From Myroides oncorhynchi (GTDB lineage Bacteria > Bacteroidota > Bacteroidia > Flavobacteriales > Flavobacteriaceae): a stretch of 64,000 bases of DNA. The stretch lies in assembly GCF_020905415.1 (NCBI RefSeq), contig NZ_JAJJMP010000001.1, positions 4,089,066 to 4,153,065 of the forward strand, written 5' to 3'. Shown piece by piece: positions 1 through 64,000 of this stretch (the first letter of the stretch is position 1; the number at the start of each line of letters is the position of its first letter). A model generated the notes under the pieces. The model searched no databases. It was not told the origin of the DNA and worked only from the letters and a program-made list of their open reading frames with translations. Position numbers and translations under genes: made by a program.

Positions 1-1364
1 ATTATATTGTCCCCACAAATTAAAAAACTGCCAAATCCTTTTTAGGTAAACCAGTATACTATCTCTATACAAATTCATAAACAAAATTAAATAGTATGTT
101 CAGCACAAAGCCTATACTTAAGAATGGTTTTTATCATAAATAGAAACCTAGTACCAATGTTAACACTCTTAAAATGAAACATTACCATACTATACTAAAA
201 GAAGTTTCAAAAAACTAATTATAAGTATATCAATAACTTAGTATATTAAAAAAGAACTAGTACTATGTATAGAATAAAGTACATACAAGAAATAAAAAAG
301 TGAAATTAAACATTATCGAAAATTGTAAAATGAAACAAATGTGATTATAGTAAAAAAGTAATTCTAATCACTAAATAAGAAGAAGAGTATAGGATAAAGA
401 AAGGTTAACAGTGAAGTTCATACACTAAATAGCGAATATTATCTTAGTTATCACGACCTATAATATCTGCTATTAGATAAATAATACTTACAACCATTTA
501 ACATAATAAAAGTCACTTACCGCCTCTCACCCCTCTCCAAGTAATACCATGACACTACGGACAAAAAAATCCTACATATTTTAAAGCTTTAATAAATACC
601 TATACAACTCTCTATTAAAATCACAATATAAAAGGTGGTTAAACTAAATAGAAGACAAATACAACTGTTAATTAATGTCAATGCAATCTAACTACTTATA
701 TTTAATCACAATATGCACTACTAAAGTATAGGTGTAATAGACAAAACTGTTATAATATTTAACAAAGAACTATACTTTATAATAGTATAATTCACAGCAT
801 TAACGTATATCTTGTATATACAAAACAAAACAACAAATACAATGCCACAAATCACATACATTCCTAACTATCAAAAAGTTAAAAACAAAAAACCTGTCCA
901 TTCAATGTATAAAATGGAATACCTAACCATTCTTACTAGAAGCTCATCTTCTAAAACATTTAACATTATTAAAAAAGTAGATTTAGAGATAAACCTCTCT
1001 TTTAGACAGTAATATCTCTTACACAAATAGATAAAAAACAAATAATAATATAATCAAGTAAACTCGCATATAGGATTATATATTCTTTATCACGTTGTCT
1101 TCTAAAGAAATAGAAGACACTTATTAATATCATAAATATGTAGATAACATTTAAATGCGAATGAATTGTACAAAACAGAGCAAGATTAGTAATTAAAACA
1201 CACTATAATGTGATTTTAGAGCTAAGTCAGCTATGTAAAGTAGAATTAATTCTCAGTAAATAATTGTTGCAAATTTAAGGTAGTACTACTGCGATGTATT
1301 GATATAATGTTTTGGGCTAAGACATTTTTCATCCCCTTCATGGAAGCTTTAGTACAGATTATTT
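1..1364. other. 1.36-kb AT-rich interval without a supported gene
   Basis: Very AT-rich DNA with frequent stops in all frames. The only open stretch with an ATG (812-1012, 66 codons) has no recognisable motif and Lys/Asn/Ile-rich composition as expected from random AT-rich sequence, so it is not called. Short TATACT/AGTATA words recur but nothing organised enough to call a repeat or origin. It may hold the long upstream region of the LuxR-type gene at 1365. Confidence 0.5.
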
Positions 1365-2633
1365 ATGGTTAAAAAAAAAACAATGGATTCGAAAAAAAAA
1401 CAACAATATATCATTATAAGCACAGTGCCTATTATGATGATACTAAGCTATTTTTCTATTTCTAGCTTAATCAAAATAGGAACTATACTAACTAATTTTT
1501 ATTTAGCACAAACTGCTACTATATTATGTGATCTTACACCACAAATATTGCAAAACAAAATAATTAACAATATAAATATTAATCAATTAACAACTACTTA
1601 TCCAGTATCACATATATCACTACATCATAATCTTGCGAATCACTTAGAGATCTCTTTAAACTACTTCATATCAGGGATATTTTATGGTATGGCATTCTTA
1701 GGATTTATAGCCAGCTTAATAATATATCTTATTTTTAAAGAAAAGAAGTGGGTAAGCTACCTATCAATACAGTTATTAGTCTTTTCCTGCTTTATTTACA
1801 GTGATATCCTAAACCTACTTCACCTAGATATAACAGCTATAGAGAGCTTCTTTAGAGCCACTATCGTAGCTAGTTCTCTACTTTTTACTGGTATGCTAAT
1901 TTCTACATACTACCCATTTAGTGCTAAGAGATTTATGTATAAAAACGAATTGAATATATACTCAATCTCTTCTATTGTAGCTTTAGTACTATACTTCTCT
2001 AGTTATATATATGGTGAAGGCCATTTATTACTATTAGATATTACAGTCATTGCATTATTTATTATGACACAGTATATCAGCCGTATTCTTAAGAGAAGAA
2101 GTAGATATTACTTATATGTAATTCTGTTACTATCACTATGCTTATTATATGGTATCTGTTTTACAAATATGGAAGTTAAACAATCTCTAGTAGAATATAA
2201 CCAAACAATGAACTCTCTAAAACTATTTGTTATAGTGATTATCATTTTCAGTATCATAAACAACTATGTATTAGTACGTAAAACACAAAAACACAATGTA
2301 CGCAACCGCGTCTTTATGTTTCAATATGTACTAATGCTAAAGAACTATCACAAGTTGTTATTGAATGAAAAAAATGCACAAACTAACAAACCTGCTGAAA
2401 TATCTTCTTTAAAAGATCATCAAGGAGACCTATCCTATTATCTAAAGAACAACTACAAACTAACTGAACGTGAAGTAGATGTACTCTATCTTATCTGGGA
2501 TGGACTTACAAATAAAGAGATAGCCCATAAACTGAGTATTACCATAAGTACCACAAAGTATCACATTAGTAATATCTATCTAAAACTAAATGTAAGCTCT
2601 CGCTCTCAGGTATTTGCTCTTAAGGATTGGTAA
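1365..2633 (+). CDS. Membrane-anchored LuxR-family transcriptional regulator
   Basis: A 422-residue protein combining membrane segments with a C-terminal LuxR-type DNA-binding domain. A hydrophobic helix lies near residues 18-45, an extracytoplasmic stretch follows to about 100, then a block of several hydrophobic helices to about 300. The last ~65 residues contain the classic LuxR HTH pattern (LTEREVDVLYLIWDGLTNKE, then a recognition helix around TTKYHISNIYLKL). No receiver or autoinducer domain is visible, so it probably reads a membrane or periplasmic signal directly. Two start codons are available (1365 and 1383); the upstream one is chosen only because it is first. It is monocistronic, followed by a strong hairpin terminator. 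The ligand and targets cannot be told from sequence. Confidence 0.8.
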   Translation: MVKKKTMDSKKKQQYIIISTVPIMMILSYFSISSLIKIGTILTNFYLAQTATILCDLTPQILQNKIINNININQLTTTYPVSHISLHHNLANHLEISLNYFISGIFYGMAFLGFIASLIIYLIFKEKKWVSYLSIQLLVFSCFIYSDILNLLHLDITAIESFFRATIVASSLLFTGMLISTYYPFSAKRFMYKNELNIYSISSIVALVLYFSSYIYGEGHLLLLDITVIALFIMTQYISRILKRRSRYYLYVILLLSLCLLYGICFTNMEVKQSLVEYNQTMNSLKLFVIVIIIFSIINNYVLVRKTQKHNVRNRVFMFQYVLMLKNYHKLLLNEKNAQTNKPAEISSLKDHQGDLSYYLKNNYKLTEREVDVLYLIWDGLTNKEIAHKLSITISTTKYHISNIYLKLNVSSRSQVFALKDW

Positions 2634-2659
2634 TAAAACTTGTATAAAAGTATTAGATT

Positions 2660-2697
2660 TTAAAAAATAGACCTGCTTTAAGGCAGGTCTATTTTAT
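2660..2697. terminator. Bidirectional intrinsic terminator
   Basis: A 13-bp perfect stem (AAAATAGACCTGC at 2664-2676 with its complement at 2683-2695, 6-nt loop) sits between the convergent LuxR-type gene and hisIE. The A/T flanks give a U-tract on either strand, so it can serve both transcripts. Confidence 0.85.
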
Positions 2698-2803
2698 AAG
2701 GCTTTGTAATATATCTTGAAATTCACATATTTAGAAAATATTTTTTCCTAAACAGAAATATCCGAATCTCAGAAATACTATACATCTTCAAGTATTTGGG
2801 TGT

Positions 2804-3400
2804 TTATTTAAGATGTCTTTCTTTTAACACAGACTCTATATCGCTCATCAAAAACCCTTTAGCTTTTAGCAAGATCAAATAGTGATACAACAAATCTGCA
2901 GCTTCACTTTTAAATAGGTCATCATTATCATCTTTGGCCTCGATAACTACTTCCACTGCTTCCTCTCCTACTTTTTGAGCTACTTTATTAATTCCTCTCT
3001 TAAATAGTTGATTGGTATAAGACGATTCTACATTGTTATCAATACGCTCACTGATGATATTCTCTAAAGTGTAAACAAAACCTTTATCACCAATCTCTCC
3101 AAAACAAGAAGTACTTCCTGTATGGCAAGTAGCTCCTATAGCTTCTACTTGTATCAATAGGCAGTCCCTATCACAGTCTGTCAAAATTTCTTTTACTAAT
3201 AAGTAATGACCAGAAGTTTCTCCCTTCGTCCATAATCTATTCTTGGTACGGCTAAAGAAAGTTACCTTTCCATCTTGTATTGTTTTTTGGTAAGCTTCCT
3301 CATTCATATACCCTTGCATTAATACTTGCATCGAATTCTTATCCTGGATAATGACAGGTACTAATCCATTTCCTTTATTAAAATCTATATCTAGTCTCAT
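2804..3400 (-). CDS. hisIE: Bifunctional phosphoribosyl-AMP cyclohydrolase / phosphoribosyl-ATP pyrophosphatase
   Basis: Catalyses steps 2 and 3 of histidine biosynthesis in the cytoplasm: hydrolysis of PR-ATP to PR-AMP (HisE) and ring opening to ProFAR (HisI). Residues 1-~105 are the HisI domain with the metal-binding cysteines (DCDRDCLLIQVEAIGATCHT) and the STSCF motif; residues ~110-198 are the HisE domain with the acidic helix motif GEEAVEVVIEAKDDN and EAADLLYHYLILL. Length 198 matches the fused Bacteroidota enzyme. It is the last gene of the his operon and its start overlaps the end of hisF by 4 nt, suggesting translational coupling. Confidence 0.96.
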   Translation of the reverse strand: MRLDIDFNKGNGLVPVIIQDKNSMQVLMQGYMNEEAYQKTIQDGKVTFFSRTKNRLWTKGETSGHYLLVKEILTDCDRDCLLIQVEAIGATCHTGSTSCFGEIGDKGFVYTLENIISERIDNNVESSYTNQLFKRGINKVAQKVGEEAVEVVIEAKDDNDDLFKSEAADLLYHYLILLKAKGFLMSDIESVLKERHLK

Positions 3401-4149
3401 CTTACATTAATGTTATTCATTTTTAAAACTTGCTTTAACTCTGGTATGCTAACTTCTCCATAGTGAAAGATACTTGCCGCTAATGCCCCTGTAGCCTTAG
3501 TCTGTGTAAATACCTCTTCAAAGTGCTGTTTATTACCAGCTCCTCCAGATGCTATCACAGGTATATTTACCGTTTTAGCAACCTCAGCGGTAATATCTAT
3601 AGCAAAGCCAGCTTTAGTACCGTCATTATTCATTGAAGTCAACAGTATCTCACCCGCTCCTAAACTAGCTACTTGCTTAGCCCAATCGATAGTCTTTAAG
3701 TCAGTCTTGATACGCCCTCCTGCACTGTATACCCACCATTCTCCCTCTTCGTACTTTGTATCTATAGCCACTACTGCACACTGACTTCCCAATGCCTGAG
3801 CAATCTCTTGTATTAACTCAGGTCTCTTGATAGCGGCTGAGTTTACACTTACTTTATCTGCGCCTGCTCTCACTAAATCTATCGCTTGTTTTTTAGTACA
3901 AATACCTCCACCTACGGTAAAAGGGATATTAATCTGACTCGCAATCTCATTGACTAAACCAATCAGCGTCTTCCTATTCTCTATTGTAGCTGTAATATCC
4001 AGAAAGACCAACTCATCTACTCCTTCTACTACATAGCGTTGAGCTAAAGTGATAGGATTACCAGCTCGCTGTATATCAACGAAGTTAATCCCTTTCACTA
4101 CCTCTCCATCCTGTATATCCATACAGGCTATTATTCTCTTTTTTAGCAT
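3397..4149 (-). CDS. hisF: Imidazole glycerol phosphate synthase cyclase subunit HisF
   Basis: A 250-residue (beta/alpha)8 barrel that uses ammonia delivered from HisH to convert PRFAR to imidazole glycerol phosphate and AICAR. The two catalytic aspartates are visible in [16 protein letters not shown] (near residue 11) and [20 protein letters not shown] (near 130). The phosphate-binding loops GGGI and SGGAGN are present. Overlaps hisA by 7 nt and hisIE by 4 nt, and works as a heterodimer with HisH encoded two genes upstream. Confidence 0.97.
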
Positions 4150-4856
4150 AACGCACTCAACTCTTTTAAGGTAATTCTACCTTCGTAAATAGCCTTACCG
4201 ATTATCACTCCTTCACAACCTATCTTCTTTAACTCATATAATTCTGCTACCGTAGTTAGCCCTCCACTAGCAATCAGTTTAACCTCCGTATTCGTTATAA
4301 TCTCCTTATACAACTCTATGGCAGGGCCATTTAGCATTCCATCTTTTTCTATATCAGTAACGATAGTATAAGACACTCCTCTCTGTTCATACGATTGGAT
4401 AAACTCTAGCACATCTGTATCCGCAGAATCTAACCACCCTTGGGTCATAATCTTGCGCTGCTTACAGTCTGCTCCTAATATAATCTGCTCACTCCCGTAT
4501 CGCTCTAACCATGTTAAGAATAACTCTGGTTTAGTCGCTGCTATACTTCCTACAGTTACTTGCTTAGCTCCACTGTTAAAAGCAGTGATGATATCCGAGT
4601 CATTCTTAATACCTCCACCGAAGTCTATCTGTAAGTTTGTCTGAGCAGCTATTTTCTCTAATACCTTGGCATTCATTATTTGGCTTGACTTAGCCCCATC
4701 TAGATCCACTACGTGTAGATACTTAATTCCTGCATCTTCAAACTGCTTAGCCACGTCTACGGGACTTGTATTATACACTTTAGAGGTGTTGTAATCCCCC
4801 TTAGATAGTCGAACACATTGTCCTCCTATTATATCTATCGCTGGTATGATTCTCAT
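4143..4856 (-). CDS. hisA: ProFAR isomerase HisA
   Basis: 1-(5-phosphoribosyl)-5-[(5-phosphoribosylamino)methylideneamino]imidazole-4-carboxamide isomerase, 237 residues, a half-barrel-duplicated TIM barrel homologous to HisF. The catalytic acid/base aspartates appear in [19 protein letters not shown] (residue ~8) and [20 protein letters not shown] (~128). Conserved phosphate-binding elements FGGGIK and ASGGLTT are present. It supplies the substrate of HisHF and is co-transcribed with them, overlapping hisH by 4 nt. Confidence 0.97.
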
Positions 4857-5434
4857 AATTCTAAAAAATTCTTTAATAATAGTTCTCCTACTTTACCTGA
4901 CTTCTCAGGATGAAACTGTACTGCATAAAAATTACCTTTAGCTAAGGCAGCCGAAAAAGGCACTATATAATTATTAACAGCTATAGTATCCTTAGATAAG
5001 GTAGCATAATAACTGTGTACAAAGTAGAAATTATCTAATTCTTCAATCCCTTTAAACAAGGTCTCTTCTTGTATCATATTACAATTATTCCATCCCATAT
5101 GAGGGACAATATCTGTGGAAGGAAAGAGCTTTACTTCATTGTCAAAAACACCTAGTCCTGCTACATTTCCTTCTTCACTAGAATGACACAGTAATTGCAT
5201 ACCTAAGCAAATCCCTAATACCGGTTGTTTTAAACTTACGATAACCTTATCCAATCCTTTATCTACTAAATACCTCATCGCAGAAGAAGCTTCTCCTACT
5301 CCTGGAAAGATCACCTTATCTGCAGTAGTAAGTAGCGCTAAATCATCTGTGACCACAGTCTTATAGCCTAGTCGTTCTATAGCATTCTGTACAGACTGTA
5401 CATTACCTGCATTGTATTTTAAGATTGCAATCAT
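4853..5434 (-). CDS. hisH: Imidazole glycerol phosphate synthase glutaminase subunit HisH
   Basis: Class I glutamine amidotransferase, 193 residues, releasing ammonia from glutamine for HisF. The triad is visible: nucleophile Cys in [10 protein letters not shown], His and Glu in VQFHPEKSG near residue 180. The N-terminal [18 protein letters not shown] is typical of HisH. Overlaps both neighbours by 4 nt (ATGA-type junctions). Confidence 0.97.
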
Positions 5435-6522
5435 AGTATGCCTTTAGTACTTGGTATATTGTAATTCCCTGTTTTACTTACTGCCATCTTTATTGCTTTA
5501 GCAAAAGCTTTAAAGATAGATTCTATCTTGTGGTGTTCGTTATCTCCTTCTACCTTTATATTCAGATTACAACTCGCTGCATCGGCAAAAGATTTAAAAA
5601 AGTGATAGAACATCTCTGTTGGCATATCTCCTACTTTCTCTCTTTTAAACTCTGCGTCCCACATCAGCCATGCTCTCCCTCCGAAGTCTATAGCTACCTG
5701 AGCTAGACACTCATCCATCGGTAGTAAAAAGCCATATCTCTCTATTCCTTTCTTATTGCCTAATGCGCGTTTAAACGCTGTACCTAATGCTATAGCTGTA
5801 TCTTCTATCGTATGGTGCTCATCTACCTGTAAGTCACCTTTGACCTTTATTTTTAGACCTATATTACCATGTCTATTGACTTGTTCTAACATATGATCAA
5901 AGAATCCTAAGCCTGTCTCGATGACACAGTCTTTAGCACTGTCTAGATCCACCTCTATATCAATAGTAGTCTCATTTGTCTTTCTGCATTCTTTACCTAT
6001 ACGAGGTTCTTGTTTTAAGAACTGATAGATATCTTCCCAATCTATTGTGCTAAGTGCTGCACGCTCATCTGCTACCTCATTAATATAGATTACTTTACTT
6101 CCTAAGTTTTCTGCTAGTTGTATATCCGTCTGACGGTCACCTAATACATATGAATTAGCCAAATCATACTCTCCATACACATACTTCCCTAACATCCCTA
6201 AACCAGGTTTGCGAGTAGGTCTATTCTCATAGTCTAAAGAGTCATCTACATAAATATCTGTGAATACTACTCCCTCTCCTGCTAGTGTGTCCAATATAAA
6301 ATTCTGCACCGGCCAAAAAGTATCTTCTGGAAAAGAGCTTGTCCCTAGCCCATCCTGATTACTAACTAACACTAAAGTGTAATCTAACTCTCTAGCTATC
6401 TTAGACAAACTAGAAATAGCCTTAGGCAAGAATACTAACTTCTCAAAACTATCGATCTGAAAGTCTTCAGGTTCTTTAATAATAGTTCCATCTCTATCTA
6501 TAAATAATACTTTCTTACTCAC
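5431..6522 (-). CDS. hisB: Bifunctional histidinol-phosphatase / imidazoleglycerol-phosphate dehydratase
   Basis: A 363-residue fused HisB as in enterobacteria. Residues 1-~165 form a HAD-type phosphatase with the nucleophile motif [12 protein letters not shown] and later [15 protein letters not shown]. Residues ~170-363 form the IGP dehydratase with metal-binding histidines in [29 protein letters not shown] and [16 protein letters not shown]. The fusion performs steps 6 and 8 of the pathway. Overlaps hisC by 8 nt. Confidence 0.97.
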
Positions 6523-7555
6523 GATCTATCGTTTTTAATGCTGTTATTAATTGGTTGTTTTCTTCTGGTGTACCTATTGAGATACGCAAAGTGTTCTCTA
6601 CGACCTTACTTCTATTTCTCACAACGATTTGTCTATCTATTAACTCTTGATACAACTGATCAGCCTTATCAAATTTGACTAAGAGACAATTAGCTTCTGA
6701 AGGATAAATAAACTGTGTCATCGAGAGTGTGCTTAATTCTCTAATTAGCCTTTCTTTCTCGTTTAAAAGGATTATTATTCTCTCTTTAAAACCTAAAGTG
6801 TCACTTAGTAGTTCGATAGCTTGCTGTTGGTTACTAATGCTTAAGTTATAAGGAGACTTCACTTTATTAAAATAGTAAAGTACCTCCTCACTCATCCATG
6901 CCATACCGATGCGAAGTCCTGCCATTCCCCATCCCTTAGACAATGTCTGTAAGATAATCAGGTTACCATACTGAGACAGTTCTTCTAACCACGAAGCTTC
7001 TTTGCTAAAGTCTATATACGCTTCATCTATAATTACTATTCCTTTAAACCTTTTGAGCAATGAAATTATCGTCTCTTTCTCAATCAAATTACCTGTAGGG
7101 TTATTAGGCGAACAGATAAACATCAATTTCACAGTAGGGTCTTCTAAATAAGGTTCTACTAATCCCTCTTCTATCTGAAACACCTTATCTAAAGGAAGTG
7201 TGATTAGTTTCACTGCATTAATATTAGCATAGACCTCATACATCCCATAAGTAGGGGTAAATACGATAGCTTTATCTTTATTGGGTTCACAGAATATTCG
7301 GTAAGCCAAATCAATCGCTTCATCACTTCCATTTCCTAAGAATAACTGCTCAGGAGCACCTCCTTTTATCTCGCTAATCACTTGCTTTAATTCACATTGA
7401 TAAGGATCAGGATAGCGATTCACTGTACCATACGGATTCTCGTTTGCATCTAAGAATATTCCCTTATCTCCTTTGTACTCATCTCGTGCGCTTATATAAG
7501 GGGATAAAACCTTAATATTCGGACGAACTAATTCATTTATTTTATTATTACTCAT
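6515..7555 (-). CDS. hisC: Histidinol-phosphate aminotransferase
   Basis: PLP-dependent fold-type I aminotransferase (346 residues) converting imidazole acetol phosphate to histidinol phosphate with glutamate. Visible landmarks: [14 protein letters not shown] near residue 75, CSPNNPTGN near 150, [10 protein letters not shown] near 175, and the PLP-lysine motif [14 protein letters not shown] near 205. Length and gene position between hisB and hisD fit HisC rather than a general aminotransferase. Overlaps hisD by 8 nt. Confidence 0.96.
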
Positions 7556-8837
7556 TGCTCAACTTTTTAAGGCGGATACTCACAGCATTTTTGTGAGCGA
7601 CTAACTCTTCTGCTTCTGCCATTACTTCTATTGTTTTACCAATGTTCTTTAGTCCTTGTTTCGTTAGCTTTTGAAAAGTAATCTTCTTTACAAAGCTGTC
7701 TACTGATACTCCACTATAGCTCTTTGCATAGCCATTCGTAGGTAGTGTGTGATTAGTACCACTGGCATAGTCACCAGCACTCTCACAAGAATAAGCTCCT
7801 AAGAATACAGAACCTGCATTGATTACTAAGTCTATATACTTCTCAGCATTCTCTATATTTAAAATTAAGTGTTCAGGAGCATAAGCATTGCTAAAAACAA
7901 TACATTCTTCTATAGTAGAGAACTCTATCATCAAGCTATTGTTCAGTGTCTGTTTTGCTAAGTCTTTACGAGGTAGTTCTTCTAGTTGTTTCTCCAATGC
8001 CTCAGCTACTTCACTTATCTTCTGTTTCGTTGTGGTCACAAATACTACTTGACTATCTGTTCCGTGCTCTGCCTGTGACAATAGATCTGCTGCTATATAA
8101 TCTGCATCAGCCTCTTGATCTGCGATGACTAATACTTCACTAGGCCCCGCTGGCATATCGATAGCTACGCCTTGTGTCTGTACTAACTCTTTAGCTTTAG
8201 TTACATACTGATTACCAGGTCCAAATATCTTATAGACTTGAGGAACTGTTTCTGTACCATACGCCATAGCAGCTATTGCCTGAGCACCTCCTATCTTAAA
8301 GATAGTCTCTATCCCTAAGTATTGAGCCGCATAAAGAACTACTTCGTTTACTTTGCCTTGTTTATTACATGGTGTACACAATACTAATTCCTTACACCCC
8401 GCTAATTGAGCAGGAATAGTCAACATTAACAATGTGGAAAATAACGGAGCTGTACCACCTGGTATATAAAGTCCTACTTTCTCTATTCCTACACACTTTC
8501 TCCAGCAAGTCACTCCATCTGTAGTCTCTACTTTATCTTCTGTAGATAATTGAGACTGGTGAAACTTTCTAATATTCGATGCTGCTATAGCTATGGCATC
8601 TTTGATATCCTGATTGACTAAAGTAGCGGCTTCTGCTATCTCCTGTCTACTTACTCTGAAGTCTGTTAACTGTACTCCATCAAATAATGAAGCATAATTC
8701 TGAATAGCCAGATTTCCTCTTTCTTTGACTTGTTTAAGTACTGTACTGATACTCTCATTTAGGCTTTCTGTCGTGATAATAGGACGCTTTGTTAACCCTA
8801 TCCATTCTTCTCTTGCAGGTTTATATACTGTTATCAT
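7548..8837 (-). CDS. hisD: Histidinol dehydrogenase
   Basis: A 429-residue zinc-dependent NAD enzyme oxidising histidinol to histidine in two steps. The family signatures GLYIPGGTAPLFSTLLM, IDMPAGPSEVLVIAD, SQAEHGTDSQ and YAPEHLIL are present, with SAGDYASGTNHTLPTNGYAK near residue 360 carrying the substrate/zinc-binding Asp and His. Separated from hisG by 11 nt, the only non-overlapping junction in the operon. Confidence 0.97.
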   Translation of the reverse strand: MITVYKPAREEWIGLTKRPIITTESLNESISTVLKQVKERGNLAIQNYASLFDGVQLTDFRVSRQEIAEAATLVNQDIKDAIAIAASNIRKFHQSQLSTEDKVETTDGVTCWRKCVGIEKVGLYIPGGTAPLFSTLLMLTIPAQLAGCKELVLCTPCNKQGKVNEVVLYAAQYLGIETIFKIGGAQAIAAMAYGTETVPQVYKIFGPGNQYVTKAKELVQTQGVAIDMPAGPSEVLVIADQEADADYIAADLLSQAEHGTDSQVVFVTTTKQKISEVAEALEKQLEELPRKDLAKQTLNNSLMIEFSTIEECIVFSNAYAPEHLILNIENAEKYIDLVINAGSVFLGAYSCESAGDYASGTNHTLPTNGYAKSYSGVSVDSFVKKITFQKLTKQGLKNIGKTIEVMAEAEELVAHKNAVSIRLKKLSNE

Positions 8838-8848
8838 AGCTTCTTGCT

Positions 8849-9706
8849 TTAGTAAATCATTTTTTCTATTGGAGCTACTAGAATTCCCTCAGCCCCTAAG
8901 GCTTTTAACTCGTCGATGATATCCCAGAATTGGTCTTCTTGGATAACAGAGTGTAGGCTACTCCAACCTTCATCTGCTAAGGGTAAGATAGTAGGACTTT
9001 TCATTCCTGGAAGTATAGATATGATTTGGTCAAGTTTATCATTAGGGGCATTTAGTAAGATATACTTACGTTCCTTAGCATTAAGTACAGATTTGATACG
9101 GAATAACAGCTTGTCTAATAAAGCTTGTTTCTTCTCCCCTAAAGCTTGATTGCTAATTAAGACTGCTTGGCTGTCTAGTACCTTCTCTACTTCTTTAAGT
9201 CCATTAGACATTAGTGTAGACCCACTACTCACAATATCACAAACTCCATTAGCAAGCCCTATGCTAGGTGCTATCTCTACACTTCCTGAAATAAACTCTA
9301 TGGTAGCATTGATGCCCTGTTCTTTTAAGTATTTTTCTAAAACGAAAGGATATGAAGTAGCAATCTTTTTGCCTTCAAAGTAATTGATGTCTTGGTAATC
9401 AACTTCTTTAGAAACAGCTAAACTCAAACGACAGCTACCGAAACCTAAGTATTCTAGAATAGTAACAGGAAGGTTCGCTTCTAAGAATACATTCTCCCCT
9501 ACAATACCGATGTCAGCAACTTGCTGCTCTACATACTTAGTCACATCATCATCACGTAAGAACAGTACTTCAATAGGGAAGTTCTTACTTTCGGCAATCA
9601 GTTTACCTCCGCCATTAGGAAACTTGATACCACATTCTTTTAATAATTCTAAGGATTTCTCACTAAGACGTCCGCTTTTTTGAATTGCAATTTTTAATTT
9701 ACTCAT
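8849..9706 (-). CDS. hisG: ATP phosphoribosyltransferase, long form
   Basis: First committed enzyme of histidine synthesis, 285 residues. Catalytic part in residues 1-~210 (KLKIAIQKSGRLSEKSLELL start, and the PRPP-binding region around EIAPSIGLANGVCDIVSSGS), followed by the C-terminal HisG_C regulatory domain (LPGMKSPTILPLADEGWSSL to the end) that makes the long form independent of HisZ and sensitive to histidine. First structural gene of the operon; its 5' leader contains a His-codon attenuator (see 9772-9931). The start at 9706 is the first ATG of the homologous reading frame. Confidence 0.97.
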   Translation of the reverse strand: MSKLKIAIQKSGRLSEKSLELLKECGIKFPNGGGKLIAESKNFPIEVLFLRDDDVTKYVEQQVADIGIVGENVFLEANLPVTILEYLGFGSCRLSLAVSKEVDYQDINYFEGKKIATSYPFVLEKYLKEQGINATIEFISGSVEIAPSIGLANGVCDIVSSGSTLMSNGLKEVEKVLDSQAVLISNQALGEKKQALLDKLLFRIKSVLNAKERKYILLNAPNDKLDQIISILPGMKSPTILPLADEGWSSLHSVIQEDQFWDIIDELKALGAEGILVAPIEKMIY

Positions 9707-9725
9707 GATATTTTTTGATTAAAAT

Positions 9726-9800
9726 GTTTGAGTAAATCGATAGGAAGTATCAAATAGCAATACGCTTAAAAACAAAAAATCCCGTCTGATTTACTCAAAC
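9726..9800. repeat. 13-bp inverted repeat linking attenuator loop to hisG 5' region
   Basis: GTTTGAGTAAATC at 9726-9738 is the exact reverse complement of GATTTACTCAAAC at 9788-9800. In the his transcript the second copy is the loop side of the terminator hairpin and the first lies about 20 nt upstream of the hisG start. Once transcription passes the terminator, a 13-bp helix between them could open the terminator hairpin or mask the hisG initiation region. Chance occurrence of a perfect 13-mer over 75 bp is small even in AT-rich DNA. Confidence 0.7.
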
Positions 9801-9805
9801 GGGAT
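9772..9805 (-). terminator. his operon attenuator terminator
   Basis: On the minus strand, ATCCCGT (9805-9799) and ACGGGAT (9785-9779) form a 7-bp stem with a 13-nt loop and are followed directly by a run of U (9778-9773). It lies between the leader peptide and hisG, the position of an attenuator terminator. Confidence 0.85.
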
Positions 9806-9839
9806 AAATAGATATTTTGGATTCAAATACACCATATCA

Positions 9840-9899
9840 TTACCAGCTCGTAAGAGTGCAAGTAAAATGATGATGATGATGTAATTGACTTGGATACAT
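9840..9899 (-). CDS. hisL: his operon leader peptide (attenuator)
   Basis: A 19-codon reading frame MYPSQLHHHHHFTCTLTSW ending in TAA, too short for ordinary gene finding. Five consecutive His codons (CAT x5 at 9867-9881) immediately upstream of the his operon are diagnostic of a leader peptide that senses charged tRNA-His. The His-codon stretch (9862-9878) can pair with the segment around and after the stop codon (9830-9843, GUAAUGAUAUGGUG) through about 14 base pairs with small bulges, matching the classical 1:2 helix. When ribosomes stall on the His codons this pairing is lost and an alternative structure should prevent the terminator at 9772-9805. I could not resolve the antiterminator helix by eye. 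The symbol follows enterobacterial usage. Confidence 0.88.
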   Translation of the reverse strand: MYPSQLHHHHHFTCTLTSW

Positions 9900-9923
9900 G
9901 TCTTTTTTGTTTATTTGATAGGT

Positions 9924-9931
9924 CAAATGTA
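9924..9931 (-). promoter_or_regulatory. his operon promoter -7 element
   Basis: TACATTTG on the minus strand matches the Bacteroidota -7 consensus TAnnTTTG and lies 25 bp upstream of the leader-peptide ATG, giving a short leader transcript. No perfect TTG -33 element is seen at the expected spacing. Confidence 0.6.
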
Positions 9932-10052
9932 TATATAATTTTAATACACTTGGTTAATTATTTTTATCTATTTCTTATACTTTTCAAATATTCTTTATTT
10001 AAAACAGCATACAAACTCAATGACAGCATGACTTTTAGCTTAATAAAAACTA

Positions 10053-11276
10053 TCAATAAAAATTAGCCATTTTAGCCATTGTCAGATTAAAGTGAATATC
10101 TACTTCTTCCGCATTTTTGATTGTTAAAGGAAAAGGAACCATATGACTATACGGGAAAGGATAATCTAGAATATCTACACCAATAGGCACGTCTCTATAA
10201 GGTCCCTTTAGCATATTTAAAGCTTCTACAGCAGGAGCTACTTCATCCTCTTTAAGATTGACTGAGTAGATTTGGTTTTCTAATTCTTTTAAACGAACTT
10301 CTCGCTCCTCTTGATAGTGATTATACCTCAACATTGTCTTAAACCAACTCTCTCCTGGATGTAACTCACATGATTGATAATGATGAAGTCTTGACTCAGC
10401 TATAAACTTAGTAGTCAATAATTGGGCGAAGACCTTTTGCATCATAATAGTTGCTTTGCCATCCATAATATACTTCGATACTGGAAACATACGATCTATG
10501 GTCATCCCCCCACAGAAACATACTAATTTAGCTTTAGTTAATATCCCATTAGGGTTAGCCATCAATAGGATAATCGCCAAAAAAGAACCAATAGAATAAC
10601 CAAACAAATCAATGTTAGCTGAAGGAGATACACAAGAAAATTTCCCTTCTCTCAACTGTTTATCCCACTGAACAAAGTCGTAATACGTCTGTAATCCTGA
10701 CCAAAACATACGCTGTGGATTAGCTTCCATACGCGTACTCAATGCTGCATTTACATAGCTTGTATCAGAATTCTCTTGCCAGTGTTTAGCTCTTTGTTGT
10801 GCAACTTCGAACATTAGCTTACGGTCAGACCATTCTAATGGAGCTCTGTCCATATGAAAACTAATAGGAAAAAGCACAATGGCTTTTTTAGTACGTTTAG
10901 CGAGTTCATAAGCCCACGGCAAGTACTTATCCCACTTCTTCTCATTAAGCCCATGAAACATAACTATAACATCTGTAGAAACCTCTTCAGTAAGTGTTTT
11001 CAATATTGTAACCTTAAACCTCTTATTTTCACTGACACCATAATCTGAGATATCAAGCAAATGATCTGTATCTGTGGTCAATTTGCTATAAGTATCTTCA
11101 AAATCCTCATTATGTATATCACAATGCAATGTATCCGATCCACATAATACATTAGCTGCTTGTGTAGATTCAAAGTCATATTTAAACAGTTCAATACCTA
11201 ACTCCTCACTTTTTAGATAATCACCTTCAGTATGGAATAAGTTCTTTAACTGTTCATGTAGTTGATAGTAATGCAT
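10053..11276 (-). CDS. Alpha/beta-hydrolase-like protein (DUF6051-type)
   Basis: A 407-residue protein without signal peptide. The central region looks like an alpha/beta hydrolase: an oxyanion-type strand VIVMFHGLNEKKWDKYLPWA near residue 105, nucleophile elbow FGYSIGSF near 225 (G-x-S-x-G) and a possible catalytic His in DYPFPYSHMVPFP near 380. It resembles the DUF6051 family as I recall it; the substrate is unknown. It stands alone, divergent from a decayed region. The assignment as a serve-fold hydrolase rests on these motifs; the family name is less sure. Confidence 0.65.
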   Translation of the reverse strand: MHYYQLHEQLKNLFHTEGDYLKSEELGIELFKYDFESTQAANVLCGSDTLHCDIHNEDFEDTYSKLTTDTDHLLDISDYGVSENKRFKVTILKTLTEEVSTDVIVMFHGLNEKKWDKYLPWAYELAKRTKKAIVLFPISFHMDRAPLEWSDRKLMFEVAQQRAKHWQENSDTSYVNAALSTRMEANPQRMFWSGLQTYYDFVQWDKQLREGKFSCVSPSANIDLFGYSIGSFLAIILLMANPNGILTKAKLVCFCGGMTIDRMFPVSKYIMDGKATIMMQKVFAQLLTTKFIAESRLHHYQSCELHPGESWFKTMLRYNHYQEEREVRLKELENQIYSVNLKEDEVAPAVEALNMLKGPYRDVPIGVDILDYPFPYSHMVPFPLTIKNAEEVDIHFNLTMAKMANFY

Positions 11277-11614
11277 AATTGGCTAGTTAATAGGTTTATA
11301 TAAAGATACTATGTATGCATAGTATTAACGCAAAAGCATTCAATATTATTACACAAAAAGTACTAGAAACAGACAACTATGTTTATTTACTGAAGTTATC
11401 TTGATTTTAGACCACCCTTCATTCTCCTACATTCAATTTAGTTTCGTAAATTTGCCTCATATTCTAATATCTATTTCATTAGAAATCAGTGATCCTAACT
11501 CATAAGGATTAAATCTATTTTACTCTATCCCACTCTAAAATCACTTTATTAATAGCTTCTGCTAAAGTTGTTACTATCTCCGTTTGTATGAATGTATACT
11601 GACAGCATCGTGTA

Positions 11615-11662
11615 TCCATAGTGAGTCCATTAAAATAAGCTTTTTAATGGACTCACTATGGA
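11615..11662. repeat. Strong orphan hairpin, 21-bp stem
   Basis: Left arm 11615-11635 (begins TCCATAGTGAGTCC) and right arm 11642-11662 are perfect reverse complements over 21 bp with a 6-nt loop. The adjacent sequence repeats TGGACTCA once more directly. No gene ends here: the nearest gene start (11276, minus) points away. It could be a terminator of a lost gene, a MITE-like or attC-like remnant, or a binding site. Confidence 0.75.
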
Positions 11663-11753
11663 CTCATCCAAACCAAGATCGCATAAAGATTGCCTTTTAT
11701 ATAGCTCTAATAATAAATTGTGGAAATTTCATATAAACTGACCTAGAAGATTG

Positions 11754-11790
11754 ATCAAAAAAACTACTGAACACTAACGTTCAGTAGTTT
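11754..11790 (-). terminator. Intrinsic terminator, minus strand
   Basis: AAACTACTGAAC (11761-11772) and its complement (11779-11790) form a 12-bp stem with 6-nt loop. Read on the minus strand it runs into a seven-T tract, so it terminates minus-strand transcription. The only candidate upstream is the small frame at 11804-11911. Confidence 0.75.
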
Positions 11791-11803
11791 ACAAATACAC
11801 ATA

Positions 11804-11911
11804 TTAAAAATATAATATTTTACTACACCCTTGTTGTTTTGAATCTAAGTTGCCATAAACTAATAAAGTTAAGATGATTTCAACGCTATAAAGCATTCTT
11901 TTTAAAAACAT
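11804..11911 (-). CDS. Possible 35-residue small protein
   Basis: An ATG-started frame of 36 codons beginning MFLKRMLYSVEIILTLLVYG and ending KILYF, with a hydrophobic stretch at residues 7-19 that could be one membrane helix. Its only support is the terminator just downstream at 11754-11790. No homologue is recognised, and the frame could be chance. Confidence 0.25.
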   Translation of the reverse strand: MFLKRMLYSVEIILTLLVYGNLDSKQQGCSKILYF

Positions 11912-12006
11912 TACAGCTATTTTACATTAAAACAACATAGTAATAGTAACTTTGAAAAAATCGTAAAAGTGATGACTAAGTACAAAGAGAATAAAGAGGT
12001 TATACA

Positions 12007-12141
12007 GGTAAAATCTGCATTGCTTACAGAATAAAAAAAGTTGAAAGACTAAAGAATGCAATTCAAGAAGGTTTGGATAGTGGTATTGTTAAAGATTTTG
12101 ATCCAATAAAACACTTAGAGGCTTTAAGAAGTAATAAGTAA
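12007..12141 (+). pseudogene. C-terminal remnant of a ParD-like antitoxin
   Basis: The frame at 12031-12141 reads (K)KVERLKNAIQEGLDSG then IVKDFDPIKHLEALRSNK and stop, which is the typical C-terminal half of Bacteroidota ParD/RHH antitoxins (the NAIQEG-DSG and DFDP-HL words). The frame has no N-terminal RHH segment; a TAA lies in frame at 11992. An ATG at 11973 in another frame, preceded by a -7-like TAACTTTG (11947-11954), gives only 20 codons. No RelE/ParE toxin follows: a terminator and a convergent gene come next. Read as a decayed antitoxin whose toxin is gone. Confidence 0.6.
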
Positions 12142-12170
12142 AATAGAAACAGTTCTATTTTACTTATTAC
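12131..12170. terminator. Bidirectional terminator, 18-bp stem
   Basis: GTAATAAGTAAAATAGAA (12131-12148) pairs perfectly with 12153-12170 around a 4-nt loop (ACAG). It spans the stop codon of the ParD-like remnant and separates it from the convergent gene ending at 12178. Confidence 0.85.
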
Positions 12171-12177
12171 TTTTCTT

Positions 12178-12687
12178 CTATTTATTATAAGACAAACCTG
12201 ATATACTACTTGCACTCCTTGGGTCATACACAGACCATAAAGTTCCCCATTCATAAATATCATTCCATCGTGGATAGGGGTCTTTACTTTTATTTCCTTT
12301 CTCTCCTGATAACTTGCGCATAAACGCATTGTTGCGTTCGAACACTTTCATCTCGCTCTTTTCTGTCCAATCATCCCAAGATGTAGTATCAGTTGGTTCC
12401 CAAGTACCTAAATACATACTCTCAAGGGAATCACCAAAAAAACATAGGTTAAAATACACATGGTACCCTTCCCAAACAAAATGATTAAACCCATACCAGA
12501 AATAACCTGTCTTTACATCTCTAAAACTAGAAAAATTAGCTTTATAAAAAGCTGTTTCTTTAAGCTCATCTAACTTCATCCCTTTGTGAATAGTACAATT
12601 CAATTCATCTAAAAACACACTTCCTGTAGTCTGATCTAATTTCATTCTTTTCGCGTTTACTTTAAACCCAAAATCAGCATTAGCCAA
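12178..12687 (-). pseudogene. Hypothetical protein gene with damaged 5' end
   Basis: An open frame of 169 codons rich in aromatic residues (GYFWYGFNHFVWEGYHVYFN region) with no recognised domain. The first available start is a TTG at 12687. Directly upstream in the same frame are TAG (12691-12693) and TGA (12709-12711), and 5' of them an ATG at 12759 in frame followed by 15 codons (MKKAYNSMVLEEVKEV). This arrangement suggests a gene whose N-terminus, possibly a signal sequence, has been destroyed, or a gene truly starting at TTG. The flanks hold other decayed sequences, favouring a pseudogene. Function unknown. Confidence 0.5.
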
Positions 12688-12819
12688 ATACTACAAAGAA
12701 ATACTACTTCATACCTCTTTCACTTCTTCTAAAACCATACTATTGTATGCTTTTTTCATAAGTTTAGAGTTATCTTGTATAATTACTTTTCGTTTATATC
12801 TCTATCGCTGATTCTGAGT

Positions 12820-12862
12820 TAAAAAGAGCCAATAAGTTCTAATAACTTATTGGCTCTTTATT
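12820..12862 (-). terminator. Terminator of the aminopeptidase P gene
   Basis: AAAGAGCCAATAAGTT (12823-12838) pairs with 12844-12859 over 16 bp around a 5-nt loop; the minus strand continues into T-rich sequence. It follows the stop of the minus-strand gene at 12881. Confidence 0.85.
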
Positions 12863-12880
12863 AAATAAAAAAATAGCTTC

Positions 12881-14272
12881 TTAGTATTTTGCCTTATAGT
12901 CTTCTATTTCAGCAACTGTTCTTATTAATTCAGGTCCTAAATATTGGTAACCATCTTCTTTAATCAAGAAGTTGTCTTCTATACGAATACCACCAAAATG
13001 AGCGAACTGTTTCACTTTATCATAGTTAATAAACTCCGCATACTTCTTCTCTGCATCCCACATCTCGATTAACTCAGGGATAAAGTAAATACCTGGCTCT
13101 ACTGTTAGAACATGTCCTGCTTTTAACTCTTTACCTAATCGCAATGATTTAATACCAAACTGCTTGGTATCCTTAGGATCATCTAATGTATATCCTACAT
13201 ACTGTTCTCCTAAATCTTCCATATCGTGTACATCAAGTCCCATCATGTGTCCTAATCCACACTGAAAGAACATCGTATGTGCGTGATTAGCTACTGCATC
13301 CCGTGCATTCCCTTTCATAAATCCTAAGTCAATTAATCCTTCTGCTAATATCTCACAGGCTTTTAAGTGTACATTTTTATACTTCACACCTGCTTTAAGT
13401 TCTGCTTTAGCTCCTTCAAAAGAGTTTAATACTACGTTATACAAATCTCTTTGCTCTGGAGTGAAAGTCTTATCTACAGGATAAGTACGCGTCAAATCAG
13501 ATGCATATCCCATCGCTGTCTCACATCCCGAATCATTTAGTAATAACCTTCCTGATTCTAGAGTATTCATCTTATAGTGATTATGTAAGATACCCCCATT
13601 TACCGTCACAATAGAATTATAGGCTAACTCACAGTTATGACTTCCTGCCACATTCTGAATAGCACTCACTATTTCATACTCCTTCACGCCGGGCTTAGCC
13701 ATACGCATCGCTAGCAAGTGCATTTCATTTGACACTTTTAAAGCGTCCTCTATCTGCACGATTTCTTGAGCTTCTTTAATTTCACGTTGCGCTACGATAG
13801 CTTGTATCATTGGCACTGATGGTTTAAAGTCAGCAATAGAAATATGTAATAATTCACTTAGTAAAATCTTGTTGAATGATTGGTAAGGCGGTAGGTAGTG
13901 AATATTTCTCTTCACACTCATTGCTGTAGCCAAATAAATAGCTAAATCAGCATACGATCTTGTTTCTACTACACCTGCTTTCTCACATTTCGCTTTTAAA
14001 GTCTCTTGGCGCCCCATCCATACAATAGCATCCATAGACATCTCATCACCAAACACAATCGTCTTGTTCTCATCCAAGTCAATAATTGCAGCTAAGTGAG
14101 GCTCTTGAATACCGAAGTAGTATAAGAATGTACTATCTTGTCTAAAATGTGAAGTGTTATCCGCAAAGTTTATTGGATTCTCTATATTTCCAAAGAATAA
14201 TAGTATCCCCTTTGCTTGTATATTTTTTTGAAGAGATTCTCTTCTTCTCTTATAAGTTTCTGTACTAAACAT
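12881..14272 (-). CDS. Xaa-Pro aminopeptidase (aminopeptidase P family, M24)
   Basis: A 463-residue M24 metallopeptidase cleaving N-terminal residues before proline. The N-terminal half is the creatinase/AMP_N domain (FFGNIENPINFADN). In the catalytic half the dinuclear metal ligands are visible: Asp pair in LLNDSGCETAMGYASDLTRTY, His in CGLGHMMGLDVHDMED, Glu in VLTVEPGIYFIPELI and Glu in GGIRIEDNFLIKEDG. Length fits the PepP-type enzymes common in Bacteroidota. No signal peptide, so cytoplasmic. Monocistronic with its own terminator. Confidence 0.92.
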   Translation of the reverse strand: MFSTETYKRRRESLQKNIQAKGILLFFGNIENPINFADNTSHFRQDSTFLYYFGIQEPHLAAIIDLDENKTIVFGDEMSMDAIVWMGRQETLKAKCEKAGVVETRSYADLAIYLATAMSVKRNIHYLPPYQSFNKILLSELLHISIADFKPSVPMIQAIVAQREIKEAQEIVQIEDALKVSNEMHLLAMRMAKPGVKEYEIVSAIQNVAGSHNCELAYNSIVTVNGGILHNHYKMNTLESGRLLLNDSGCETAMGYASDLTRTYPVDKTFTPEQRDLYNVVLNSFEGAKAELKAGVKYKNVHLKACEILAEGLIDLGFMKGNARDAVANHAHTMFFQCGLGHMMGLDVHDMEDLGEQYVGYTLDDPKDTKQFGIKSLRLGKELKAGHVLTVEPGIYFIPELIEMWDAEKKYAEFINYDKVKQFAHFGGIRIEDNFLIKEDGYQYLGPELIRTVAEIEDYKAKY

Positions 14273-14355
14273 GGCTTTGTTGTTTGATCATCACAAGATA
14301 ACAACTTTGTCTAATATATTTTCATTATTTATTTAATATTTGCTTCTCTACTAAC

Positions 14356-15399
14356 TCAAAGCCTATTGTTGTAAATATCTATCGTAAAGAACTCCTGTAC
14401 TTGATCATAAACACCTTGATCTAAAGCCACCTCCTTTAAGAACAATACATATGTAAAATCAAAATAATTGCGTTTCACATTAATACTTTTAATGGAGTGA
14501 ACTAACTCCTTTGCAATAAACAGTTTTTGTTCCTTGGTGCCATTGTGATATACTGCTTTTACTACATCATCATTATACGTCCTTGCTTCAACCTCTTTAA
14601 CAAAAACATGTTCAAACGTTATATAAATAGTTTTCTTAATCACCTCTTCCCACACAGCTCTATCTTGAATATTATTAATAGTCAAAGCAAACCAATTGAC
14701 ATAATCCTCATAGAATAATTCTATCTTCTTACTGTAGGTACGGATACGTCTTTCAAAAGCATTCATTGTTTCTATTACAGTTGCAAATATCTCATGTCCA
14801 ATTGGCTTATTAAGACTCAACGTTACATAATGATTCACAGGTTCTAAAGCGATAGCCATTAAGTCCATTAACTTCTTGACATTAGCTCCTTCTAACGTTT
14901 TTCTACGTCCCGCTACAGACTTAATAGTCTGTTCCATTATCTCCTGTACTTGTGCTGTAGTATATTGTTTCTCTTCAGTAGAGAATGTCAGTAAAAATAG
15001 CTGTTCTAAAGGTTTATTCTTTTTAAACACCTCCGTTAACCAATTCGTAATAGCATCCTTATCCATGCGTAGCATTACCTCCTCTGTCTCTGTTAACTTC
15101 TTCTTTTTCTTAGTAGTTATAGAAGCAGCTTTAGTTTTAGACGTAGTTTTAGTTCCATCCATCGCTAAGAGTACAGCTACTTTATGCACACATAGGTTCT
15201 CAGCATTAACACAGTCACAGGTAACTTCAGTCACTTTAGAAGCCAACATAAACAATTGTACATCATGACTTAACTCTCCTTCATCAACGAAAGCAACATA
15301 ATGCCCTTTACTCTCTTGTTCTAATTCTCTCACAGGCAACTTTAGGGCTTTATTCTTATCTTTTTGACTAACAGAAGTAATTAACTCTGATATTTTCAT
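14356..15399 (-). CDS. SWIM zinc-finger protein, short paralogue
   Basis: A 347-residue protein carrying a SWIM-type zinc finger near residue 55-75 (CDC-x7-C-x-H in VTCDCVNAENLCVHKVAVLL). The start at 15399 is preferred over the ATG at 15408 because it aligns residue-for-residue with the starts of the paralogues at 19947 and 21672 (conserved N-terminus ending LPVRELEQE). A Thr/Lys-rich linker follows the finger, then an alpha-helical region. Compared with those paralogues (554-562 residues) it stops about 200 residues early and lacks their conserved C-terminal GSLN-LI end. SWIM fingers generally bind DNA or protein; the role here is unknown. Confidence 0.75.
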   Translation of the reverse strand: MKISELITSVSQKDKNKALKLPVRELEQESKGHYVAFVDEGELSHDVQLFMLASKVTEVTCDCVNAENLCVHKVAVLLAMDGTKTTSKTKAASITTKKKKKLTETEEVMLRMDKDAITNWLTEVFKKNKPLEQLFLLTFSTEEKQYTTAQVQEIMEQTIKSVAGRRKTLEGANVKKLMDLMAIALEPVNHYVTLSLNKPIGHEIFATVIETMNAFERRIRTYSKKIELFYEDYVNWFALTINNIQDRAVWEEVIKKTIYITFEHVFVKEVEARTYNDDVVKAVYHNGTKEQKLFIAKELVHSIKSINVKRNYFDFTYVLFLKEVALDQGVYDQVQEFFTIDIYNNRL

Positions 15400-15596
15400 A
15401 GTGTACATCTTTTATTATAAGGACAAAGTAACATAAAAAATAAATAGCAATATTGAGTTTTACATTTCAACGTCATATATGTCATTTTATTACACTTTTC
15501 TCATATTTTATATTCTATAATTATCTATTTAAAAAAATTAACTCATTCATTACAAAATATTCATTATCTTACACTTAACCAAAAAACACAAAAATT

Positions 15597-17267
15597 ATGA
15601 TAGATTCATGGAAGACTCATAAAGTCACTAACCAATTTGATGAATTAAAAGATTACAATTTATTTTCTACTGACACAGTGATGAATGAATATCTACAGCA
15701 CCATCATCTAGAAGAATATATTTCTGAACTTAAAAAAACAGGTGAAGTATTAGGAACTAAAGAGTCCTTTGAAAAAGGAATCCGATGTAACCTATATTCC
15801 CCAACTTTAAAAGCATTCGATAGACGAGGTAATAGAATTGACCAAGTGGAGTTTCATCCGGACTGGCATCACTTTATGTCTGAGGCTAAAAAGACAGGTC
15901 TAATTTCATATGCGTATGAGAATAACAAAAAAGGTAGATGGGTATTTTCTGCAATTAATTTCATTTTACAGTCACAGGTAGAACCGGGTGCTTTATGCCC
16001 TGCGACTATGACACAGGCATCTATTCCACTAATTCAAAAAGAACATAGACTTTGGGAAGAACTGCAAGATAAATTACTGAGCAGAGAATATGACGAAAGA
16101 GACTTACCTATCTTAGAGAAAAAATCAATCTGGATAGGTATGGGTATGACTGAAAAGCAAGGAGGTTCGGATGTTAGGTCTAATACTACTGTAGCTAAAC
16201 GTATTGACACATTAAACACTGGCTATAAAGAATTCTTGCTGACAGGTCATAAGTGGTTCTTCTCTGCTCCTATGTGTGACGCACATCTTGTAGTAGCACG
16301 CATTGAAGACAATGACCAACTTGCTTGTTTCTATGTTCCACGCTGGAAACCAAATAATGAAAAAAACCCGGTAGAAATACAACGTCTAAAAGAAAAAGTA
16401 GGTAATAATAGTAATTCGAGTAGTGAAGTAGAATTTAGAGATGCTTGGGGAATATTAATTGGAGAAGAAGGTAGAGGAATTCCCACGATTATTGAGATGG
16501 CAACGTTCACTCGGCTTAACTGTATACTAGGAGCTACCGCTATAATTAGACAAGCTACAACCCAAGCGTATAGCTATGCCTTAAATAGAATGGTATTTGG
16601 CAAAAAGCTAATTGACCAACCTCTTATGAGATCAGTCTTAGCAGAACTAGCTCTTGAAAACGAATCTGCAACACTCACCTCACTTTTCTTAGCTGACTGT
16701 TTTGAGAATAGCGAAACATCTGAAATCTCTAAAGCATTTAGGAGAACAATCACACCTGCTGCTAAATATTGGATTTGCAAAAAGAGTATTGAAGTAAGTG
16801 CTGAGGCAATGGAAGTATTCGGTGGTAATGGGTATGTCAATGATGGTATTATGGCACGTTTATTTAAAGAGGCTCCTGTTAATTCCATTTGGGAAGGTTC
16901 TGGTAATGTTATGTGTCTTGATGTCCTTAGATCAATTAAAAAAGATCCTAACGACCTAAGACTTGTATTTAAATACCTAAAAGAGTTAGTAATAAACAAC
17001 AATAAACTAATTCAACATATTGATAATTTAGAGCAATGGCTTCAGGATAACCTTGATGCCAATTTTGAAGCTAAAGCACGCTTATTTACTGAACAACTAA
17101 TCCTAACGATACAAGCTTGTTTAATGTATAAATATTCTCCTAAACTAGTATTCGAAGCCTTCTTTAATTCTCGTTCAAACAATTCTAAACAAGGGCATTT
17201 CATTGGTTCTAATACTTTTGACATAGAGACTACCGAAGCTATTTTAAGTAGAATTATTCACTCTTAA
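15597..17267 (+). CDS. AidB-like acyl-CoA dehydrogenase
   Basis: A 556-residue flavoprotein of the acyl-CoA dehydrogenase superfamily. Length, the N-terminal region (VEFHPDWHHFMSEAKKTGLI) and the core signature IGMGMTEKQGGSDVRSNTT, followed by TGHKWFFSAPMCDAHLVVA, match the AidB branch rather than short fatty-acid ACADs. A second signature NSIWEGSGNVMCLDVLRSI is near residue 430. E. coli AidB is part of the adaptive response to alkylation and binds DNA, but many relatives are lipid enzymes. The immediate downstream acyl-CoA synthetase (11 nt away) favours a role in activating and oxidising an acyl substrate here. Start is the only ATG preceding the conserved region. Confidence 0.85.
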   Translation: MIDSWKTHKVTNQFDELKDYNLFSTDTVMNEYLQHHHLEEYISELKKTGEVLGTKESFEKGIRCNLYSPTLKAFDRRGNRIDQVEFHPDWHHFMSEAKKTGLISYAYENNKKGRWVFSAINFILQSQVEPGALCPATMTQASIPLIQKEHRLWEELQDKLLSREYDERDLPILEKKSIWIGMGMTEKQGGSDVRSNTTVAKRIDTLNTGYKEFLLTGHKWFFSAPMCDAHLVVARIEDNDQLACFYVPRWKPNNEKNPVEIQRLKEKVGNNSNSSSEVEFRDAWGILIGEEGRGIPTIIEMATFTRLNCILGATAIIRQATTQAYSYALNRMVFGKKLIDQPLMRSVLAELALENESATLTSLFLADCFENSETSEISKAFRRTITPAAKYWICKKSIEVSAEAMEVFGGNGYVNDGIMARLFKEAPVNSIWEGSGNVMCLDVLRSIKKDPNDLRLVFKYLKELVINNNKLIQHIDNLEQWLQDNLDANFEAKARLFTEQLILTIQACLMYKYSPKLVFEAFFNSRSNNSKQGHFIGSNTFDIETTEAILSRIIHS

Positions 17268-17278
17268 TTTTATGTGAA

Positions 17279-18799
17279 ATGAACTTATTAAAAATACTAA
17301 AGGTTAATGTAGATAAATTTCCTACGAAACCTTTCTTAATATATCAAAATAATAAATATACGTATGAAGAAGCATACAAGATAATCAAGCAAGTTAGTTC
17401 TCTATTTGATAATCTTGGACTTAAAAAAGGAGATACTGTTGCCGCAATGTGTTTTAATACACCAGCATTTGTATTTTCAATGTTTGCAGCCTGGGACTTA
17501 GGACTCATATTTGTTCCTATTAATCATAAATTAAAAAGTAAAGCCCTTGAGTTTGTTTTAAAAGATAGTAATACAAAACTTCTTTTATTTGATAACCAAT
17601 TAGCAGAAACTGTACAAGCAGTAAATCACACTTGTATAAAACTAACAACACAGGGAAATACACAACCTTTTGACTGCTTTGAAACATTATATCAAAAGCA
17701 TAATTTCTCTCTTTACTCATATGATTTACAAGATAATGATATTGCGCAAATATTGTATACATCAGGTACCACAGGAATGCCAAAAGGATGTGTAATGAAG
17801 CACAGCAGTATAACTTTTGCAGCTCTAATAGCTGCACTTGGTCTTAGTTTTGTACCAACAGATATACTGCTAATGGCAATGCCTATATGGCACTCATCCC
17901 CTTTAAACAATTGGTTCGGCGCTACATTAGTTGTAGGAGGAACTACTGTATTACAGCGAGAATATCATCCACAAGAATTGCTTGAAAATATTCAAAAGGA
18001 AAAAGTAACTGCTTACTTCGGTGCTCCGATCTCTCTAATTATGCCAACAAAACTTCCAAACTTTGCTGAATATAACCTAACTTCTATACGAGCATGGATA
18101 TATGGTGGAGGACCTATTAGCCCTACTACAGCTAAAGAACTAATGACGCTTTATAAGAATACCAATTTTTATCAGGTATTTGGAATGACAGAAACAGGTC
18201 CATTAGGGATGACCTTATATCCATATGAACAACTAACCAAAGCAGGTTCACTAGGGAAAAACAGTATGCCTGGTGTGGAAATGAAGCTGATTAATGAACT
18301 AGGTAACGTAGCTACTAAGGGAGAAATAGCAGAGATTTATTTCAGAACTGATAGTCTAATGTCAGAATATCTAAACAAAGAAGAAGAAACAAAGGAGGTT
18401 TTCACTCTTGATGGTTTTTATAAGACTGGTGATTTAGTCAGAATAGATGATGATGGTTATATCTTCGTTGTAGATAGAAGAAAAGAAATGATTATCACAG
18501 GTGGTGAGAATGTATTCTCTAAAGAAATAGAAGACTGTATCTTAGAATGTACAGCTGTTAGCGAAGTTGCGGTAATAGGTCTTCCCCACGAAGAATGGGG
18601 TGAAACAGTCACTGCTTTTATCATTCTTAAACAAGGGCAGACATTATCCGCAGATGAACTTAAAGCTTATATTACCTCAAAACTTGCTAAGTATAAAGTT
18701 CCTAAAAAATACTTCTTTGTAGAAGATTTTCCTAGGACCCCCACAGGAAAAACACAGAAATTCCTGCTAAAACAACAGTATGAAAATATAAATAACTAA
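17279..18799 (+). CDS. Acyl-CoA synthetase (AMP-dependent ligase)
   Basis: A 506-residue adenylate-forming enzyme. The P-loop-like motif ILYTSGTTGMPKGCVMKH is near residue 160, the A5-type motif FGMTETGPLG near 300, the hinge motif YKTGDLVRIDDDGYIFVVDR near 380-400 and the catalytic Lys in PRTPTGKTQKFLL at the C-terminus. Architecture is that of medium/long-chain acyl-CoA synthetases. It forms a two-gene unit with the AidB-like dehydrogenase and ends in a clear terminator, so the pair probably activates and dehydrogenates one carboxylic acid; the chain length cannot be told. Confidence 0.88.
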   Translation: MNLLKILKVNVDKFPTKPFLIYQNNKYTYEEAYKIIKQVSSLFDNLGLKKGDTVAAMCFNTPAFVFSMFAAWDLGLIFVPINHKLKSKALEFVLKDSNTKLLLFDNQLAETVQAVNHTCIKLTTQGNTQPFDCFETLYQKHNFSLYSYDLQDNDIAQILYTSGTTGMPKGCVMKHSSITFAALIAALGLSFVPTDILLMAMPIWHSSPLNNWFGATLVVGGTTVLQREYHPQELLENIQKEKVTAYFGAPISLIMPTKLPNFAEYNLTSIRAWIYGGGPISPTTAKELMTLYKNTNFYQVFGMTETGPLGMTLYPYEQLTKAGSLGKNSMPGVEMKLINELGNVATKGEIAEIYFRTDSLMSEYLNKEEETKEVFTLDGFYKTGDLVRIDDDGYIFVVDRRKEMIITGGENVFSKEIEDCILECTAVSEVAVIGLPHEEWGETVTAFIILKQGQTLSADELKAYITSKLAKYKVPKKYFFVEDFPRTPTGKTQKFLLKQQYENINN

Positions 18800-18804
18800 G
18801 ACAC

Positions 18805-18840
18805 AAAAGGCTTGAAGATTACTCCTCAAGCCTTTTTTTT
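18805..18840. terminator. Intrinsic terminator between convergent genes
   Basis: AAGGCTTGA (18807-18815) pairs with TCAAGCCTT (18826-18834) and is followed by eight T on the plus strand. The A-rich 5' flank also allows use on the minus strand for the gene ending at 18857. Confidence 0.88.
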
Positions 18841-18856
18841 ATAAAAATTTATATTA

Positions 18857-19261
18857 CTATCCATTCATGGCTACGTGAGACTCAAACTCTCCATTAGCCA
18901 TCTCTATTGATAAGAAATGCCCTCCGAAATACTCTCCTCCCTCATAAGTGAATTCTACCTCTGTATCTCCTGTAAAATATAAAGACAACAGGCTTAACTC
19001 TTCTCTAAAAGTATCTTCTGTCAGTCCCTCATTCTTTTCACTATAAACGTCATAAAGCTCTTCTACAATGACATCCTTTCCTTCTCCAGCATACTTCTCT
19101 AATTGACTCACTACGTCATTTATATCTTTTAGAATCTCTTCTAACTCGTCATTGCCATTGTATAATGAAATGTTTATCTCCTTGTTACCTAGAGTATATT
19201 CCATTTCTAATGTCTCTTCGTCATACTCAGATGCCTTAAAATCCTTTGCTGTTAATTTCAT
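18857..19261 (-). CDS. Acidic hypothetical protein (DUF2004-like)
   Basis: A 134-residue strongly acidic, soluble protein with a beta-rich C-terminal half (YEGGEYFGGHFLSIEMANG). It resembles small DUF2004/DUF2262-type proteins, which often occur among SUKH-like and immunity-like genes, but I am not certain of the family. It is 5 nt downstream of the gene at 19267 and clearly in the same transcription unit as the two SWIM proteins further upstream. No catalytic motif is visible. Confidence 0.6.
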   Translation of the reverse strand: MKLTAKDFKASEYDEETLEMEYTLGNKEINISLYNGNDELEEILKDINDVVSQLEKYAGEGKDVIVEELYDVYSEKNEGLTEDTFREELSLLSLYFTGDTEVEFTYEGGEYFGGHFLSIEMANGEFESHVAMNG

Positions 19262-19266
19262 ATCTA

Positions 19267-19896
19267 TTATTTACTTAATGCTTTATCTACTATTTCTATC
19301 AATTCCTGTGGAGTCATAAATGTATTCATAAACTCTTCTAAACTCCCTTCATTCGTCACCTCTCTAAAGAATACCTCATGGTCTGTACCGAACAGTGTAG
19401 GATTCTCTTGATTAGGATCTTCAACACAAATATAATAATGATCTGGAAAACCATAACTAAAAAACAACTGAATCATATCAGGGTGTTTTAATCCTGTAGC
19501 TTTCGTTACCTCACTAAAGTCTACCTCATCCTCACATAGAAAATCACTACTCCACTCCTCATAATCCTCAGTTCCTTCTTTATAAGGTGTGAAGGGCAGT
19601 GCTGTCCAAAATACTTGTCCTCTTCCTTCTTCAGTATCTATGTAATAGTGGGCGATCATCTTATTATAGAATGCCTGCTTATCAGTAGCAATCAACTCTT
19701 GATACCCATCGACATACTCCTCTATTCCATAAATTGGCTCTTGATCATCAGCCTCTGCCCAAGGCGTATCTTCAGGTTTTGGATATAGTACAGTATCAAA
19801 CTTAATTGCTATTAAATCCTCTGCTAAAGACTTCCCTTTTACCTGACTGATATCTCCACCTAGAGCCTTTATTCTATCTAGTATAGTTTGTTTCAT
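19267..19896 (-). CDS. Acidic hypothetical protein, SMI1/KNR4-like
   Basis: A 209-residue acidic soluble protein. The C-terminal part (NPTLFGTDHEVFFREVTNEG followed by LEEFMNTF) looks like the end of SMI1/KNR4 (SUKH) proteins, where a short DHE strand precedes a final SLEEFL helix. SUKH proteins frequently act as immunity or scaffold proteins. It lies between a SWIM protein (19947) and the DUF2004-like gene, in one minus-strand cluster. The SUKH call is an inference from pattern, not from a secure signature. Confidence 0.55.
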   Translation of the reverse strand: MKQTILDRIKALGGDISQVKGKSLAEDLIAIKFDTVLYPKPEDTPWAEADDQEPIYGIEEYVDGYQELIATDKQAFYNKMIAHYYIDTEEGRGQVFWTALPFTPYKEGTEDYEEWSSDFLCEDEVDFSEVTKATGLKHPDMIQLFFSYGFPDHYYICVEDPNQENPTLFGTDHEVFFREVTNEGSLEEFMNTFMTPQELIEIVDKALSK

Positions 19897-19946
19897 TATA
19901 TCACTATTAAATCTGTCTTAACGTATATTTTCAAATCTCATATACG

Positions 19947-21635
19947 CTATTGTTTACTAACAATTTTTGTCCAAATTAACTTATTTAGACTACCACTAGG
20001 TGCACTATACTTACTAAATTTACTAATAATATCACCTCGTTTATACTTCTGTAAAACAAAATCGACACATTCCTCCTGTTTACTCCCCCCCTTACTAAAC
20101 ATTCTGTAAGGAAATTGTCCAAGTAACATTATTCTATCCAATAACAATTTAGCATCTACTTGATATAATTTACTAGCGTATTTAAAAACCAATGATAAAG
20201 GTATATTACAATCAATAACATCCAACATCAGCTTATGCTCTTTATCTAGGTGCAATATCTCAAAATAAATCTCTGCTCTATCTCCATTTAGATTCATACT
20301 TCGTAGTTCCTCTTTGACTTTAGCTTTGAATACCTTTTTCTGCTTTATATTCTTAATATTATTCATAATAGACTTATAATCCTTGATATTAATATCTTTA
20401 AAAAACAAGTCTATTTGTGTCTCTAAAGCCTCATTACCTTTACCAAGTTTCTGTTGTATTTCAGCTAACGTGCGTTTTATATCGTTATTACTAAACAAAC
20501 AGAATTTCTCTTCTATAATCTCTATACAGAACTTCTCTGCATATATCAAGTCAATATCAACTATTCTATCTATCATGTATTCATTGTACTCATCATCATA
20601 CATAACAGGAGTTAACCTGTGATAATAAGTATCAAACAATTCATTTCTAATAATAACATTTAATAAAAAACGGTTGATGCTTCTATTATAACTAAAGGCA
20701 TTGGCATGTTCTCTATAGAAATCTTTTAATGCTATTATTTCTGAAATAAAGAACTCTAGATTATCTTTATCACTAGCCGTTTCTATTTCAACAAACAACT
20801 TCCACAATATAAAAGTCTCTAGATTATCCTGTACACTCTGAAGTTTTGTTCTTATAAATGTCAACTGTCCCTCTAATGCACCTCTATCTTTTACATTAAA
20901 TAATATGTGTAAAAAACGTTCTATAAACTTCTTTTCAAAAGTGTCCATACGACTACTCGTATAATATACTGACTCTCTAAATGTATGAAGCTTAGAAAGT
21001 ATTTCAACATAAATAGCAATAGCAATAGGTTTTGTAATATTGACTAACAGATAATCATTTACTGGCGCTAAAGCTAATGTAAACAGATCCACTAACTTCT
21101 TTACAGTCTGAGCATCTACTTCTTTCTTCCTCCCCACTGTAGTCTTTAGGATATCCGTCATCATCTTTTGGACATCCTCTACAGTATAATCGCGAACTTC
21201 TACTTTACCAAAAGTCAGTACAAACTCCTGCTCAATATCCTTGTTCTTTTTAAACAATTCTGCTAGCCATCCATATACATCCTCGTGATTAACCTCATGA
21301 AGTAAAGCCACACTCTCACTCATCTTCTTTTTAGTCAGGGTCTTCTTTACTACTGGTTTATCTACTATTTTTTTGCCTTTTAACGCATCTTCTATGCTCA
21401 TTAATAGTCTACCCTTATGTTGACAGATTTGCTCTTCATTAACTCCACAGTCACATTGCGTCTGCTCCACCTGCTTCCCCTTAAGGATTATATGCACATC
21501 GTGACTATCATTTCCTTCATCTATGTATGCTACCCAGTGCCCTTTCTTCTCCTCCTCGACTTCTCGTATAGGTAGTTTCCCTACCTTGATAGCTGTTTTA
21601 TTATCTATCTGCTTTAATATCTGTGCTATGGTCAT
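19947..21635 (-). CDS. SWIM zinc-finger protein, full-length paralogue A
   Basis: A 562-residue soluble protein. Residues 1-30 carry the family N-terminus (LPIREVEEEKKGHWVAYIDE), the SWIM finger is near 58-76 (CDC-x8-C-x-H in TQCDCGVNEEQICQHKGRLL), followed by a basic KKxVxKKxLTKKKMSES linker, then a long alpha-helical region probably made of helical repeats, and a conserved end (APSGSLNKLIW). It is clearly paralogous to the proteins at 21672 and 14356 over the whole N-terminal half. Function unknown; MoxR-VWA systems use SWIM proteins, but no MoxR or VWA gene is nearby. Confidence 0.75.
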   Translation of the reverse strand: MTIAQILKQIDNKTAIKVGKLPIREVEEEKKGHWVAYIDEGNDSHDVHIILKGKQVEQTQCDCGVNEEQICQHKGRLLMSIEDALKGKKIVDKPVVKKTLTKKKMSESVALLHEVNHEDVYGWLAELFKKNKDIEQEFVLTFGKVEVRDYTVEDVQKMMTDILKTTVGRKKEVDAQTVKKLVDLFTLALAPVNDYLLVNITKPIAIAIYVEILSKLHTFRESVYYTSSRMDTFEKKFIERFLHILFNVKDRGALEGQLTFIRTKLQSVQDNLETFILWKLFVEIETASDKDNLEFFISEIIALKDFYREHANAFSYNRSINRFLLNVIIRNELFDTYYHRLTPVMYDDEYNEYMIDRIVDIDLIYAEKFCIEIIEEKFCLFSNNDIKRTLAEIQQKLGKGNEALETQIDLFFKDINIKDYKSIMNNIKNIKQKKVFKAKVKEELRSMNLNGDRAEIYFEILHLDKEHKLMLDVIDCNIPLSLVFKYASKLYQVDAKLLLDRIMLLGQFPYRMFSKGGSKQEECVDFVLQKYKRGDIISKFSKYSAPSGSLNKLIWTKIVSKQ

Positions 21636-21671
21636 TGTTTACTTATTTATTAAGACGCTCTGGCTATTACT

Positions 21672-23336
21672 TTATATCAAACTTATTATCAATTCATTTA
21701 AACTACCAGAATAAGAATAGTAATTTTTCTCATCTTTCTTAAACATCTTTCGAATAATATCTTTAGGGTAATTATCTACTATAAACTGAGCTAATTCTTC
21801 AATATTAGCCACATTAAATCTCTTAGTTTGTCCTACTCTGCTTACTCGTTCTAAAAACTTATCACTATCACATTTAAAGAGTAATTCTTTAAAATGATTA
21901 ACTAAGGCTTGAGAGGTAGAAGAACTAATGCTTTCCACCATCTTTTTATACTTCCCTTCATATTCTAAAACCTGAAAATACACCAATTTTTCTTCGTTAT
22001 AACTATTGCGAAATTTTTCTAATACTTTCTTTTTAAACTTACCTAAGTCCACTTTATCCTCTAAATAGGTAGAGATATATACATAATCATCAAATTTGTA
22101 GTTAAAAAAGAATACTTGTATCTTTATACGAGCGGACTCATTAGTCATATTTTGCAGTTCATAAGCACTGATTAATATCTCACAATATCCCACAGACTCA
22201 CAATCAACATAATTTTTTCTCAACATACCCTTACAGTGCTTTATGACAAGAATAGCATCAATAGGAAGTAAAGCATTTAATAAGGCACAATTATATTCAG
22301 GAGCATATTCATTTATTTCGAACTCCTTATGATAGTCTTTAAATAACTGTTGTTCTACTAAAATATCTAAAAATATCTGTAGTATATAAGTGCTGAATCC
22401 ACTTCTCCTACCTACAATTGTTTCCATTATTTTACCTACTTCACGCCCACAAAACAGTTTAGTTTCTACATCTGCTTTTTCATAAATTTTTTGAAATATT
22501 TCTATTAAAATTGCCAACACAGTATTCTGCTTATTAACTACTATTTGCTTAGATAAGTAATGTATACTATTGTGAACTACCTCTATATCATTCACATTTA
22601 GCAAAGACAAAATAAAATTAGTAATTAAAGATTCTGCATAAGTACCAAGCCTTTTACTTGTGAACTTTACAGTGTATTTCAACTGTAAAAGCTCTTCATA
22701 AATAATCACATAAATATCCAGTGCTATAGGCTTACTAATATTAAAAACCAAAAACTTCTCAATAGGTTCAACTGTAAGAGTAAGCAGATTCACAAACTTC
22801 TTAATATCATCAGCACTCGCGCTCTTTCGTTTCCCAAAAGAAGAAGATATCGTTTTTTTTATAATATCTCTGACCTGCTTTGCTGTATATACAATATCTT
22901 CTTGCTTCTTAAACTTTAAGAGAAACTCTTGCTCTACTGCTTTCTCTTTTGCAAACAACTCCACAAACCACAGATATACTTCCTCTTGATTCGCTTCATG
23001 CAAGACAGTTGCGCTCTCACTCATTTTCTTTTTGGTAATAGGTTTCTTAAGAACAGATTTGCCCACTGCCTTTTTCCCTTTTAAAGTATCGTCTATAGCC
23101 ATAAGTAACTTAGTTTGGTGTGAACACATGACTATATTGTCAATCTCACATTCACAACTTCTACTAAGTACTTGTTTCCCATCAATTACAATCTGTACAT
23201 CGTAACTTTCCTCTTTATCATCTACAAACGCTATCCAGTGTCCTTTACTCTCTTCCTCTACTTCACGTATAGATAATTGGGCTGCTTTTCTTACAGTAGC
23301 TCTTTCTACAAATTTTAACAACTGTGCTATTGTCAT
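21672..23336 (-). CDS. SWIM zinc-finger protein, full-length paralogue B
   Basis: A 554-residue paralogue of the preceding protein with the same order: N-terminus LSIREVEEESKGHWIAFVDD, SWIM finger CEC-x7-C-x-H (SCECEIDNIVMCSHQTKLLM), basic linker with TKKKMSES, a long helical region, and the terminal SGSLNELI word. It is 36 nt upstream of paralogue A and in the same orientation, so the pair probably arose by tandem duplication and is co-transcribed. The 14356 gene is a truncated third member. No enzyme motif is seen. Confidence 0.75.
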   Translation of the reverse strand: MTIAQLLKFVERATVRKAAQLSIREVEEESKGHWIAFVDDKEESYDVQIVIDGKQVLSRSCECEIDNIVMCSHQTKLLMAIDDTLKGKKAVGKSVLKKPITKKKMSESATVLHEANQEEVYLWFVELFAKEKAVEQEFLLKFKKQEDIVYTAKQVRDIIKKTISSSFGKRKSASADDIKKFVNLLTLTVEPIEKFLVFNISKPIALDIYVIIYEELLQLKYTVKFTSKRLGTYAESLITNFILSLLNVNDIEVVHNSIHYLSKQIVVNKQNTVLAILIEIFQKIYEKADVETKLFCGREVGKIMETIVGRRSGFSTYILQIFLDILVEQQLFKDYHKEFEINEYAPEYNCALLNALLPIDAILVIKHCKGMLRKNYVDCESVGYCEILISAYELQNMTNESARIKIQVFFFNYKFDDYVYISTYLEDKVDLGKFKKKVLEKFRNSYNEEKLVYFQVLEYEGKYKKMVESISSSTSQALVNHFKELLFKCDSDKFLERVSRVGQTKRFNVANIEELAQFIVDNYPKDIIRKMFKKDEKNYYSYSGSLNELIISLI

Positions 23337-23365
23337 CTTTTACTTTTTTCTATCTACAAATATAC

Positions 23366-24010
23366 TTACTCTTCCCAAACTCTCCTTTCTTTGCTACAAT
23401 ACCCTGTCACCATATCTAATACATCATCTATCTTATCTCTCCAACCAGGCACTATATCATATACTTTCGCCAATGCAGTCAATGTTTCTATTGCTCTATT
23501 TTGCCTTCCTCCTTGAGCTCTATACTCTTTTAGATAAGCTAATACCTCAGCAGTGAAAGTCTGCTGTCCATTAATTAGCAAATCTAATATATACTGTCTT
23601 AGCATAACATCTAACTTGACTTGAGGCAGTATATTTCGTAACTGAATACCTAAGTCCTCTATATCCTTATAAAGGATGTGATAATCAGCGAGACCAGACA
23701 TTGTAGTTGAGTGAGAAGCATCTGCCCGACGTAGATAAACCACAGGCTTTCCTTGTGATTTAGCATATCCTGCCTCTATTCCTATCCCGATACCCTTATC
23801 TGTTGTCTCTGCCAATAAGCAACAACTCTCATCGATATCCTTTATCGCCTGAGTCATCATCTCTTTCTCTTGATGAAGCGCAAATGTATACTGTTCTATA
23901 AACACAAATGGTTTATATCCTATAGCTTCTATCTCTTCTTTTATCATATCTGTAACTTCTCTTAACTCCTGTTGCATAGAGAAACTACACGAAATATATA
24001 TTTGGTTCAT
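23366..24010 (-). CDS. Nucleoside 2-deoxyribosyltransferase-like protein
   Basis: A 214-residue protein whose N-terminal ~130 residues resemble the nucleoside 2-deoxyribosyltransferase/Toll-like Rossmann fold: IYISCSFSMQQ start, acidic DIDESCCLLAETTDKGIGIG (equivalent of the D/E substrate loop), then EAGYAKSQGKPVVYLRR. The C-terminal ~80 residues are helical. Such domains act as enzymes on nucleosides or as NAD-consuming or signal-recognition modules. It is first in the minus-strand SWIM cluster, 29 nt upstream of paralogue B, so it may belong to the same function. An IS lies just upstream and could have replaced its original promoter. Confidence 0.6.
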   Translation of the reverse strand: MNQIYISCSFSMQQELREVTDMIKEEIEAIGYKPFVFIEQYTFALHQEKEMMTQAIKDIDESCCLLAETTDKGIGIGIEAGYAKSQGKPVVYLRRADASHSTTMSGLADYHILYKDIEDLGIQLRNILPQVKLDVMLRQYILDLLINGQQTFTAEVLAYLKEYRAQGGRQNRAIETLTALAKVYDIVPGWRDKIDDVLDMVTGYCSKERRVWEE

Positions 24011-24063
24011 TTAATATTTTTCTAAAGAGGAAAGATAGTTATTCTCATTTTAATATTACATAA

Positions 24064-25639
24064 CTCAAGTTTCGCACCTCAAAAAAATTATGTAAGTGGT
24101 TGATGTTTAAAGTTAACAGTATTTAGTAAGAGTTCAAAATCTTCTATACTTGATATTACTTTAGCTGTAAACTCTACAATATCAATGTTGTAAGTCTAAT
24201 TTTTCAATAAATTCCAAAATTAGACTTACAACAGCTAATATCCTTATATTTAATTTGTGTTCAATATAGTCTTGTTTCAAATCTTTAAACAACCCGCCTA
24301 AGGTTTCATAAGCTTCCATACGGTATCGAATACTAGCAAGTAAATACTGAGTCATTGTAATTGTTATTTGTGCAATGTGAACATCGAAGTTCGTTGACTG
24401 ACATTTTCCAAGTTTAAAGAGTTGCTTCGCTTCTTTAAAAAAAACTTCAATTGACCACCTAATACTGTAAATTTCAATTGCTTTGATAAAAGTTAATGCG
24501 GTGTCTGTAGCTATTAAAGTATGCCATTTACCATTCTGACCACGTTTTGAAATAAAAACAGCAACTTTAAGTCCATCGATTTCAGATATGTAGTGATAAT
24601 AATAGTAATTAAGTTTACGACATCTTTTAGGCTTAAGTTGCTGTTTCTTAAGTTGTGAAATGGTCTTAACTTTGGATTCAACTTCAATTTTACTATTGTA
24701 TTTATACATTCCAATAATATGAATTGTCTTGCCAAGACTACGTATTTTTTTAAGTAAACTAATACTAGTAAACCAAGTATCCATTAAAACATAATCTATT
24801 GCTATTTTACGCTTTATAATCCTTGAAAACATTTGTATTAGTACATCCGTCTTCTTTTTGTTTAGTTCTGTATATCTTTTTGAAGCAACCGTTTTAGGGC
24901 ATCTAGTGGTCTTTTTTTGCTCTTTACGTTGCTTTATTGTTAAACCATATTTTTGTTTTGATTTTTTATTCTCACGATGTAAACTAAAATCAATTGGAAT
25001 AAAAATACTCCCATTCCAATATCCTGCTACTAGTAATTTGAATCCTAGATAGTATGTCTTTGAAACATGATTGTATATTTTTGAGATACCTTCGATAGTT
25101 TCTCCTGTTTTATGAAGGTCTGTATCATCAAAAATTAAACACTTCGTTGCATTTTCTGTTGAAGTAAAAAGCTCCTCCTTTTGTAAATATTGTTTTACAA
25201 ACTGAAATAGAAATGATCTCCAATTGATGTTTTGATTTGCTAAAAGTCGATAGTAAGAATCTTTACCACATAAACTTATACCTGAGTTTTTGCTACTGAC
25301 AAGTTCATTAATGCTTTGAATACCAATAATAGAAAAGACTAAGAGTGAACCGATTAATTGTTCAAAAGAATAACCCGCTTTCTTGCACCAGTTAAATTGG
25401 TTTTTAATTTTATTGAATCCTAAAATATTTAGATGCGCCTGTAGATATTCAGAACTCATCCAAACCTTTTTAAACTTTCCTTTTAATTCTTCAACTTTAG
25501 TAATATCTTCGTGTTGTAGCATGTTTTGTACTTTGTGTGTGGTAACTTAAAGATACAATAAAACCAAGGGAACCCCCTTGGTTTGCATGCTATTTTTTTA
25601 TCCTTTTAAACCCTGTGAAATAGGGGTGCGAAACTTGAG
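24064..25639. mobile_element. IS4-type insertion sequence, complete
   Basis: A 1576-bp element bounded by perfect 15-bp inverted repeats CTCAAGTTTCGCACC (24064-24078) and GGTGCGAAACTTGAG (25625-25639). It is flanked by an 8-bp direct repeat TTACATAA (24056-24063 and 25640-25647), the target duplication. It contains one transposase gene on the minus strand (24182-25522). Intact ends, intact target duplication and an intact transposase suggest recent arrival. It sits between the nucleoside-deoxyribosyltransferase-like gene and the fic pseudogene. Confidence 0.93.
24182..25522 (-). CDS. IS4-family DDE transposase
   Basis: A 446-residue transposase. Catalytic residues: first Asp in LIFDDTDLHKTGE (near residue 130), second Asp in YVLMDTWFTSISLLKK (near 245), and Glu in the YREK signature Y-x2-R-x3-E-x6-K (YSIRWSIEVFFKEAK, near 365). 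The YREK motif is the hallmark of the IS4 group. The frame is uninterrupted and located wholly between the inverted repeats. A -7-like element is not obvious inside the left end. Confidence 0.92.
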   Translation of the reverse strand: MLQHEDITKVEELKGKFKKVWMSSEYLQAHLNILGFNKIKNQFNWCKKAGYSFEQLIGSLLVFSIIGIQSINELVSSKNSGISLCGKDSYYRLLANQNINWRSFLFQFVKQYLQKEELFTSTENATKCLIFDDTDLHKTGETIEGISKIYNHVSKTYYLGFKLLVAGYWNGSIFIPIDFSLHRENKKSKQKYGLTIKQRKEQKKTTRCPKTVASKRYTELNKKKTDVLIQMFSRIIKRKIAIDYVLMDTWFTSISLLKKIRSLGKTIHIIGMYKYNSKIEVESKVKTISQLKKQQLKPKRCRKLNYYYYHYISEIDGLKVAVFISKRGQNGKWHTLIATDTALTFIKAIEIYSIRWSIEVFFKEAKQLFKLGKCQSTNFDVHIAQITITMTQYLLASIRYRMEAYETLGGLFKDLKQDYIEHKLNIRILAVVSLILEFIEKLDLQH

Positions 25640-25712
25640 TTACATAATTAAACAATACCTCATTACTTCACACCCATATACTATCAAATATGTCTTTACA
25701 GCTTGACTATAC

Positions 25713-25728
25713 TTGCCGTTATCGGCAA
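25713..25728. promoter_or_regulatory. Palindrome upstream of fic, likely operator
   Basis: TTGCCGTTATCGGCAA is a perfect 6-bp inverted repeat with a 4-nt centre, ending 15 bp before the fic ATG at 25744. Because the Fic protein (if read through) begins with a helix-turn-helix-like segment, an autoregulatory operator is a reasonable guess. Confidence 0.5.
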
Positions 25729-25743
25729 AACACGAATAACCCT

Positions 25744-26634
25744 ATGAACTATATTTCAGTTAAAGAGTTTGCTATCAAATGAAATGTCTCAGAGAGAACA
25801 GCGCGTAACTACTGTACCACAGGTAAGATACAAGGGGCTTTTATAACTGGCAAAACTTGGAATATACCAGCAGATGCTCCAATACCACAAAAAGCACAAA
25901 CTAGAAAATTCAGTAACAATCTCCTTTTAAATCACTTAAAAGAACAAAAAGATATGAAGTTAAAAGGAGGTATCTATCATCGTACGCAGATAGATCTGAC
26001 TTATAATTCTAACAGAATTGAGGGAAGTAAACTTACACAAGATCAGACGCGATATATGTTCGAGACCAATACTATAGGTGCAACTAAGGATAGTGTGAAT
26101 GTGGATGACATCATAGAAACGACAAATCACTTTAGCTGTATAAATCTAATCATAGATAAAGCGAAAGTGAAGTTAACAGAATCACTTATTAAAGAACTAC
26201 ATTACATACTTAAATCTGGTACATCTGATGCACGTAAAGAGTGGTTTAATGTATGTGATTATAAGAAACTCCCTAATGAAGTGGGAGGCAATAAAACCTG
26301 TCATCCAAAGGAAGTCTCTAACCAAATGAGAAAACTAATTACCTCTTATAACAACATAGATAATAAATCAATAGAGGACATCATAGACTTCCACTATCAC
26401 TTCGGAATAATCCGTCCGTTCCAAGATGGCAATGGTCGCATAGGTCGTCTAATTATGTTTAAAGAATGTCTTGCGAATAATATTGTTCCATTTATTATTG
26501 AAGATGACATCAAAATGTTTTATTATCGCGGTTTACAAGAATGGCCAACTATTAAAGAATATCTGCTAGACACCTGTCTTTCTGCTCAAGATCAGTACAA
26601 AGCCATCCTAGACTATTTCGAAATTAAATATTAG
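25744..26634 (+). pseudogene. Fic-domain gene with early stop codon and altered catalytic motif
   Basis: The reading frame from ATG 25744 encodes MNYISVKEFAIK, then TGA (25780-25782), then continues in frame NVSERTARNYCTTGKIQG and on to the Fic domain, 296 codons in all. The N-terminal segment looks like an HTH in which a Trp (TGG to TGA) is expected at codon 13. The Fic domain from 25954 is complete: inhibitory motif SNRIEG (S-x3-E-G) near residue 88 of the full frame, and FIC core IIRPFQDGNGRIGRLIMF. The usual catalytic His of HPF is Arg here (CGT, one base from CAT), so AMP transfer should be abolished even if translation restarts at the ATG at 25954. Two disabling changes in one gene suggest inactivation. 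Confidence 0.75.
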
Positions 26635-26809
26635 TTACGAAATAAAACAATATCCCCACTTCTTGCTGAATAACAGCATATTTATATCACCATTCGTGCT
26701 CACAGCCCTTCTGTCAGCAACAACACTGCACGCATAGGGCAGGCATTCGGCAATGATTATAGATAGTCGCAAGAATATGACACCCCATTTATCAGCGCCT
26801 TTAAAAACA

Positions 26810-26841
26810 AAAAAACCTCGAATAGGATTATCTATTCGAGG
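26810..26841 (-). terminator. Terminator of lipoprotein gene
   Basis: CCTCGAATAG (26816-26825) pairs with CTATTCGAGG (26832-26841) around a 6-nt loop; the minus strand then has seven T. The preceding interval 26635-26809 has no gene; one plus-strand frame there reads protein-like words but is broken by stops. Confidence 0.85.
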
Positions 26842-26867
26842 CTGATTAGTTCAACATTGATTCTAAG

Positions 26868-27449
26868 TTAAAACTCATATACTTCAAGTTGTTTCTCGTC
26901 GAATACAACTTCAGCGTGACCACTTGGTGCATCATAAGATGCTTTAGCTACCACAGATGGATTAGATGGGTATGTTCCATTAGCATATACTAATGACTTC
27001 CACTCTCCACCTGATTTCACAGTTAGAATTTTCCAATCATTATCTACAGTAGGTTCTACAAAAATAGCTCCTTGCATTACCGTAAACTTCGTTATTAATT
27101 TATAGTTCGAATCTAATAATAACATTGTACATCCTCCTGAACCACAGAAATAAGAACCTGGTAAACTTACAAAAGTCTCTTTTTTGCCATCATTATTTAA
27201 GTCTATTGAATATAACTTAAACTGACGATCAGTTTCTGTCATTGTCTTCAAGTCAGCATCTGTCAAAAGCTCATTCTTAATAAAATTACTTACTCCTAAC
27301 ACCACATCTGATCCTAAAGCATCAGCCTTAGGTTCTTGAAACTCTATTACCTCTTCTAGAGGTTCGATAGCCTCTATTTTCTTTTCTTTCTTACACGAAG
27401 TCAATGCTAGTCCTCCACATAAAATAACTAGTAAACTTAATCTTTTCAT
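26868..27449 (-). CDS. Hypothetical lipoprotein
   Basis: A 193-residue lipoprotein. The start at 27449 (MKRLSLLVILCGGLALTSCK) is chosen over the upstream ATG at 27479 because it opens directly with a signal peptide whose lipobox LTSC is at residues 16-19. The mature part is Glu-rich at first, then contains YSIDLNNDGKKETFVSLPG, an FG-GAP/EF-like DxNxDGxxE calcium-type loop, and a Cys-containing GSGGCTML word. Probably anchored in the outer or inner membrane facing the periplasm. No family name is assigned. Monocistronic with its own terminator. Confidence 0.75.
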   Translation of the reverse strand: MKRLSLLVILCGGLALTSCKKEKKIEAIEPLEEVIEFQEPKADALGSDVVLGVSNFIKNELLTDADLKTMTETDRQFKLYSIDLNNDGKKETFVSLPGSYFCGSGGCTMLLLDSNYKLITKFTVMQGAIFVEPTVDNDWKILTVKSGGEWKSLVYANGTYPSNPSVVAKASYDAPSGHAEVVFDEKQLEVYEF

Positions 27450-27712
27450 ACCTATTAAAAAATCGTTTGTATCGTACAAATATGGACAAAGAAGTTTGAT
27501 TTTCCTTCATTAAAGTAACTTATTTTTTAAGCGCTACTATTTCTCCTTTTCTTTCTAAAACAGTTCAATTACTTACTAAGATTATGCCAATGCTCCAATA
27601 TTCTCAATTAAGACAAAACAACAAAAACACATTAAAACAAACAATTACCTACATTTATCAAATATTTAAACATCAAAATATAAAAAATATCCAAAAAGTA
27701 TATACCTAAGAT

Positions 27713-27742
27713 TTGGAGGTATCAATATTTTTTATAGTTTTG
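27713..27742 (+). promoter_or_regulatory. Bacteroidota-type promoter of the PadR/membrane-protein operon
   Basis: TTG (27713-27715), 19 bp, then TAGTTTTG (27735-27742), an exact match to TTG-N19-TAnnTTTG. Transcription would start near 27748, so the start codon must be downstream; this selects the ATG at 27764. Confidence 0.8.
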
Positions 27743-27763
27743 TTATACATAAGAATCTTAAGT

Positions 27764-28099
27764 ATGAAAAAGCAACAACAATTATATAAAGGAAGTCTCA
27801 ATGCCATCATTATGAAATTACTTGATCAGAATGGGCGAATGTATGGATATGAGATTACACAGAAGGTAAAGGAGGTAACCGAAGGCGAAATGAGTTTAAC
27901 GGAAGGAGCGCTCTACCCTGCCCTCCATAAACTAGAGGCTGACGGCTTCTTAGATGTAGAACTAGAGCGTGTAGATGGACGAGTACGTAAGTACTATAAA
28001 CTCACCGAGTCTGGAGTAAAAGAAACTACTTCTAAAATGGAAGAGCTTGAAAGCTTTATCCGCAATATGCAGAACATTGTCAACCTAAAATTGACATAA
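27764..28099 (+). CDS. PadR-family transcriptional regulator
   Basis: A 111-residue winged-helix regulator: LYKGSLNAIIMKLLDQNG, YGYEITQKVKEV, LTEGALYPALHKLEADGFL and a wing VDGRVRKYYKLTESG. The ATG at 27713 would add 17 residues but precedes the promoter's likely start site, so 27764 is used. It heads a unit of seven further genes, six of which begin with a small helical domain resembling the HAAS domain known to be linked with PadR regulators. It is likely to autoregulate and to be controlled by one or more of these membrane proteins. Confidence 0.9.
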   Translation: MKKQQQLYKGSLNAIIMKLLDQNGRMYGYEITQKVKEVTEGEMSLTEGALYPALHKLEADGFLDVELERVDGRVRKYYKLTESGVKETTSKMEELESFIRNMQNIVNLKLT

Positions 28100-28125
28100 T
28101 TGGCAACCACCAAAGACAAAACACA

Positions 28126-28767
28126 ATGAAAACACTTACTATAAACCAACAACAACTAATTATCGCTGAGATAGCAAGATATAATGTGCGTTATGCCAAT
28201 CTTAAAGAAGAATTGACAGATCATATCTTCTGTGAAATAGAAGAGCTATATCATACAAGATACGAGTTTGAACAAGCTTTTATACAAGTATTTGATAAAT
28301 GGCATCCTATGCTGACTCCTAGAAAAGACTTTAAGTATAGACATGTTCCTTCTTTTATCTCTAATACTTGGTATCGTAGAGATGATAACAGATGGAGAAT
28401 AGCAGGTGTTATTACTTTCTTATTTGCCTTAATCAATTCACTCTTTTTAAAATTAGATCATACCACTCATAATATTAGCTTCTTTGCGATCAGTTTGATA
28501 GGGCTTATATTATCTGTTCTACTATTCATGAAGAATCGCAAGAGACAGAACTATAGAGCTTCTTATTTGATTCTAAAATCTATGGTATCTGGTAGTACAC
28601 TACTTGTATTCACTCTTATACTTGGTACAAAAGTTTACAGATATATGATTAACGGCTTTACTATGGGAGACCTTGATCTACTATCATTAATTTCACTATA
28701 CCACTGTATCAATATTATAGTGTTATCTAGAGAAAATAGTAGACAACGTCGTACACAGATTGCTTAA
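28126..28767 (+). CDS. HAAS-like membrane protein 1 of the PadR operon
   Basis: A 213-residue protein with a soluble N-terminal helical domain (residues 1-~65, MKTLTINQQQLIIAEIARYN; core KEELTDHIFCEIEELY) followed by about four membrane helices (roughly 93-112, 117-133, 150-167, 180-198). The N-terminal domain is shared with the five paralogues downstream; the TDH-x3-E-IEEL core and the following AF-x5-W element are the conserved part. The membrane half has little similarity to them. Inferred to be a cytoplasmic-facing sensor or anti-regulator domain tethered to the membrane. Starts 26 nt after padR. Confidence 0.75.
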   Translation: MKTLTINQQQLIIAEIARYNVRYANLKEELTDHIFCEIEELYHTRYEFEQAFIQVFDKWHPMLTPRKDFKYRHVPSFISNTWYRRDDNRWRIAGVITFLFALINSLFLKLDHTTHNISFFAISLIGLILSVLLFMKNRKRQNYRASYLILKSMVSGSTLLVFTLILGTKVYRYMINGFTMGDLDLLSLISLYHCINIIVLSRENSRQRRTQIA

Positions 28768-28781
28768 AAAAACAAAATGCT

Positions 28782-29432
28782 ATGAAAACACTAACTACCG
28801 ACCAAATAAATCAAATAGAAGAGTTTTTAACCTCTCAATATAACATCAAATATCAAGACTCTCGTGATGAAGTTCTTGATCATATTGCTTGTGAAGTAGA
28901 GGAATTAATGAATGAGGGTGCATACTTTAGTGAAGCCTTTAAATTAACGATAGCTAAGTGGCACAGTCAATTAAAACCTTCACTACTAATGAAGAAAACA
29001 CCTAGACTAGTAGTAAATACATTTATCAGACAAGATGTAAAAGTGTTAACAGGACTTTTCTGTATAACTGCATTAGGTGTGATTAGTACTTATTCTTTCC
29101 TATCAAATTATATTTCATTAATATTTCTTGCGTTCTTACTCTCTGCTTCCAATATTATGTTATATGGTGTTACAAAATATGCTAAAACAAAAGTAGTTAA
29201 CTATAAAACGGACTATTGTAAAGAACAAATAACTGTATTAAGTTGGTTTAGCTTCTTCTTAATTGATATGATGGTATTCATTCTTTATATAGATGTACAT
29301 CCAAATGCTTTAGTCTATGTGAACCCTTTAATGTTATTCTTTGCATTGTTTATGAGTTGTGCAATTGGATATTTCATTGTAAAACTCCAAAAAGAATACA
29401 CTAAAGCCTCACCTTCAATACAACAATTATGA
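28782..29432 (+). CDS. HAAS-like membrane protein 2 of the PadR operon
   Basis: A 216-residue paralogue. N-terminal domain: MKTLTTDQINQIEEFLTSQY, then DEVLDHIACEVEELMNEG and EAFKLTIAKWH. About four hydrophobic helices follow (roughly 90-110, 112-130, 153-172, 178-198). The first ~45 codons are nearly identical in DNA to those of the gene at 29429, indicating recent duplication or gene conversion limited to this domain. Its end overlaps the next gene by 4 nt. Confidence 0.75.
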   Translation: MKTLTTDQINQIEEFLTSQYNIKYQDSRDEVLDHIACEVEELMNEGAYFSEAFKLTIAKWHSQLKPSLLMKKTPRLVVNTFIRQDVKVLTGLFCITALGVISTYSFLSNYISLIFLAFLLSASNIMLYGVTKYAKTKVVNYKTDYCKEQITVLSWFSFFLIDMMVFILYIDVHPNALVYVNPLMLFFALFMSCAIGYFIVKLQKEYTKASPSIQQL

Positions 29433-30034
29433 AAACACTTACTATCAACCAAATAAAACAAATAGAAGAGTTTTTAACCTCTCAATATAACATCAAGTAT
29501 CAAGATACTCGTGATGAGGTATTGGATCATATAGCCTGTGAGATAGAAGAACTGATAAATGAGGGGGCTGAGTATGACACTGCATTCAAAAACACTTTTA
29601 ATAAATGGCATAATGATTTAACGCCACATATGTTTATTCGTTATCATAATGTACCTTCTTATCTAGGTCGTCAATGGGTTAAGAGAGATGTACTTAGTAT
29701 CATCCTAGCAATGATAATAGGAATAGGATTACCTTATATCTTTAAAAACACAATAGAGGAATACAATCTAGCCAATATAATAGGTAACTCTCTATGTATA
29801 ACTAGTATCTTATTGGGCACTTTTATAACTATCCGATACTATGGAATCAAAGGATATAGGATAAGTCAACTAAAGAAAGATGTACTAGGTTACGGCGGTA
29901 TTTCTCTATTTTATCTTCTGCTTTTTTGGGGAGGTTTTACTTACAAATTGTTACCAATGATGTTTATTTTTACTCTATACCAACTCTACTACATATCAGA
30001 AATACAAAAAGTAAATATTAGAACTATTAACTAA
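29429..30034 (+). CDS. HAAS-like membrane protein 3 of the PadR operon
   Basis: A 201-residue paralogue with the N-terminal core DEVLDHIACEIEELINEG followed by AFKNTFNKWH and about four membrane helices. Its N-terminal domain is almost identical to that of protein 2, whereas the membrane part is unrelated at the residue level except for a conserved W-x-K/R-D element just before the first helix. ATG overlaps the stop of the preceding gene. Confidence 0.75.
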   Translation: MKTLTINQIKQIEEFLTSQYNIKYQDTRDEVLDHIACEIEELINEGAEYDTAFKNTFNKWHNDLTPHMFIRYHNVPSYLGRQWVKRDVLSIILAMIIGIGLPYIFKNTIEEYNLANIIGNSLCITSILLGTFITIRYYGIKGYRISQLKKDVLGYGGISLFYLLLFWGGFTYKLLPMMFIFTLYQLYYISEIQKVNIRTIN

Positions 30035-30040
30035 GCAATT

Positions 30041-30739
30041 ATGACAACACTAACCACTGAACGGATACAAGAGATAAGAGCCTTTATCATCAGTAAAGAT
30101 GTGAAGTATTACGAAACAATAGAAGAACTTACTGATCACCTAGCTTCTTCTATAGAAGAGAAATGGTCTGAAGGTGAAAATAATAACTTAGAATATCTAT
30201 TAGCTAAAGAATATGAAAACTTTGGTCCTTATAAATTCTTATCTATTCAAGAAAGTAGAGAGAAACAAAAATTCAGAGAATATAAACATATGTTTTTCAA
30301 ATCTTTAAAAGAGTTTTTTACATTTCCTTTAATAATTACAGTTTTAGCTATAGTATTACTAATTGCAGCATTACTTCATTGGATAGGTCAAGAGTATAAA
30401 TTCTTAACTATGATAGTTATGATGAGCCCTATAATTGTATTCATTTATATTTATGTAATAGATTTAGTGCTACGAAAAAAAGTGAAGACAAAACTACTAT
30501 TAGACAGTACTTATTCATCTGTTATGAGTTTTTCGTTACTCTCAAATACAATCTTCTTTAATGTCATTATGCAGGGCAAAAGGTTCTTTAATCTACCTAC
30601 TACTTATGACTCTATAGGAGATTGTTTATTAATGGCTTCGGGTATTACCTTAACTATACTTAGTATCTATGTTGGTCTTAAAATTATAAAGCCAGCCTAC
30701 CAAAATGAAAGAGATAGAGTATTAAAAACTATTAACTAG
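30041..30739 (+). CDS. HAAS-like membrane protein 4 of the PadR operon (divergent type)
   Basis: A 232-residue member of a divergent subtype: MTTLTTERIQEIRAFIISKD, then YETIEELTDHLASSIEEKW. It lacks the Cys of the other type (ACE replaced by ASS) and continues with EYLLAKEYENFG rather than AF-x5-W. Four membrane segments are predicted (roughly 97-115, 121-140, 165-182, 195-213). Most similar to the last member at 32312. The gap to the previous gene is 6 nt. Confidence 0.72.
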   Translation: MTTLTTERIQEIRAFIISKDVKYYETIEELTDHLASSIEEKWSEGENNNLEYLLAKEYENFGPYKFLSIQESREKQKFREYKHMFFKSLKEFFTFPLIITVLAIVLLIAALLHWIGQEYKFLTMIVMMSPIIVFIYIYVIDLVLRKKVKTKLLLDSTYSSVMSFSLLSNTIFFNVIMQGKRFFNLPTTYDSIGDCLLMASGITLTILSIYVGLKIIKPAYQNERDRVLKTIN

Positions 30740-30745
30740 ACACTT

Positions 30746-31408
30746 ATGGCAACACTTACTATTGATCAAATAAAAGAAATAGAAGAGTTCTTAATCACTC
30801 AGTACAATATCAAATATCAAGATACTCGTGAGGAAGTACTTGATCATATTGCCTGTGAGATAGAAGAACTGATGAATGAAGGTTATGAATATAGAGATGC
30901 TTTTGAACAGACTTTTATAAACTGGAAGGTTTTATTAAAAACAGATCCTTTTCATCTCTATAAAAACACCCCCTACTTTATCTCTAAAAACTGGATTGAA
31001 AAAGATAGTAGAATAAAAAACAACTCTATCTTATTGGGGATAATTCTTGCTGTTTGTCAAATGACAGCTCTAGTGTTTTCAAATAGTTTATACTTTATAG
31101 TTTCAATATTATTAGCTCTAGGTTCATTGAATATAGTATTTATGCTTAAACACTATATCAAAATGATAGCAAGTGAACATGCTGTTTATCTAAAGAAGAG
31201 AATTAAAAAAACAACTTCTTATAATGCCTTAATATTAGTGCTATTCATAAGTATCCTAATCTTTCAACACTTACTTAAAAAAGGCGATTTACTAGGCTTC
31301 ACTCAAGGTTTTATAATTGGAGGGGCTTTATTTGTTCCTTTTTCATTAACCTGGACACTGCTTACTTATAAATCGTACAAACAACAACTAAGCAAAACTG
31401 AAGTATGA
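30746..31408 (+). CDS. HAAS-like membrane protein 5 of the PadR operon
   Basis: A 220-residue paralogue of the first type: MATLTIDQIKEIEEFLITQY, REEVLDHIACEIEELMNEG, DAFEQTFINW, then a W-IEKD element and about four membrane helices. Its N-terminal domain is again close to that of proteins 2 and 3. The stop TGA overlaps the ATG of the secreted protein at 31405, indicating translational coupling. Confidence 0.75.
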   Translation: MATLTIDQIKEIEEFLITQYNIKYQDTREEVLDHIACEIEELMNEGYEYRDAFEQTFINWKVLLKTDPFHLYKNTPYFISKNWIEKDSRIKNNSILLGIILAVCQMTALVFSNSLYFIVSILLALGSLNIVFMLKHYIKMIASEHAVYLKKRIKKTTSYNALILVLFISILIFQHLLKKGDLLGFTQGFIIGGALFVPFSLTWTLLTYKSYKQQLSKTEV

Positions 31409-32301
31409 TGAAAAAAACAATTAACTTAATAATTCTATTATTATTCACTAGTATATCTTACTGTCAAATATCAGAAGATATAAATAGGATACTAGTCGAT
31501 GTACTATACAAAGACCAACATTATAGAAATCTATACGATAAAGAACAAGATAGTAATGCTAAGAAAGAGTTATCATCTACTATCTCTTCCTATGACAAGA
31601 AGAACCAAGAGATAGTACTTCCTATAATAGAACGATTAATTAATGGAGAAGATTTAAAATTAGATGAGACTAGTTGGAGTACTTGTTTCTTAGTACTACA
31701 ACACGCTGATTTAGAAACTCAATTAAAGTACAAAGACTTTATTTTACACTACTATAAAGCAGGTAAAATAAAGAATTACGAATATCTTATATTTATAGAT
31801 AGGATAAATGTAAATACTAATAGACTACAGACTTTTGGTAGTCAAGTAATAGAACTTCCTAATGGCAAGTTATTAGTATATCCATATGCTTCTTATGACA
31901 CTAGAATGAAAGCTTTTAACAGTATAGACATGAATATTCTTAATTTCTCAGTGATTAATGGCACTATGAGATACAGCACTAATCTAAACAAAAAGAAAGA
32001 AGAAGAGATCGGTAAGCAATATCCTATTGTAACTCTAAAAGAGAATGACTTTGTTTTTTTAGGAGCTGTTATAGACAAACAAGATTACAAAGGTGTAGCT
32101 GACATACAGGTTCTAAATAACAATATAATAGTTGCTACTACTGATGATACAGGTTATTTTCAATTTATAGTCAACAAGAATGAAGTTCCAAAAACTATTC
32201 GTTTTAAATACAATAACCTAGAATACACATACAAAACCGATACACCTATAGAGGGGACTGATTTCAGATTAATAGTGAAAGCTACTGAAGCCTTTAAATA
32301 A
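31405..32301 (+). CDS. Secreted DUF6624-like protein with C-terminal carboxypeptidase-regulatory-like domain
   Basis: A 298-residue exported protein, the odd one out in the array. A signal peptide covers residues 1-~20 (ends SYCQ). Residues ~25-175 resemble DUF6624: an acidic helical start, FLVLQHADLETQLKYKDF, then YLIFIDRINVNTNRLQTFGS (QHAD ... DRI.V ... Q.FG.Q words). Residues ~210-290 look like a transthyretin-like carboxypeptidase-regulatory fold (FLGAVIDKQDYKGVADIQV, TTDDTGYFQF). It probably acts in the periplasm, where it could present a signal to the membrane paralogues. DUF6624 assignment is from memory of the motif pattern. Confidence 0.65.
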   Translation: MMKKTINLIILLLFTSISYCQISEDINRILVDVLYKDQHYRNLYDKEQDSNAKKELSSTISSYDKKNQEIVLPIIERLINGEDLKLDETSWSTCFLVLQHADLETQLKYKDFILHYYKAGKIKNYEYLIFIDRINVNTNRLQTFGSQVIELPNGKLLVYPYASYDTRMKAFNSIDMNILNFSVINGTMRYSTNLNKKKEEEIGKQYPIVTLKENDFVFLGAVIDKQDYKGVADIQVLNNNIIVATTDDTGYFQFIVNKNEVPKTIRFKYNNLEYTYKTDTPIEGTDFRLIVKATEAFK

Positions 32302-32311
32302 GCGTAAAATT

Positions 32312-33004
32312 ATGATAAAAACACTAACTACTGACCAAATACAAGCTCTACACACTTTCGTAAAGAAACACTATGTAGAATACTATGATATCGAACTGGA
32401 GCTAGTCGATCACTTAGCCAATGGAATAGAGTCTCAATGGAGGGAGGATGCTTCACTTACCTTTGAAATAGCTTTAGACAGAGAGTTTAAGAAGTTTGGG
32501 GTATTTGGGTTTAGTGATGTGGTAGATAGAAAAGAAGGTACTTTAAAAAACTATTACATCAAACTAATATTAAAAGAGATAGTGCATTTCTTACATTGGC
32601 CTAAAGTAATTATGACTGCAGGGTTATATTATATGTTATACCTGGTGATAGCTTACTTATCACAGAGTTTTGAGCTAAGAGATATTACTTCTATTACTGG
32701 TCTCTTAGCAGTCAGTATCTCAGGAATATATTTTATCATAGTTAGTGTACAAACGAGAAGGGAAAGCAAAACAGAGAATAAAAGATGGTTAATGGACAGG
32801 GTTAGACTATCTATTCTAGCATTTCCAATAACTGCTTATTGGTTATTCATCACAATACTCTCAGGTATCTCTAGATACTCTGTTCATTTATGTGTGCTAA
32901 GCGTATTGTTCATTGGGTTATGGTTATATATTACCCACTTTGTGATATCACCTCAGCTAAAACGAGAGAAAGAAAATATTAAAAATAAGATACTAATGGT
33001 TTAA
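32312..33004 (+). CDS. HAAS-like membrane protein 6 of the PadR operon (divergent type)
   Basis: A 230-residue member of the divergent subtype with protein 4: MIKTLTTDQIQALHTFVKKH, DIELELVDHLANGIESQW, then ALDREFKKFGVFGFSDV. About four membrane helices follow (roughly 95-113, 123-142, 165-185, 190-210), and a basic C-terminal tail. Last gene of the operon; a hairpin terminator lies downstream at 33091. Confidence 0.72.
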   Translation: MIKTLTTDQIQALHTFVKKHYVEYYDIELELVDHLANGIESQWREDASLTFEIALDREFKKFGVFGFSDVVDRKEGTLKNYYIKLILKEIVHFLHWPKVIMTAGLYYMLYLVIAYLSQSFELRDITSITGLLAVSISGIYFIIVSVQTRRESKTENKRWLMDRVRLSILAFPITAYWLFITILSGISRYSVHLCVLSVLFIGLWLYITHFVISPQLKREKENIKNKILMV

Positions 33005-33090
33005 TCAACTACACACTATGATCGCATTTATAACTAAAATAGTCTTATACATCTGTAACCTTTTATTACATTGGTTATAGTACTGTTGTG

Positions 33091-33118
33091 GTAGTTTTAC
33101 AGAAAAAAACTACTTTTG
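33091..33118 (+). promoter_or_regulatory. Terminator overlapping rlmH promoter
   Basis: GTAGTTTT (33091-33098) pairs with AAAACTAC (33106-33113) and is followed by TTTTG, a plausible end for the membrane-protein operon. The 3' arm and U-tract themselves form TACTTTTG (33111-33118), a perfect TAnnTTTG -7 element 19 bp upstream of the rlmH ATG. Confidence 0.55.
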
Positions 33119-33137
33119 CAAAAAATAAATCAGACAG

Positions 33138-33611
33138 ATGAATATCAAATTACTTGCAATCGGTAAAACAGACAGTAAACCATTACAAACATTAATGGAT
33201 GAATATATGAAGAGATTGTCTTTTTATGTGAAGTTTGACTTAGAAGTTATTCCCGATATCAAGAATGCAAAGAATATGTCTGAAGAGCAACAGAAACTAA
33301 AAGAAGGTGAACTAATCTTGTCTAAAATAGGTCCTACTGACCAATTAATCTTACTAGACGACAAGGGGAAAGAGTTTACTAGTATTGGCTTTGCCGATGA
33401 GTTACAGAAGAAGATGAACTCGGGTATCAAGACCTTGGTATTCGTTATCGGTGGTCCTTATGGCTTCTCAGATGACGTATATAAAAATGCAAAAGGGAAA
33501 ATATCATTATCTAGAATGACATTCTCCCATCAGATGATTCGTTTATTTATTATAGAGCAAATCTATAGAGGATTTACTATCCTACGCAATGAGCCTTATC
33601 ACCACGAATAG
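33138..33611 (+). CDS. rlmH: 23S rRNA (pseudouridine1915-N3)-methyltransferase
   Basis: A 157-residue SPOUT methyltransferase acting on helix 69 of 70S ribosomes. Family landmarks: MNIKLLAIGKTDSKPL start, LILLDDKGKEFTS, FVIGGPYGFSDDVY (the SAM-binding knot), and the C-terminal FSHQMIRLFIIEQIYRGFTI with the final YHHE. Length is exactly that of the family. Own promoter at 33111. Confidence 0.97.
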   Translation: MNIKLLAIGKTDSKPLQTLMDEYMKRLSFYVKFDLEVIPDIKNAKNMSEEQQKLKEGELILSKIGPTDQLILLDDKGKEFTSIGFADELQKKMNSGIKTLVFVIGGPYGFSDDVYKNAKGKISLSRMTFSHQMIRLFIIEQIYRGFTILRNEPYHHE

Positions 33612-33676
33612 GTTTTATAATTAACAGTTTACAGTGAATGGTTGACAGTAATCCGTTTCACGATTTTACTACTCTA

Positions 33677-34285
33677 CTAATAGATTAAATCTGTCTTTAA
33701 AAACTTGTCTACTACTTCTTTTTCTACAAAGAAAATACGCGTTTGTAGATAAGTTTCATACGTAAGATCTTTATTCACTCCTAACTGTAGGCTATCCTTG
33801 TCCTTTATTGCTTCTAATAATTGGTCTTTTGTTACAGCCTTTCCTTCTACTAAAAAGTTATTAGCATCTTTAAGATATACTACCTTATCCAGTGTAGTTG
33901 GCCCTACGAATCCGTAGTCAAAACCTTTAATAGGAAATAGAGACAAGTGTTTATGTAAGGTATCAGCATAGCTAAGATATACGCCCTTCTCATCTCTGTG
34001 CATATTATCCTCTGCGTATTTGTGATCTTTGATACGCTTAATCTCTTGTAATACTTCTTTTACATTAAGATCACGCTGTATAGATACAACATAATTCGTA
34101 CCTGCTATTCTATTTGCTTCATTGATGTTTATAGCCTTCCCATCTTCTCCTGTTTCAAAATAAATAGGTGAATGATCATCCACTCCTTCTTCCACGATAA
34201 AAGCTGCACGACTTAACTGCATCTCTTTTTTATTACAACTTGCTAATAACAGGATAGCAGGAATTAATAATAATACTTTTTTCAT
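33677..34285 (-). CDS. Hypothetical lipoprotein downstream of folP
   Basis: A 202-residue lipoprotein with signal peptide and lipobox (MKKVLLLIPAILLLASCNKK; Cys at residue 17). The mature domain is soluble, mixed alpha/beta, with no motif I recognise. The ATG overlaps the folP stop by 4 nt, so it is translated with folP. A functional link to folate synthesis is not implied by its sequence. Confidence 0.75.
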   Translation of the reverse strand: MKKVLLLIPAILLLASCNKKEMQLSRAAFIVEEGVDDHSPIYFETGEDGKAININEANRIAGTNYVVSIQRDLNVKEVLQEIKRIKDHKYAEDNMHRDEKGVYLSYADTLHKHLSLFPIKGFDYGFVGPTTLDKVVYLKDANNFLVEGKAVTKDQLLEAIKDKDSLQLGVNKDLTYETYLQTRIFFVEKEVVDKFLKTDLIY

Positions 34286-35106
34286 ATACTCAATTGTTTT
34301 ACTATTTCTCTTGTTTGTACTGCCTCTTTCACATCGTGAACCCTTAGGATGTGTGCTCCTTTTTGTAGAGCGACAGTATTTAATACTGTTGTGCCATTCA
34401 ATGCTTCTTGAGGTGTAATGTCAAATAATTTATATATCATCGACTTTCTAGATATACCTACTAAAATAGGCAATTCAAAAGAAGATAACAACTCCATTTT
34501 ACCCATTAGCTCATAATTCTGTTCTAAGGTCTTCGCGAACCCAAAACCTGGGTCTAATATCAGGTCATTTATCTTGTACTCTCTAGCTTTTGCTATTCTT
34601 TCTGAGAAGTATATATTCACTTCTTTCACTAAGTCAGTATAGTCAGTCATCAACTGCATTGTCTGAGGATTTCCTTTCATATGCATCATAATATAAGGCA
34701 CCTGAAGTTCTCCTATAGTTGGTAACATCTGCTCATCTAGATGTCCTGCTGCGATATCATTAATAATCGATGCACCAGCTTCTACAGTAGCTCTTGCTAC
34801 ACCAGCTCTAAAAGTATCTATGGATAAATGTGTCTTAGGAAACTCTTTTTGTAATAACTCAATGATAGGTACAATGCGTTCTATCTCTTCCTGCTCACTG
34901 ACAAACTCTGCACTGGGTTTACTAGAGTAAGCTCCTACATCTATAAAGTCTGCCCCATCTTTTATCATCTGCTCTGCGTGAACTAAGAAAGCACTATCTG
35001 TCTTATACTGTCCGCCATCAAAAAAAGAATTAGGTGTTATATTCAGTATTCCCATTATTTTAGGAGTACTCAAATCAATTAATTCTCCTTTACAATTTAT
35101 TGTCAT
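34282..35106 (-). CDS. folP: Dihydropteroate synthase
   Basis: TIM-barrel enzyme (274 residues) condensing DHPP with p-aminobenzoate; the target of sulfonamides. Visible motifs: MGILNITPNSFFDGGQ, DFIDVGAYSSKPSAE, SIDTFRAGVARA, ILDPGFGFAKTLEQNYEL and LVGISRKSMIY. The upstream frame could begin at a TTG (35115), but the ATG at 35106 (MTINCKGELIDLS) is preferred. Upstream lies a divergent promoter region shared with the DUF1599 gene, with a -7-like TATTTTTG on the minus strand at 35156-35163. Confidence 0.95.
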   Translation of the reverse strand: MTINCKGELIDLSTPKIMGILNITPNSFFDGGQYKTDSAFLVHAEQMIKDGADFIDVGAYSSKPSAEFVSEQEEIERIVPIIELLQKEFPKTHLSIDTFRAGVARATVEAGASIINDIAAGHLDEQMLPTIGELQVPYIMMHMKGNPQTMQLMTDYTDLVKEVNIYFSERIAKAREYKINDLILDPGFGFAKTLEQNYELMGKMELLSSFELPILVGISRKSMIYKLFDITPQEALNGTTVLNTVALQKGAHILRVHDVKEAVQTREIVKQLSI

Positions 35107-35231
35107 TGTGTGCAATGCGTTACTTTTTTATGTAGTTTTATATTATTAATTACATCAAAAATACTTCGACCTCTTTCAAAGGGCTAGTATTATTAGTATT
35201 TTTGAAAAAATATTACACAAATATAATCTAA

Positions 35232-35777
35232 ATGAATACGACTTCTGCTCAATTCGACCAAGTAATTACTATTTGCCGAAACTTATATATCAAGAAAATG
35301 ACTGACTATGGATGTTCTTGGAGAATCTTAAGAATGACTTCATTTACTGATCAAATATACATCAAAGCTCTTAGGCTTAGAAGTATTCAAGATAATGTAG
35401 TACGCAAAGTAGATGAGGGTGAAATACCTGAGTTTATCGGTATCATCAATTACTGTATCATGGCTCTCATCAGTCTAGAGATCGGTGTGTCTACACATCC
35501 TGATTTATCAGTAGAAGAGGCTACTGCTCTTTACGACAAAAAGGTAGCCGAAACAAAACAACTGATGGAAGACAAAAATCATGACTATGGAGAGGCTTGG
35601 CGCGATATGCGTGTAAGTTCTCTAACAGATATTATCTTACAAAAACTACTACGTGTAAAACAAATAGAAGACAACCAAGGTAAAACTATCGTATCTGAAG
35701 GAATTGATGCAAATTATCAAGACATGTTGAACTATTCTGTATTCGCATTGATACACTTAGAGTTGCCAAACCAATAA
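35232..35777 (+). CDS. DUF1599 protein (two tandem repeats)
   Basis: A 181-residue protein made of two DUF1599 units. Repeat 1 contains KMTDYGCSWRILRMTSFTDQ and repeat 2 KNHDYGEAWRDMRVSSLTDI, each followed by KALRLRSIQDN / KLLRVKQIEDN. Function unknown; proteins of this kind resemble nucleotide-modifying phage or thymidylate-related factors. A -7-like TATTTTTG (35197-35204) lies 27 bp upstream. It leads the unit DUF1599-DoxX-permease-TlpA-tpiA. Confidence 0.88.
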   Translation: MNTTSAQFDQVITICRNLYIKKMTDYGCSWRILRMTSFTDQIYIKALRLRSIQDNVVRKVDEGEIPEFIGIINYCIMALISLEIGVSTHPDLSVEEATALYDKKVAETKQLMEDKNHDYGEAWRDMRVSSLTDIILQKLLRVKQIEDNQGKTIVSEGIDANYQDMLNYSVFALIHLELPNQ

Positions 35778-35805
35778 ACCACTATACTAACACAATCAAA
35801 TTACT

Positions 35806-36906
35806 ATGAAAATAATAGCTCAATTATCTAGAATCTTTGTAGGTGTATTATTTATCCTATCTGGTTTAGTCAAACTAAATGACCCTATGGGGTTCTCCTA
35901 TAAACTAGAAGAGTATTTCTCAGAAGCAGTTCTGAATCTTCCTTTCTTGACTCCTTACGCAGTAAGTTTAGCTGTCATATTAGTCATCGCTGAGGTTATT
36001 TTAGGTGTTGCTCTATTAATAGGATATGCAAGAAAGTTGACATTGATGCTATTATTCTTAATGATTGTGTTCTTTACATTCCTTACCTTCTACTCTGCTT
36101 ACTTTAATAAAGTGACAGACTGTGGATGTTTTGGAGATGCTGTACCATTAACGCCTTGGGGCTCTTTTACGAAAGACATTGTACTTTTAATCTTGATTCT
36201 TATCATTATGAAGTATAACCAAGTAATTAAACCTATCTTCTCGTCTAAAGTGAATGGTATTATCATATTAGCTTCTTTAGTACTATGTAGTTTTATGGGA
36301 TACTGGGTACTTAATCACCTTCCTCTTAAAGACTTTAGAGTGTATAAAATAGGTACTAATATACCTGAAGGAATGGATATACCTGAAGATGCGCCACGTG
36401 CTGTATATGATATCACGTTCTACTACGATGTAAATGGAGAAGAACGCAAGTTCTCAGATAAAGAATTGACTAAACTTCCTGAAGGTGCTAAATACCTTAG
36501 AAGAGAAGAAAAGCTAGTATCAGAAGGATACCAACCTCCTATCCACGACTTGACAATGGATAAAGATGGTGAAGACCACTTATCGATGATGATGGGAGAA
36601 CCTAAGCTAGTCATGCTTATCTCGTATGACTTAAAGAGAGCAGACGAAGCTGGTCTAGAGGCTATGAGAGACTTTGCTAATAAAGCAATCGTAAAAGGAT
36701 ATGTAGTAGCAGGTATGACAGCATCAAGTCCTGATCTTATCCAACAAGTAATCAAAAAGCACAAACTACCTTTTGAATATTACACTTGTGATGGGACTAC
36801 ACTTAAGACTATCGAACGTGGTAACCCTAGTATCGTAGTGATAGAGAGTGGTGTTATCGTAGATAAAAAACATTGGAACGACAGAGAATCTGTAAACTTA
36901 AAATAA
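35806..36906 (+). CDS. BT_3928-family DoxX-like membrane protein
   Basis: A 366-residue protein. Residues 1-~150 are a four-helix DoxX/MauE-like membrane domain (IFVGVLFILSGLVKLNDPMG; Cys pair VTDCGCFGDAVPLTPWGSF), followed by another membrane helix and a C-terminal ~190-residue periplasmic region with thioredoxin-like features but without a CxxC. The CGCFGD motif is typical of MauE/DoxX partners of redox proteins. Co-transcribed with a TlpA-type thioredoxin two genes downstream, so probably part of envelope redox maintenance. Confidence 0.85.
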   Translation: MKIIAQLSRIFVGVLFILSGLVKLNDPMGFSYKLEEYFSEAVLNLPFLTPYAVSLAVILVIAEVILGVALLIGYARKLTLMLLFLMIVFFTFLTFYSAYFNKVTDCGCFGDAVPLTPWGSFTKDIVLLILILIIMKYNQVIKPIFSSKVNGIIILASLVLCSFMGYWVLNHLPLKDFRVYKIGTNIPEGMDIPEDAPRAVYDITFYYDVNGEERKFSDKELTKLPEGAKYLRREEKLVSEGYQPPIHDLTMDKDGEDHLSMMMGEPKLVMLISYDLKRADEAGLEAMRDFANKAIVKGYVVAGMTASSPDLIQQVIKKHKLPFEYYTCDGTTLKTIERGNPSIVVIESGVIVDKKHWNDRESVNLK

Positions 36907-36918
36907 GAACAACTACCC

Positions 36919-37995
36919 TTGTTAAGTTACTTTTTAAAAAAACTATTATACGCTTTCTTCACTTTATTTGGTGTAGTTACGGTAGTGTTCTTTTTGTTTA
37001 ACGTCCTACCTGGTGATCCTGCTAGAATGATGCTTGACCAAAATGAGAATTCAGAACAACTACTTGCTATCAAAAAGAAGTATGGCTTTGACCAACCAAA
37101 AGGAAGACAGTATCTCTTATATCTAAACGATTTATCTCCTCTCTCTATACACAGTCAGACAGCAGGTGATTATAGCTATAACGCAGAGAATAAATATACA
37201 GGTACAGTGTTATTTAGCATTAGCAACTATGATCTAATGCTAAAAACACCTTACCTAAGAGAAAGCTTTCAGAAGAGTGGTAAGAAAGTAAGTAGTATAC
37301 TTGCTGAGACCTTACCTAACACAATACTTCTAGCAACTTTAGCTATATGCATAGCCTTGTTCTTTGGGGTATTTTTAGGAGTCATCTCTGCTTTGTATAA
37401 AAACACTTGGCTTGATAAAACTATTGCTATTATCAGTACATTCGGGATGAGTATCCCTTCTTTTTTTAGTGCTATCCTATTTGCTTGGATATTCGGATAT
37501 ATCTTACACAGCTACACAGGACTATCAATGACAGGGAGCCTATATGAAGTAGATGACTTCGGAGAAGGAAGACACTTAGTACTTAAGAATGCGATATTGC
37601 CATCTGTAGTACTCGGTATTAGACCACTAGCAGTAGTAATCCAATTAATGAAAAATACACTCTTAGAAGTCCTAAATCAAGATTATATACGCACCGCTAA
37701 AGCTAAAGGATTGAGTACAGCACAGATTATCTATAAACACGCGTTAAAAAACTCTTTAAACCCTGTGGTTACAGCCTTATCTGGATGGTTTGCCTCTATG
37801 CTTGCAGGAGCAGTATTTGTAGAGTATATCTTCGGATGGAATGGATTGGGTAAAGAAATAGTTGATGCATTAAATACGTTAGACTTACCTGTTATTATGG
37901 GGGCTGTACTTATTATCTCTTCTTCTTTCGTAATCATTACTATTTTAGTAGATTTGATATACGCTTATCTAGACCCTAGAATCAAGTTAAATTAA
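36919..37995 (+). CDS. ABC transporter permease, DppB/OppB type
   Basis: A 358-residue inner-membrane permease. TM1 in FLKKLLYAFFTLFGVVTVVF, the family loop FNVLPGDPARMM, and the EAA motif RTAKAKGLSTAQIIYKHALK followed by NSLNPVV. Six membrane helices are expected. The start is a TTG at 36919, the only start before TM1 and 12 nt after the previous stop. It is alone: no partner permease, solute-binding protein or ATPase is encoded in the window, so it either works with components encoded elsewhere or has a different role. The insertion of ~100 residues between TM1 and TM2 is longer than in classical DppB. Confidence 0.85.
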   Translation: MLSYFLKKLLYAFFTLFGVVTVVFFLFNVLPGDPARMMLDQNENSEQLLAIKKKYGFDQPKGRQYLLYLNDLSPLSIHSQTAGDYSYNAENKYTGTVLFSISNYDLMLKTPYLRESFQKSGKKVSSILAETLPNTILLATLAICIALFFGVFLGVISALYKNTWLDKTIAIISTFGMSIPSFFSAILFAWIFGYILHSYTGLSMTGSLYEVDDFGEGRHLVLKNAILPSVVLGIRPLAVVIQLMKNTLLEVLNQDYIRTAKAKGLSTAQIIYKHALKNSLNPVVTALSGWFASMLAGAVFVEYIFGWNGLGKEIVDALNTLDLPVIMGAVLIISSSFVIITILVDLIYAYLDPRIKLN

Positions 37996-38019
37996 AACAA
38001 TAAAACAGAAATATAACCT

Positions 38020-38601
38020 ATGAAAAAAATATTTATTGCCATCGCTCTTGTAGCTGTATCATTTGCTTCTTGTAAAGAAGAAACACAAAAAACAGAAGAA
38101 GTTACAACTACACTTGCTGATGAAACTACTGCTACACCTGAGGTAGAGCAAGTAAAAGACACAACTGCTTTCGCTCAAAGAGCTTTAGAACAAGAGTTCG
38201 CTGAACTAGATGGTAAAGCCATTACGTTACAACAAATCCTTGAGCAACAAAAAGGAAAGGCTATTGTTATTGATGTTTGGGCTGCTTGGTGTCCTGACTG
38301 TATCAAAGCAGTACCTACAATGAAAGAAATCAAAAAAGAATTTCCTAATGTAGTTTTCGTAAACCTTTCTTTAGATAAAACAGAAGAAGCATGGAAAGAA
38401 GCAATAAAGAAATACGGTATAGAAGGACTACAATATTACTCTAAAGAAGGAAAAGGGATGAAAGGTGACTTCGGTAAGTCATTAGACTTAAACTGGATCC
38501 CTCGTTATATCGTAGTTGATAAAGAAGGAAATATAGCATACTATAATGCTACTGAAAAGAACTTCGACCAAATAAAAGACTTACTTAAAAAAATTCAATA
38601 A
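38020..38601 (+). CDS. TlpA-like thioredoxin lipoprotein
   Basis: A 193-residue exported thioredoxin. Lipoprotein signal MKKIFIAIALVAVSFASCKE (Cys 18), an acidic Thr/Glu-rich linker to about residue 55, then a thioredoxin fold with active site WAAWCPDCIKAVPTM near residue 85-99 and the cis-Pro region near NWIPRYIVVDKEGNIAYYN. Acts as a membrane-tethered periplasmic thiol reductase. Sits between the permease and tpiA in one operon. Confidence 0.92.
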   Translation: MKKIFIAIALVAVSFASCKEETQKTEEVTTTLADETTATPEVEQVKDTTAFAQRALEQEFAELDGKAITLQQILEQQKGKAIVIDVWAAWCPDCIKAVPTMKEIKKEFPNVVFVNLSLDKTEEAWKEAIKKYGIEGLQYYSKEGKGMKGDFGKSLDLNWIPRYIVVDKEGNIAYYNATEKNFDQIKDLLKKIQ

Positions 38602-38602
38602 T

Positions 38603-39358
38603 ATGAGACATTCAATCGTTGCAGGTAACTGGAAGATGCATAAGACTTATGCAGAGACACACACTCTATTAGATGAGTTAATCGAAAAATTACCTTCAGG
38701 AAAAGAAGTTGAAGTTATCGTAGCTCCAACTTTTGTGAACTTAGCTAGTGCTGTAGCTCATTTAGAAGGAACTAATGTACAAGTATCTGCTCAGAATATG
38801 CACCAAGCGGAAGGCGGGGCTTTCACAGGTGAAATATCTGCTCAGATGCTTACAGCTATTGGAGTAGAGACTGTTATCATTGGGCACTCTGAGAGAAGAC
38901 ACTTCTTTAACGAAACTGACGCTGTATTAGCTGATAAGGTAAATACTGCTTTACGTCATAATATGCGTGTGATCTACTGTATCGGTGAAGAGCTTAAAGA
39001 CAGGGAGAACAAACAGTTCTTAAACGTTATCTTTAACCAACTAAGAGATGGGCTATTCCACCTTACGAAAGAACAGTGGAGTAATATCGTTATCGCATAT
39101 GAACCTGTATGGGCTATCGGAACAGGGATGACTGCTTCTCCTGAACAAGCACAAGAGATTCACGCATTTATCCGTCAAGAAATTGACAGAAAATACGACA
39201 AGTCTGTAGCTGAGAATACTTCTATCTTATACGGAGGAAGTGTAAAACCTAGTAATGCGCAAGAGATCTTCTCTAAGCCTGATGTAGACGGTGGTCTTAT
39301 CGGTGGTGCTGCTCTAGTGGCTGATGACTTCATCGCTATCGTAAACGCTGCTAACTAA
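38603..39358 (+). CDS. tpiA: Triose-phosphate isomerase
   Basis: Glycolytic enzyme interconverting DHAP and G3P, 251 residues. Catalytic residues: Lys in VAGNWKMHKTY, His in VIIGHSERRHFF, Glu in IVIAYEPVWAIGTG (loop 6 follows), and the phosphate loop ILYGGSVKPSN. Starts immediately after tlpA (1 nt gap), ends before a strong terminator. Confidence 0.98.
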   Translation: MRHSIVAGNWKMHKTYAETHTLLDELIEKLPSGKEVEVIVAPTFVNLASAVAHLEGTNVQVSAQNMHQAEGGAFTGEISAQMLTAIGVETVIIGHSERRHFFNETDAVLADKVNTALRHNMRVIYCIGEELKDRENKQFLNVIFNQLRDGLFHLTKEQWSNIVIAYEPVWAIGTGMTASPEQAQEIHAFIRQEIDRKYDKSVAENTSILYGGSVKPSNAQEIFSKPDVDGGLIGGAALVADDFIAIVNAAN

Positions 39359-39377
39359 TAGCAACTATAATATATCT

Positions 39378-39407
39378 AAAGGCTTTAAGTGATTACTTAA
39401 AGCCTTT
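39378..39407 (+). terminator. Terminator of the tpiA operon
   Basis: AAAGGCTTTAAGT (39378-39390) pairs with its complement (39395-39407) over 13 bp around GATT, and the plus strand continues with a T-run to 39411. Confidence 0.92.
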
Positions 39408-39457
39408 TTTTATTTGCAAAAAACAACAAATACAACTGAATGCCAAATAGTTATTAT

Positions 39458-39487
39458 TTGAAAGCAGCTAAATTATTTATACATTTG
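39458..39487 (+). promoter_or_regulatory. Bacteroidota-type promoter, leaderless configuration
   Basis: TTG (39458-39460), 19 bp, TACATTTG (39480-39487): a perfect match to TTG-N19-TAnnTTTG. The ATG of the small frameshifted gene is only 5 nt downstream, so the transcript would begin at or next to the start codon. Confidence 0.75.
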
Positions 39488-39491
39488 CACT

Positions 39492-39696
39492 ATGTTAGTT
39501 ACAAGAAACGATATTACTTTTTTTAAATAACTTATCAAAAGCAAATGACTTCATTGCAATAGATACAATACCTGAGAACTTTATTACTGAGTTTCAATGG
39601 TATTTCTTTGGGAAGACTTTTGTAGAAAAAGATGGTGAGTTATTCGCTTATCCACACGACATAAAAGAGTGGGTAAGATATATGTATGCCAAGTAA
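39492..39696 (+). pseudogene. Small gene interrupted by a frameshift in a T7 run
   Basis: ATG 39492 opens MLVTRNDITFFK and stop. One base less in the T-run at 39518-39524 joins it to a downstream frame (NNLSKANDFIAIDTIPEN, FITEFQWYFFGKTF, then AYPHDIKEWVRYMYAK and TAA at 39694), giving a 67-residue protein with no other start codon. Total length 205 nt is exactly one base over 68 codons. The protein is not recognised, but its composition and clean stop position look coding. Either a true frameshift, phase variation at the homopolymer, or a sequencing error. Confidence 0.55.
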
Positions 39697-39781
39697 GCTA
39701 ACAATTCAATCCACTAAATAGCTTCCCTCCTCCCTTATAGTACTTTTACAACTTATTTAAATAGATTCTAAATAATTATCA

Positions 39782-39789
39782 TACATTTG
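39782..39789 (+). promoter_or_regulatory. -7 element of the AraC-type gene
   Basis: TACATTTG, matching TAnnTTTG, 22 bp upstream of the AraC-type start codon. No TTG at the ideal -33 distance, which would fit a regulated promoter. Confidence 0.5.
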
Positions 39790-39811
39790 TATTCTATTAA
39801 ATGATATACAA

Positions 39812-40669
39812 ATGACTAATACTAATGAAATTATCACGTACAGCCAGTCTCCTAAAGCTTTAGGTGGTATTTATGTAAAAGATCATATCCATATAGATCA
39901 GAAGAAGTCTATCATTAACCATACGCATAGAGATGATTATTACGTAATATCTATTATTACTAATGGAGAGATGAGAATGGACTGTGAGATGGAGACATTC
40001 ACTGCCTTACGCAATAACATACTTATCGTCAAACCTCATCAAATACACAACGTTAGACATATCAGTGATGACTTCAGAGGATATCTATTAGGCATACAAG
40101 AGTATAGAATACCTAATGACATCAATGATCTGCTATACACGCTACCAGATAGTCAACAACTTCTAAACATAAAAGAAGATGAGATGGATATGCTCGCTAC
40201 TACTTTTGAATTAATGAAAAAGCACACTGCTGTAGATAGCCAACACAAAACTCAAATCATCAATGGTCTGTTCTCTACAGTACTATATAGCATCTGTTCT
40301 CAGACTACACATACGCAACCAGTAAAAGAATTGGGTACGCAGTCTCAACCAACTGTAATCACAGGTAACTTTAAACGTCTAATCACACATCAGACGCACT
40401 TAAACCTACCTTCTTACTTTGCAAATAAGTTGAACATAACCACTGCTCACCTTAATGACTGTGTAAAGAAAACAACGGGACATACTGTGAGTTATTGGCT
40501 AAAGAAATCTATTCTAGATGAAGCTAAACGCCTACTTTATTATACCAACAAGCCAGTTAAAGAGATTGCTTTTAACCTTGGTTTTGAAGATCATACCTAT
40601 TTCTCACGTATGTTTAAAAAACTAACTTATCAGACCCCTCTACAATTTAGGGATACAGTGAGAGCCTAA
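39812..40669 (+). CDS. AraC-family transcriptional regulator
   Basis: A 285-residue regulator: N-terminal cupin-like sensor (HIDQKKSIINHTHRDDYYVI with a His cluster, then ILIVKPHQIHNVRHISDDF) and C-terminal double HTH (NKLNITTAHLNDCVKKTTGH, then PVKEIAFNLGFEDHTYFSRM and FKKLTYQTPLQFR). A siderophore-interacting protein gene follows in the same orientation after 343 bp, a pairing often seen in Flavobacteriaceae, suggesting iron-related control. Ligand unknown. Confidence 0.92.
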   Translation: MTNTNEIITYSQSPKALGGIYVKDHIHIDQKKSIINHTHRDDYYVISIITNGEMRMDCEMETFTALRNNILIVKPHQIHNVRHISDDFRGYLLGIQEYRIPNDINDLLYTLPDSQQLLNIKEDEMDMLATTFELMKKHTAVDSQHKTQIINGLFSTVLYSICSQTTHTQPVKELGTQSQPTVITGNFKRLITHQTHLNLPSYFANKLNITTAHLNDCVKKTTGHTVSYWLKKSILDEAKRLLYYTNKPVKEIAFNLGFEDHTYFSRMFKKLTYQTPLQFRDTVRA

Positions 40670-41012
40670 GTCTTTTTGTGATGTTGTGGAATCGTTTTTT
40701 TGTGATGCCGTGATATACAACTGTCTTAATTCTTAATTTGCAATTAGATCACATTCCTTGTAGATATACTTGCTCAATATAATGAGACCCTTCGTTCCTC
40801 AGGGGTGACATAGTTTGTGGAAGTTGATAGCGAATAAAACAACTGCGCTAGTGCGGATTTAAAATCCATACCGTATATGTCCTAATGCCGAAAGCAAACA
40901 TTCCTAATTCCTAATTGAAGCCGAAGGCGCCTCTATTTATCCAATCATCTCCTATTAAAGTTTTATTATTTAGAATCAGTTTATCTAGACCTTTGTTTTA
41001 AATAAAAATGAT
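40670..41012. other. 343-bp intergenic region without gene
   Basis: No frame of substance. It contains a small palindrome GGATTTAAAATCC (40855-40867) in a locally GC-richer stretch, unlike the AT-rich surroundings, possibly a remnant of a repeat element. The upstream region of the siderophore-interacting gene is at its right end, with no convincing TAnnTTTG. Confidence 0.5.
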
Positions 41013-41741
41013 ATGCCGAAGATACCAAAACTAATAGGAACTATAGTAAAGACTGCTTGGAGCAAGATGTTTATCACTGTTACTGTCACTCAAAAAGAAC
41101 AAATAAGTACTGAACTGTTGAGAATACGCTTTGAAGCAAACCTATCTAATTCAAAGTATGAGATAGGACAAGCTATACTAATGCAGATATCAGATACAGA
41201 ATATAGAAACTATACACCTAGTGCTTTTAATAAAGAAGAGGGGTACTTCAATGTGCTTTTTCATCAGAAAGCTAAAGGTCCGGGAACAACCTTTTTTAGA
41301 GAAGTAGCCATCGGAGCAAAGCTAACGTCTAGTCTACCTAGAGGTCAGAATGTCTATGATGAAAATACCTATTATCATTTTTTCTATGGGGATGATACTT
41401 GTATTGGTTTTTGCCAAGCATTACAAGAAGAAATGAAAAAAAACAATCACAAACTAGAGGGTATACTTGAGTTGAGTGATAATGCAATACCATATGCCAA
41501 CGACTATTTACCTTATATGGAGTACATCGAGAAATCAGATGATAAAGAAGTATATCCTGCAGTTGATTATCTAGAATCTATAGATACTTATCGTTGGAAT
41601 AAGATTATGCACGGACAATTTTACCTTATGGGTAATAGTAAAAGTATACAGAAGTTCAGAAAGGCACTTAGAGCAAAAGGAGTGTCTGCCAATAATATCA
41701 TCACACAGCCTTTTTGGGCGGAAGGAAAAGTTGGGCTATAA
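41013..41741 (+). CDS. Siderophore-interacting (FAD/NAD(P)H ferric reductase-like) protein
   Basis: A 242-residue protein with the two-domain SIP/ferredoxin-reductase layout: an FAD-binding beta-barrel with RNYTPSAFNKEEGYFNVLF (equivalent of the RPYT FAD motif), HQKAKGPGTTFFREVAIG, and a C-terminal NAD(P)-binding-like domain with FYGDDTCIGFCQAL and the terminal FWAEGKVGL. SIP proteins reduce ferric siderophores in the cytoplasm. The expected AraC-type regulator is upstream. Confidence 0.82.
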   Translation: MPKIPKLIGTIVKTAWSKMFITVTVTQKEQISTELLRIRFEANLSNSKYEIGQAILMQISDTEYRNYTPSAFNKEEGYFNVLFHQKAKGPGTTFFREVAIGAKLTSSLPRGQNVYDENTYYHFFYGDDTCIGFCQALQEEMKKNNHKLEGILELSDNAIPYANDYLPYMEYIEKSDDKEVYPAVDYLESIDTYRWNKIMHGQFYLMGNSKSIQKFRKALRAKGVSANNIITQPFWAEGKVGL

Positions 41742-41809
41742 GTACAATCATTCATTTATCAGATACCTACTGCATATAAGCTAAAGTAGGTATCTTGACT
41801 CCTTACCCC

Positions 41810-42343
41810 CTATCTATTTTTATACATTAACAGTGCTTTATACGGATCTCCTTTTAATCCTAACAACTGTGCAAAGGCAGGTTCTGTCTTTATTCCCAAT
41901 TCTTTGAGCTTGATAACTTCTTGTCTAAACACCTCGTCTTTAACTTGTAAAATCCTATGTTCTATCAGCATATGTCTGTAGCCATTCTGTTTATTTACAG
42001 CGATAGCCTGAGCGAATAACTCTACAGGAAACTCAGCTATCGTAAAATTGACAACCACAGTAGGTATACTAGCAATAATCACCTCTGTCAGTACATAGTC
42101 TTGCATAGAAGAAAAAGCTATTCCTACTACTTGAATAAACCCTTCCCTATCTTCAAAACAACAAGCAATATCTAAATCACTACTCTCTATCGCAATATCA
42201 ATAGGAAAGGTTCCTATCAATACAGGATCAAAAGCCTTAAGTGTCTCCATTATACGATATTGTTCAAGTACCTCACCAATACGCTGTTGTACGACATTAC
42301 CTTGTTTTAAATAAGTCAGGTTTCTAAAATCAATATTACTCAT
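41810..42343 (-). CDS. DUF4269 (nucleotidyltransferase-like) protein
   Basis: A 177-residue protein matching DUF4269: LIGTFPIDIAIESSDLDIACC carries the G-x-x-x-D/E-x-S-D-L-D-I pattern of a minimal nucleotidyltransferase active site, followed by PTVVVNFTIAEFPVELFAQ and VNKQNGYRHMLIEHRIL. Substrate unknown. It is 17 nt downstream of the SMR transporter gene, same strand. Confidence 0.85.
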   Translation of the reverse strand: MSNIDFRNLTYLKQGNVVQQRIGEVLEQYRIMETLKAFDPVLIGTFPIDIAIESSDLDIACCFEDREGFIQVVGIAFSSMQDYVLTEVIIASIPTVVVNFTIAEFPVELFAQAIAVNKQNGYRHMLIEHRILQVKDEVFRQEVIKLKELGIKTEPAFAQLLGLKGDPYKALLMYKNR

Positions 42344-42360
42344 TTATCTACTTATAACTA

Positions 42361-42693
42361 CTAATGTGCACTCATTTTAGAGAACACATTGATTACTACT
42401 ACTCCTGCTATAATCAGCCCTAAACCTACTATCGCAGGCAAATCTGGTTTCTGATTATACAGTACAACAGCCACCAAAGTTACTAATACTATTCCTACCC
42501 CCGACCATATCGCATACGCCACTCCAACAGGAATACTGCGCAAGGTCAAACTCAAACAATAAAATGCAGCCGCGTACATCACAATAGTCAATACACTAGG
42601 CCACAACTGCGTAAACTCATTAGATGCCTTCAACGCACTTGTCCCCACTACTTCACAGCAAATCGCTATGAACAAAAAGATGAAATTCTTCAT
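42361..42693 (-). CDS. Small multidrug resistance (SMR) exporter
   Basis: A 110-residue four-helix drug/proton antiporter. The essential Glu is in the first helix (FIAICCEVVGTSALKAS, residue 14), W-x-S-G in VAYAIWSGVGIVLVT near residue 63, and TM4 ends IIAGVVVINVFSK. Length is that of EmrE/QacE. A Crp/Fnr-type regulator gene lies 63 nt upstream on the same strand and may control it. Confidence 0.94.
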   Translation of the reverse strand: MKNFIFLFIAICCEVVGTSALKASNEFTQLWPSVLTIVMYAAAFYCLSLTLRSIPVGVAYAIWSGVGIVLVTLVAVVLYNQKPDLPAIVGLGLIIAGVVVINVFSKMSAH

Positions 42694-42756
42694 ATATCAC
42701 GCTAATATTAGGGTACAAAAATAGCCCTCAAATGAGGGCTACTATTTTGATATATA

Positions 42757-43317
42757 TCAAATTCGTCTAATTCTGCTTAATGTCTCTTGCGAAATACCCA
42801 AGTAAGACGCTATATTACCAAGAGGGATGCGGTGGACATCGCTTTCTAAATCTTTAATTAATCGATGATAACGTTCTGTAGCAGACATCGTCTGTAACTG
42901 AAAAGCCCTATCCTCTAACTGCAAACAATAATCTTCTGTGGCTCTCCTCAAAATCAGGTTGAGCTCAGGATACTCTTTGTAAAAACGAAACAACACTTGA
43001 TTGGGAATAGCATATACCACACAGTCTTCCATACATTGGATAAACTCTAGAGATGCCTTGCTCTTATACATCTGATAAGTAGATCCCATAATCATCTGCT
43101 CGAATACAAACCACACATCTATCTCTTGGTCATTATGCATATAGAATCCACGCACAAATCCTTCTTCTAATACATAGAGACTCCCCGAGAGTTGACCTTT
43201 CTTTAGTAGGTACTCCCCTTTTTTCTTATAAATAATCTGAATATTTCTCTCTAGTGCATCTTTACACATCGGAGATAAATACCCATATTGCTCGAATAAT
43301 CTAATCAACATATTCAT
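42757..43317 (-). CDS. Crp/Fnr-family transcriptional regulator
   Basis: A 186-residue regulator with an N-terminal cyclic-nucleotide-binding-type jelly roll (GEYLLKKGQLSGSLYVLEEG, VRGFYMHNDQEIDVWFVFEQ) and a C-terminal HTH (LGNIASYLGISQETLSRIRR) that ends right after the recognition helix. No cysteine set for an Fe-S cluster, so not a classical FNR. This compact form is common in Bacteroidota next to transporter genes. Confidence 0.9.
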   Translation of the reverse strand: MNMLIRLFEQYGYLSPMCKDALERNIQIIYKKKGEYLLKKGQLSGSLYVLEEGFVRGFYMHNDQEIDVWFVFEQMIMGSTYQMYKSKASLEFIQCMEDCVVYAIPNQVLFRFYKEYPELNLILRRATEDYCLQLEDRAFQLQTMSATERYHRLIKDLESDVHRIPLGNIASYLGISQETLSRIRRI

Positions 43318-43342
43318 AGCGGTTCACGATTATGGCTTACTG

Positions 43343-43861
43343 TTATACAAGTCTAATATACCAAAAATTTGGCACACCTTCATCTAAAAGTGTATCAACT
43401 ACTTTAAAACCAACTTTTTCTAACACATGCCTAGAACCAGCATTCCCTACTTCAGAGCTAGCGTGTATAGGCAGTACAGTCAAATACTTATCCGCGTACA
43501 CCAAGCAAGCTTTTGCAGTCTCAGTAGCATATCCCTTTCCCCACGCATCATAAATAAAGCGATATCCTATGTCTAAATATTCTGCTACCCCACCTGGTCC
43601 ATCCTTTAAATATTTGAATCCAGTCCAACCGATAAAAGTATTCGTTTCTTTCTCTATCACTGCCCATCTACCAATTCCAAAATCCTCATATTGCTTTCTG
43701 ATAAAACGTATTGTATTAAGAGCCTCTTCTTTACTTTTTATTGGTTTCTTACCTAAATATTCCTGTACACGCATATCACTATCTAAGAGATACATCCCCT
43801 CTACATCTCCTTCTTCTAAAGGGCGAATTATTAACCTATCTGTTTCTATTATTTCTTTCAT
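43343..43861 (-). CDS. GNAT-family N-acetyltransferase
   Basis: A 172-residue RimJ/RimL-like acetyltransferase: ETDRLIIRPLEEGDVEGMYL start, GIGRWAVIEKETNTFIGWTG, LDIGYRFIYDAWGKGYATET (acetyl-CoA loop) and HASSEVGNAGSRHVLEKVGF. Acceptor unknown. Its start overlaps the end of the ATP-binding protein gene by 26 nt. Confidence 0.92.
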   Translation of the reverse strand: MKEIIETDRLIIRPLEEGDVEGMYLLDSDMRVQEYLGKKPIKSKEEALNTIRFIRKQYEDFGIGRWAVIEKETNTFIGWTGFKYLKDGPGGVAEYLDIGYRFIYDAWGKGYATETAKACLVYADKYLTVLPIHASSEVGNAGSRHVLEKVGFKVVDTLLDEGVPNFWYIRLV

Positions 43862-44405
43862 CTTCTTCTTGTTCTAATATCTGAATCACGAAATTCACTC
43901 GCTCATTGACAGTTCCTGTAGGCACTTCTACTACCCTATAACCGTATTTTTGATACGTTATTTTCATTACTTCGTAAGTATTAATCGCTATAGTCATATC
44001 CTGTTTGCGTTCTTTATCTTGAGTATAAATCTCTTCCCACGGCGGAAAGATAAATACAGTTGGCATATATGGGAGACTAGAAGCGAGTTGATGCTGTTCT
44101 TTACTTATATCAAGTCCTTCTAAAACAGCATACCCTATACTATCGATTATCCCTCTATCCCACAGCACTACTGCATCTGTGGTACGTTGTCTATAATCAG
44201 CTATAGACTGCTCCAACATTGCTTCATAAAATAACTGTCTATTCGCCCAAGGTAACACATCACTATCCTTTACTTGTTCCCGTTGGATAATTGCTCTGCC
44301 TACCTCAGCCATTACAGTGTATCCTTTCGTTTGTAAGGCATTGAGAAGTGTAGTCTTTCCACTACCTGGTCCTCCCGTAAATATATAAAATGGCGGTATT
44401 TTCAT
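43836..44405 (-). CDS. AAA_28-type ATP/GTP-binding protein (predicted kinase)
   Basis: A 189-residue P-loop protein: Walker A IFTGGPGSGKTTLLNAL at residues 8-24, EVGRAIIQREQVKDSD, and a Walker B-like VVLWDRGIIDSIGYAV near residue 80. Family AAA_28, often annotated as predicted ATPase or kinase; substrate unknown. Overlaps the GNAT gene by 26 nt. Confidence 0.88.
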   Translation of the reverse strand: MKIPPFYIFTGGPGSGKTTLLNALQTKGYTVMAEVGRAIIQREQVKDSDVLPWANRQLFYEAMLEQSIADYRQRTTDAVVLWDRGIIDSIGYAVLEGLDISKEQHQLASSLPYMPTVFIFPPWEEIYTQDKERKQDMTIAINTYEVMKITYQKYGYRVVEVPTGTVNERVNFVIQILEQEEDERNNRNR

Positions 44406-44477
44406 TTTTAAGTAATCAATGAATAGTAATCAGTAATGAGAGTTTGAGAATTACTCGTTATTTTGTTAACGCAGATT

Positions 44478-45284
44478 TTATAAGCTTTGCTTAGCTACGA
44501 TAGCATATACTAAAGGTGCTTTATCTCCGAACGGTTTGATCTGATATTTCTTAGGCGCTATCTCTACCACGTGATTAAAACACGGATAAGGCGAATAATT
44601 ATGCTCCTCGAACGTAGCAATTTGCAATTGATTATTAACTATTCCCTGTACTACATCAGCGATACTGTGATTCCAATTGACAGTATTAAACTCCGATTCA
44701 GCAGATGTGTCTGCATATGTACCAATCTCTGTTTCAACGATAGCCTCAACATTAAAATAAGAGTATTCTATCTTGGTAAAGTCATAATCATACATCCAAA
44801 TCAAAGGATGAAACTCCACAAAAACGAACTTCCCACCTAGCTTGACAAACTTAGCTACTATCTCTCCCCATTTGTTCATATCAGGTAGCCATCCGATCAC
44901 GCCATAACTGGTATAGACGATATCAAACTGCTCCTTTAATACCTCTGGAAGTTGATACACATCACTACAGATAAAACGTACATCTACTCCTAACTGCTCT
45001 GCCACTTCTTGCCCTTTAGCAATCGCCTTATCAGACAAATCAACGCCTGTTACCTCCGCTCCCATTCTCGCTAAGGAAATAGTATCCTGACCAAAATGAC
45101 ACTGCAAGTGCAGAATCTTCTTCCCTCTAACATCTCCTAATAGATTCAACTCTATTTCGTTTAGAGAAGTCTCCCCTACTAAGAAGTCTTTCATATTATA
45201 GAACTCAGAATCAACATGTATCTCTACCTTCTCATTCCAAGTTTTCTTATTTACATTTATATAATTGTGCTCTGTATCCATCAT
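44478..45284 (-). CDS. Class I SAM-dependent methyltransferase
   Basis: A 268-residue methyltransferase with the SAM motif ILHLQCHFGQDTISLARMGA (motif I), TGVDLSDKAIAKGQEVAEQ (motif II acidic end), DVRFICSDVYQLPE and FDIVYTSYGVIGWLPDM. Resembles small-molecule methyltransferases of the UbiE/Methyltransf_25 type. A second ATG is available directly after the first. Monocistronic. Confidence 0.88.
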   Translation of the reverse strand: MMDTEHNYINVNKKTWNEKVEIHVDSEFYNMKDFLVGETSLNEIELNLLGDVRGKKILHLQCHFGQDTISLARMGAEVTGVDLSDKAIAKGQEVAEQLGVDVRFICSDVYQLPEVLKEQFDIVYTSYGVIGWLPDMNKWGEIVAKFVKLGGKFVFVEFHPLIWMYDYDFTKIEYSYFNVEAIVETEIGTYADTSAESEFNTVNWNHSIADVVQGIVNNQLQIATFEEHNYSPYPCFNHVVEIAPKKYQIKPFGDKAPLVYAIVAKQSL

Positions 45285-45402
45285 CCTAATTCTTACGTTA
45301 GTTTTAAAGCACTAAAAATAGGTAATTCTAGGCATAGTTAACAGATCCAAATACAGTATTTTACAAGAGAACAATGTCGCTAGTATAATTATTTCTATTC
45401 TG

Positions 45403-46805
45403 TTATTTATTAATTCTATTAACAGCATTCTTTATAGAGTTCTCTCCTTCAAAGTATTTTTCTTTTATCTCCTCAAACTTTTTATCATCCTTGAGTGTCT
45501 CCTTTAATGTAGAACATAGAAATGTATAATTTGTAAAATCTGTCTCTGTCATAAGAATCATTCTCAACCAATTCCACATCTGTTTATCCCCAATTTCTTT
45601 TTGTATTGCTTCGAATAGTAATGGAGCATAATAGTATACGTATAACTCACGGTTTAAATACTCTTGTTGAGACTTTATTTTACTGAATGGAATTATCTTT
45701 TCTTTAAACTTGTCTAAAGCTGTAATCTTCTTAGAGACTATTCCATTATAAATCTCCTTTCCTAAAACATCTTTTGTTAACTGCCATGATAAATACTCCG
45801 CAAATCCCTCACTCATCATATCCCCAAGTTCTGAATTAAAAACCTTATAAGTTCCAAAGTAATAATGTCCTAACTCATGTGCTATAAATGGTCTATACCA
45901 ATTCTGTATCTTAGGATTAAACAAACTTTTCAATCCTTTATCTCCCCAACCAATAGTATAAATACTTGGATAGGACACAAACATCCACGCATTCTTCTTT
46001 GAAGTAGGAGTAGTATTTATAAAAACAGTTGCCTGCTCAAAAGGAATATTAAGTTTAGCTGTATAGTAATCTTTAAATGATTGTATTAATTGGCCAAATT
46101 CATTTATTTGACTCTCATCTAAATTAGGGTTTAATATAAAGGTTTTATCTATTTTGATAACTCATAATTACCACTAAAAAGAGCTAATTCTTGCGGAACA
46201 TCACTTTTAAAACGGTGCGATTGACCTTGTATAGGTGCACTTCCATTAATATAAAGAGTTGTACAATCCTTACATGTCAACTCAATATCATATCTTACAT
46301 TGTCATAAACTATATCATTATCAATATCATATAAAACAGGATACCACCCCGACTGGTTCCCATCTGCTCTAACTGAATAATTATTAAAAGCTATATTTCC
46401 TTTCCAATCCTCTCTACTGTAATTTGATATGGTATCAGTAGCTACCGGAAATTTCCCCACATATCTCACTTGTAGAGATTTTGGTAAAAACTTTCCTTTC
46501 TTAGTATTATCCGCAAAATAATAAGCTGATGTTTCTCCAGTAGAAGTTGAATCATTAAATGATTTATCCGTATAAATTAAAAAATCGTTTGGCTCTTTAC
46601 TCCTAAAATGTAAAGGATTCATGCCTGAATTTAATCGAATATAATAATTCTTTAACTGAGGAATATCTGATAAAATCAAGTCACATTCAAAAGTTCCTTC
46701 TTTGATAGAAATATTAACTTTTCCACTTACTAAAGGTGCCTTTTCTTGAGCAAAAGAATACATTGCTATAAAGAAAGTTAAAATTATTATGCATGCTTTT
46801 TTCAT
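45403..46805 (-). pseudogene. Secreted M1-like metallopeptidase gene split by a 1-nt frameshift
   Basis: Two minus-strand frames form one gene. The 5' part (46149-46805) has a signal peptide (MKKACIIILTFFIAMYSFAQ) and a beta-rich domain ending LFSGNYELSK and TAG. The 3' part continues in another frame as KIDKTFILNPNLDESQ and on, without a start of its own until 45984, and contains the zinc motif FIAHELGHYYFG with a downstream Glu (SEGFAEYLSW), as in M1 peptidases. Adding one A to the A4 run at 46152-46155 (minus strand) restores a continuous 467-residue protein. The IS4-type element at 46854 lies 49 bp upstream of the start codon and probably disrupts the promoter as well. Confidence 0.75.
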
Positions 46806-46853
46806 AATATAGTTTTAGTTAATCTAAGTTATCAAAATAAATTAGTTAAAAAC

Positions 46854-48198
46854 CAATAGCGTCCTAAACGCTTAAAAAAAGGCAAAAAAAAAGAGAGTAA
46901 ATTAAGGATCTCAAATTATCTTTGAGTTGCACACCAAAAAACACTCTCTCTATGACAAATGTAACTTTATTTTCTCAAATAATCCAAAAATTAGATCGTT
47001 CAAAGTTTAAGAAAATAGTAAAGGAAAGGCAAACAGATAAACACAACAAGGGTTTTGATAGTTGGAGTCATTTAATCTCTATGTTATTTTGCCATTTTGC
47101 TCGAAGTAAATCTGTTCGTGATATTAGTAATGGACTTCGCTCTGCTACCGGAAACTTAAATCATTTAGGTTTAACTATAGCACCATCTAAATCATCAGTC
47201 AGTTATCAGAATAAAAAAAGATCCCATGAGCTCTTTAAAGAATACTATTTTGCTTTGCTCGAAAGTTTAGGACAGCATCCCAAGTTTAAGCAGGTGAAGT
47301 TCCGAATCAAGTCAAAAATCCTGTTATTAGACTCCACAACAATATCTCTGTGTTTAAGCATCTTTGATTGGGCAAAATACAAGACTAATAAAGGTGCTGT
47401 TAAAATGCATACACTCCTTGATTTTGATGGGAATTTACCGGCTTATATTAATATTACAAATGGTAAAACGGCTGATAATAAAGGGGCTTATGATATCCCA
47501 TTACTCAAAGGCAGTGTTATAGTTGCTGATCGATTCTACAATGATTTTAGCCTTTTAAATGTTTGGGACAGCAAACAAGTATTCTTTGTGATTAGACATA
47601 AAGAATACTTGAAATTTGAAACTATTAAGGAATTAGAACTTCCAGAGAACAGGCATCAAAACATCCTAAAAGATGAGTTAATTAGCTTAACTAATACAAG
47701 GTCAAAGCAGATATATCCGAAAAAATTAAGGCGTGTAGCAGTGTGGGATGAGCAAAATAATCAGGCCATTGAACTCATTACCAATCAATTTTCTTGGACT
47801 GCAAATACTATAAGTGAATTGTATAAAAGTAGATGGATGGTAGAAATATTCTTTAGAGATTTAAAGCAGCTACTACATATTAAATCTTTTGTTGGAACAT
47901 CTGAAAACGCTGTGATGATACAAATTTGGACGGCGTTAATTACCATTTTAATACTAAAAGCATTGCGGGCACAGTCTAAATTCAAGTGGCATTTATCCAA
48001 TTTAGTAGCTTTTATAAGATTAAACCTCTTTGTGAAAATTCAGCTGCAATTATGGCTCGATAATCCACTAAATGAAGTAGAAAAGCCACCTCCTAAATTA
48101 CAACAGGGGATTCTGTTTTAAAAATTATCAAATATATACTCGTATCCTACTAAAGTGGGAGGATATTCTATGTGCTAAATTTATTTAGGACGCTATTG
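46854..48198. mobile_element. IS4-type insertion sequence with DUF4372 transposase, complete
   Basis: A 1345-bp element. Its ends are 15-bp perfect inverted repeats CAATAGCGTCCTAAA (46854-46868) and TTTAGGACGCTATTG (48184-48198), flanked by the 9-bp direct repeat GTTAAAAAC (46845-46853 and 48199-48207). The repeat can be drawn up to 18 bp because the target itself is partly symmetrical, so the exact end is uncertain by up to 3 bp. Contains one intact transposase gene on the plus strand. Confidence 0.9.
46952..48121 (+). CDS. IS4-family transposase (DUF4372 N-terminal domain)
   Basis: A 389-residue transposase. The N-terminal DUF4372 region is FSQIIQKLDRSKFKKIVKE with FARSKSVRDISNGLRS. Catalytic residues: Asp in ILLLDSTTISLCLSIF (near residue 135), Asp in SVIVADRFYNDFSLL (near 190) and Glu in the YREK-type YKSRWMVEIFFRDLKQLL (near 300). 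A TTG start at 46922 would add ten residues; the ATG at 46952 is preferred. The frame is intact. Confidence 0.92.
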   Translation: MTNVTLFSQIIQKLDRSKFKKIVKERQTDKHNKGFDSWSHLISMLFCHFARSKSVRDISNGLRSATGNLNHLGLTIAPSKSSVSYQNKKRSHELFKEYYFALLESLGQHPKFKQVKFRIKSKILLLDSTTISLCLSIFDWAKYKTNKGAVKMHTLLDFDGNLPAYINITNGKTADNKGAYDIPLLKGSVIVADRFYNDFSLLNVWDSKQVFFVIRHKEYLKFETIKELELPENRHQNILKDELISLTNTRSKQIYPKKLRRVAVWDEQNNQAIELITNQFSWTANTISELYKSRWMVEIFFRDLKQLLHIKSFVGTSENAVMIQIWTALITILILKALRAQSKFKWHLSNLVAFIRLNLFVKIQLQLWLDNPLNEVEKPPPKLQQGILF

Positions 48199-48225
48199 GT
48201 TAAAAACCAATAAGTTAAAAACAAA

Positions 48226-48420
48226 TTACTCCATACTTAAATTGTATGGTACTCTGTTAATGTTTAAACCATTTTCTATTTCTAATAGCATATATCCTCC
48301 ATTTTATATATAATCTACTAAAATTACATATCCTTTTTTTTACTTTCCATCTTCATAAATAGTAAAAAAAGCACTTTTCAGCCATTCCAAAGCAACACTT
48401 TTTTTGACACAGCCACTCTA
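48226..48420 (-). pseudogene. Possible decayed gene fragment
   Basis: On the minus strand one frame reads VALEWLKSAFFTIYEDGK then stop, and a neighbouring frame continues GYVILVDYI, stop, NGGYMLLEIENGLNINRV then PYNLSME and stop. Joined, this reads like the C-terminal part of a soluble protein broken by a frameshift and a nonsense change. It lies just to the right of the IS. No family recognised; it could be chance. Confidence 0.3.
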
Positions 48421-49052
48421 CAGACGATATTAGACATCCATTTATTAAATTTATATACATTTTTTTTTAAGCCTACTTAACCTAATCAACTACAAAACAA
48501 CACATTAACAATAATTATCCAAATCACATAAATTCCCTAAACACCCTTTATTCCTAGTAAATTCAAGGCTTGCTTGCCTTTCCTTGAACATTTATAGGAC
48601 AATACAAGGGCTGAGAAATTTTTGCCCGTGTATTGTCTTATTAATCATTTTTTACTCTCCTTTAATGGGGTATTTAGACTAATATTGACATAAATTTAAT
48701 CAACACCTAAAACAAAAATTAAATAGAGGTAAGAGTATAATTATTCTCAACTCATAATATCTCAAGGAAGAGTGTCATCCAAAGTATTTAAAATCGCCTC
48801 TAGTTATTAATCTGTATTTCATACACTACAGAAGCCAAAAAATCGAACATTAAACTGATTATAAAATAGGGTATAGTAAGTACTGTAAAATTATAGTATG
48901 CTTATAGAGTTAATGAAAACGCTATGAAGTAGAACTCCTTCAGAGCATTTGGTGAAAGCTGATTCTGATTAAATACAAAAAAAACGTAGCACAACTAAGT
49001 ACTACGTCTATATTCTATATTTACAAAAGCATAGAATACCCTACCTCAGCCT
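48421..49052. other. 630-bp interval without gene
   Basis: No supported reading frame. The only structured part is the pair of hairpins at 48562-48640, listed separately. The right end holds the region downstream of the acr3 gene, where no strong terminator was seen. Confidence 0.5.
48562..48640. ncRNA. Two adjacent hairpins, possible structured RNA
   Basis: Hairpin 1: TTCAAGG (48562-48568) with CCTTGAA (48582-48588). Hairpin 2: TAGGACAATACA-A-GGG (48595-48610) with CCC-G-TGTATTGTCTTA (48625-48640), 15 pairs with one mismatch and a 14-nt loop. Not followed by a clean U-tract on either strand, and no gene ends nearby, so a simple terminator is unlikely. Could be a small RNA or a remnant of a mobile repeat. 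Confidence 0.35.
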
Positions 49053-50075
49053 TTAAGCTTTGTAATATTTCTTTTGCCAATAGAGGCTTAGCTTCACTAA
49101 TGCGATTAAAACAGGGACTTCTACTAAAGGGCCGATTACTCCTACAAAAGCTTGTGGTGAGTGAATTCCGAATACTGAGATGGCAATGGCAATCGCTAAT
49201 TCGAAGTTGTTTCCCGAAGCAGTAAAAGCGATAGCAGCATTGTGATCATAAGGTAATTTAATACGATAGTTCATCCAAAAACTGACTGCAAACATCAAGA
49301 CAAAATAGATAACTAAAGGGATACCTACCCTGACTACTTCCATCGGTAGCTCTACTACTTGCTGTCCCTTAAACGAGAACATGAGCAGAATAGTAAATAG
49401 CAAGGCATATAGCGTAAACGGCGATATACGAGGAATAAACTTGTGATTATACCACTGCTCTCCTTTGTATTTCACCAAGTATTTACGACTTAAGAATCCT
49501 GCTAAAAATGGTACTCCTAGGTAGATTAACACACTCTGTACTACTGCTGTAATATCGATCTGTACATCGTAGTTCGCTATACCTAATTTGGCAGGTAAAA
49601 CATTGATAAACAACCAAACATACACACTGTAAAACAACACTTGGAATACGCTATTTAAAGCTACTAACATAGCTGCATACTCTTTGTTTCCCTTTGCCAA
49701 ATCGTTCCAAACCAAGACCATCGCTATACATCTTGCCAATCCGATTAGGATAACACCGATCATATAATCAGGTTGATCTCGCAAAAAAAAGATAGCTAAT
49801 ATAAACATCAATACTGGTCCTATCACCCAATTTAAGACTAAAGAGGAAGTCAATGCCTTCCTGTCTTTAAACGCTTTAGGTAATAGACTATAATCAACCT
49901 TTGCCAATGGAGGATACATCATCACAATTAACCCTATCGCCAATGGGATATTGGTACTTCCTACCGTGACAGAGGCCATAACATCTTGTATGGCTGGATA
50001 AAAGTACCCTACTCCCACACCGATGATCATCGCTATAAAGATCCAAAGGGTCAGATACCGATCTAAAAACTTCAT
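49053..50075 (-). CDS. arsB: ACR3-family arsenite efflux transporter
   Basis: A 340-residue ten-helix transporter of the ACR3 type (also called acr3). The conserved catalytic Cys is in [20 protein letters not shown] near residue 115, and [20 protein letters not shown] is the second signature. The frame is open further upstream (to 50183) but that part lies inside the C-terminus of the preceding gene; the start [16 protein letters not shown] at 50075, five bases after the preceding stop, is chosen. MRNKR at 50090 is an alternative. Exports arsenite (possibly antimonite) using the proton gradient. Confidence 0.93.
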
Positions 50076-50079
50076 TCGC

Positions 50080-50565
50080 TTATTTCTCATCAGAACAACA
50101 ACCGCTTTGAGGAGTACAACAAGATGTTTCACTAAGCGAAGACAACGCAACTTTAGTTTTGGACACTGGTATACCACACGCATCTTCTGCTAAACAAGCT
50201 GTAAGTGTGTTAGTCAATACAAATGCGTTATTCACTGTATCTAATGCCAAGTTATACTTACCGATAGTTGATTGTTGGTATTCTACTTCTACCTCAGCAT
50301 CTTGGATACTTAATAATCGCTCAGACAACTCTATTATATGTAGTAATTTCTCTGCTTTGAGTTGGTGATCATAATCTTCTGCTATCCACAGTTGAAAGCT
50401 TACTTTCTGCTCTTTTCGGATAGTACCTCCACAGTCGATAAAGTTCTTATCTATTTGCCCAACTTCAGTAATGTGGAAATGTGCGGGAACTGTACTTCCT
50501 TCTTCTAACTTAAATACTACGTTTTGCATTGTTGTTAATGCCTGTTTTACTTCTGATAACCTCAT
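50080..50565 (-). CDS. DUF6428 protein of the arsenic operon
   Basis: A 161-residue soluble protein matching DUF6428, regularly found between arsR and acr3 in Bacteroidota. Starts [20 protein letters not shown], has [20 protein letters not shown], and ends in a Cys-rich tail ([13 protein letters not shown]) with further cysteines at CLAEDACG. The cysteines suggest binding of arsenite or another thiophilic metal; biochemical role not established. Preceded by an operator identical to that of arsR. Confidence 0.9.
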
Positions 50566-50594
50566 ATTTCTATATTTTTACTATTACTTAATGT

Positions 50595-50610
50595 ATCGCA
50601 ATATTACGAT
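50595..50610. promoter_or_regulatory. ArsR operator upstream of the DUF6428-acr3 unit
   Basis: ATCGCAATATTACGAT, identical over 16 bp to the sequence upstream of arsR (50980-50995); the outer bases extend it to GTATCG-N8-CGATAC. Lies between arsR and the DUF6428 start codon. Confidence 0.8.
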
Positions 50611-50631
50611 ACGAGTATTTAAAAAAATGCC

Positions 50632-50961
50632 CTAACAGCATTCGTTCTTTTGAATTGATTGTGCGAAGAATAAACCAAACTCTTGTGCAAACTCATTCCA
50701 CACCACCTCATCGATGCAGTAGCATACTGACTTGCCTTCAATATTTCCCTTTATGATTCCGCTGTTTTTTAGCTCTTTTAGATGTTGAGAGATAGTCGCC
50801 TGCGCTAGACCTAACTCCTCTACTAAATCATTACAGATACACGCCTTTTGGTTAATGATATACTGTAATATCGCCAAACGCGCTGGATGCGCTAACACCT
50901 TAAACATATTGGCTAAACGATTCTTTTTCTCACTAAATAACTCTGCTTTCGTAACTCCCAT
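50632..50961 (-). CDS. arsR: ArsR/SmtB-family metalloregulator
   Basis: A 109-residue winged-helix repressor. Metal-site cysteines lie in helix alpha-3/4 region (NQKACICNDLVEELGLAQAT) and the HTH is ATISQHLKELKNSGIIKGN; further cysteines occur near the end (GKSVCYCIDE, KNECC). The start ATG at 50961 is chosen because AAGGAG lies five bases upstream and the earlier GTG (50979) is adjacent to the operator. Released from DNA by arsenite; controls itself and the downstream genes through the two identical operators. Confidence 0.93.
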   Translation of the reverse strand: MGVTKAELFSEKKNRLANMFKVLAHPARLAILQYIINQKACICNDLVEELGLAQATISQHLKELKNSGIIKGNIEGKSVCYCIDEVVWNEFAQEFGLFFAQSIQKNECC

Positions 50962-50979
50962 AATCTCCTTATTTAACAC

Positions 50980-50995
50980 ATCGCAATATTACGAT
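50980..50995. promoter_or_regulatory. ArsR operator upstream of arsR
   Basis: ATCGCAATATTACGAT, within the imperfectly symmetrical ACATCG-N8-CGATGT. Located 19 bp before the arsR start codon. Confidence 0.8.
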
Positions 50996-51142
50996 GTATT
51001 ATTTAGATAGCAAAGTGGAATGAGATATAAATCTGTCATTTAACATTACTACTATAAATGACAACTCATCCTCTTTAACTTTTTAAAATACAATCAGATA
51101 ACATTGAGAATTACTTACAATATTTCCCACTCTTCTAAATAA

Positions 51143-51168
51143 GTACAAAATTTTTATTACTTTTGTAC
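51143..51168. promoter_or_regulatory. Inverted repeat over a -7 element
   Basis: GTACAAAA (51143-51150) and TTTTGTAC (51161-51168) are perfect complements separated by 10 bp. TACTTTTG (51158-51165), a -7 match, lies inside the right half, so a protein binding the repeat would block the promoter of the small gene at 51209. Confidence 0.5.
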
Positions 51169-51208
51169 AAAGCAATCTGTCTTATTATTAGATAATTAGT
51201 GAATCATT

Positions 51209-51364
51209 ATGAAAGCAACTAAGACAAATATAAAGACCAATAAACTATCCAATAAAGGTATAGTGAAGGCGGATATTGCTTTAATTAACCACACATTTAA
51301 AGTATTAACTGAAGCTGAAGTCAATCACAATAGAAGCAGTAAATATCAGTTCATTACATTCTAA
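51209..51364 (+). CDS. Small hypothetical protein, 51 residues
   Basis: Starts MKATKTNIKTNKLSNKGIVK and ends SSKYQFITF; basic N-terminus, no recognised domain. Its TAA overlaps the ATG of the next frame (TAATG), so the two are translationally coupled. The -7 element and inverted repeat at 51143-51168 lie 44 bp upstream. The two-gene arrangement with an operator-like promoter is reminiscent of a regulator/effector or toxin-antitoxin pair, but there is no sequence support for that. Confidence 0.5.
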   Translation: MKATKTNIKTNKLSNKGIVKADIALINHTFKVLTEAEVNHNRSSKYQFITF

Positions 51365-51932
51365 TGAATTTCTATAGTTTTTCATTCATACATCGCACTT
51401 ATGATTATGACGAAAAACTATATTACCTCCTTTTTAAATTTAAAAGCACGATACTGAATCAAGTGTATTTAGTGAGTTTGTATGAATACCCTAACAATAT
51501 TTATATCGCTAAATTCTATTTAAAATCAGAACGCTTTTCACCTAATAAATATACAAATACAACATTCGGAAAACACAGTCATTTAAACATCTCCTCAAGT
51601 GACTATGTCAAGAATTTCTTTCTTGTAATGAATACAATTTTACAAATTGCTATACGCATTAGTGAAGATAATAAGTCTGCCTCATTTGGGTTTTTAGGAG
51701 CACACAAAGACGATGAAAGAGATAAAATGAATTCTGACAATACCTTTAGCAACACAAAAAGATATTTAGTATAAAAAAAAAATACATCTCAAGGTATTTT
51801 AATCCATTGCACTTTGAACATATCGATAGTGAGACAGCAAGTATTTATCTTGTCATTAATCGAAAAAACACTTTAATTACAAAGGGAGTTATAGAAGATT
51901 ACATCACCAATACGATCATCCCTACACTATAA
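51364..51932 (+). pseudogene. Hypothetical gene with frameshift at an A10 run
   Basis: The first frame encodes 136 residues (MNFYSFSFIHRTYDYDEKLY to NTKRYLV) with beta-rich, aromatic composition and then meets TAA at 51772-51774, directly at a run of ten A (51773-51782). Another frame continues at once: KKYISRYFNPLHFEHIDSET, ASIYLVINRKNTLITKGV to IIPTL and TAA (51930-51932). One missing base at the junction (GTA-TAN-AAA) would give a ~189-residue protein ending just before the terminator. The family is not recognised. Real frameshift, phase variation or homopolymer error. Confidence 0.6.
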
Positions 51933-51963
51933 AAAAAGAGTCGCCATATATATATGACGACTC
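51931..51963 (-). terminator. Terminator of the aldehyde dehydrogenase gene
   Basis: GAGTCG-C-CATATATATATG-A-CGACTC, stem 51938-51943 / 51958-51963 with a self-complementary centre. On the minus strand it runs into seven T. Confidence 0.85.
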
Positions 51964-51988
51964 CTCTCAACTATTTAAATACTTACTA

Positions 51989-53389
51989 CTAATATGCTTT
52001 ATCTATATCAGTAACTCTGATTAGTTTCTCGTTAATAAACTCGTGGATACCGTACTTCGCTTGTTCGCGACCATATCCTGACTTCTTAGCTCCACCGAAT
52101 GGAAGTTCAGGTGAGATACCAGTCACGTGGTTAATGTACACCATACCTGTCACTATCTGACGAGCGACTTTGATACCGCGTTCTTTGTTCTCTGTGAACA
52201 CACTACCTCCTAATCCGTATTCTGTATCATTAGCCAATGTGATAGCTTCTGCTTCGTTCTCTACTTCATAAATCATAAACACAGGTCCGAATATCTCTTC
52301 GCTATACGCATCCATTCCTTTTTTAATACCTGTTAGAATCGTTGGTTCCATAAACCATCCTTCTCTGTCAAGCTTATGTCCACCGTACACTAATTTAGCT
52401 CCTTGTTCTACAGCTCTATTGACTTGTTTAAGTACATCTTCACGAGCTTTTTCACTACTTAATGGCGCAACTTGTGTATCGTCTAACATCGGGTCACCTA
52501 TTTTAGCATTCTTTACTTGCTCTGTTACCCCTTCGATAAATGCTTTTGCTAATTTTTTATCTACGATAAGGCGTTTAGGAGATACACATACTTGACCTGC
52601 ATTCCACAGTCTGCCTTCTACGGCACCTTTGATTGCTTTGTTAATATCCGCATCATCTAATACTACGAACGCATCGCTACCTCCTAATTCAAGTGTTGTT
52701 TTCTTAATGTGTTTACCTGCTGCGGCAGCTACACTAGATCCTGCAGGCTCACTACCAGTGAAGGCAACAGCTTTTACTCTTGGGTCGCCAATAATCGCTT
52801 CGATAGATGCTCCTGGTACGAATAGATTAGTATACACTCCATCAGGTAATCCACACTCTTTAAAGATGACTTCCATAATCTCTGCACATTGAGGGATATT
52901 AGAAGCGTGCTTTAACACCATTGTATTTCCTGCCATTAAGTTAGGTGCAGCAGAACGAGTGATTTGGTAGAACGGGAAGTTCCAAGGCTGAACACTTAGG
53001 ATAGTTCCGATAGGTTCTTTGCTAATAAAAGCTTCTCCATGAGGAGTCTTGATCTTCTCATCTGCTAAAAATGTCTCTGCATTATCAGCATAGAAGTCAA
53101 AGATATCTGCACATAGAAGTACCTCACCTATTCCCTCTTTTAGTAATTTACCCATCTCTAACGTGATAAGCGAACCAAGTTCTACTTTGCGCTCTCTAAA
53201 TGTATTGGCTACTTTATGGATGATAGCAGCTCTTTCTTTAATAGTTGTTTTTCCCCATGTCTTGAATGACTGATCTGCTTTTGCAAGAATCTTATCTATT
53301 TCTTCTGCAGACATTACAGGATATACTTTAACCTCTTTCCCTGTTGTAGGGCTAATTGTTTTAATACTTGATTTTATTTGATTACTCAT
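51989..53389 (-). CDS. NAD(P)-dependent succinate-semialdehyde/aldehyde dehydrogenase
   Basis: A 466-residue aldehyde dehydrogenase. Landmarks: LSVQPWNFPFYQITRSAAPN near residue 132, cofactor loop AFTGSEPAGSSVAAAAG near 210, catalytic Glu in KKTTLELGGSDAFVV and catalytic Cys in WNAGQVCVSPKRLIVD near 265, and EIFGPVFMIYEVENEAEA. The NAGQVC-x-S-P-K-R variant and length are typical of GabD/Sad-type succinate-semialdehyde dehydrogenases. Monocistronic with terminator. Exact substrate is not certain. Confidence 0.9.
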   Translation of the reverse strand: MSNQIKSSIKTISPTTGKEVKVYPVMSAEEIDKILAKADQSFKTWGKTTIKERAAIIHKVANTFRERKVELGSLITLEMGKLLKEGIGEVLLCADIFDFYADNAETFLADEKIKTPHGEAFISKEPIGTILSVQPWNFPFYQITRSAAPNLMAGNTMVLKHASNIPQCAEIMEVIFKECGLPDGVYTNLFVPGASIEAIIGDPRVKAVAFTGSEPAGSSVAAAAGKHIKKTTLELGGSDAFVVLDDADINKAIKGAVEGRLWNAGQVCVSPKRLIVDKKLAKAFIEGVTEQVKNAKIGDPMLDDTQVAPLSSEKAREDVLKQVNRAVEQGAKLVYGGHKLDREGWFMEPTILTGIKKGMDAYSEEIFGPVFMIYEVENEAEAITLANDTEYGLGGSVFTENKERGIKVARQIVTGMVYINHVTGISPELPFGGAKKSGYGREQAKYGIHEFINEKLIRVTDIDKAY

Positions 53390-53558
53390 AATTCTTTTTT
53401 TTAGTTCTTACTAAATTACCTAATTAAAAACCAAGTATTTATAAAATTATCTTAAAACAACTAATAATACTAAATAAGACAATCATACCTATAATTAATA
53501 CAATTCAAACATATTTAATTTCTGAAAACACCATCTCAATAAATACAAGGGTTAATAG

Positions 53559-53573
53559 TGCAACAGTGTTGCA
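53559..53573. promoter_or_regulatory. Palindromic operator upstream of the metal-efflux operon
   Basis: TGCAACAGTGTTGCA is a perfect 6-bp inverted repeat with a 3-bp centre, 50 bp upstream of the -7 element at 53623. A second imperfect repeat AGAGC-N7-GCTCT (53575-53591) follows. Likely binding site of a metal-responsive regulator not encoded here. Confidence 0.5.
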
Positions 53574-53622
53574 AAGAGCTTAATATGCTCTAAATACATT
53601 TTAACATTAAATACATTTCCAC

Positions 53623-53630
53623 TATATTTG
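53623..53630 (+). promoter_or_regulatory. -7 element of the czc-type operon
   Basis: TATATTTG matches TAnnTTTG and ends 5 bp before the ATG of the DUF6660 gene, implying a leaderless or nearly leaderless transcript. Confidence 0.6.
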
Positions 53631-53635
53631 TCCTA

Positions 53636-53980
53636 ATGAAACAATTCAATAGCATATTAAACATTTTACTTTCGCTAATCTTTATAGCGATAAGTTTCTA
53701 TCCATGTGCGGATAGTTATGTAGATGTGCCTGTTTCTCAGAATACAGAATCTATTCACTTAACATCACTTACACAGGCAGATAGTAACATTGATCATTTA
53801 GATGTATGTTCTCCTTTGTGTAGTTGTTCTTGTTGTGCAGTATCTCTTACTGTAGCAGATGTTATTGATGTCATAGAAGTTATATCTACTAAAGATAATC
53901 ACAAAACACCTCAGCCTTATAAGAACGCTATCATCAAGATGGAATATCCTATATGGCAGCCTCCTAAGCTCGTAGCTTAA
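53636..53980 (+). CDS. DUF6660 small membrane/periplasmic protein
   Basis: A 114-residue protein: N-terminal signal/anchor (FNSILNILLSLIFIAISFYP), a short periplasmic domain with the Cys-rich motif DVCSPLCSCSCCAVS near residue 60-75, and the end YPIWQPPKLVA. It matches DUF6660, which precedes CzcA/CusA efflux genes in Bacteroidota and probably binds metal ions in the periplasm. First gene of the efflux operon. Confidence 0.85.
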   Translation: MKQFNSILNILLSLIFIAISFYPCADSYVDVPVSQNTESIHLTSLTQADSNIDHLDVCSPLCSCSCCAVSLTVADVIDVIEVISTKDNHKTPQPYKNAIIKMEYPIWQPPKLVA

Positions 53981-54124
53981 TCTTAAACCAGATATTATAT
54001 GTTTTGTTTTTTGTCTTCTAGTAAAAGACAAATAAGCAGACCTATGTCTTATTTACTGTTTTGAAGTTTCTAAAAACTATCTCTCAAAGCAGATTAATCA
54101 CAATTTCTAAATACTAATACTACT

Positions 54125-57100
54125 ATGTTAGATAAGATCATACATTTTAGTATCCGCAATAAGTTTATCATTGGACTATTTGTTCTAGGGTTAATTACTC
54201 TTGGGACATATTCTTTGATAAATTTACCAATGGATACACAGCCAGATATAACCAATAATCAAGTACAGATTATCACTTCTTCACCTACACTAGCGACACA
54301 AGAAGTAGAACAATTCATCACCTATCCGATAGAACAAGCGATAAAACCTATCCCAAATATTACAGAACTACGCTCTATTAGTAGATTTGGTCTAAGTGTT
54401 ATTACTGTCGTGTTTACAGAAGACACAGATATATACTGGGCTCGTGCTCAGATATCAGAGAAGCTTAAAGTAGCAGAAGAAGTAATCCCAAAAGGTGTAG
54501 GTACACCTGAGCTAGCCCCTGTAAGTACAGGACTAGGAGAAATCTATCAGTATGTGGTATATCCTAAAGAAGGATATGAAGATAAATACAACAGTATGGA
54601 TCTGCGTACAATACAAGATTGGATCATCAAACCACAGTTAGTTGGCGTTAAAGGAGTCGCTGAAGTAAACACATTAGGTGGACAACTTAAACAATATGAG
54701 ATAGCGGTCAAACCTGATTTACTAAACAGTATGAATACCTCTATCCTAGAGATATTCTCAGCACTAGAAGCAAATAACGAAAATACAGGAGGTGCTTATA
54801 TTGATAAGAAACCGTATGCCTACTTCATCCGAAGTGTAGGTATGGTCAAAAGCATCGAGGATATAGAACGCATCGTCGTGAAGACTAATAATGGTACTCC
54901 TGTACTTATCCGCGATGTAGCAGAAGTGCGTATCGGTAGCAGTATCCGCTATGGTGCTGTAACGAAAGATGGAAAGGGAGAAGATGTCAGCGGAATGGTG
55001 ATGATGCTTAAAGATGCCAATACACAGGAAGTAGTAAAAGCGGTAAAAGAGCGTATGACCCAGATAGAGAAGTCTCTACCTGAGGGGGTAGCTATAGAAC
55101 CGTTTATAGATAGAACTAAATTAATCGATAAAACGGTTAGCACTATACAGACTAACCTTATAGAAGGAGCCTTAATCGTAGTATTCGTTTTAGTACTATT
55201 ATTAGGTAACTGGAGAGCAGGGCTTATCGTAGCCTCAGTGATTCCTCTTGCTCTGCTGTTTGCCATCTCTATGATGAAGTTATTTGGAGTTAGTGGTAAC
55301 TTGATGAGTTTAGGAGCTATTGACTTTGGATTGATAGTCGATGGGGCTGTTATTATCGTAGAGGCTATCGTCCATCGCCTCCATATAGGGAAGAATAGAA
55401 AGTTGACCCAAGAAGAAATGAATAACGAGGTCTATGGCGCAGCTTCTAAGATTAGAACAAGTGCCTCTTTTGGAGAGATTATTATCCTTATCGTGTACTT
55501 ACCTATCCTAGCGTTGACAGGGATAGAAGGTAAGATGTTTGGCCCGATGGCGATGACTGTATCATTCGCTATCCTAGGAGCATTTATTCTTTCATTAACC
55601 TATGTACCGATGGCTTCTGCCCTATTCTTATCTAAGAAAGCAGGTAAAGAGAAGCCTAACTTTAGTGATAAGATTATAGACAAATTATATAGCTGGTATA
55701 AACCATTATTAGAAGGTGCATTCAAAGCGAAGAGAGTTGTATTGGCTATTGCATTTGGGCTATTTGCCTTTGCTTTATTTGTCTTTGGACGTATGGGTGG
55801 AGAGTTCATCCCTACCCTAGATGAAGGAGACTTAGCGACTCACGTGATTATCTCTTCTGGTAGTTCACTATCACAAGAAATAGAGACAACTACTAAAGCC
55901 GAAAAGATATTAAAAGACCGCTTCCCTGAAGTGAAGATGGTTATCTCTAAGATAGGTAGTGCTGAGATTCCGACAGATCCTATGCCAATGGAAGCGGCGG
56001 ATATGATCGTTATCTTAAAAGAAAAGGAGGAATGGACATCAGCTAAGACTAAAGAAGAACTAATCCGATTAATGGAAGAGGCTTTAGAAGAAATACCTGG
56101 CGTAAGTACAGAATTCTCTCAGCCTATCCAAATGCGTTTTAACGAGTTAATGACAGGAGTGAGAAGTGATGTAGCTATTAAAGTATTTGGAGACGACCTA
56201 GATCGTCTAGCGAGTATAGGGGTTGAGATCAATAGCCTTATCGCTAACGTACCTGGTGTAGCAAGTACTAAACTAGAACGTGTAACGGGATTACCTCAGA
56301 TATCGATTAAGTATGATCAAGATAAGCTAGCCTTATATGGATTAAAGATATCAGAGATAAGCCAAGTTGTTAGAGCTGGGTTTGCAGGAGAAACGGCAGG
56401 CGTAGTCTATGAAGGAGAGAAGAGATTTGACTTAGTAGTACGTCTAAACCAAGACTCTAGACAAGATATAGATAACCTTAGAAATATGTTTATCCCATTA
56501 GCCAATGGACAACAGATACCACTAGGACAAATCGCTAATATAGATTATGAAGATGGTCCTCAACAGATCAGTAGAGAAGATGGTAAAAGACGTATCGTAC
56601 TTGGCTTTAATGTTAGAGAAAGAGATGTAAAAAGCGTAGTCGGAGACATACAGACTATACTAGATCAAAAACTAGATATGCCTGATGGATACTTTATCAC
56701 GTATGGTGGTCAATTCGAAAACTTAGTAGAGGCGACTAACAGACTTATGATAGCAGTACCAGTAGCCTTGATGCTAATATTTGTCTTATTATACTTCACA
56801 TTTAAATCAGTCAAACAATCACTAATGATCTTTACTGCGATACCGCTATCTGCTATCGGTGGTGTAGCTGCGTTATGGATGAGAGATATGCCGTTTAGTA
56901 TCTCTGCAGGAGTAGGATTTATAGCATTATTCGGTGTAGCTGTACTAAATGGTATCGTACTAATAGGACAGTTTAATCAACTAAAAACGGAAGGTATGGA
57001 TTTATACGAAAGAATTATAGAGGGGACTAAGATACGTCTACGCCCTGTATTACTTACTGCTATGGTGGCTTCCTTAGGATTTTTACCGATGGCGCTGAGC

Positions 57101-58474
57101 ACAAGTGCTGGTGCAGAAGTACAAAAACCGTTAGCAACAGTAGTAATCGGTGGATTAATATCTGCTACGATACTTACTTTAATTGTACTGCCTATTATCT
57201 ATTACTATGAAGAAAGAGGTTTTAGATTAGGAAAGCAAAACAAGACAATCATCGCTTCTACGCTTTTATTGTTAATCGGACTAGGTGCACAAGCACAAGA
57301 AGTAAGAAGGTTGACATTAGAAGATGCGTTACAATTAAGTATTAGCAACAATAAAGGAATCAAGGCTGCAGAGTTAAACACAAGAGCCCAAAAACAAATG
57401 ACCAATACAAGCTTTGACTTGGCTAAAACAGATATCTCAACAGGCTTTGGTTACTTAGACACGAAAGAGAAAAAAGATATAACACTATCTATCTCACAGT
57501 CTTTCTCTCCGTTTACTTACGGAAAGAAAAAACAAGTGCTAAATAAAGCATACGAAACAGCTATGTTACAACAAGAGGGAACTATTATCGTCACAGAGTA
57601 TGCTGTCAAACAAGCTTGGGAAAACTTATTATATGCACTATCGAAAGAGGTGTTATTAAACGAGCAAGCTGATTTATTAAAAGACTTCTCTAGATCTGCT
57701 AAGTTGCGTTATCAGACAGGAGAAACTACGTTAATGGAAAGTAATGTAGCCTCTGCTAAAGAACAAGAACTAAGAGTGATGATTACACAGAATAAAACAA
57801 TCATCAACAACGAAACATCTAAGCTAAAAGCATTGCTAAATTTAGAAGAAGACTTTATCCCTTCTAGCCCTGCGATAGCCTATGACAAGCACGATGCGGA
57901 AAAAGTGTTTGACCTAAACTTAAACAACACAATCCAATTAGCAGAGAAAGAAATAGAAACAATAGAGGCCAATAGAAAATTAGAGAAAGCTAACTTATTA
58001 CCTGATTTCTCTTTGGGATATAATATAAAATCTGACTCAGGTACCTATACAGGAAGTAATGGCTTACCTACTACTTATGGCAAGGATCTACGCGTACCAA
58101 GCTACACAGTGGGTATCTCAATACCCCTCTTCTTTGGAAGTCAAAAATCAAAGATCAAAGCGATGAAATATGAAGTAGAACAAGCTACATTCCAAAAAGA
58201 ATATATACATAAACAGTTAGAAGAAAGTGTACAACAGCAATTCGATATTATTAAAGCACAAGAGAAAGTAATCGATTACTATCAAGAGAATGCTTTAAAG
58301 AATGCTGCTCTTATCAAAGATCACGCAAAGAAATCATATAATAATGGGGATATCTCTTATGTAGAATATATTCAATCTGTAGAGACAGCACTAACTATTC
58401 AAATGAACTACTTAGACGCTATCCTACAGTACAACTTAAGTCACAATACCCTACATTATTTAGTAAACCAATAA
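54125..58474 (+). CDS. CzcA/CusA heavy-metal RND pump fused to a TolC-type outer-membrane channel
   Basis: A 1449-residue fusion. Residues 1-~1035 are an HME-RND transporter (KIIHFSIRNKFIIGLFVLG first helix; proton-relay motif GAIDFGLIVDGAVIIVEAIV near 398; second RND half with GVAVLNGIVLIGQFNQL near 935). Residues ~1045-1062 are a hydrophobic stretch ending GAQAQ, signal-peptide-like, and residues ~1065-1449 are an outer-membrane efflux protein (LEDALQLSISNNKGIKAAEL; coiled-coil repeats). The fusion is frequent in Bacteroidota. A signal-peptidase cut after AQA could release the channel. Exports Zn/Co/Cd or Cu/Ag with the adaptor at 58485. Confidence 0.93.
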   Translation: MLDKIIHFSIRNKFIIGLFVLGLITLGTYSLINLPMDTQPDITNNQVQIITSSPTLATQEVEQFITYPIEQAIKPIPNITELRSISRFGLSVITVVFTEDTDIYWARAQISEKLKVAEEVIPKGVGTPELAPVSTGLGEIYQYVVYPKEGYEDKYNSMDLRTIQDWIIKPQLVGVKGVAEVNTLGGQLKQYEIAVKPDLLNSMNTSILEIFSALEANNENTGGAYIDKKPYAYFIRSVGMVKSIEDIERIVVKTNNGTPVLIRDVAEVRIGSSIRYGAVTKDGKGEDVSGMVMMLKDANTQEVVKAVKERMTQIEKSLPEGVAIEPFIDRTKLIDKTVSTIQTNLIEGALIVVFVLVLLLGNWRAGLIVASVIPLALLFAISMMKLFGVSGNLMSLGAIDFGLIVDGAVIIVEAIVHRLHIGKNRKLTQEEMNNEVYGAASKIRTSASFGEIIILIVYLPILALTGIEGKMFGPMAMTVSFAILGAFILSLTYVPMASALFLSKKAGKEKPNFSDKIIDKLYSWYKPLLEGAFKAKRVVLAIAFGLFAFALFVFGRMGGEFIPTLDEGDLATHVIISSGSSLSQEIETTTKAEKILKDRFPEVKMVISKIGSAEIPTDPMPMEAADMIVILKEKEEWTSAKTKEELIRLMEEALEEIPGVSTEFSQPIQMRFNELMTGVRSDVAIKVFGDDLDRLASIGVEINSLIANVPGVASTKLERVTGLPQISIKYDQDKLALYGLKISEISQVVRAGFAGETAGVVYEGEKRFDLVVRLNQDSRQDIDNLRNMFIPLANGQQIPLGQIANIDYEDGPQQISREDGKRRIVLGFNVRERDVKSVVGDIQTILDQKLDMPDGYFITYGGQFENLVEATNRLMIAVPVALMLIFVLLYFTFKSVKQSLMIFTAIPLSAIGGVAALWMRDMPFSISAGVGFIALFGVAVLNGIVLIGQFNQLKTEGMDLYERIIEGTKIRLRPVLLTAMVASLGFLPMALSTSAGAEVQKPLATVVIGGLISATILTLIVLPIIYYYEERGFRLGKQNKTIIASTLLLLIGLGAQAQEVRRLTLEDALQLSISNNKGIKAAELNTRAQKQMTNTSFDLAKTDISTGFGYLDTKEKKDITLSISQSFSPFTYGKKKQVLNKAYETAMLQQEGTIIVTEYAVKQAWENLLYALSKEVLLNEQADLLKDFSRSAKLRYQTGETTLMESNVASAKEQELRVMITQNKTIINNETSKLKALLNLEEDFIPSSPAIAYDKHDAEKVFDLNLNNTIQLAEKEIETIEANRKLEKANLLPDFSLGYNIKSDSGTYTGSNGLPTTYGKDLRVPSYTVGISIPLFFGSQKSKIKAMKYEVEQATFQKEYIHKQLEESVQQQFDIIKAQEKVIDYYQENALKNAALIKDHAKKSYNNGDISYVEYIQSVETALTIQMNYLDAILQYNLSHNTLHYLVNQ

Positions 58475-58484
58475 TATCAGAGAA

Positions 58485-59675
58485 ATGAAAAAGTCAATTA
58501 TATTTATCTCAATAGCATCTAGTATCTTACTGTTTAGTTGTAAAAAAGAAGAAGATATTAAAGAGAATACAGTACCCTCTACAGAACAAAAAGAAGAATC
58601 TAATGAAGAATCTGGGACTAAAGAAGTAGAACTTAATCAAGCACAATACACTGCTTCTAAAATACAATTAGGACAAATAACTCAAAAAAATCTAAGCGAT
58701 GTCATCCGCATCAATGGTAATACAGAACTACCTGCCCAGAGTCAAGCAGATGTATCTTCATTCTTAAGCGGTACAATCACGAACATCAATGTGAACTTAG
58801 GTGATTATGTAAAGAAAGGACAGACATTAGCGATAATAGATAGCCCTGAATATATCCAGCTACAAGAGGAATATACCATCTCTAAAAACACTTTAGAATA
58901 CCTAGAGCTTGAGTTTAAACGTCAACAGACTTTAAGAGCCGAAAACGTAAACTCTGAAAAAACGTTCCAAAAGACGAAGTCAGAGCTAAACATAGAACGC
59001 GCAAGATATCAGTCTCTAAGCAATAGATTAAGCCTAGTCACAAGTTCTAAAGGAGCTAAATCACTGAGAATAGTGTCTCCCATAACAGGTAATATCGCTA
59101 CCATTCCTGTGAAGATAGGAACTAACATTATGGCAGGACAATCGCTGTTCACTATAGTAGACAACTCTCAGATACACTTAGACCTAATGGTCTATGAGAA
59201 AGATTTACCTTATGTAAAAGTAGGTCAAAAGGTATCTTTTAACTTTACGAATATCAATAAATCTGAGGTAACAGCTACGATATTTAGCATTGGTAAATCA
59301 TTTGAACCTGGTACAAAAACAGTAATTGCTCACGCTAATATAGAGAATGTGCCTGAGACGTTAATACCTGGTCTTTATGTCAATGCGCTAGTTCACGTTG
59401 GCGAAAAGACAGTAGATGCCTTGCCTAATGAAGCTATCGTTAAAGCTGATGGACGTGAGTTTATCTTCGTATTAGAAGATGCACACGAAGAAGAAGGTGG
59501 TACATCATACCACTTCCAAAGGATAGAAGTAAAAACAGGTGTATCTGAACTAGGATATTCTCAAGTATCTGTACTACAAGAAATGCCAAAAGACGCACAA
59601 GTAGTATTATCAGGTGCATACTACATACAGAGTCATTTAATCAAAAGTGAAGGTGGCGGAGGTCACGATCACTAG
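58485..59675 (+). CDS. Efflux RND periplasmic adaptor (CzcB/CusB-like) lipoprotein
   Basis: A 396-residue membrane-fusion protein. Lipobox in SILLFSCKKEED (Cys 19), Glu-rich linker, lipoyl/barrel-sandwich half-motif SFLSGTITNINVNLGDYVKK, helical hairpin (YTISKNTLEYLELEFKRQQT), second half SPITGNIATIPVKIGTNIM, beta-barrel and a membrane-proximal domain. Ends in a metal-binding-like GGGGHDH tail. Bridges the RND pump and outer-membrane channel encoded directly upstream (10-nt gap). Confidence 0.93.
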   Translation: MKKSIIFISIASSILLFSCKKEEDIKENTVPSTEQKEESNEESGTKEVELNQAQYTASKIQLGQITQKNLSDVIRINGNTELPAQSQADVSSFLSGTITNINVNLGDYVKKGQTLAIIDSPEYIQLQEEYTISKNTLEYLELEFKRQQTLRAENVNSEKTFQKTKSELNIERARYQSLSNRLSLVTSSKGAKSLRIVSPITGNIATIPVKIGTNIMAGQSLFTIVDNSQIHLDLMVYEKDLPYVKVGQKVSFNFTNINKSEVTATIFSIGKSFEPGTKTVIAHANIENVPETLIPGLYVNALVHVGEKTVDALPNEAIVKADGREFIFVLEDAHEEEGGTSYHFQRIEVKTGVSELGYSQVSVLQEMPKDAQVVLSGAYYIQSHLIKSEGGGGHDH

Positions 59676-59704
59676 ACTAAAAAACATATTATAAACTTCA
59701 TTAT

Positions 59705-59743
59705 AACCAAAAAAGGCTATCGTACTGATAGTCTTTTTTGGTT
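59705..59743 (+). terminator. Terminator of the metal-efflux operon
   Basis: A 17-bp stem (59705-59721 with 59727-59743, one G-T pair, 5-nt loop GTACT) whose 3' arm contains a T6 run. The next 180 bp to prmC contain no gene. Confidence 0.88.
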
Positions 59744-59925
59744 TATATACAGAGTATTAATATTTATCACCTAGTATTAGTCTTTACCCTCTTCTCTTAT
59801 TGAGGATTGCGTGAAGTTTCTGTGAGGTGTTGTTGCTGAAAACGACCTTTTGAGCTAGAATACCTCTAGCATTCGGCTACAATTTGGCAATATACCGCAA
59901 GACAGAACACTTCTCTTCTATTGTT

Positions 59926-60768
59926 CTACAACTTAATCGCTTTAATCATTCTATCGTTTGTTAATATATCTTTTCTCAACTGAACATCTGTAAATGACAG
60001 AGATTCAAATAATGCTTTCGTTTCTTCTCCTAAATATTGATTAATCTCATAGAATAACATCCCTCCTGTTTTTAGGTTGTCATTAGCTAACTGTGCTATC
60101 TTTCTATAAAAGATCAAAGGATCATGATCTTCAACAAACAACGCTAAATGTGGCTCATAGTCAAGTACATTCTTTTTAATTTCCACTTTCTCAAGGTTGC
60201 GCACATAAGGAGGATTTGAGACGATAATATCATACTCCCCTTTTAATTTCTCAAGAGCTAATACATCTTGTAGTACTGCATCTACAGAGACTCCATTCCT
60301 AACAGCATTATTCTTAGCAGTCTCTAACGCCACCTCAGATACATCCATTAAAGTCACTCGTGCTAGTGGTAGTTCATTTGCTAATGTAATTCCTATACAC
60401 CCACTTCCTGTACCAATGTCTAATATTCTCACAGGTTTAGATTGGTCAACACTATTAATAATCCATTCGACTAACTCTTCTGTCTCAGAACGAGGAATCA
60501 AAGTATGTTCATTCACTGTAAAAGTAAGTCCGTAGAAATAGGCATTCCCAAAGATATACTGTATCGGTTTCTCCTTCGCTAATTCATCTAACACAGACTC
60601 CCAAACAACAGTCTTATCCGTCACTAGGTTAGGATTCATCATTATATCGATCCTTGTCTTCCCCTCTATTTCTTCAAGAGCAATTAAGAAAAGTTGCTCT
60701 GCCTCCATACTGTCATATATAGGAGAAAGGATATCTTTAAAACAAGTTTGGTAATACTTTATCTGCAT
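59926..60768 (-). CDS. prmC: Peptide chain release factor N5-glutamine methyltransferase
   Basis: Methylates the GGQ glutamine of RF1/RF2. 280 residues with an N-terminal helical RF-binding domain and a C-terminal SAM domain: ILDIGTGSGCIGITLANEL (motif I) and the catalytic DIIVSNPPYVRNLEK near residue 180. The ATG at 60768 (MQIKYYQTCFKDIL) is chosen over an upstream TTG at 60810 that overlaps the promoter. Confidence 0.95.
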   Translation of the reverse strand: MQIKYYQTCFKDILSPIYDSMEAEQLFLIALEEIEGKTRIDIMMNPNLVTDKTVVWESVLDELAKEKPIQYIFGNAYFYGLTFTVNEHTLIPRSETEELVEWIINSVDQSKPVRILDIGTGSGCIGITLANELPLARVTLMDVSEVALETAKNNAVRNGVSVDAVLQDVLALEKLKGEYDIIVSNPPYVRNLEKVEIKKNVLDYEPHLALFVEDHDPLIFYRKIAQLANDNLKTGGMLFYEINQYLGEETKALFESLSFTDVQLRKDILTNDRMIKAIKL

Positions 60769-60797
60769 AGTTATTCTATAAAACAAATGATTTAGCT

Positions 60798-60815
60798 TAA
60801 TTTTGTTCAAAGATA
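60798..60815. promoter_or_regulatory. Overlapping divergent promoters of prmC and ribD
   Basis: TAATTTTG (60798-60805, plus strand, towards ribD) and TATCTTTG (60808-60815 read on the minus strand, towards prmC) both match TAnnTTTG. They are two bases apart, so polymerase can occupy only one at a time. Confidence 0.6.
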
Positions 60816-60828
60816 CATATTATCAATT

Positions 60829-61872
60829 TTGGAAAGACACGAATTATATATTTCTCGCTGTATTCAGTTAGCATTACAAGGAACTTATGCTGCAATGCCT
60901 AATCCTTCTGTAGGAGCTGTCATTGTTCACAACGACAAGATTATTGGCCAAGGATTTACTTCTCCTTATGGAGGATCACACGCAGAGCCCAATGCTATAG
61001 CATCCGTTAAGAATCAAGAATTACTAAAAGAGAGTACTCTTTATGTAAGTTTAGAGCCGTGTAGTCATTTCGGGAAGACACCTCCTTGTTCTGATTTAGT
61101 TATCGAAAAGAAGATCCCTCGAGTAGTCATTGGTACAGTGGATCCATTCGCTAAAGTATGTGGGCGCGGTATTCAGAAGATGCGAGATGCAGGTATAGAA
61201 GTAATCGTAGGAGTATTAGAAAAAGAGTGTCAGGATAGCAATAAGCGATTCTTTACTTTTCACAACAAAAAACGCCCTTATGTAATCCTAAAGTGGGCAG
61301 AATCAGCTGATCACTTTATCGCTCCACTAACTAGAGAGACCAATAGACCGTTCTGGATATCTAATACCTACTCTAAGCAACTAGTCCACAAATGGAGAAG
61401 TGAAGAGATGGCTTTTTTAGTAGGCACACAGACTGTCCTTAGCGATAACCCTTCTCTTACTACTAGAGACTGGTATGGCAAGGATCCTATACGTATCTAT
61501 CTAGACCGCACTGGTAAGATAGATAGCCACTATAGTATCACAGATCACAGTGTAAAGACAATCTGTATAACAGCTAATCCTGCTTTACAGTCATCAGGTA
61601 ACTTAATCTATGAGCATGCTGACTTTAATGATACCTTAGTAAATCAAGTACTCGATATACTCTATAAACACAATATTATGTCTGTGGTGATAGAGGGTGG
61701 TACACAAACGCTACAAAGTTTTATAAATACAGAGCTGTGGGATGAGGCAAGAATCTTCACAGGGGATACAATAATTGGTGAGGGCATCTCTGCTCCTGTG
61801 CTAACAGAATTTGACAAAGTAGAAAAACATAGTATTTTAGACAACGAATTAAGAATAGTATACCCTATATAA
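60829..61872 (+). CDS. ribD: Bifunctional riboflavin biosynthesis deaminase/reductase RibD
   Basis: 347 residues. N-terminal deaminase: AMPNPSVGAVIVHNDKII, zinc ligands in GSHAEPNAIASV and EPCSHFGKTPPCSDLV. C-terminal reductase from ~145: RPYVILKWAESADHFIAP and VIEGGTQTLQSFI. Converts the GTP-derived diaminopyrimidine to the ribitylamino uracil. Start is TTG (60829, MERHELYISRCIQ) since no ATG precedes the conserved region. Stop overlaps the next ATG (TAATG). Confidence 0.94.
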   Translation: MERHELYISRCIQLALQGTYAAMPNPSVGAVIVHNDKIIGQGFTSPYGGSHAEPNAIASVKNQELLKESTLYVSLEPCSHFGKTPPCSDLVIEKKIPRVVIGTVDPFAKVCGRGIQKMRDAGIEVIVGVLEKECQDSNKRFFTFHNKKRPYVILKWAESADHFIAPLTRETNRPFWISNTYSKQLVHKWRSEEMAFLVGTQTVLSDNPSLTTRDWYGKDPIRIYLDRTGKIDSHYSITDHSVKTICITANPALQSSGNLIYEHADFNDTLVNQVLDILYKHNIMSVVIEGGTQTLQSFINTELWDEARIFTGDTIIGEGISAPVLTEFDKVEKHSILDNELRIVYPI

Positions 61873-62498
61873 TGGCAGAACCAATAGATTCATATAAAAC
61901 AATAAGCCAACCAACAGAAGAAGTATTATACAAAGAGAAGAACAGTAAGTTTTTTGGTTATGCCTTCCCGATACAACACGAAGATGAAGTAAAGGAAATC
62001 ATCGATGGTATAAAGAAAGTGCACTATAATGCTCGTCACTGGTGTTATGCTTTTCAGATTGGTACTGAGCAAGTATACTATCGTGCTAATGATGATGGAG
62101 AACCTAGTAATACTGCTGGAGCACCTATCTATGGCCAAATACAATCATTTGATGTTACAAATATACTTATAGTAGTTGTTCGTTATTTTGGAGGAGTTAA
62201 GCTAGGAGTGGGTGGTCTGATTACTGCCTATAGAGCGGCTGCTCAGATGGCTATGGAAGAAGCTGATATTATCGAAAAGACTATTGATAAGAATTTTAAA
62301 GTTCGCTTTGAGTACAAGGATATGAATAATGTTATGCGTGTCATCAAAGAAAAAGATCTTAAAATATTAAATCAGACGATGGAGATGAGCTGTGAAATAG
62401 AATTATCTATTCGAAAAAGTGAATATGATCAAGCATTAGAAGCATTCGTCCCATTCTATGAGGTTAAAGTCATAGAAGCTACAGATCAGAATTACTAA
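61872..62498 (+). CDS. IMPACT (YigZ) family protein
   Basis: A 208-residue protein of the UPF0029/IMPACT family: KEKNSKFFGYAFPIQHEDEV, YNARHWCYAFQIGTE, RANDDGEPSNTAGAPIYGQI and VVVRYFGGVKLGVGGLITAY, plus a C-terminal ferredoxin-like domain. The bacterial role is poorly known; proposed to bind RNA or act on translation. Translationally coupled to ribD. Confidence 0.92.
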   Translation: MAEPIDSYKTISQPTEEVLYKEKNSKFFGYAFPIQHEDEVKEIIDGIKKVHYNARHWCYAFQIGTEQVYYRANDDGEPSNTAGAPIYGQIQSFDVTNILIVVVRYFGGVKLGVGGLITAYRAAAQMAMEEADIIEKTIDKNFKVRFEYKDMNNVMRVIKEKDLKILNQTMEMSCEIELSIRKSEYDQALEAFVPFYEVKVIEATDQNY

Positions 62499-62499
62499 A

Positions 62500-62541
62500 A
62501 CAAAAAAAGCAGTTTAAGATATTAACATTCCTAAACTGCTT
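62500..62541 (-). terminator. Terminator of the secreted-protein gene
   Basis: AAGCAGTTTA (62507-62516) pairs with TAAACTGCTT (62532-62541) around a 15-nt loop; on the minus strand seven T follow. Also separates the convergent IMPACT gene. Confidence 0.82.
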
Positions 62542-62549
62542 ACTATACT

Positions 62550-63287
62550 TTATTCAAGTCCTATAAAACCAATAAAATCAACATATTGTTGGGCTAAATA
62601 TAACTGAAACCCTTCCGTTCTTTCTACTTTTATTTTATCATAACTAGGTTGAGCTACAAGATAATATAAAAACGCATCTATCCTCTCTGCAGGAACCTTC
62701 ATATCCTCTAATAATTCTTCTCTTGTATAATCTTCATAAAACTTCTGAACCTTCATATCTAATTTTTCATAGATAATATCTTGTTTATCCCTTTTCTTTT
62801 GTCCTGAGATCATATTCACTAAAGCATCTATACTAATTCCCATTCCATAATTAGATGTAGAAGAAAACACTGTATTATTCTTCTTATATTTTCGTTCAGC
62901 TCTGGTCATTCCCTTATTAGAAACACCTTCAAAGAAATCATCACCAAAGTCTTTTCTAACAATCACAATTTCTTCTAGGGCTTGACCTTTTTTAGTCATT
63001 AATACATTAAACCTATTAGCCTTTAAATCCTCTGAACCAATAACATAGTTTACAGAAGCTAGTTTCTTATCCGAAAAATGTATTGTATCACCAATTGCTG
63101 CATCAACCATAAAATAACCACGGTTATCTGCTTTAGTCAATTCTCCACTTCTTTTATTCTTAATAGTCACAGGAGTTACTTTACCATCATACATACGCAC
63201 GCGACCGTCAATTAATGAAGGTTTTTGTGCATACATTTCTATAGAAAATAAAGCTCCGAGGCTCATCAGCCAATATGCTGCTTTCAT
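62550..63287 (-). CDS. Secreted protein with carboxypeptidase-like regulatory domain
   Basis: A 245-residue exported protein. The start at 63287 (MKAAYWLMSLGALFSIEMYA) is chosen because it opens with a signal peptide; the frame is open 25 codons further up. Residues ~25-110 resemble the CarboxypepD_reg-like domain (LIDGRVRMYDGKVTPVTIKN, then DNRGYFMVDAAIGDTIHFSD). The rest is a Lys-rich helical domain without a recognised family. Proteins of this build are common in Bacteroidota envelopes; no TonB plug or barrel follows. Confidence 0.82.
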   Translation of the reverse strand: MKAAYWLMSLGALFSIEMYAQKPSLIDGRVRMYDGKVTPVTIKNKRSGELTKADNRGYFMVDAAIGDTIHFSDKKLASVNYVIGSEDLKANRFNVLMTKKGQALEEIVIVRKDFGDDFFEGVSNKGMTRAERKYKKNNTVFSSTSNYGMGISIDALVNMISGQKKRDKQDIIYEKLDMKVQKFYEDYTREELLEDMKVPAERIDAFLYYLVAQPSYDKIKVERTEGFQLYLAQQYVDFIGFIGLE

Positions 63288-63411
63288 AAATTTAATCTTT
63301 TTGTAAATATACTTAAATGTTTTAAGTAACACTTTGTTCTTATTGTCTTTTTTACCATTCAAAATAGTACCACTATCTAAGTATTAAAATCAATATCTCT
63401 TTTTCTACAAT

Positions 63412-63813
63412 TTATATTGATTCTATTTTTTCTATGACATATTGCGGAGCTGCTATGGGTCTACCTGTTTCCATATTAACAAAAACCAATATAGAGTTTG
63501 CAGTTGTTAATAAGTCGCCATTTTTGTTATACAGTTCATAATCAAATTCTATCTTTACAGAAGACATTTTTTTAAATATTGTACGGATAGTTATTTCATC
63601 ATCATAAAAGGCTGATTTCTTATAATTCATTGTCAAGGAAACAACAGGTAGCATCACGCCTAGCTCTTCCATTTTCCTATACGATATCCCTAAATTACGC
63701 AACCACTCAACTCTCCCTATTTCAAAGTATTGCGCGTAGTTTCCATGATAGACAACTCCCATCTTATCTGTCTCCGCGTACCTTACACGAACATTGTAAT
63801 CAAAATATTTCAT
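63412..63813 (-). CDS. Acyl-CoA thioesterase (YbgC/4HBT family)
   Basis: A 133-residue hotdog-fold thioesterase. VRYAETDKMGVVYHGNYAQY contains the catalytic-type Asp and the HGNY motif; EIGRVEWLRNLGISY follows. The start MKYFDYNVRVRYAE at 63813 is preferred; the frame continues 16 codons upstream with a basic, unrelated segment. Substrate likely short or branched acyl-CoA. The last gene of the window. Confidence 0.92.
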   Translation of the reverse strand: MKYFDYNVRVRYAETDKMGVVYHGNYAQYFEIGRVEWLRNLGISYRKMEELGVMLPVVSLTMNYKKSAFYDDEITIRTIFKKMSSVKIEFDYELYNKNGDLLTTANSILVFVNMETGRPIAAPQYVIEKIESI

Positions 63814-64000
63814 AATTTCTCGAATAAATTTGTGAGTTATTTTTTTTATTATACTTAACAAATTATTTTAAACTTTGCAATGACAAAAAGGTTTTTTTAT
63901 CCCAAAAATTGTTCACATATTTGCCACTGTAATAAGAGGTGCTTTTCTCCCCTTGAAAATCCCTCAAAAGTAGTAACTGTTTTTATAATTCTAACCTAAA
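63814..64000. other. Intergenic end of window
   Basis: No gene. Contains TTGTTCACA (63909-63917), two mismatches from the DnaA box TTATCCACA, and AT-rich runs. In several flavobacterial genomes, as I recall, a thioesterase of this kind lies beside dnaA, so the origin could follow, but the window does not show it. Confidence 0.25.

Follow-up and report, generated by a model that had tools for sequence, protein, structure and literature searches.

The locus is formed by eight genes, all of them on the + strand of the window (the whole stretch of 64,000 nt that was analysed). It opens with padR (27764..28099), which encodes a PadR-family winged-helix repressor of 111 aa; its listed ORF begins at an upstream TTG (27713), and the likely start is the ATG at 27764. 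Membership of the family was established with PF03551 (E = 3.8e-21, 75.3 bits, cut-off 27). Six of the remaining genes encode proteins with a HAAS-like N-terminus and a membrane part. M1 (28126..28767), of the "first" type, has 95% identity to the first gene of relative L091, and M2 (28782..29432) shows 97% C-terminal identity to gene 3 of L092. M3 (29429..30034) and M4 (30041..30739) were recognised by the ORF, the shared domain and the membrane segments, while M5 (30746..31408) gave the best single-sequence match of the six to NF038403 (5.1e-4, below the cut-off). S (31405..32301), a secreted-looking protein of 298 aa whose signal peptide was judged by eye, stands before M6 (32312..33004), which is of the "last" type and carries FGxxGF. 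The consecutive spacings from padR to M6 were 26, 14, -4, 6, 6, -4 and 10 nt, which confirms the series of padR and seven genes with 4-nt overlaps or short gaps (here 6–26 nt) described in the earlier note.

The promoter elements were called with TTTG-N17-23-TAnnTTTG, which we take to be the Bacteroidota consensus. By match to it, the -33 element is TTTG (27712..27715, + strand) and the -7 element, after a 19-nt spacer, is TAGTTTTG (27735..27742, + strand). This was the sole + strand match within 27400–33140, where shuffles expect 0.11. The claim of a single promoter upstream of padR was thus upheld, and we infer that it drives all eight genes. Two 21-bp palindromes, predicted PadR operators, lie in the same region. 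O1 (27702..27722; ATACCTAA-N5-GGAGGTAT) is imperfect and extends over the -33 element; it has 2 mismatches to the consensus, three other genome sites match equally well, and its arms are conserved upstream of related padR genes. O2 (27745..27765; ATACATAAGAATCTTAAGTAT) runs into the padR start codon and is the only genome site with 0 mismatches to the pattern drawn from O1 and O2. When up to 2 mismatches were allowed, the consensus ATACMTAA-N5-TTAKGTAT occurred in 46 of 55 padR upstream regions and in 3 of 550 shuffles, a comparison in which the consensus was drawn from the same regions that were scored, these regions are related by descent and the shuffles ignore that kinship. The tested stretch ends at the start codon, which places O2 outside this comparison. 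The palindrome covering the promoter is likely the operator of PadR.

An N-terminal domain of about 65 residues is common to M1–M6, with T3, L4, T5, Y23, E29, D32, H33, E39 and one later P invariant. Among 140 array proteins (set A3, kept from 164 found, the others being dropped for length or redundancy), E29 and D32 were invariant and H33 and E39 reached at least 90%. The domain is therefore shared by the six, as had been claimed, although the core motif quoted for all of them is not exact (M1 has DHIF and M6 ends in IES). Across the 4.16-Mb genome, the domain model hit the six array proteins and nothing else (E from 8e-28 to 1e-36); the model was built from these same six proteins, and the informative part is the absence of a seventh match.

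By profile, the nearest branch to this domain is the prefix domain of ADOP permeases (NF038403, TIGR03434). The Pfam models PF22564 (HAAS) and PF08006 (HAAS_TM) matched none of the 140 array members at E ≤ 0.01, and genome searches with both do not report the array in the source genome. The commonest NCBIfam match was NF038403 perm_prefix_1, found in 13 of the 140 at E ≤ 0.01 (best 3.2e-6). Profile-profile comparison (hhalign) of A5 with A6, a profile of 21 of 30 NF038403 prefix-domain loci, gave 80.9%. In the same way, the array N-terminus against the prefix domain gave 60–73% (score 26–29, the best of 40 column-shuffled controls scoring 13.3) and 13–16% in a second mode. Profile A7 was made from 16 of 19 PF22564 loci; 5 of 30 NF038403 and 3 of 19 PF22564 loci were left out, as the excised piece was distant or not the right one. 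It was also possible to see the array-type domain on permeases: in two other Bacteroidota (L197, L200), padR is followed by a frame of 904–910 aa. The array domain model picks out the N-terminus of this frame, part of which matches ADOP permeases TIGR03434 (3.9e-44 and 1.7e-45), with MacB_PCD and FtsX. This architecture, a permease prefix preceding MacB_PCD/FtsX, is counted as HAAS in the available part of the HAAS-PadR paper (PMC11237479). The HAAS relation claimed in the earlier note is then detectable through the permease-prefix branch, and not through the strict Pfam HAAS models. In the AF2 model (mean pLDDT 92.1 for M6), helices span residues 7–19, 25–45 and 51–60, and after a break at FGxxGF a further one spans 68–95. 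The HAAS kink motif GxP is absent at this break; the glycine is kept, and many "first" and "mid" members are without it.

The membrane parts were found to be divergent, as proposed, and their description as four-helix fits when placement is forced to four segments; a simple threshold scan gave 2 to 4 in M1–M6. With four segments imposed, K+R content was higher in loop 2 plus the tail than in loops 1 plus 3 in 148 of 151 array proteins, and the median lengths of the outer loops were 7 and 10 aa. The array membrane proteins are predicted to be N-in/C-in and almost without outer loops. Considering that these loops are so short, sensing or action inside the membrane seems to be indicated.

The linkage to padR is conserved in other genomes, since padR was present in all 26 named loci that were found by the membrane proteins alone and, of 30 loci from across the phylum, 26 had it within 1.5 kb. 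Neither of the two outcomes named as refuting in the earlier note was thus observed. The survey of relatives gave arrays from 1 to at least 11 copies, part of the counts being per genome and not per array. In one relative's array, paralogues had 94–95% identity in the 5′ DNA and 44–47% beyond. The border between N- and C-part of the proteins was set by eye at 62 residues; the 19 pairs of the paralogue comparison are not independent, and 6 come from L091. The diversification of the membrane parts across the array was thereby borne out. The sequences show that in the relatives the 5′ portions of the genes undergo homogenisation or exchange separately from the membrane parts. By blastn, the window has a mosaic make-up, with blocks from two relatives; 4 of the 6 block edges lie at or inside 5′ gene segments, these edges being alignment ends and not mapped breakpoints. 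The membrane parts have apparently been shuffled by recombination and, taken with the constant inner tip, this resembles a set of membrane sensors that can be adjusted.

In 2024 HAAS-PadR was proposed to be an alternative to classical two-component systems (PMC11237479), and no experimental test of its signal path was found in the portions of the literature available. Ravi et al. (2024, mSystems; PMC11237479) present uncharacterised 6TM, 4TM and 2TM HAAS fusions together with FtsX/MacB_PCD permease fusions, as far as the accessible text goes. The locus resembles the HAAS-PadR-like wHTH dyad of that work in that a standalone padR adjoins a gene for an N-terminal HAAS-type helical domain with a multi-TM part, a coupling seen in the 26 named and the 26 phylum-wide loci; it differs in having up to at least 11 paralogues per padR and a recombining constant part. 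The available portion of the main text does not describe such arrays (PMC11237479). We regard the arrayed variant as new, the HAAS-PadR pair itself being already known.

The ADOP-type NF038403 loci are likewise PadR-linked (padR within 1.5 kb in 21 of 30), and the window PadR matches TIGR03433 (padR_acidobact) at 5.3e-20, under that model's cut-off. The ADOP prefix permease (NF038403, TIGR03434) and TIGR03433 presumably belong together. By comparison with these permeases, the array domain sits on small membrane proteins, in series. At locus C1 of the same genome (~2.188 Mb), padR also precedes a gene for a membrane protein with HAAS at its N-terminus (PF22564, 28.7 bits); this is a single PspC/LiaF-type protein, and no alignment was obtained between its HAAS profile and that of the array. 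The Listeria operons lltR-lmo0600-lmo0601 and lftR-lftS share a PadR-type repressor with a DUF1700 or DUF1048 gene, with one such partner each, from other HAAS branches, according to the consulted parts of PMC6624303 and PMC4517056.

Taking this together, the array is probably a membrane-linked regulatory system of the HAAS-PadR kind that has been expanded and recombines. A PadR dimer would bind the palindromes and repress its own operon, and the cytoplasmic HAAS-like domains would bind PadR. In agreement with this, loss of the PadR experimentally derepresses a padR-DUF1700 operon in Listeria, according to the consulted part of PMC6624303. When one membrane part senses a change in the membrane (a membrane-active compound, the lipid state or a partner protein), its HAAS domain may be altered, which would remove PadR from the DNA, so that all membrane proteins rise together. 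The N-terminus might be constant because all paralogues must fit one PadR, and because the shared sequence lets new membrane parts swap in. Sensing and a protective effector role may be combined in the membrane proteins.

A doubtful alternative is that PadR simply represses its own operon and answers to a ligand of its own. The membrane proteins would then be protective or membrane-remodelling effectors and not sensors, and the common N-terminus would assemble hetero-oligomers instead of binding PadR. The short outer loops, with little space for an external ligand pocket, agree with it. So do the Listeria data, within the parts of the sources seen: in the lltR operon, the best tested parallel, the DUF1700 membrane protein Lmo0600 is the effector and impairs growth at low temperature when overproduced (PMC6624303), and LftR keeps lieAB repressed whether LftS is present or not (PMC4517056). 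However, the same N-domain stands behind padR on unrelated modules (the permeases of L197 and L200 and a GldL/GldM-like one in L196), which is hard to obtain via co-assembly alone. That the array arose by neutral tandem duplication, its membrane parts being under relaxed constraint, is very improbable; L034 does have shortened frames (158 and 179 aa) and L107 a pair of N-terminal stubs, but orthology is ordered (in 33 of 36 cases the best foreign match of a "last" gene is itself of the "last" type, and in 28 of 39 that of a "first" gene is a "first" one, among proteins of at least 190 aa), the charge rule holds nearly throughout and all six M frames of the window are intact.

The constant 5′ and very different 3′ parts, the range of copy number and the mosaic ancestry would also suit a repertoire of intramembrane receptors or immunity proteins against competitors' membrane-active antagonists, renewed by cassette exchange. 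We regard this as rather unlikely, and the "defence-like" character suggested earlier found no backing: PADLOC matched none of the 8 array proteins to a known anti-phage defence model, no toxin-like partner was recognised, and the chromosomal site is mostly conserved in Flavobacterium. Of 56 loci, 41 have a common upstream neighbour and 30 a common downstream gene. In the window and its three close Myroides relatives the array is flanked by different genes, rlmH lying downstream. A bolder and rather unlikely reading is that constant 5′ segments of up to ~190 nt are recombination sites through which new membrane parts are acquired, each under the same PadR, as a cassette-exchange repertoire of intramembrane receptors. 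If so, a strain could quickly alter the range of membrane-active antagonists or states to which it responds. The recombination pattern suggests that bacteria diversify membrane receptors via module swaps in a one-to-many regulatory locus. One PadR, one operator, a similar N-terminus and six differing membrane parts offer a ready-made natural experiment on HAAS-PadR. S, whose named relatives occur only in Myroides, is likely a passenger outside the conserved system.

The padR gene (27764-28099, + strand), a clear PadR family member, opens an array of the order padR, M1-M5, S and M6, with the whole set on the + strand and neighbouring genes joined by 4-nt overlaps or separated by gaps of 6-26 nt. 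The six membrane proteins M1-M6 have their first ~65 residues in common and little else alike, as the earlier note had proposed; S is a secreted-looking protein. The note had also placed a Bacteroidota-type promoter before padR, and the TTTG/TAnnTTTG type indeed gave a single match there and no second one on the + strand as far as the next gene; the looser TTG form matches at 33086, ahead of the downstream rlmH-like gene. A seventh copy of the array domain was not found across the own genome (4.16 Mb, two contigs), whose close protein matches are named for Myroides and place it near M. odoratimimus. In this genome PF03551 had one further match besides the window padR, a gene which heads a PspC protein carrying the Pfam HAAS domain.

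Upstream of padR there are two 21-bp palindromes, predicted to be PadR operators: O1 (27702-27722) overlies the -33 element, and O2 (27745-27765) begins past the -7 element and extends into the padR start codon. Allowing up to 2 mismatches, the consensus ATAC(A/C)TAA-N5-TTA(T/G)GTAT was present in 46 of 55 padR upstream regions versus 3 of 550 shuffled ones; the spacer was 5 nt in all 46, with arms alike and the middle variable. O2 was the sole 0-mismatch site genome-wide, O1 (2 mismatches) was equalled by three sites elsewhere in the genome, and weaker operator-like sites were not commoner than in the control. Taking into account this distribution of the palindrome, autorepression by PadR is predicted; a regulon beyond its own operon is conceivable. 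A second padR copy in another genome (G022; L072:4008-4355) shares 86% identity with that of the window and has retained the palindrome region upstream, but no HAAS gene adjoins it.

The relation of the shared domain to HAAS, the helical domain partnered with PadR repressors, is supported by way of the permease-prefix branch and not by the Pfam models. None of the Pfam models, HAAS included, describes the N-terminal domain of the window proteins and 140 array proteins. The one recurrent NCBIfam match was NF038403, the prefix domain of PadR-linked (ADOP) permeases, with 13 of the 140 at E<=0.01 (best 3.2e-6); the runner-up family matched 2. Profile comparison of the array and prefix domains gave 60-73% with scores of 26-29, where 40 column-shuffled profiles reached 13.3 at most, and a second alignment mode gave only 13-16% (scores 21-22). 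With the domain of the "last" type, to which M6 belongs, the value was 80.9%, and the alignment pairs ELVDHLAN with ELESHLRD and KFG with xxG of the prefix domain. A phylum-wide search was positive in 34 of 385 genomes, the own genome among them; in two of these the array domain opens a 904-910-aa frame behind padR, and in both frames the ~570 residues compared match ADOP permeases with MacB_PCD and FtsX domains (TIGR03434, 3.9e-44 and 1.7e-45, both short of the cut-off set for the whole protein). The paper that defined HAAS lists FtsX/MacB_PCD fusions and small multi-TM fusions among its architectures and states that a padR gene always neighbours it (PMC11237479). The PspC-linked HAAS profile matched neither the array profile (1.5%) nor the prefix branch (3.8%). 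By homology, we file the array domain under the HAAS superfamily through the permease-prefix branch.

At six comparison loci from other genomes, the gene after padR joins this N-terminal domain to GldL-like hairpins. PF22827 was above its 24-bit cut-off in L196 (439-1689, - strand; also GldM_1st PF12081, 8.8e-13) and L089 (4241-5335), below it (20.6-23.4 bits) in L086 (4226-4657), L088 (7367-7795), L040 (5045-5464) and L090 (7233-7661); a further locus, L087, had no match. These GldL- and GldM-like fusions are gliding/T9SS motor-like modules occupying the sensor position.

The linkage to padR was confirmed in other genomes. The padR gene lies upstream in 26/26 named loci retrieved by membrane-protein alignment, mostly adjacent and at most ~770 nt away, and within the 1.5 kb examined on either side in 26 of 30 phylum-search loci, the window's own included; in L181 and L187 it comes after the membrane gene, not before. 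The remaining four loci each show three HAAS genes, so that their padR probably lies beyond the examined stretch; in the case of G044 this is known.

In the copy-number survey, which took in 398 genomes from the GTDB genus, 166 had the array domain. Counted per genome and not per array, and as lower bounds, copies numbered 1 in 52 genomes, 2 in 53, 3 in 31, 4 in 15, 5 in 11, 6 in 3 and 9 in 1. Myroides sp. N17-2 and M. marinus have 5 each, and M. odoratimimus CCUG 39352 has 11 in a single array. Six copies is therefore high (4/398 with six or more), yet not unique. The array site is largely conserved: of 56 loci, 41 share a ferredoxin-reductase-like gene on the upstream side and 30 have a DUF5687 gene downstream, which in 27 is less than 200 nt away and runs in the same direction, while the window and its Myroides relatives (4/56) have rlmH downstream instead, the reductase and rlmH names being sequence readings; 17 loci had none of the three downstream neighbours looked for.

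Array genes were typed by place, and the best foreign match of a "last" gene was a "last" gene in 33/36, that of a "first" gene (the type of M1) a "first" gene in 28/39, and that of a middle gene a middle gene in 44/68; by these matches the array seems more stable at its ends than in between. Within the arrays, the DNA shows signs of recombination between the constant 5' segments and the variable membrane parts. In a relative's array, L091, DNA identity between genes 10 and 11 is 95% within the first 62 codons and 44% beyond them, and between genes 3 and 4 it is 94% and then 47%, with a sharp drop near nt 180; for M2/M3 and M3/M5 of the window the drop comes earlier or is more gradual. At identical residues of L091 genes 10/11 the same codon was used in 51/59 positions of the N-part and 18/45 of the C-part (Fisher p=8.5e-7). 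Pooled over 19 within-array pairs with N identity >=70%, the figures were 716/891 and 416/865; singly, 14 pairs had p<0.05 (uncorrected) and five did not, M2/M3 among them (p=0.075). Judged from these codons, protein-level selection alone does not explain the shared synonymous choices. At equally similar N-parts, median C-part identity was 43% across loci versus 29% within an array, and 50 of 297 across-locus pairs had a C-part below 35%.

The window array itself is, by alignment with its relatives, a mosaic, since its inner blocks differ in closest relative. Versus L091 the outer flanks are 80-86% identical, the padR-M1 block (27643-28820) 93.7% and the M4-M5 block (30037-31387) 92.4%; versus L092 identity is 93.9% in the upstream flank and 91.0% in the block 28781-29656, which takes in M2 and the first part of M3. 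The three inner blocks have six edges, four of which (28781, 28820, 29656, 30037) fall at a gene start or in its first ~230 nt; the remaining two are found before padR and at the M5 3' end. In cold-type Flavobacterium loci, 4 of 56 arrays contain small genes for GIY-YIG endonucleases (one was tested and matched PF01541 at 1.2e-14), in regions with short flanking repeats: L107:6276-7882, where three copies are interleaved with two truncated N-terminal stubs, L110:9593-11280, L098:6775-7197 and L100:7566-7877. They may aid array turnover. A prolyl-oligopeptidase-like protein (756 aa, named from its sequence) lies between HAAS genes at L083:4562-6832 (- strand).

With four membrane segments placed in every protein, 148 of 151 array proteins had a K+R excess in loop 2 and the tail over loops 1 and 3, which predicts a cytoplasmic location for both ends. 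The AF2 model of M6 (mean pLDDT 92.1) has a helical N-terminal domain, an extra helix and then the bundle. Considering that there is no outer domain (outer loops of median 7 and 10 residues), what is sensed or affected is probably in the membrane.

The best supported reading is that of a PadR autorepressor read out via HAAS-type domains: PadR would bind the palindromes upstream of its own gene and contact the HAAS-type domains, the signal would originate in the membrane, and the array genes would be induced jointly. The sequence data themselves show the operon layout, the padR linkage, the palindromes, the predicted topology and the signs of recombination. The same release model has been stated for VanZ-HAAS/PadR (eLife 2025, PMC12419801), and experimentally a Listeria padR-DUF1700 operon is derepressed upon PadR inactivation (PMC6624303). 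In that operon the overproduced membrane protein is a harmful effector (PMC6624303), and LftR acts on lieAB with or without LftS, although loss of lftS acts as a partial suppressor of the lftR phenotypes (PMC4517056). Because of the Listeria effector and the LftS-independent action of LftR, we keep as main rival that the membrane proteins are effectors. The HAAS-PadR kind is already known; for a one-to-many array with constant-part recombination we recognised no description among the openly licensed papers found, nor in the passages of PMC11237479 consulted.

For the secreted-looking S (31405-32301), M. odoratimimus CCUG 12901 has a homologue at 90% and the CCUG 39352 genome gave no match; a distant relative of S lies elsewhere in its own genome (G000:C1:2660021-2660458, 35% over residues 10-151). 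Upstream of the array lie a transposase-like ORF (446 aa, 24182-25522, - strand) and a Fic-like ORF (226 aa, 25954-26634, + strand), both named by sequence reading.
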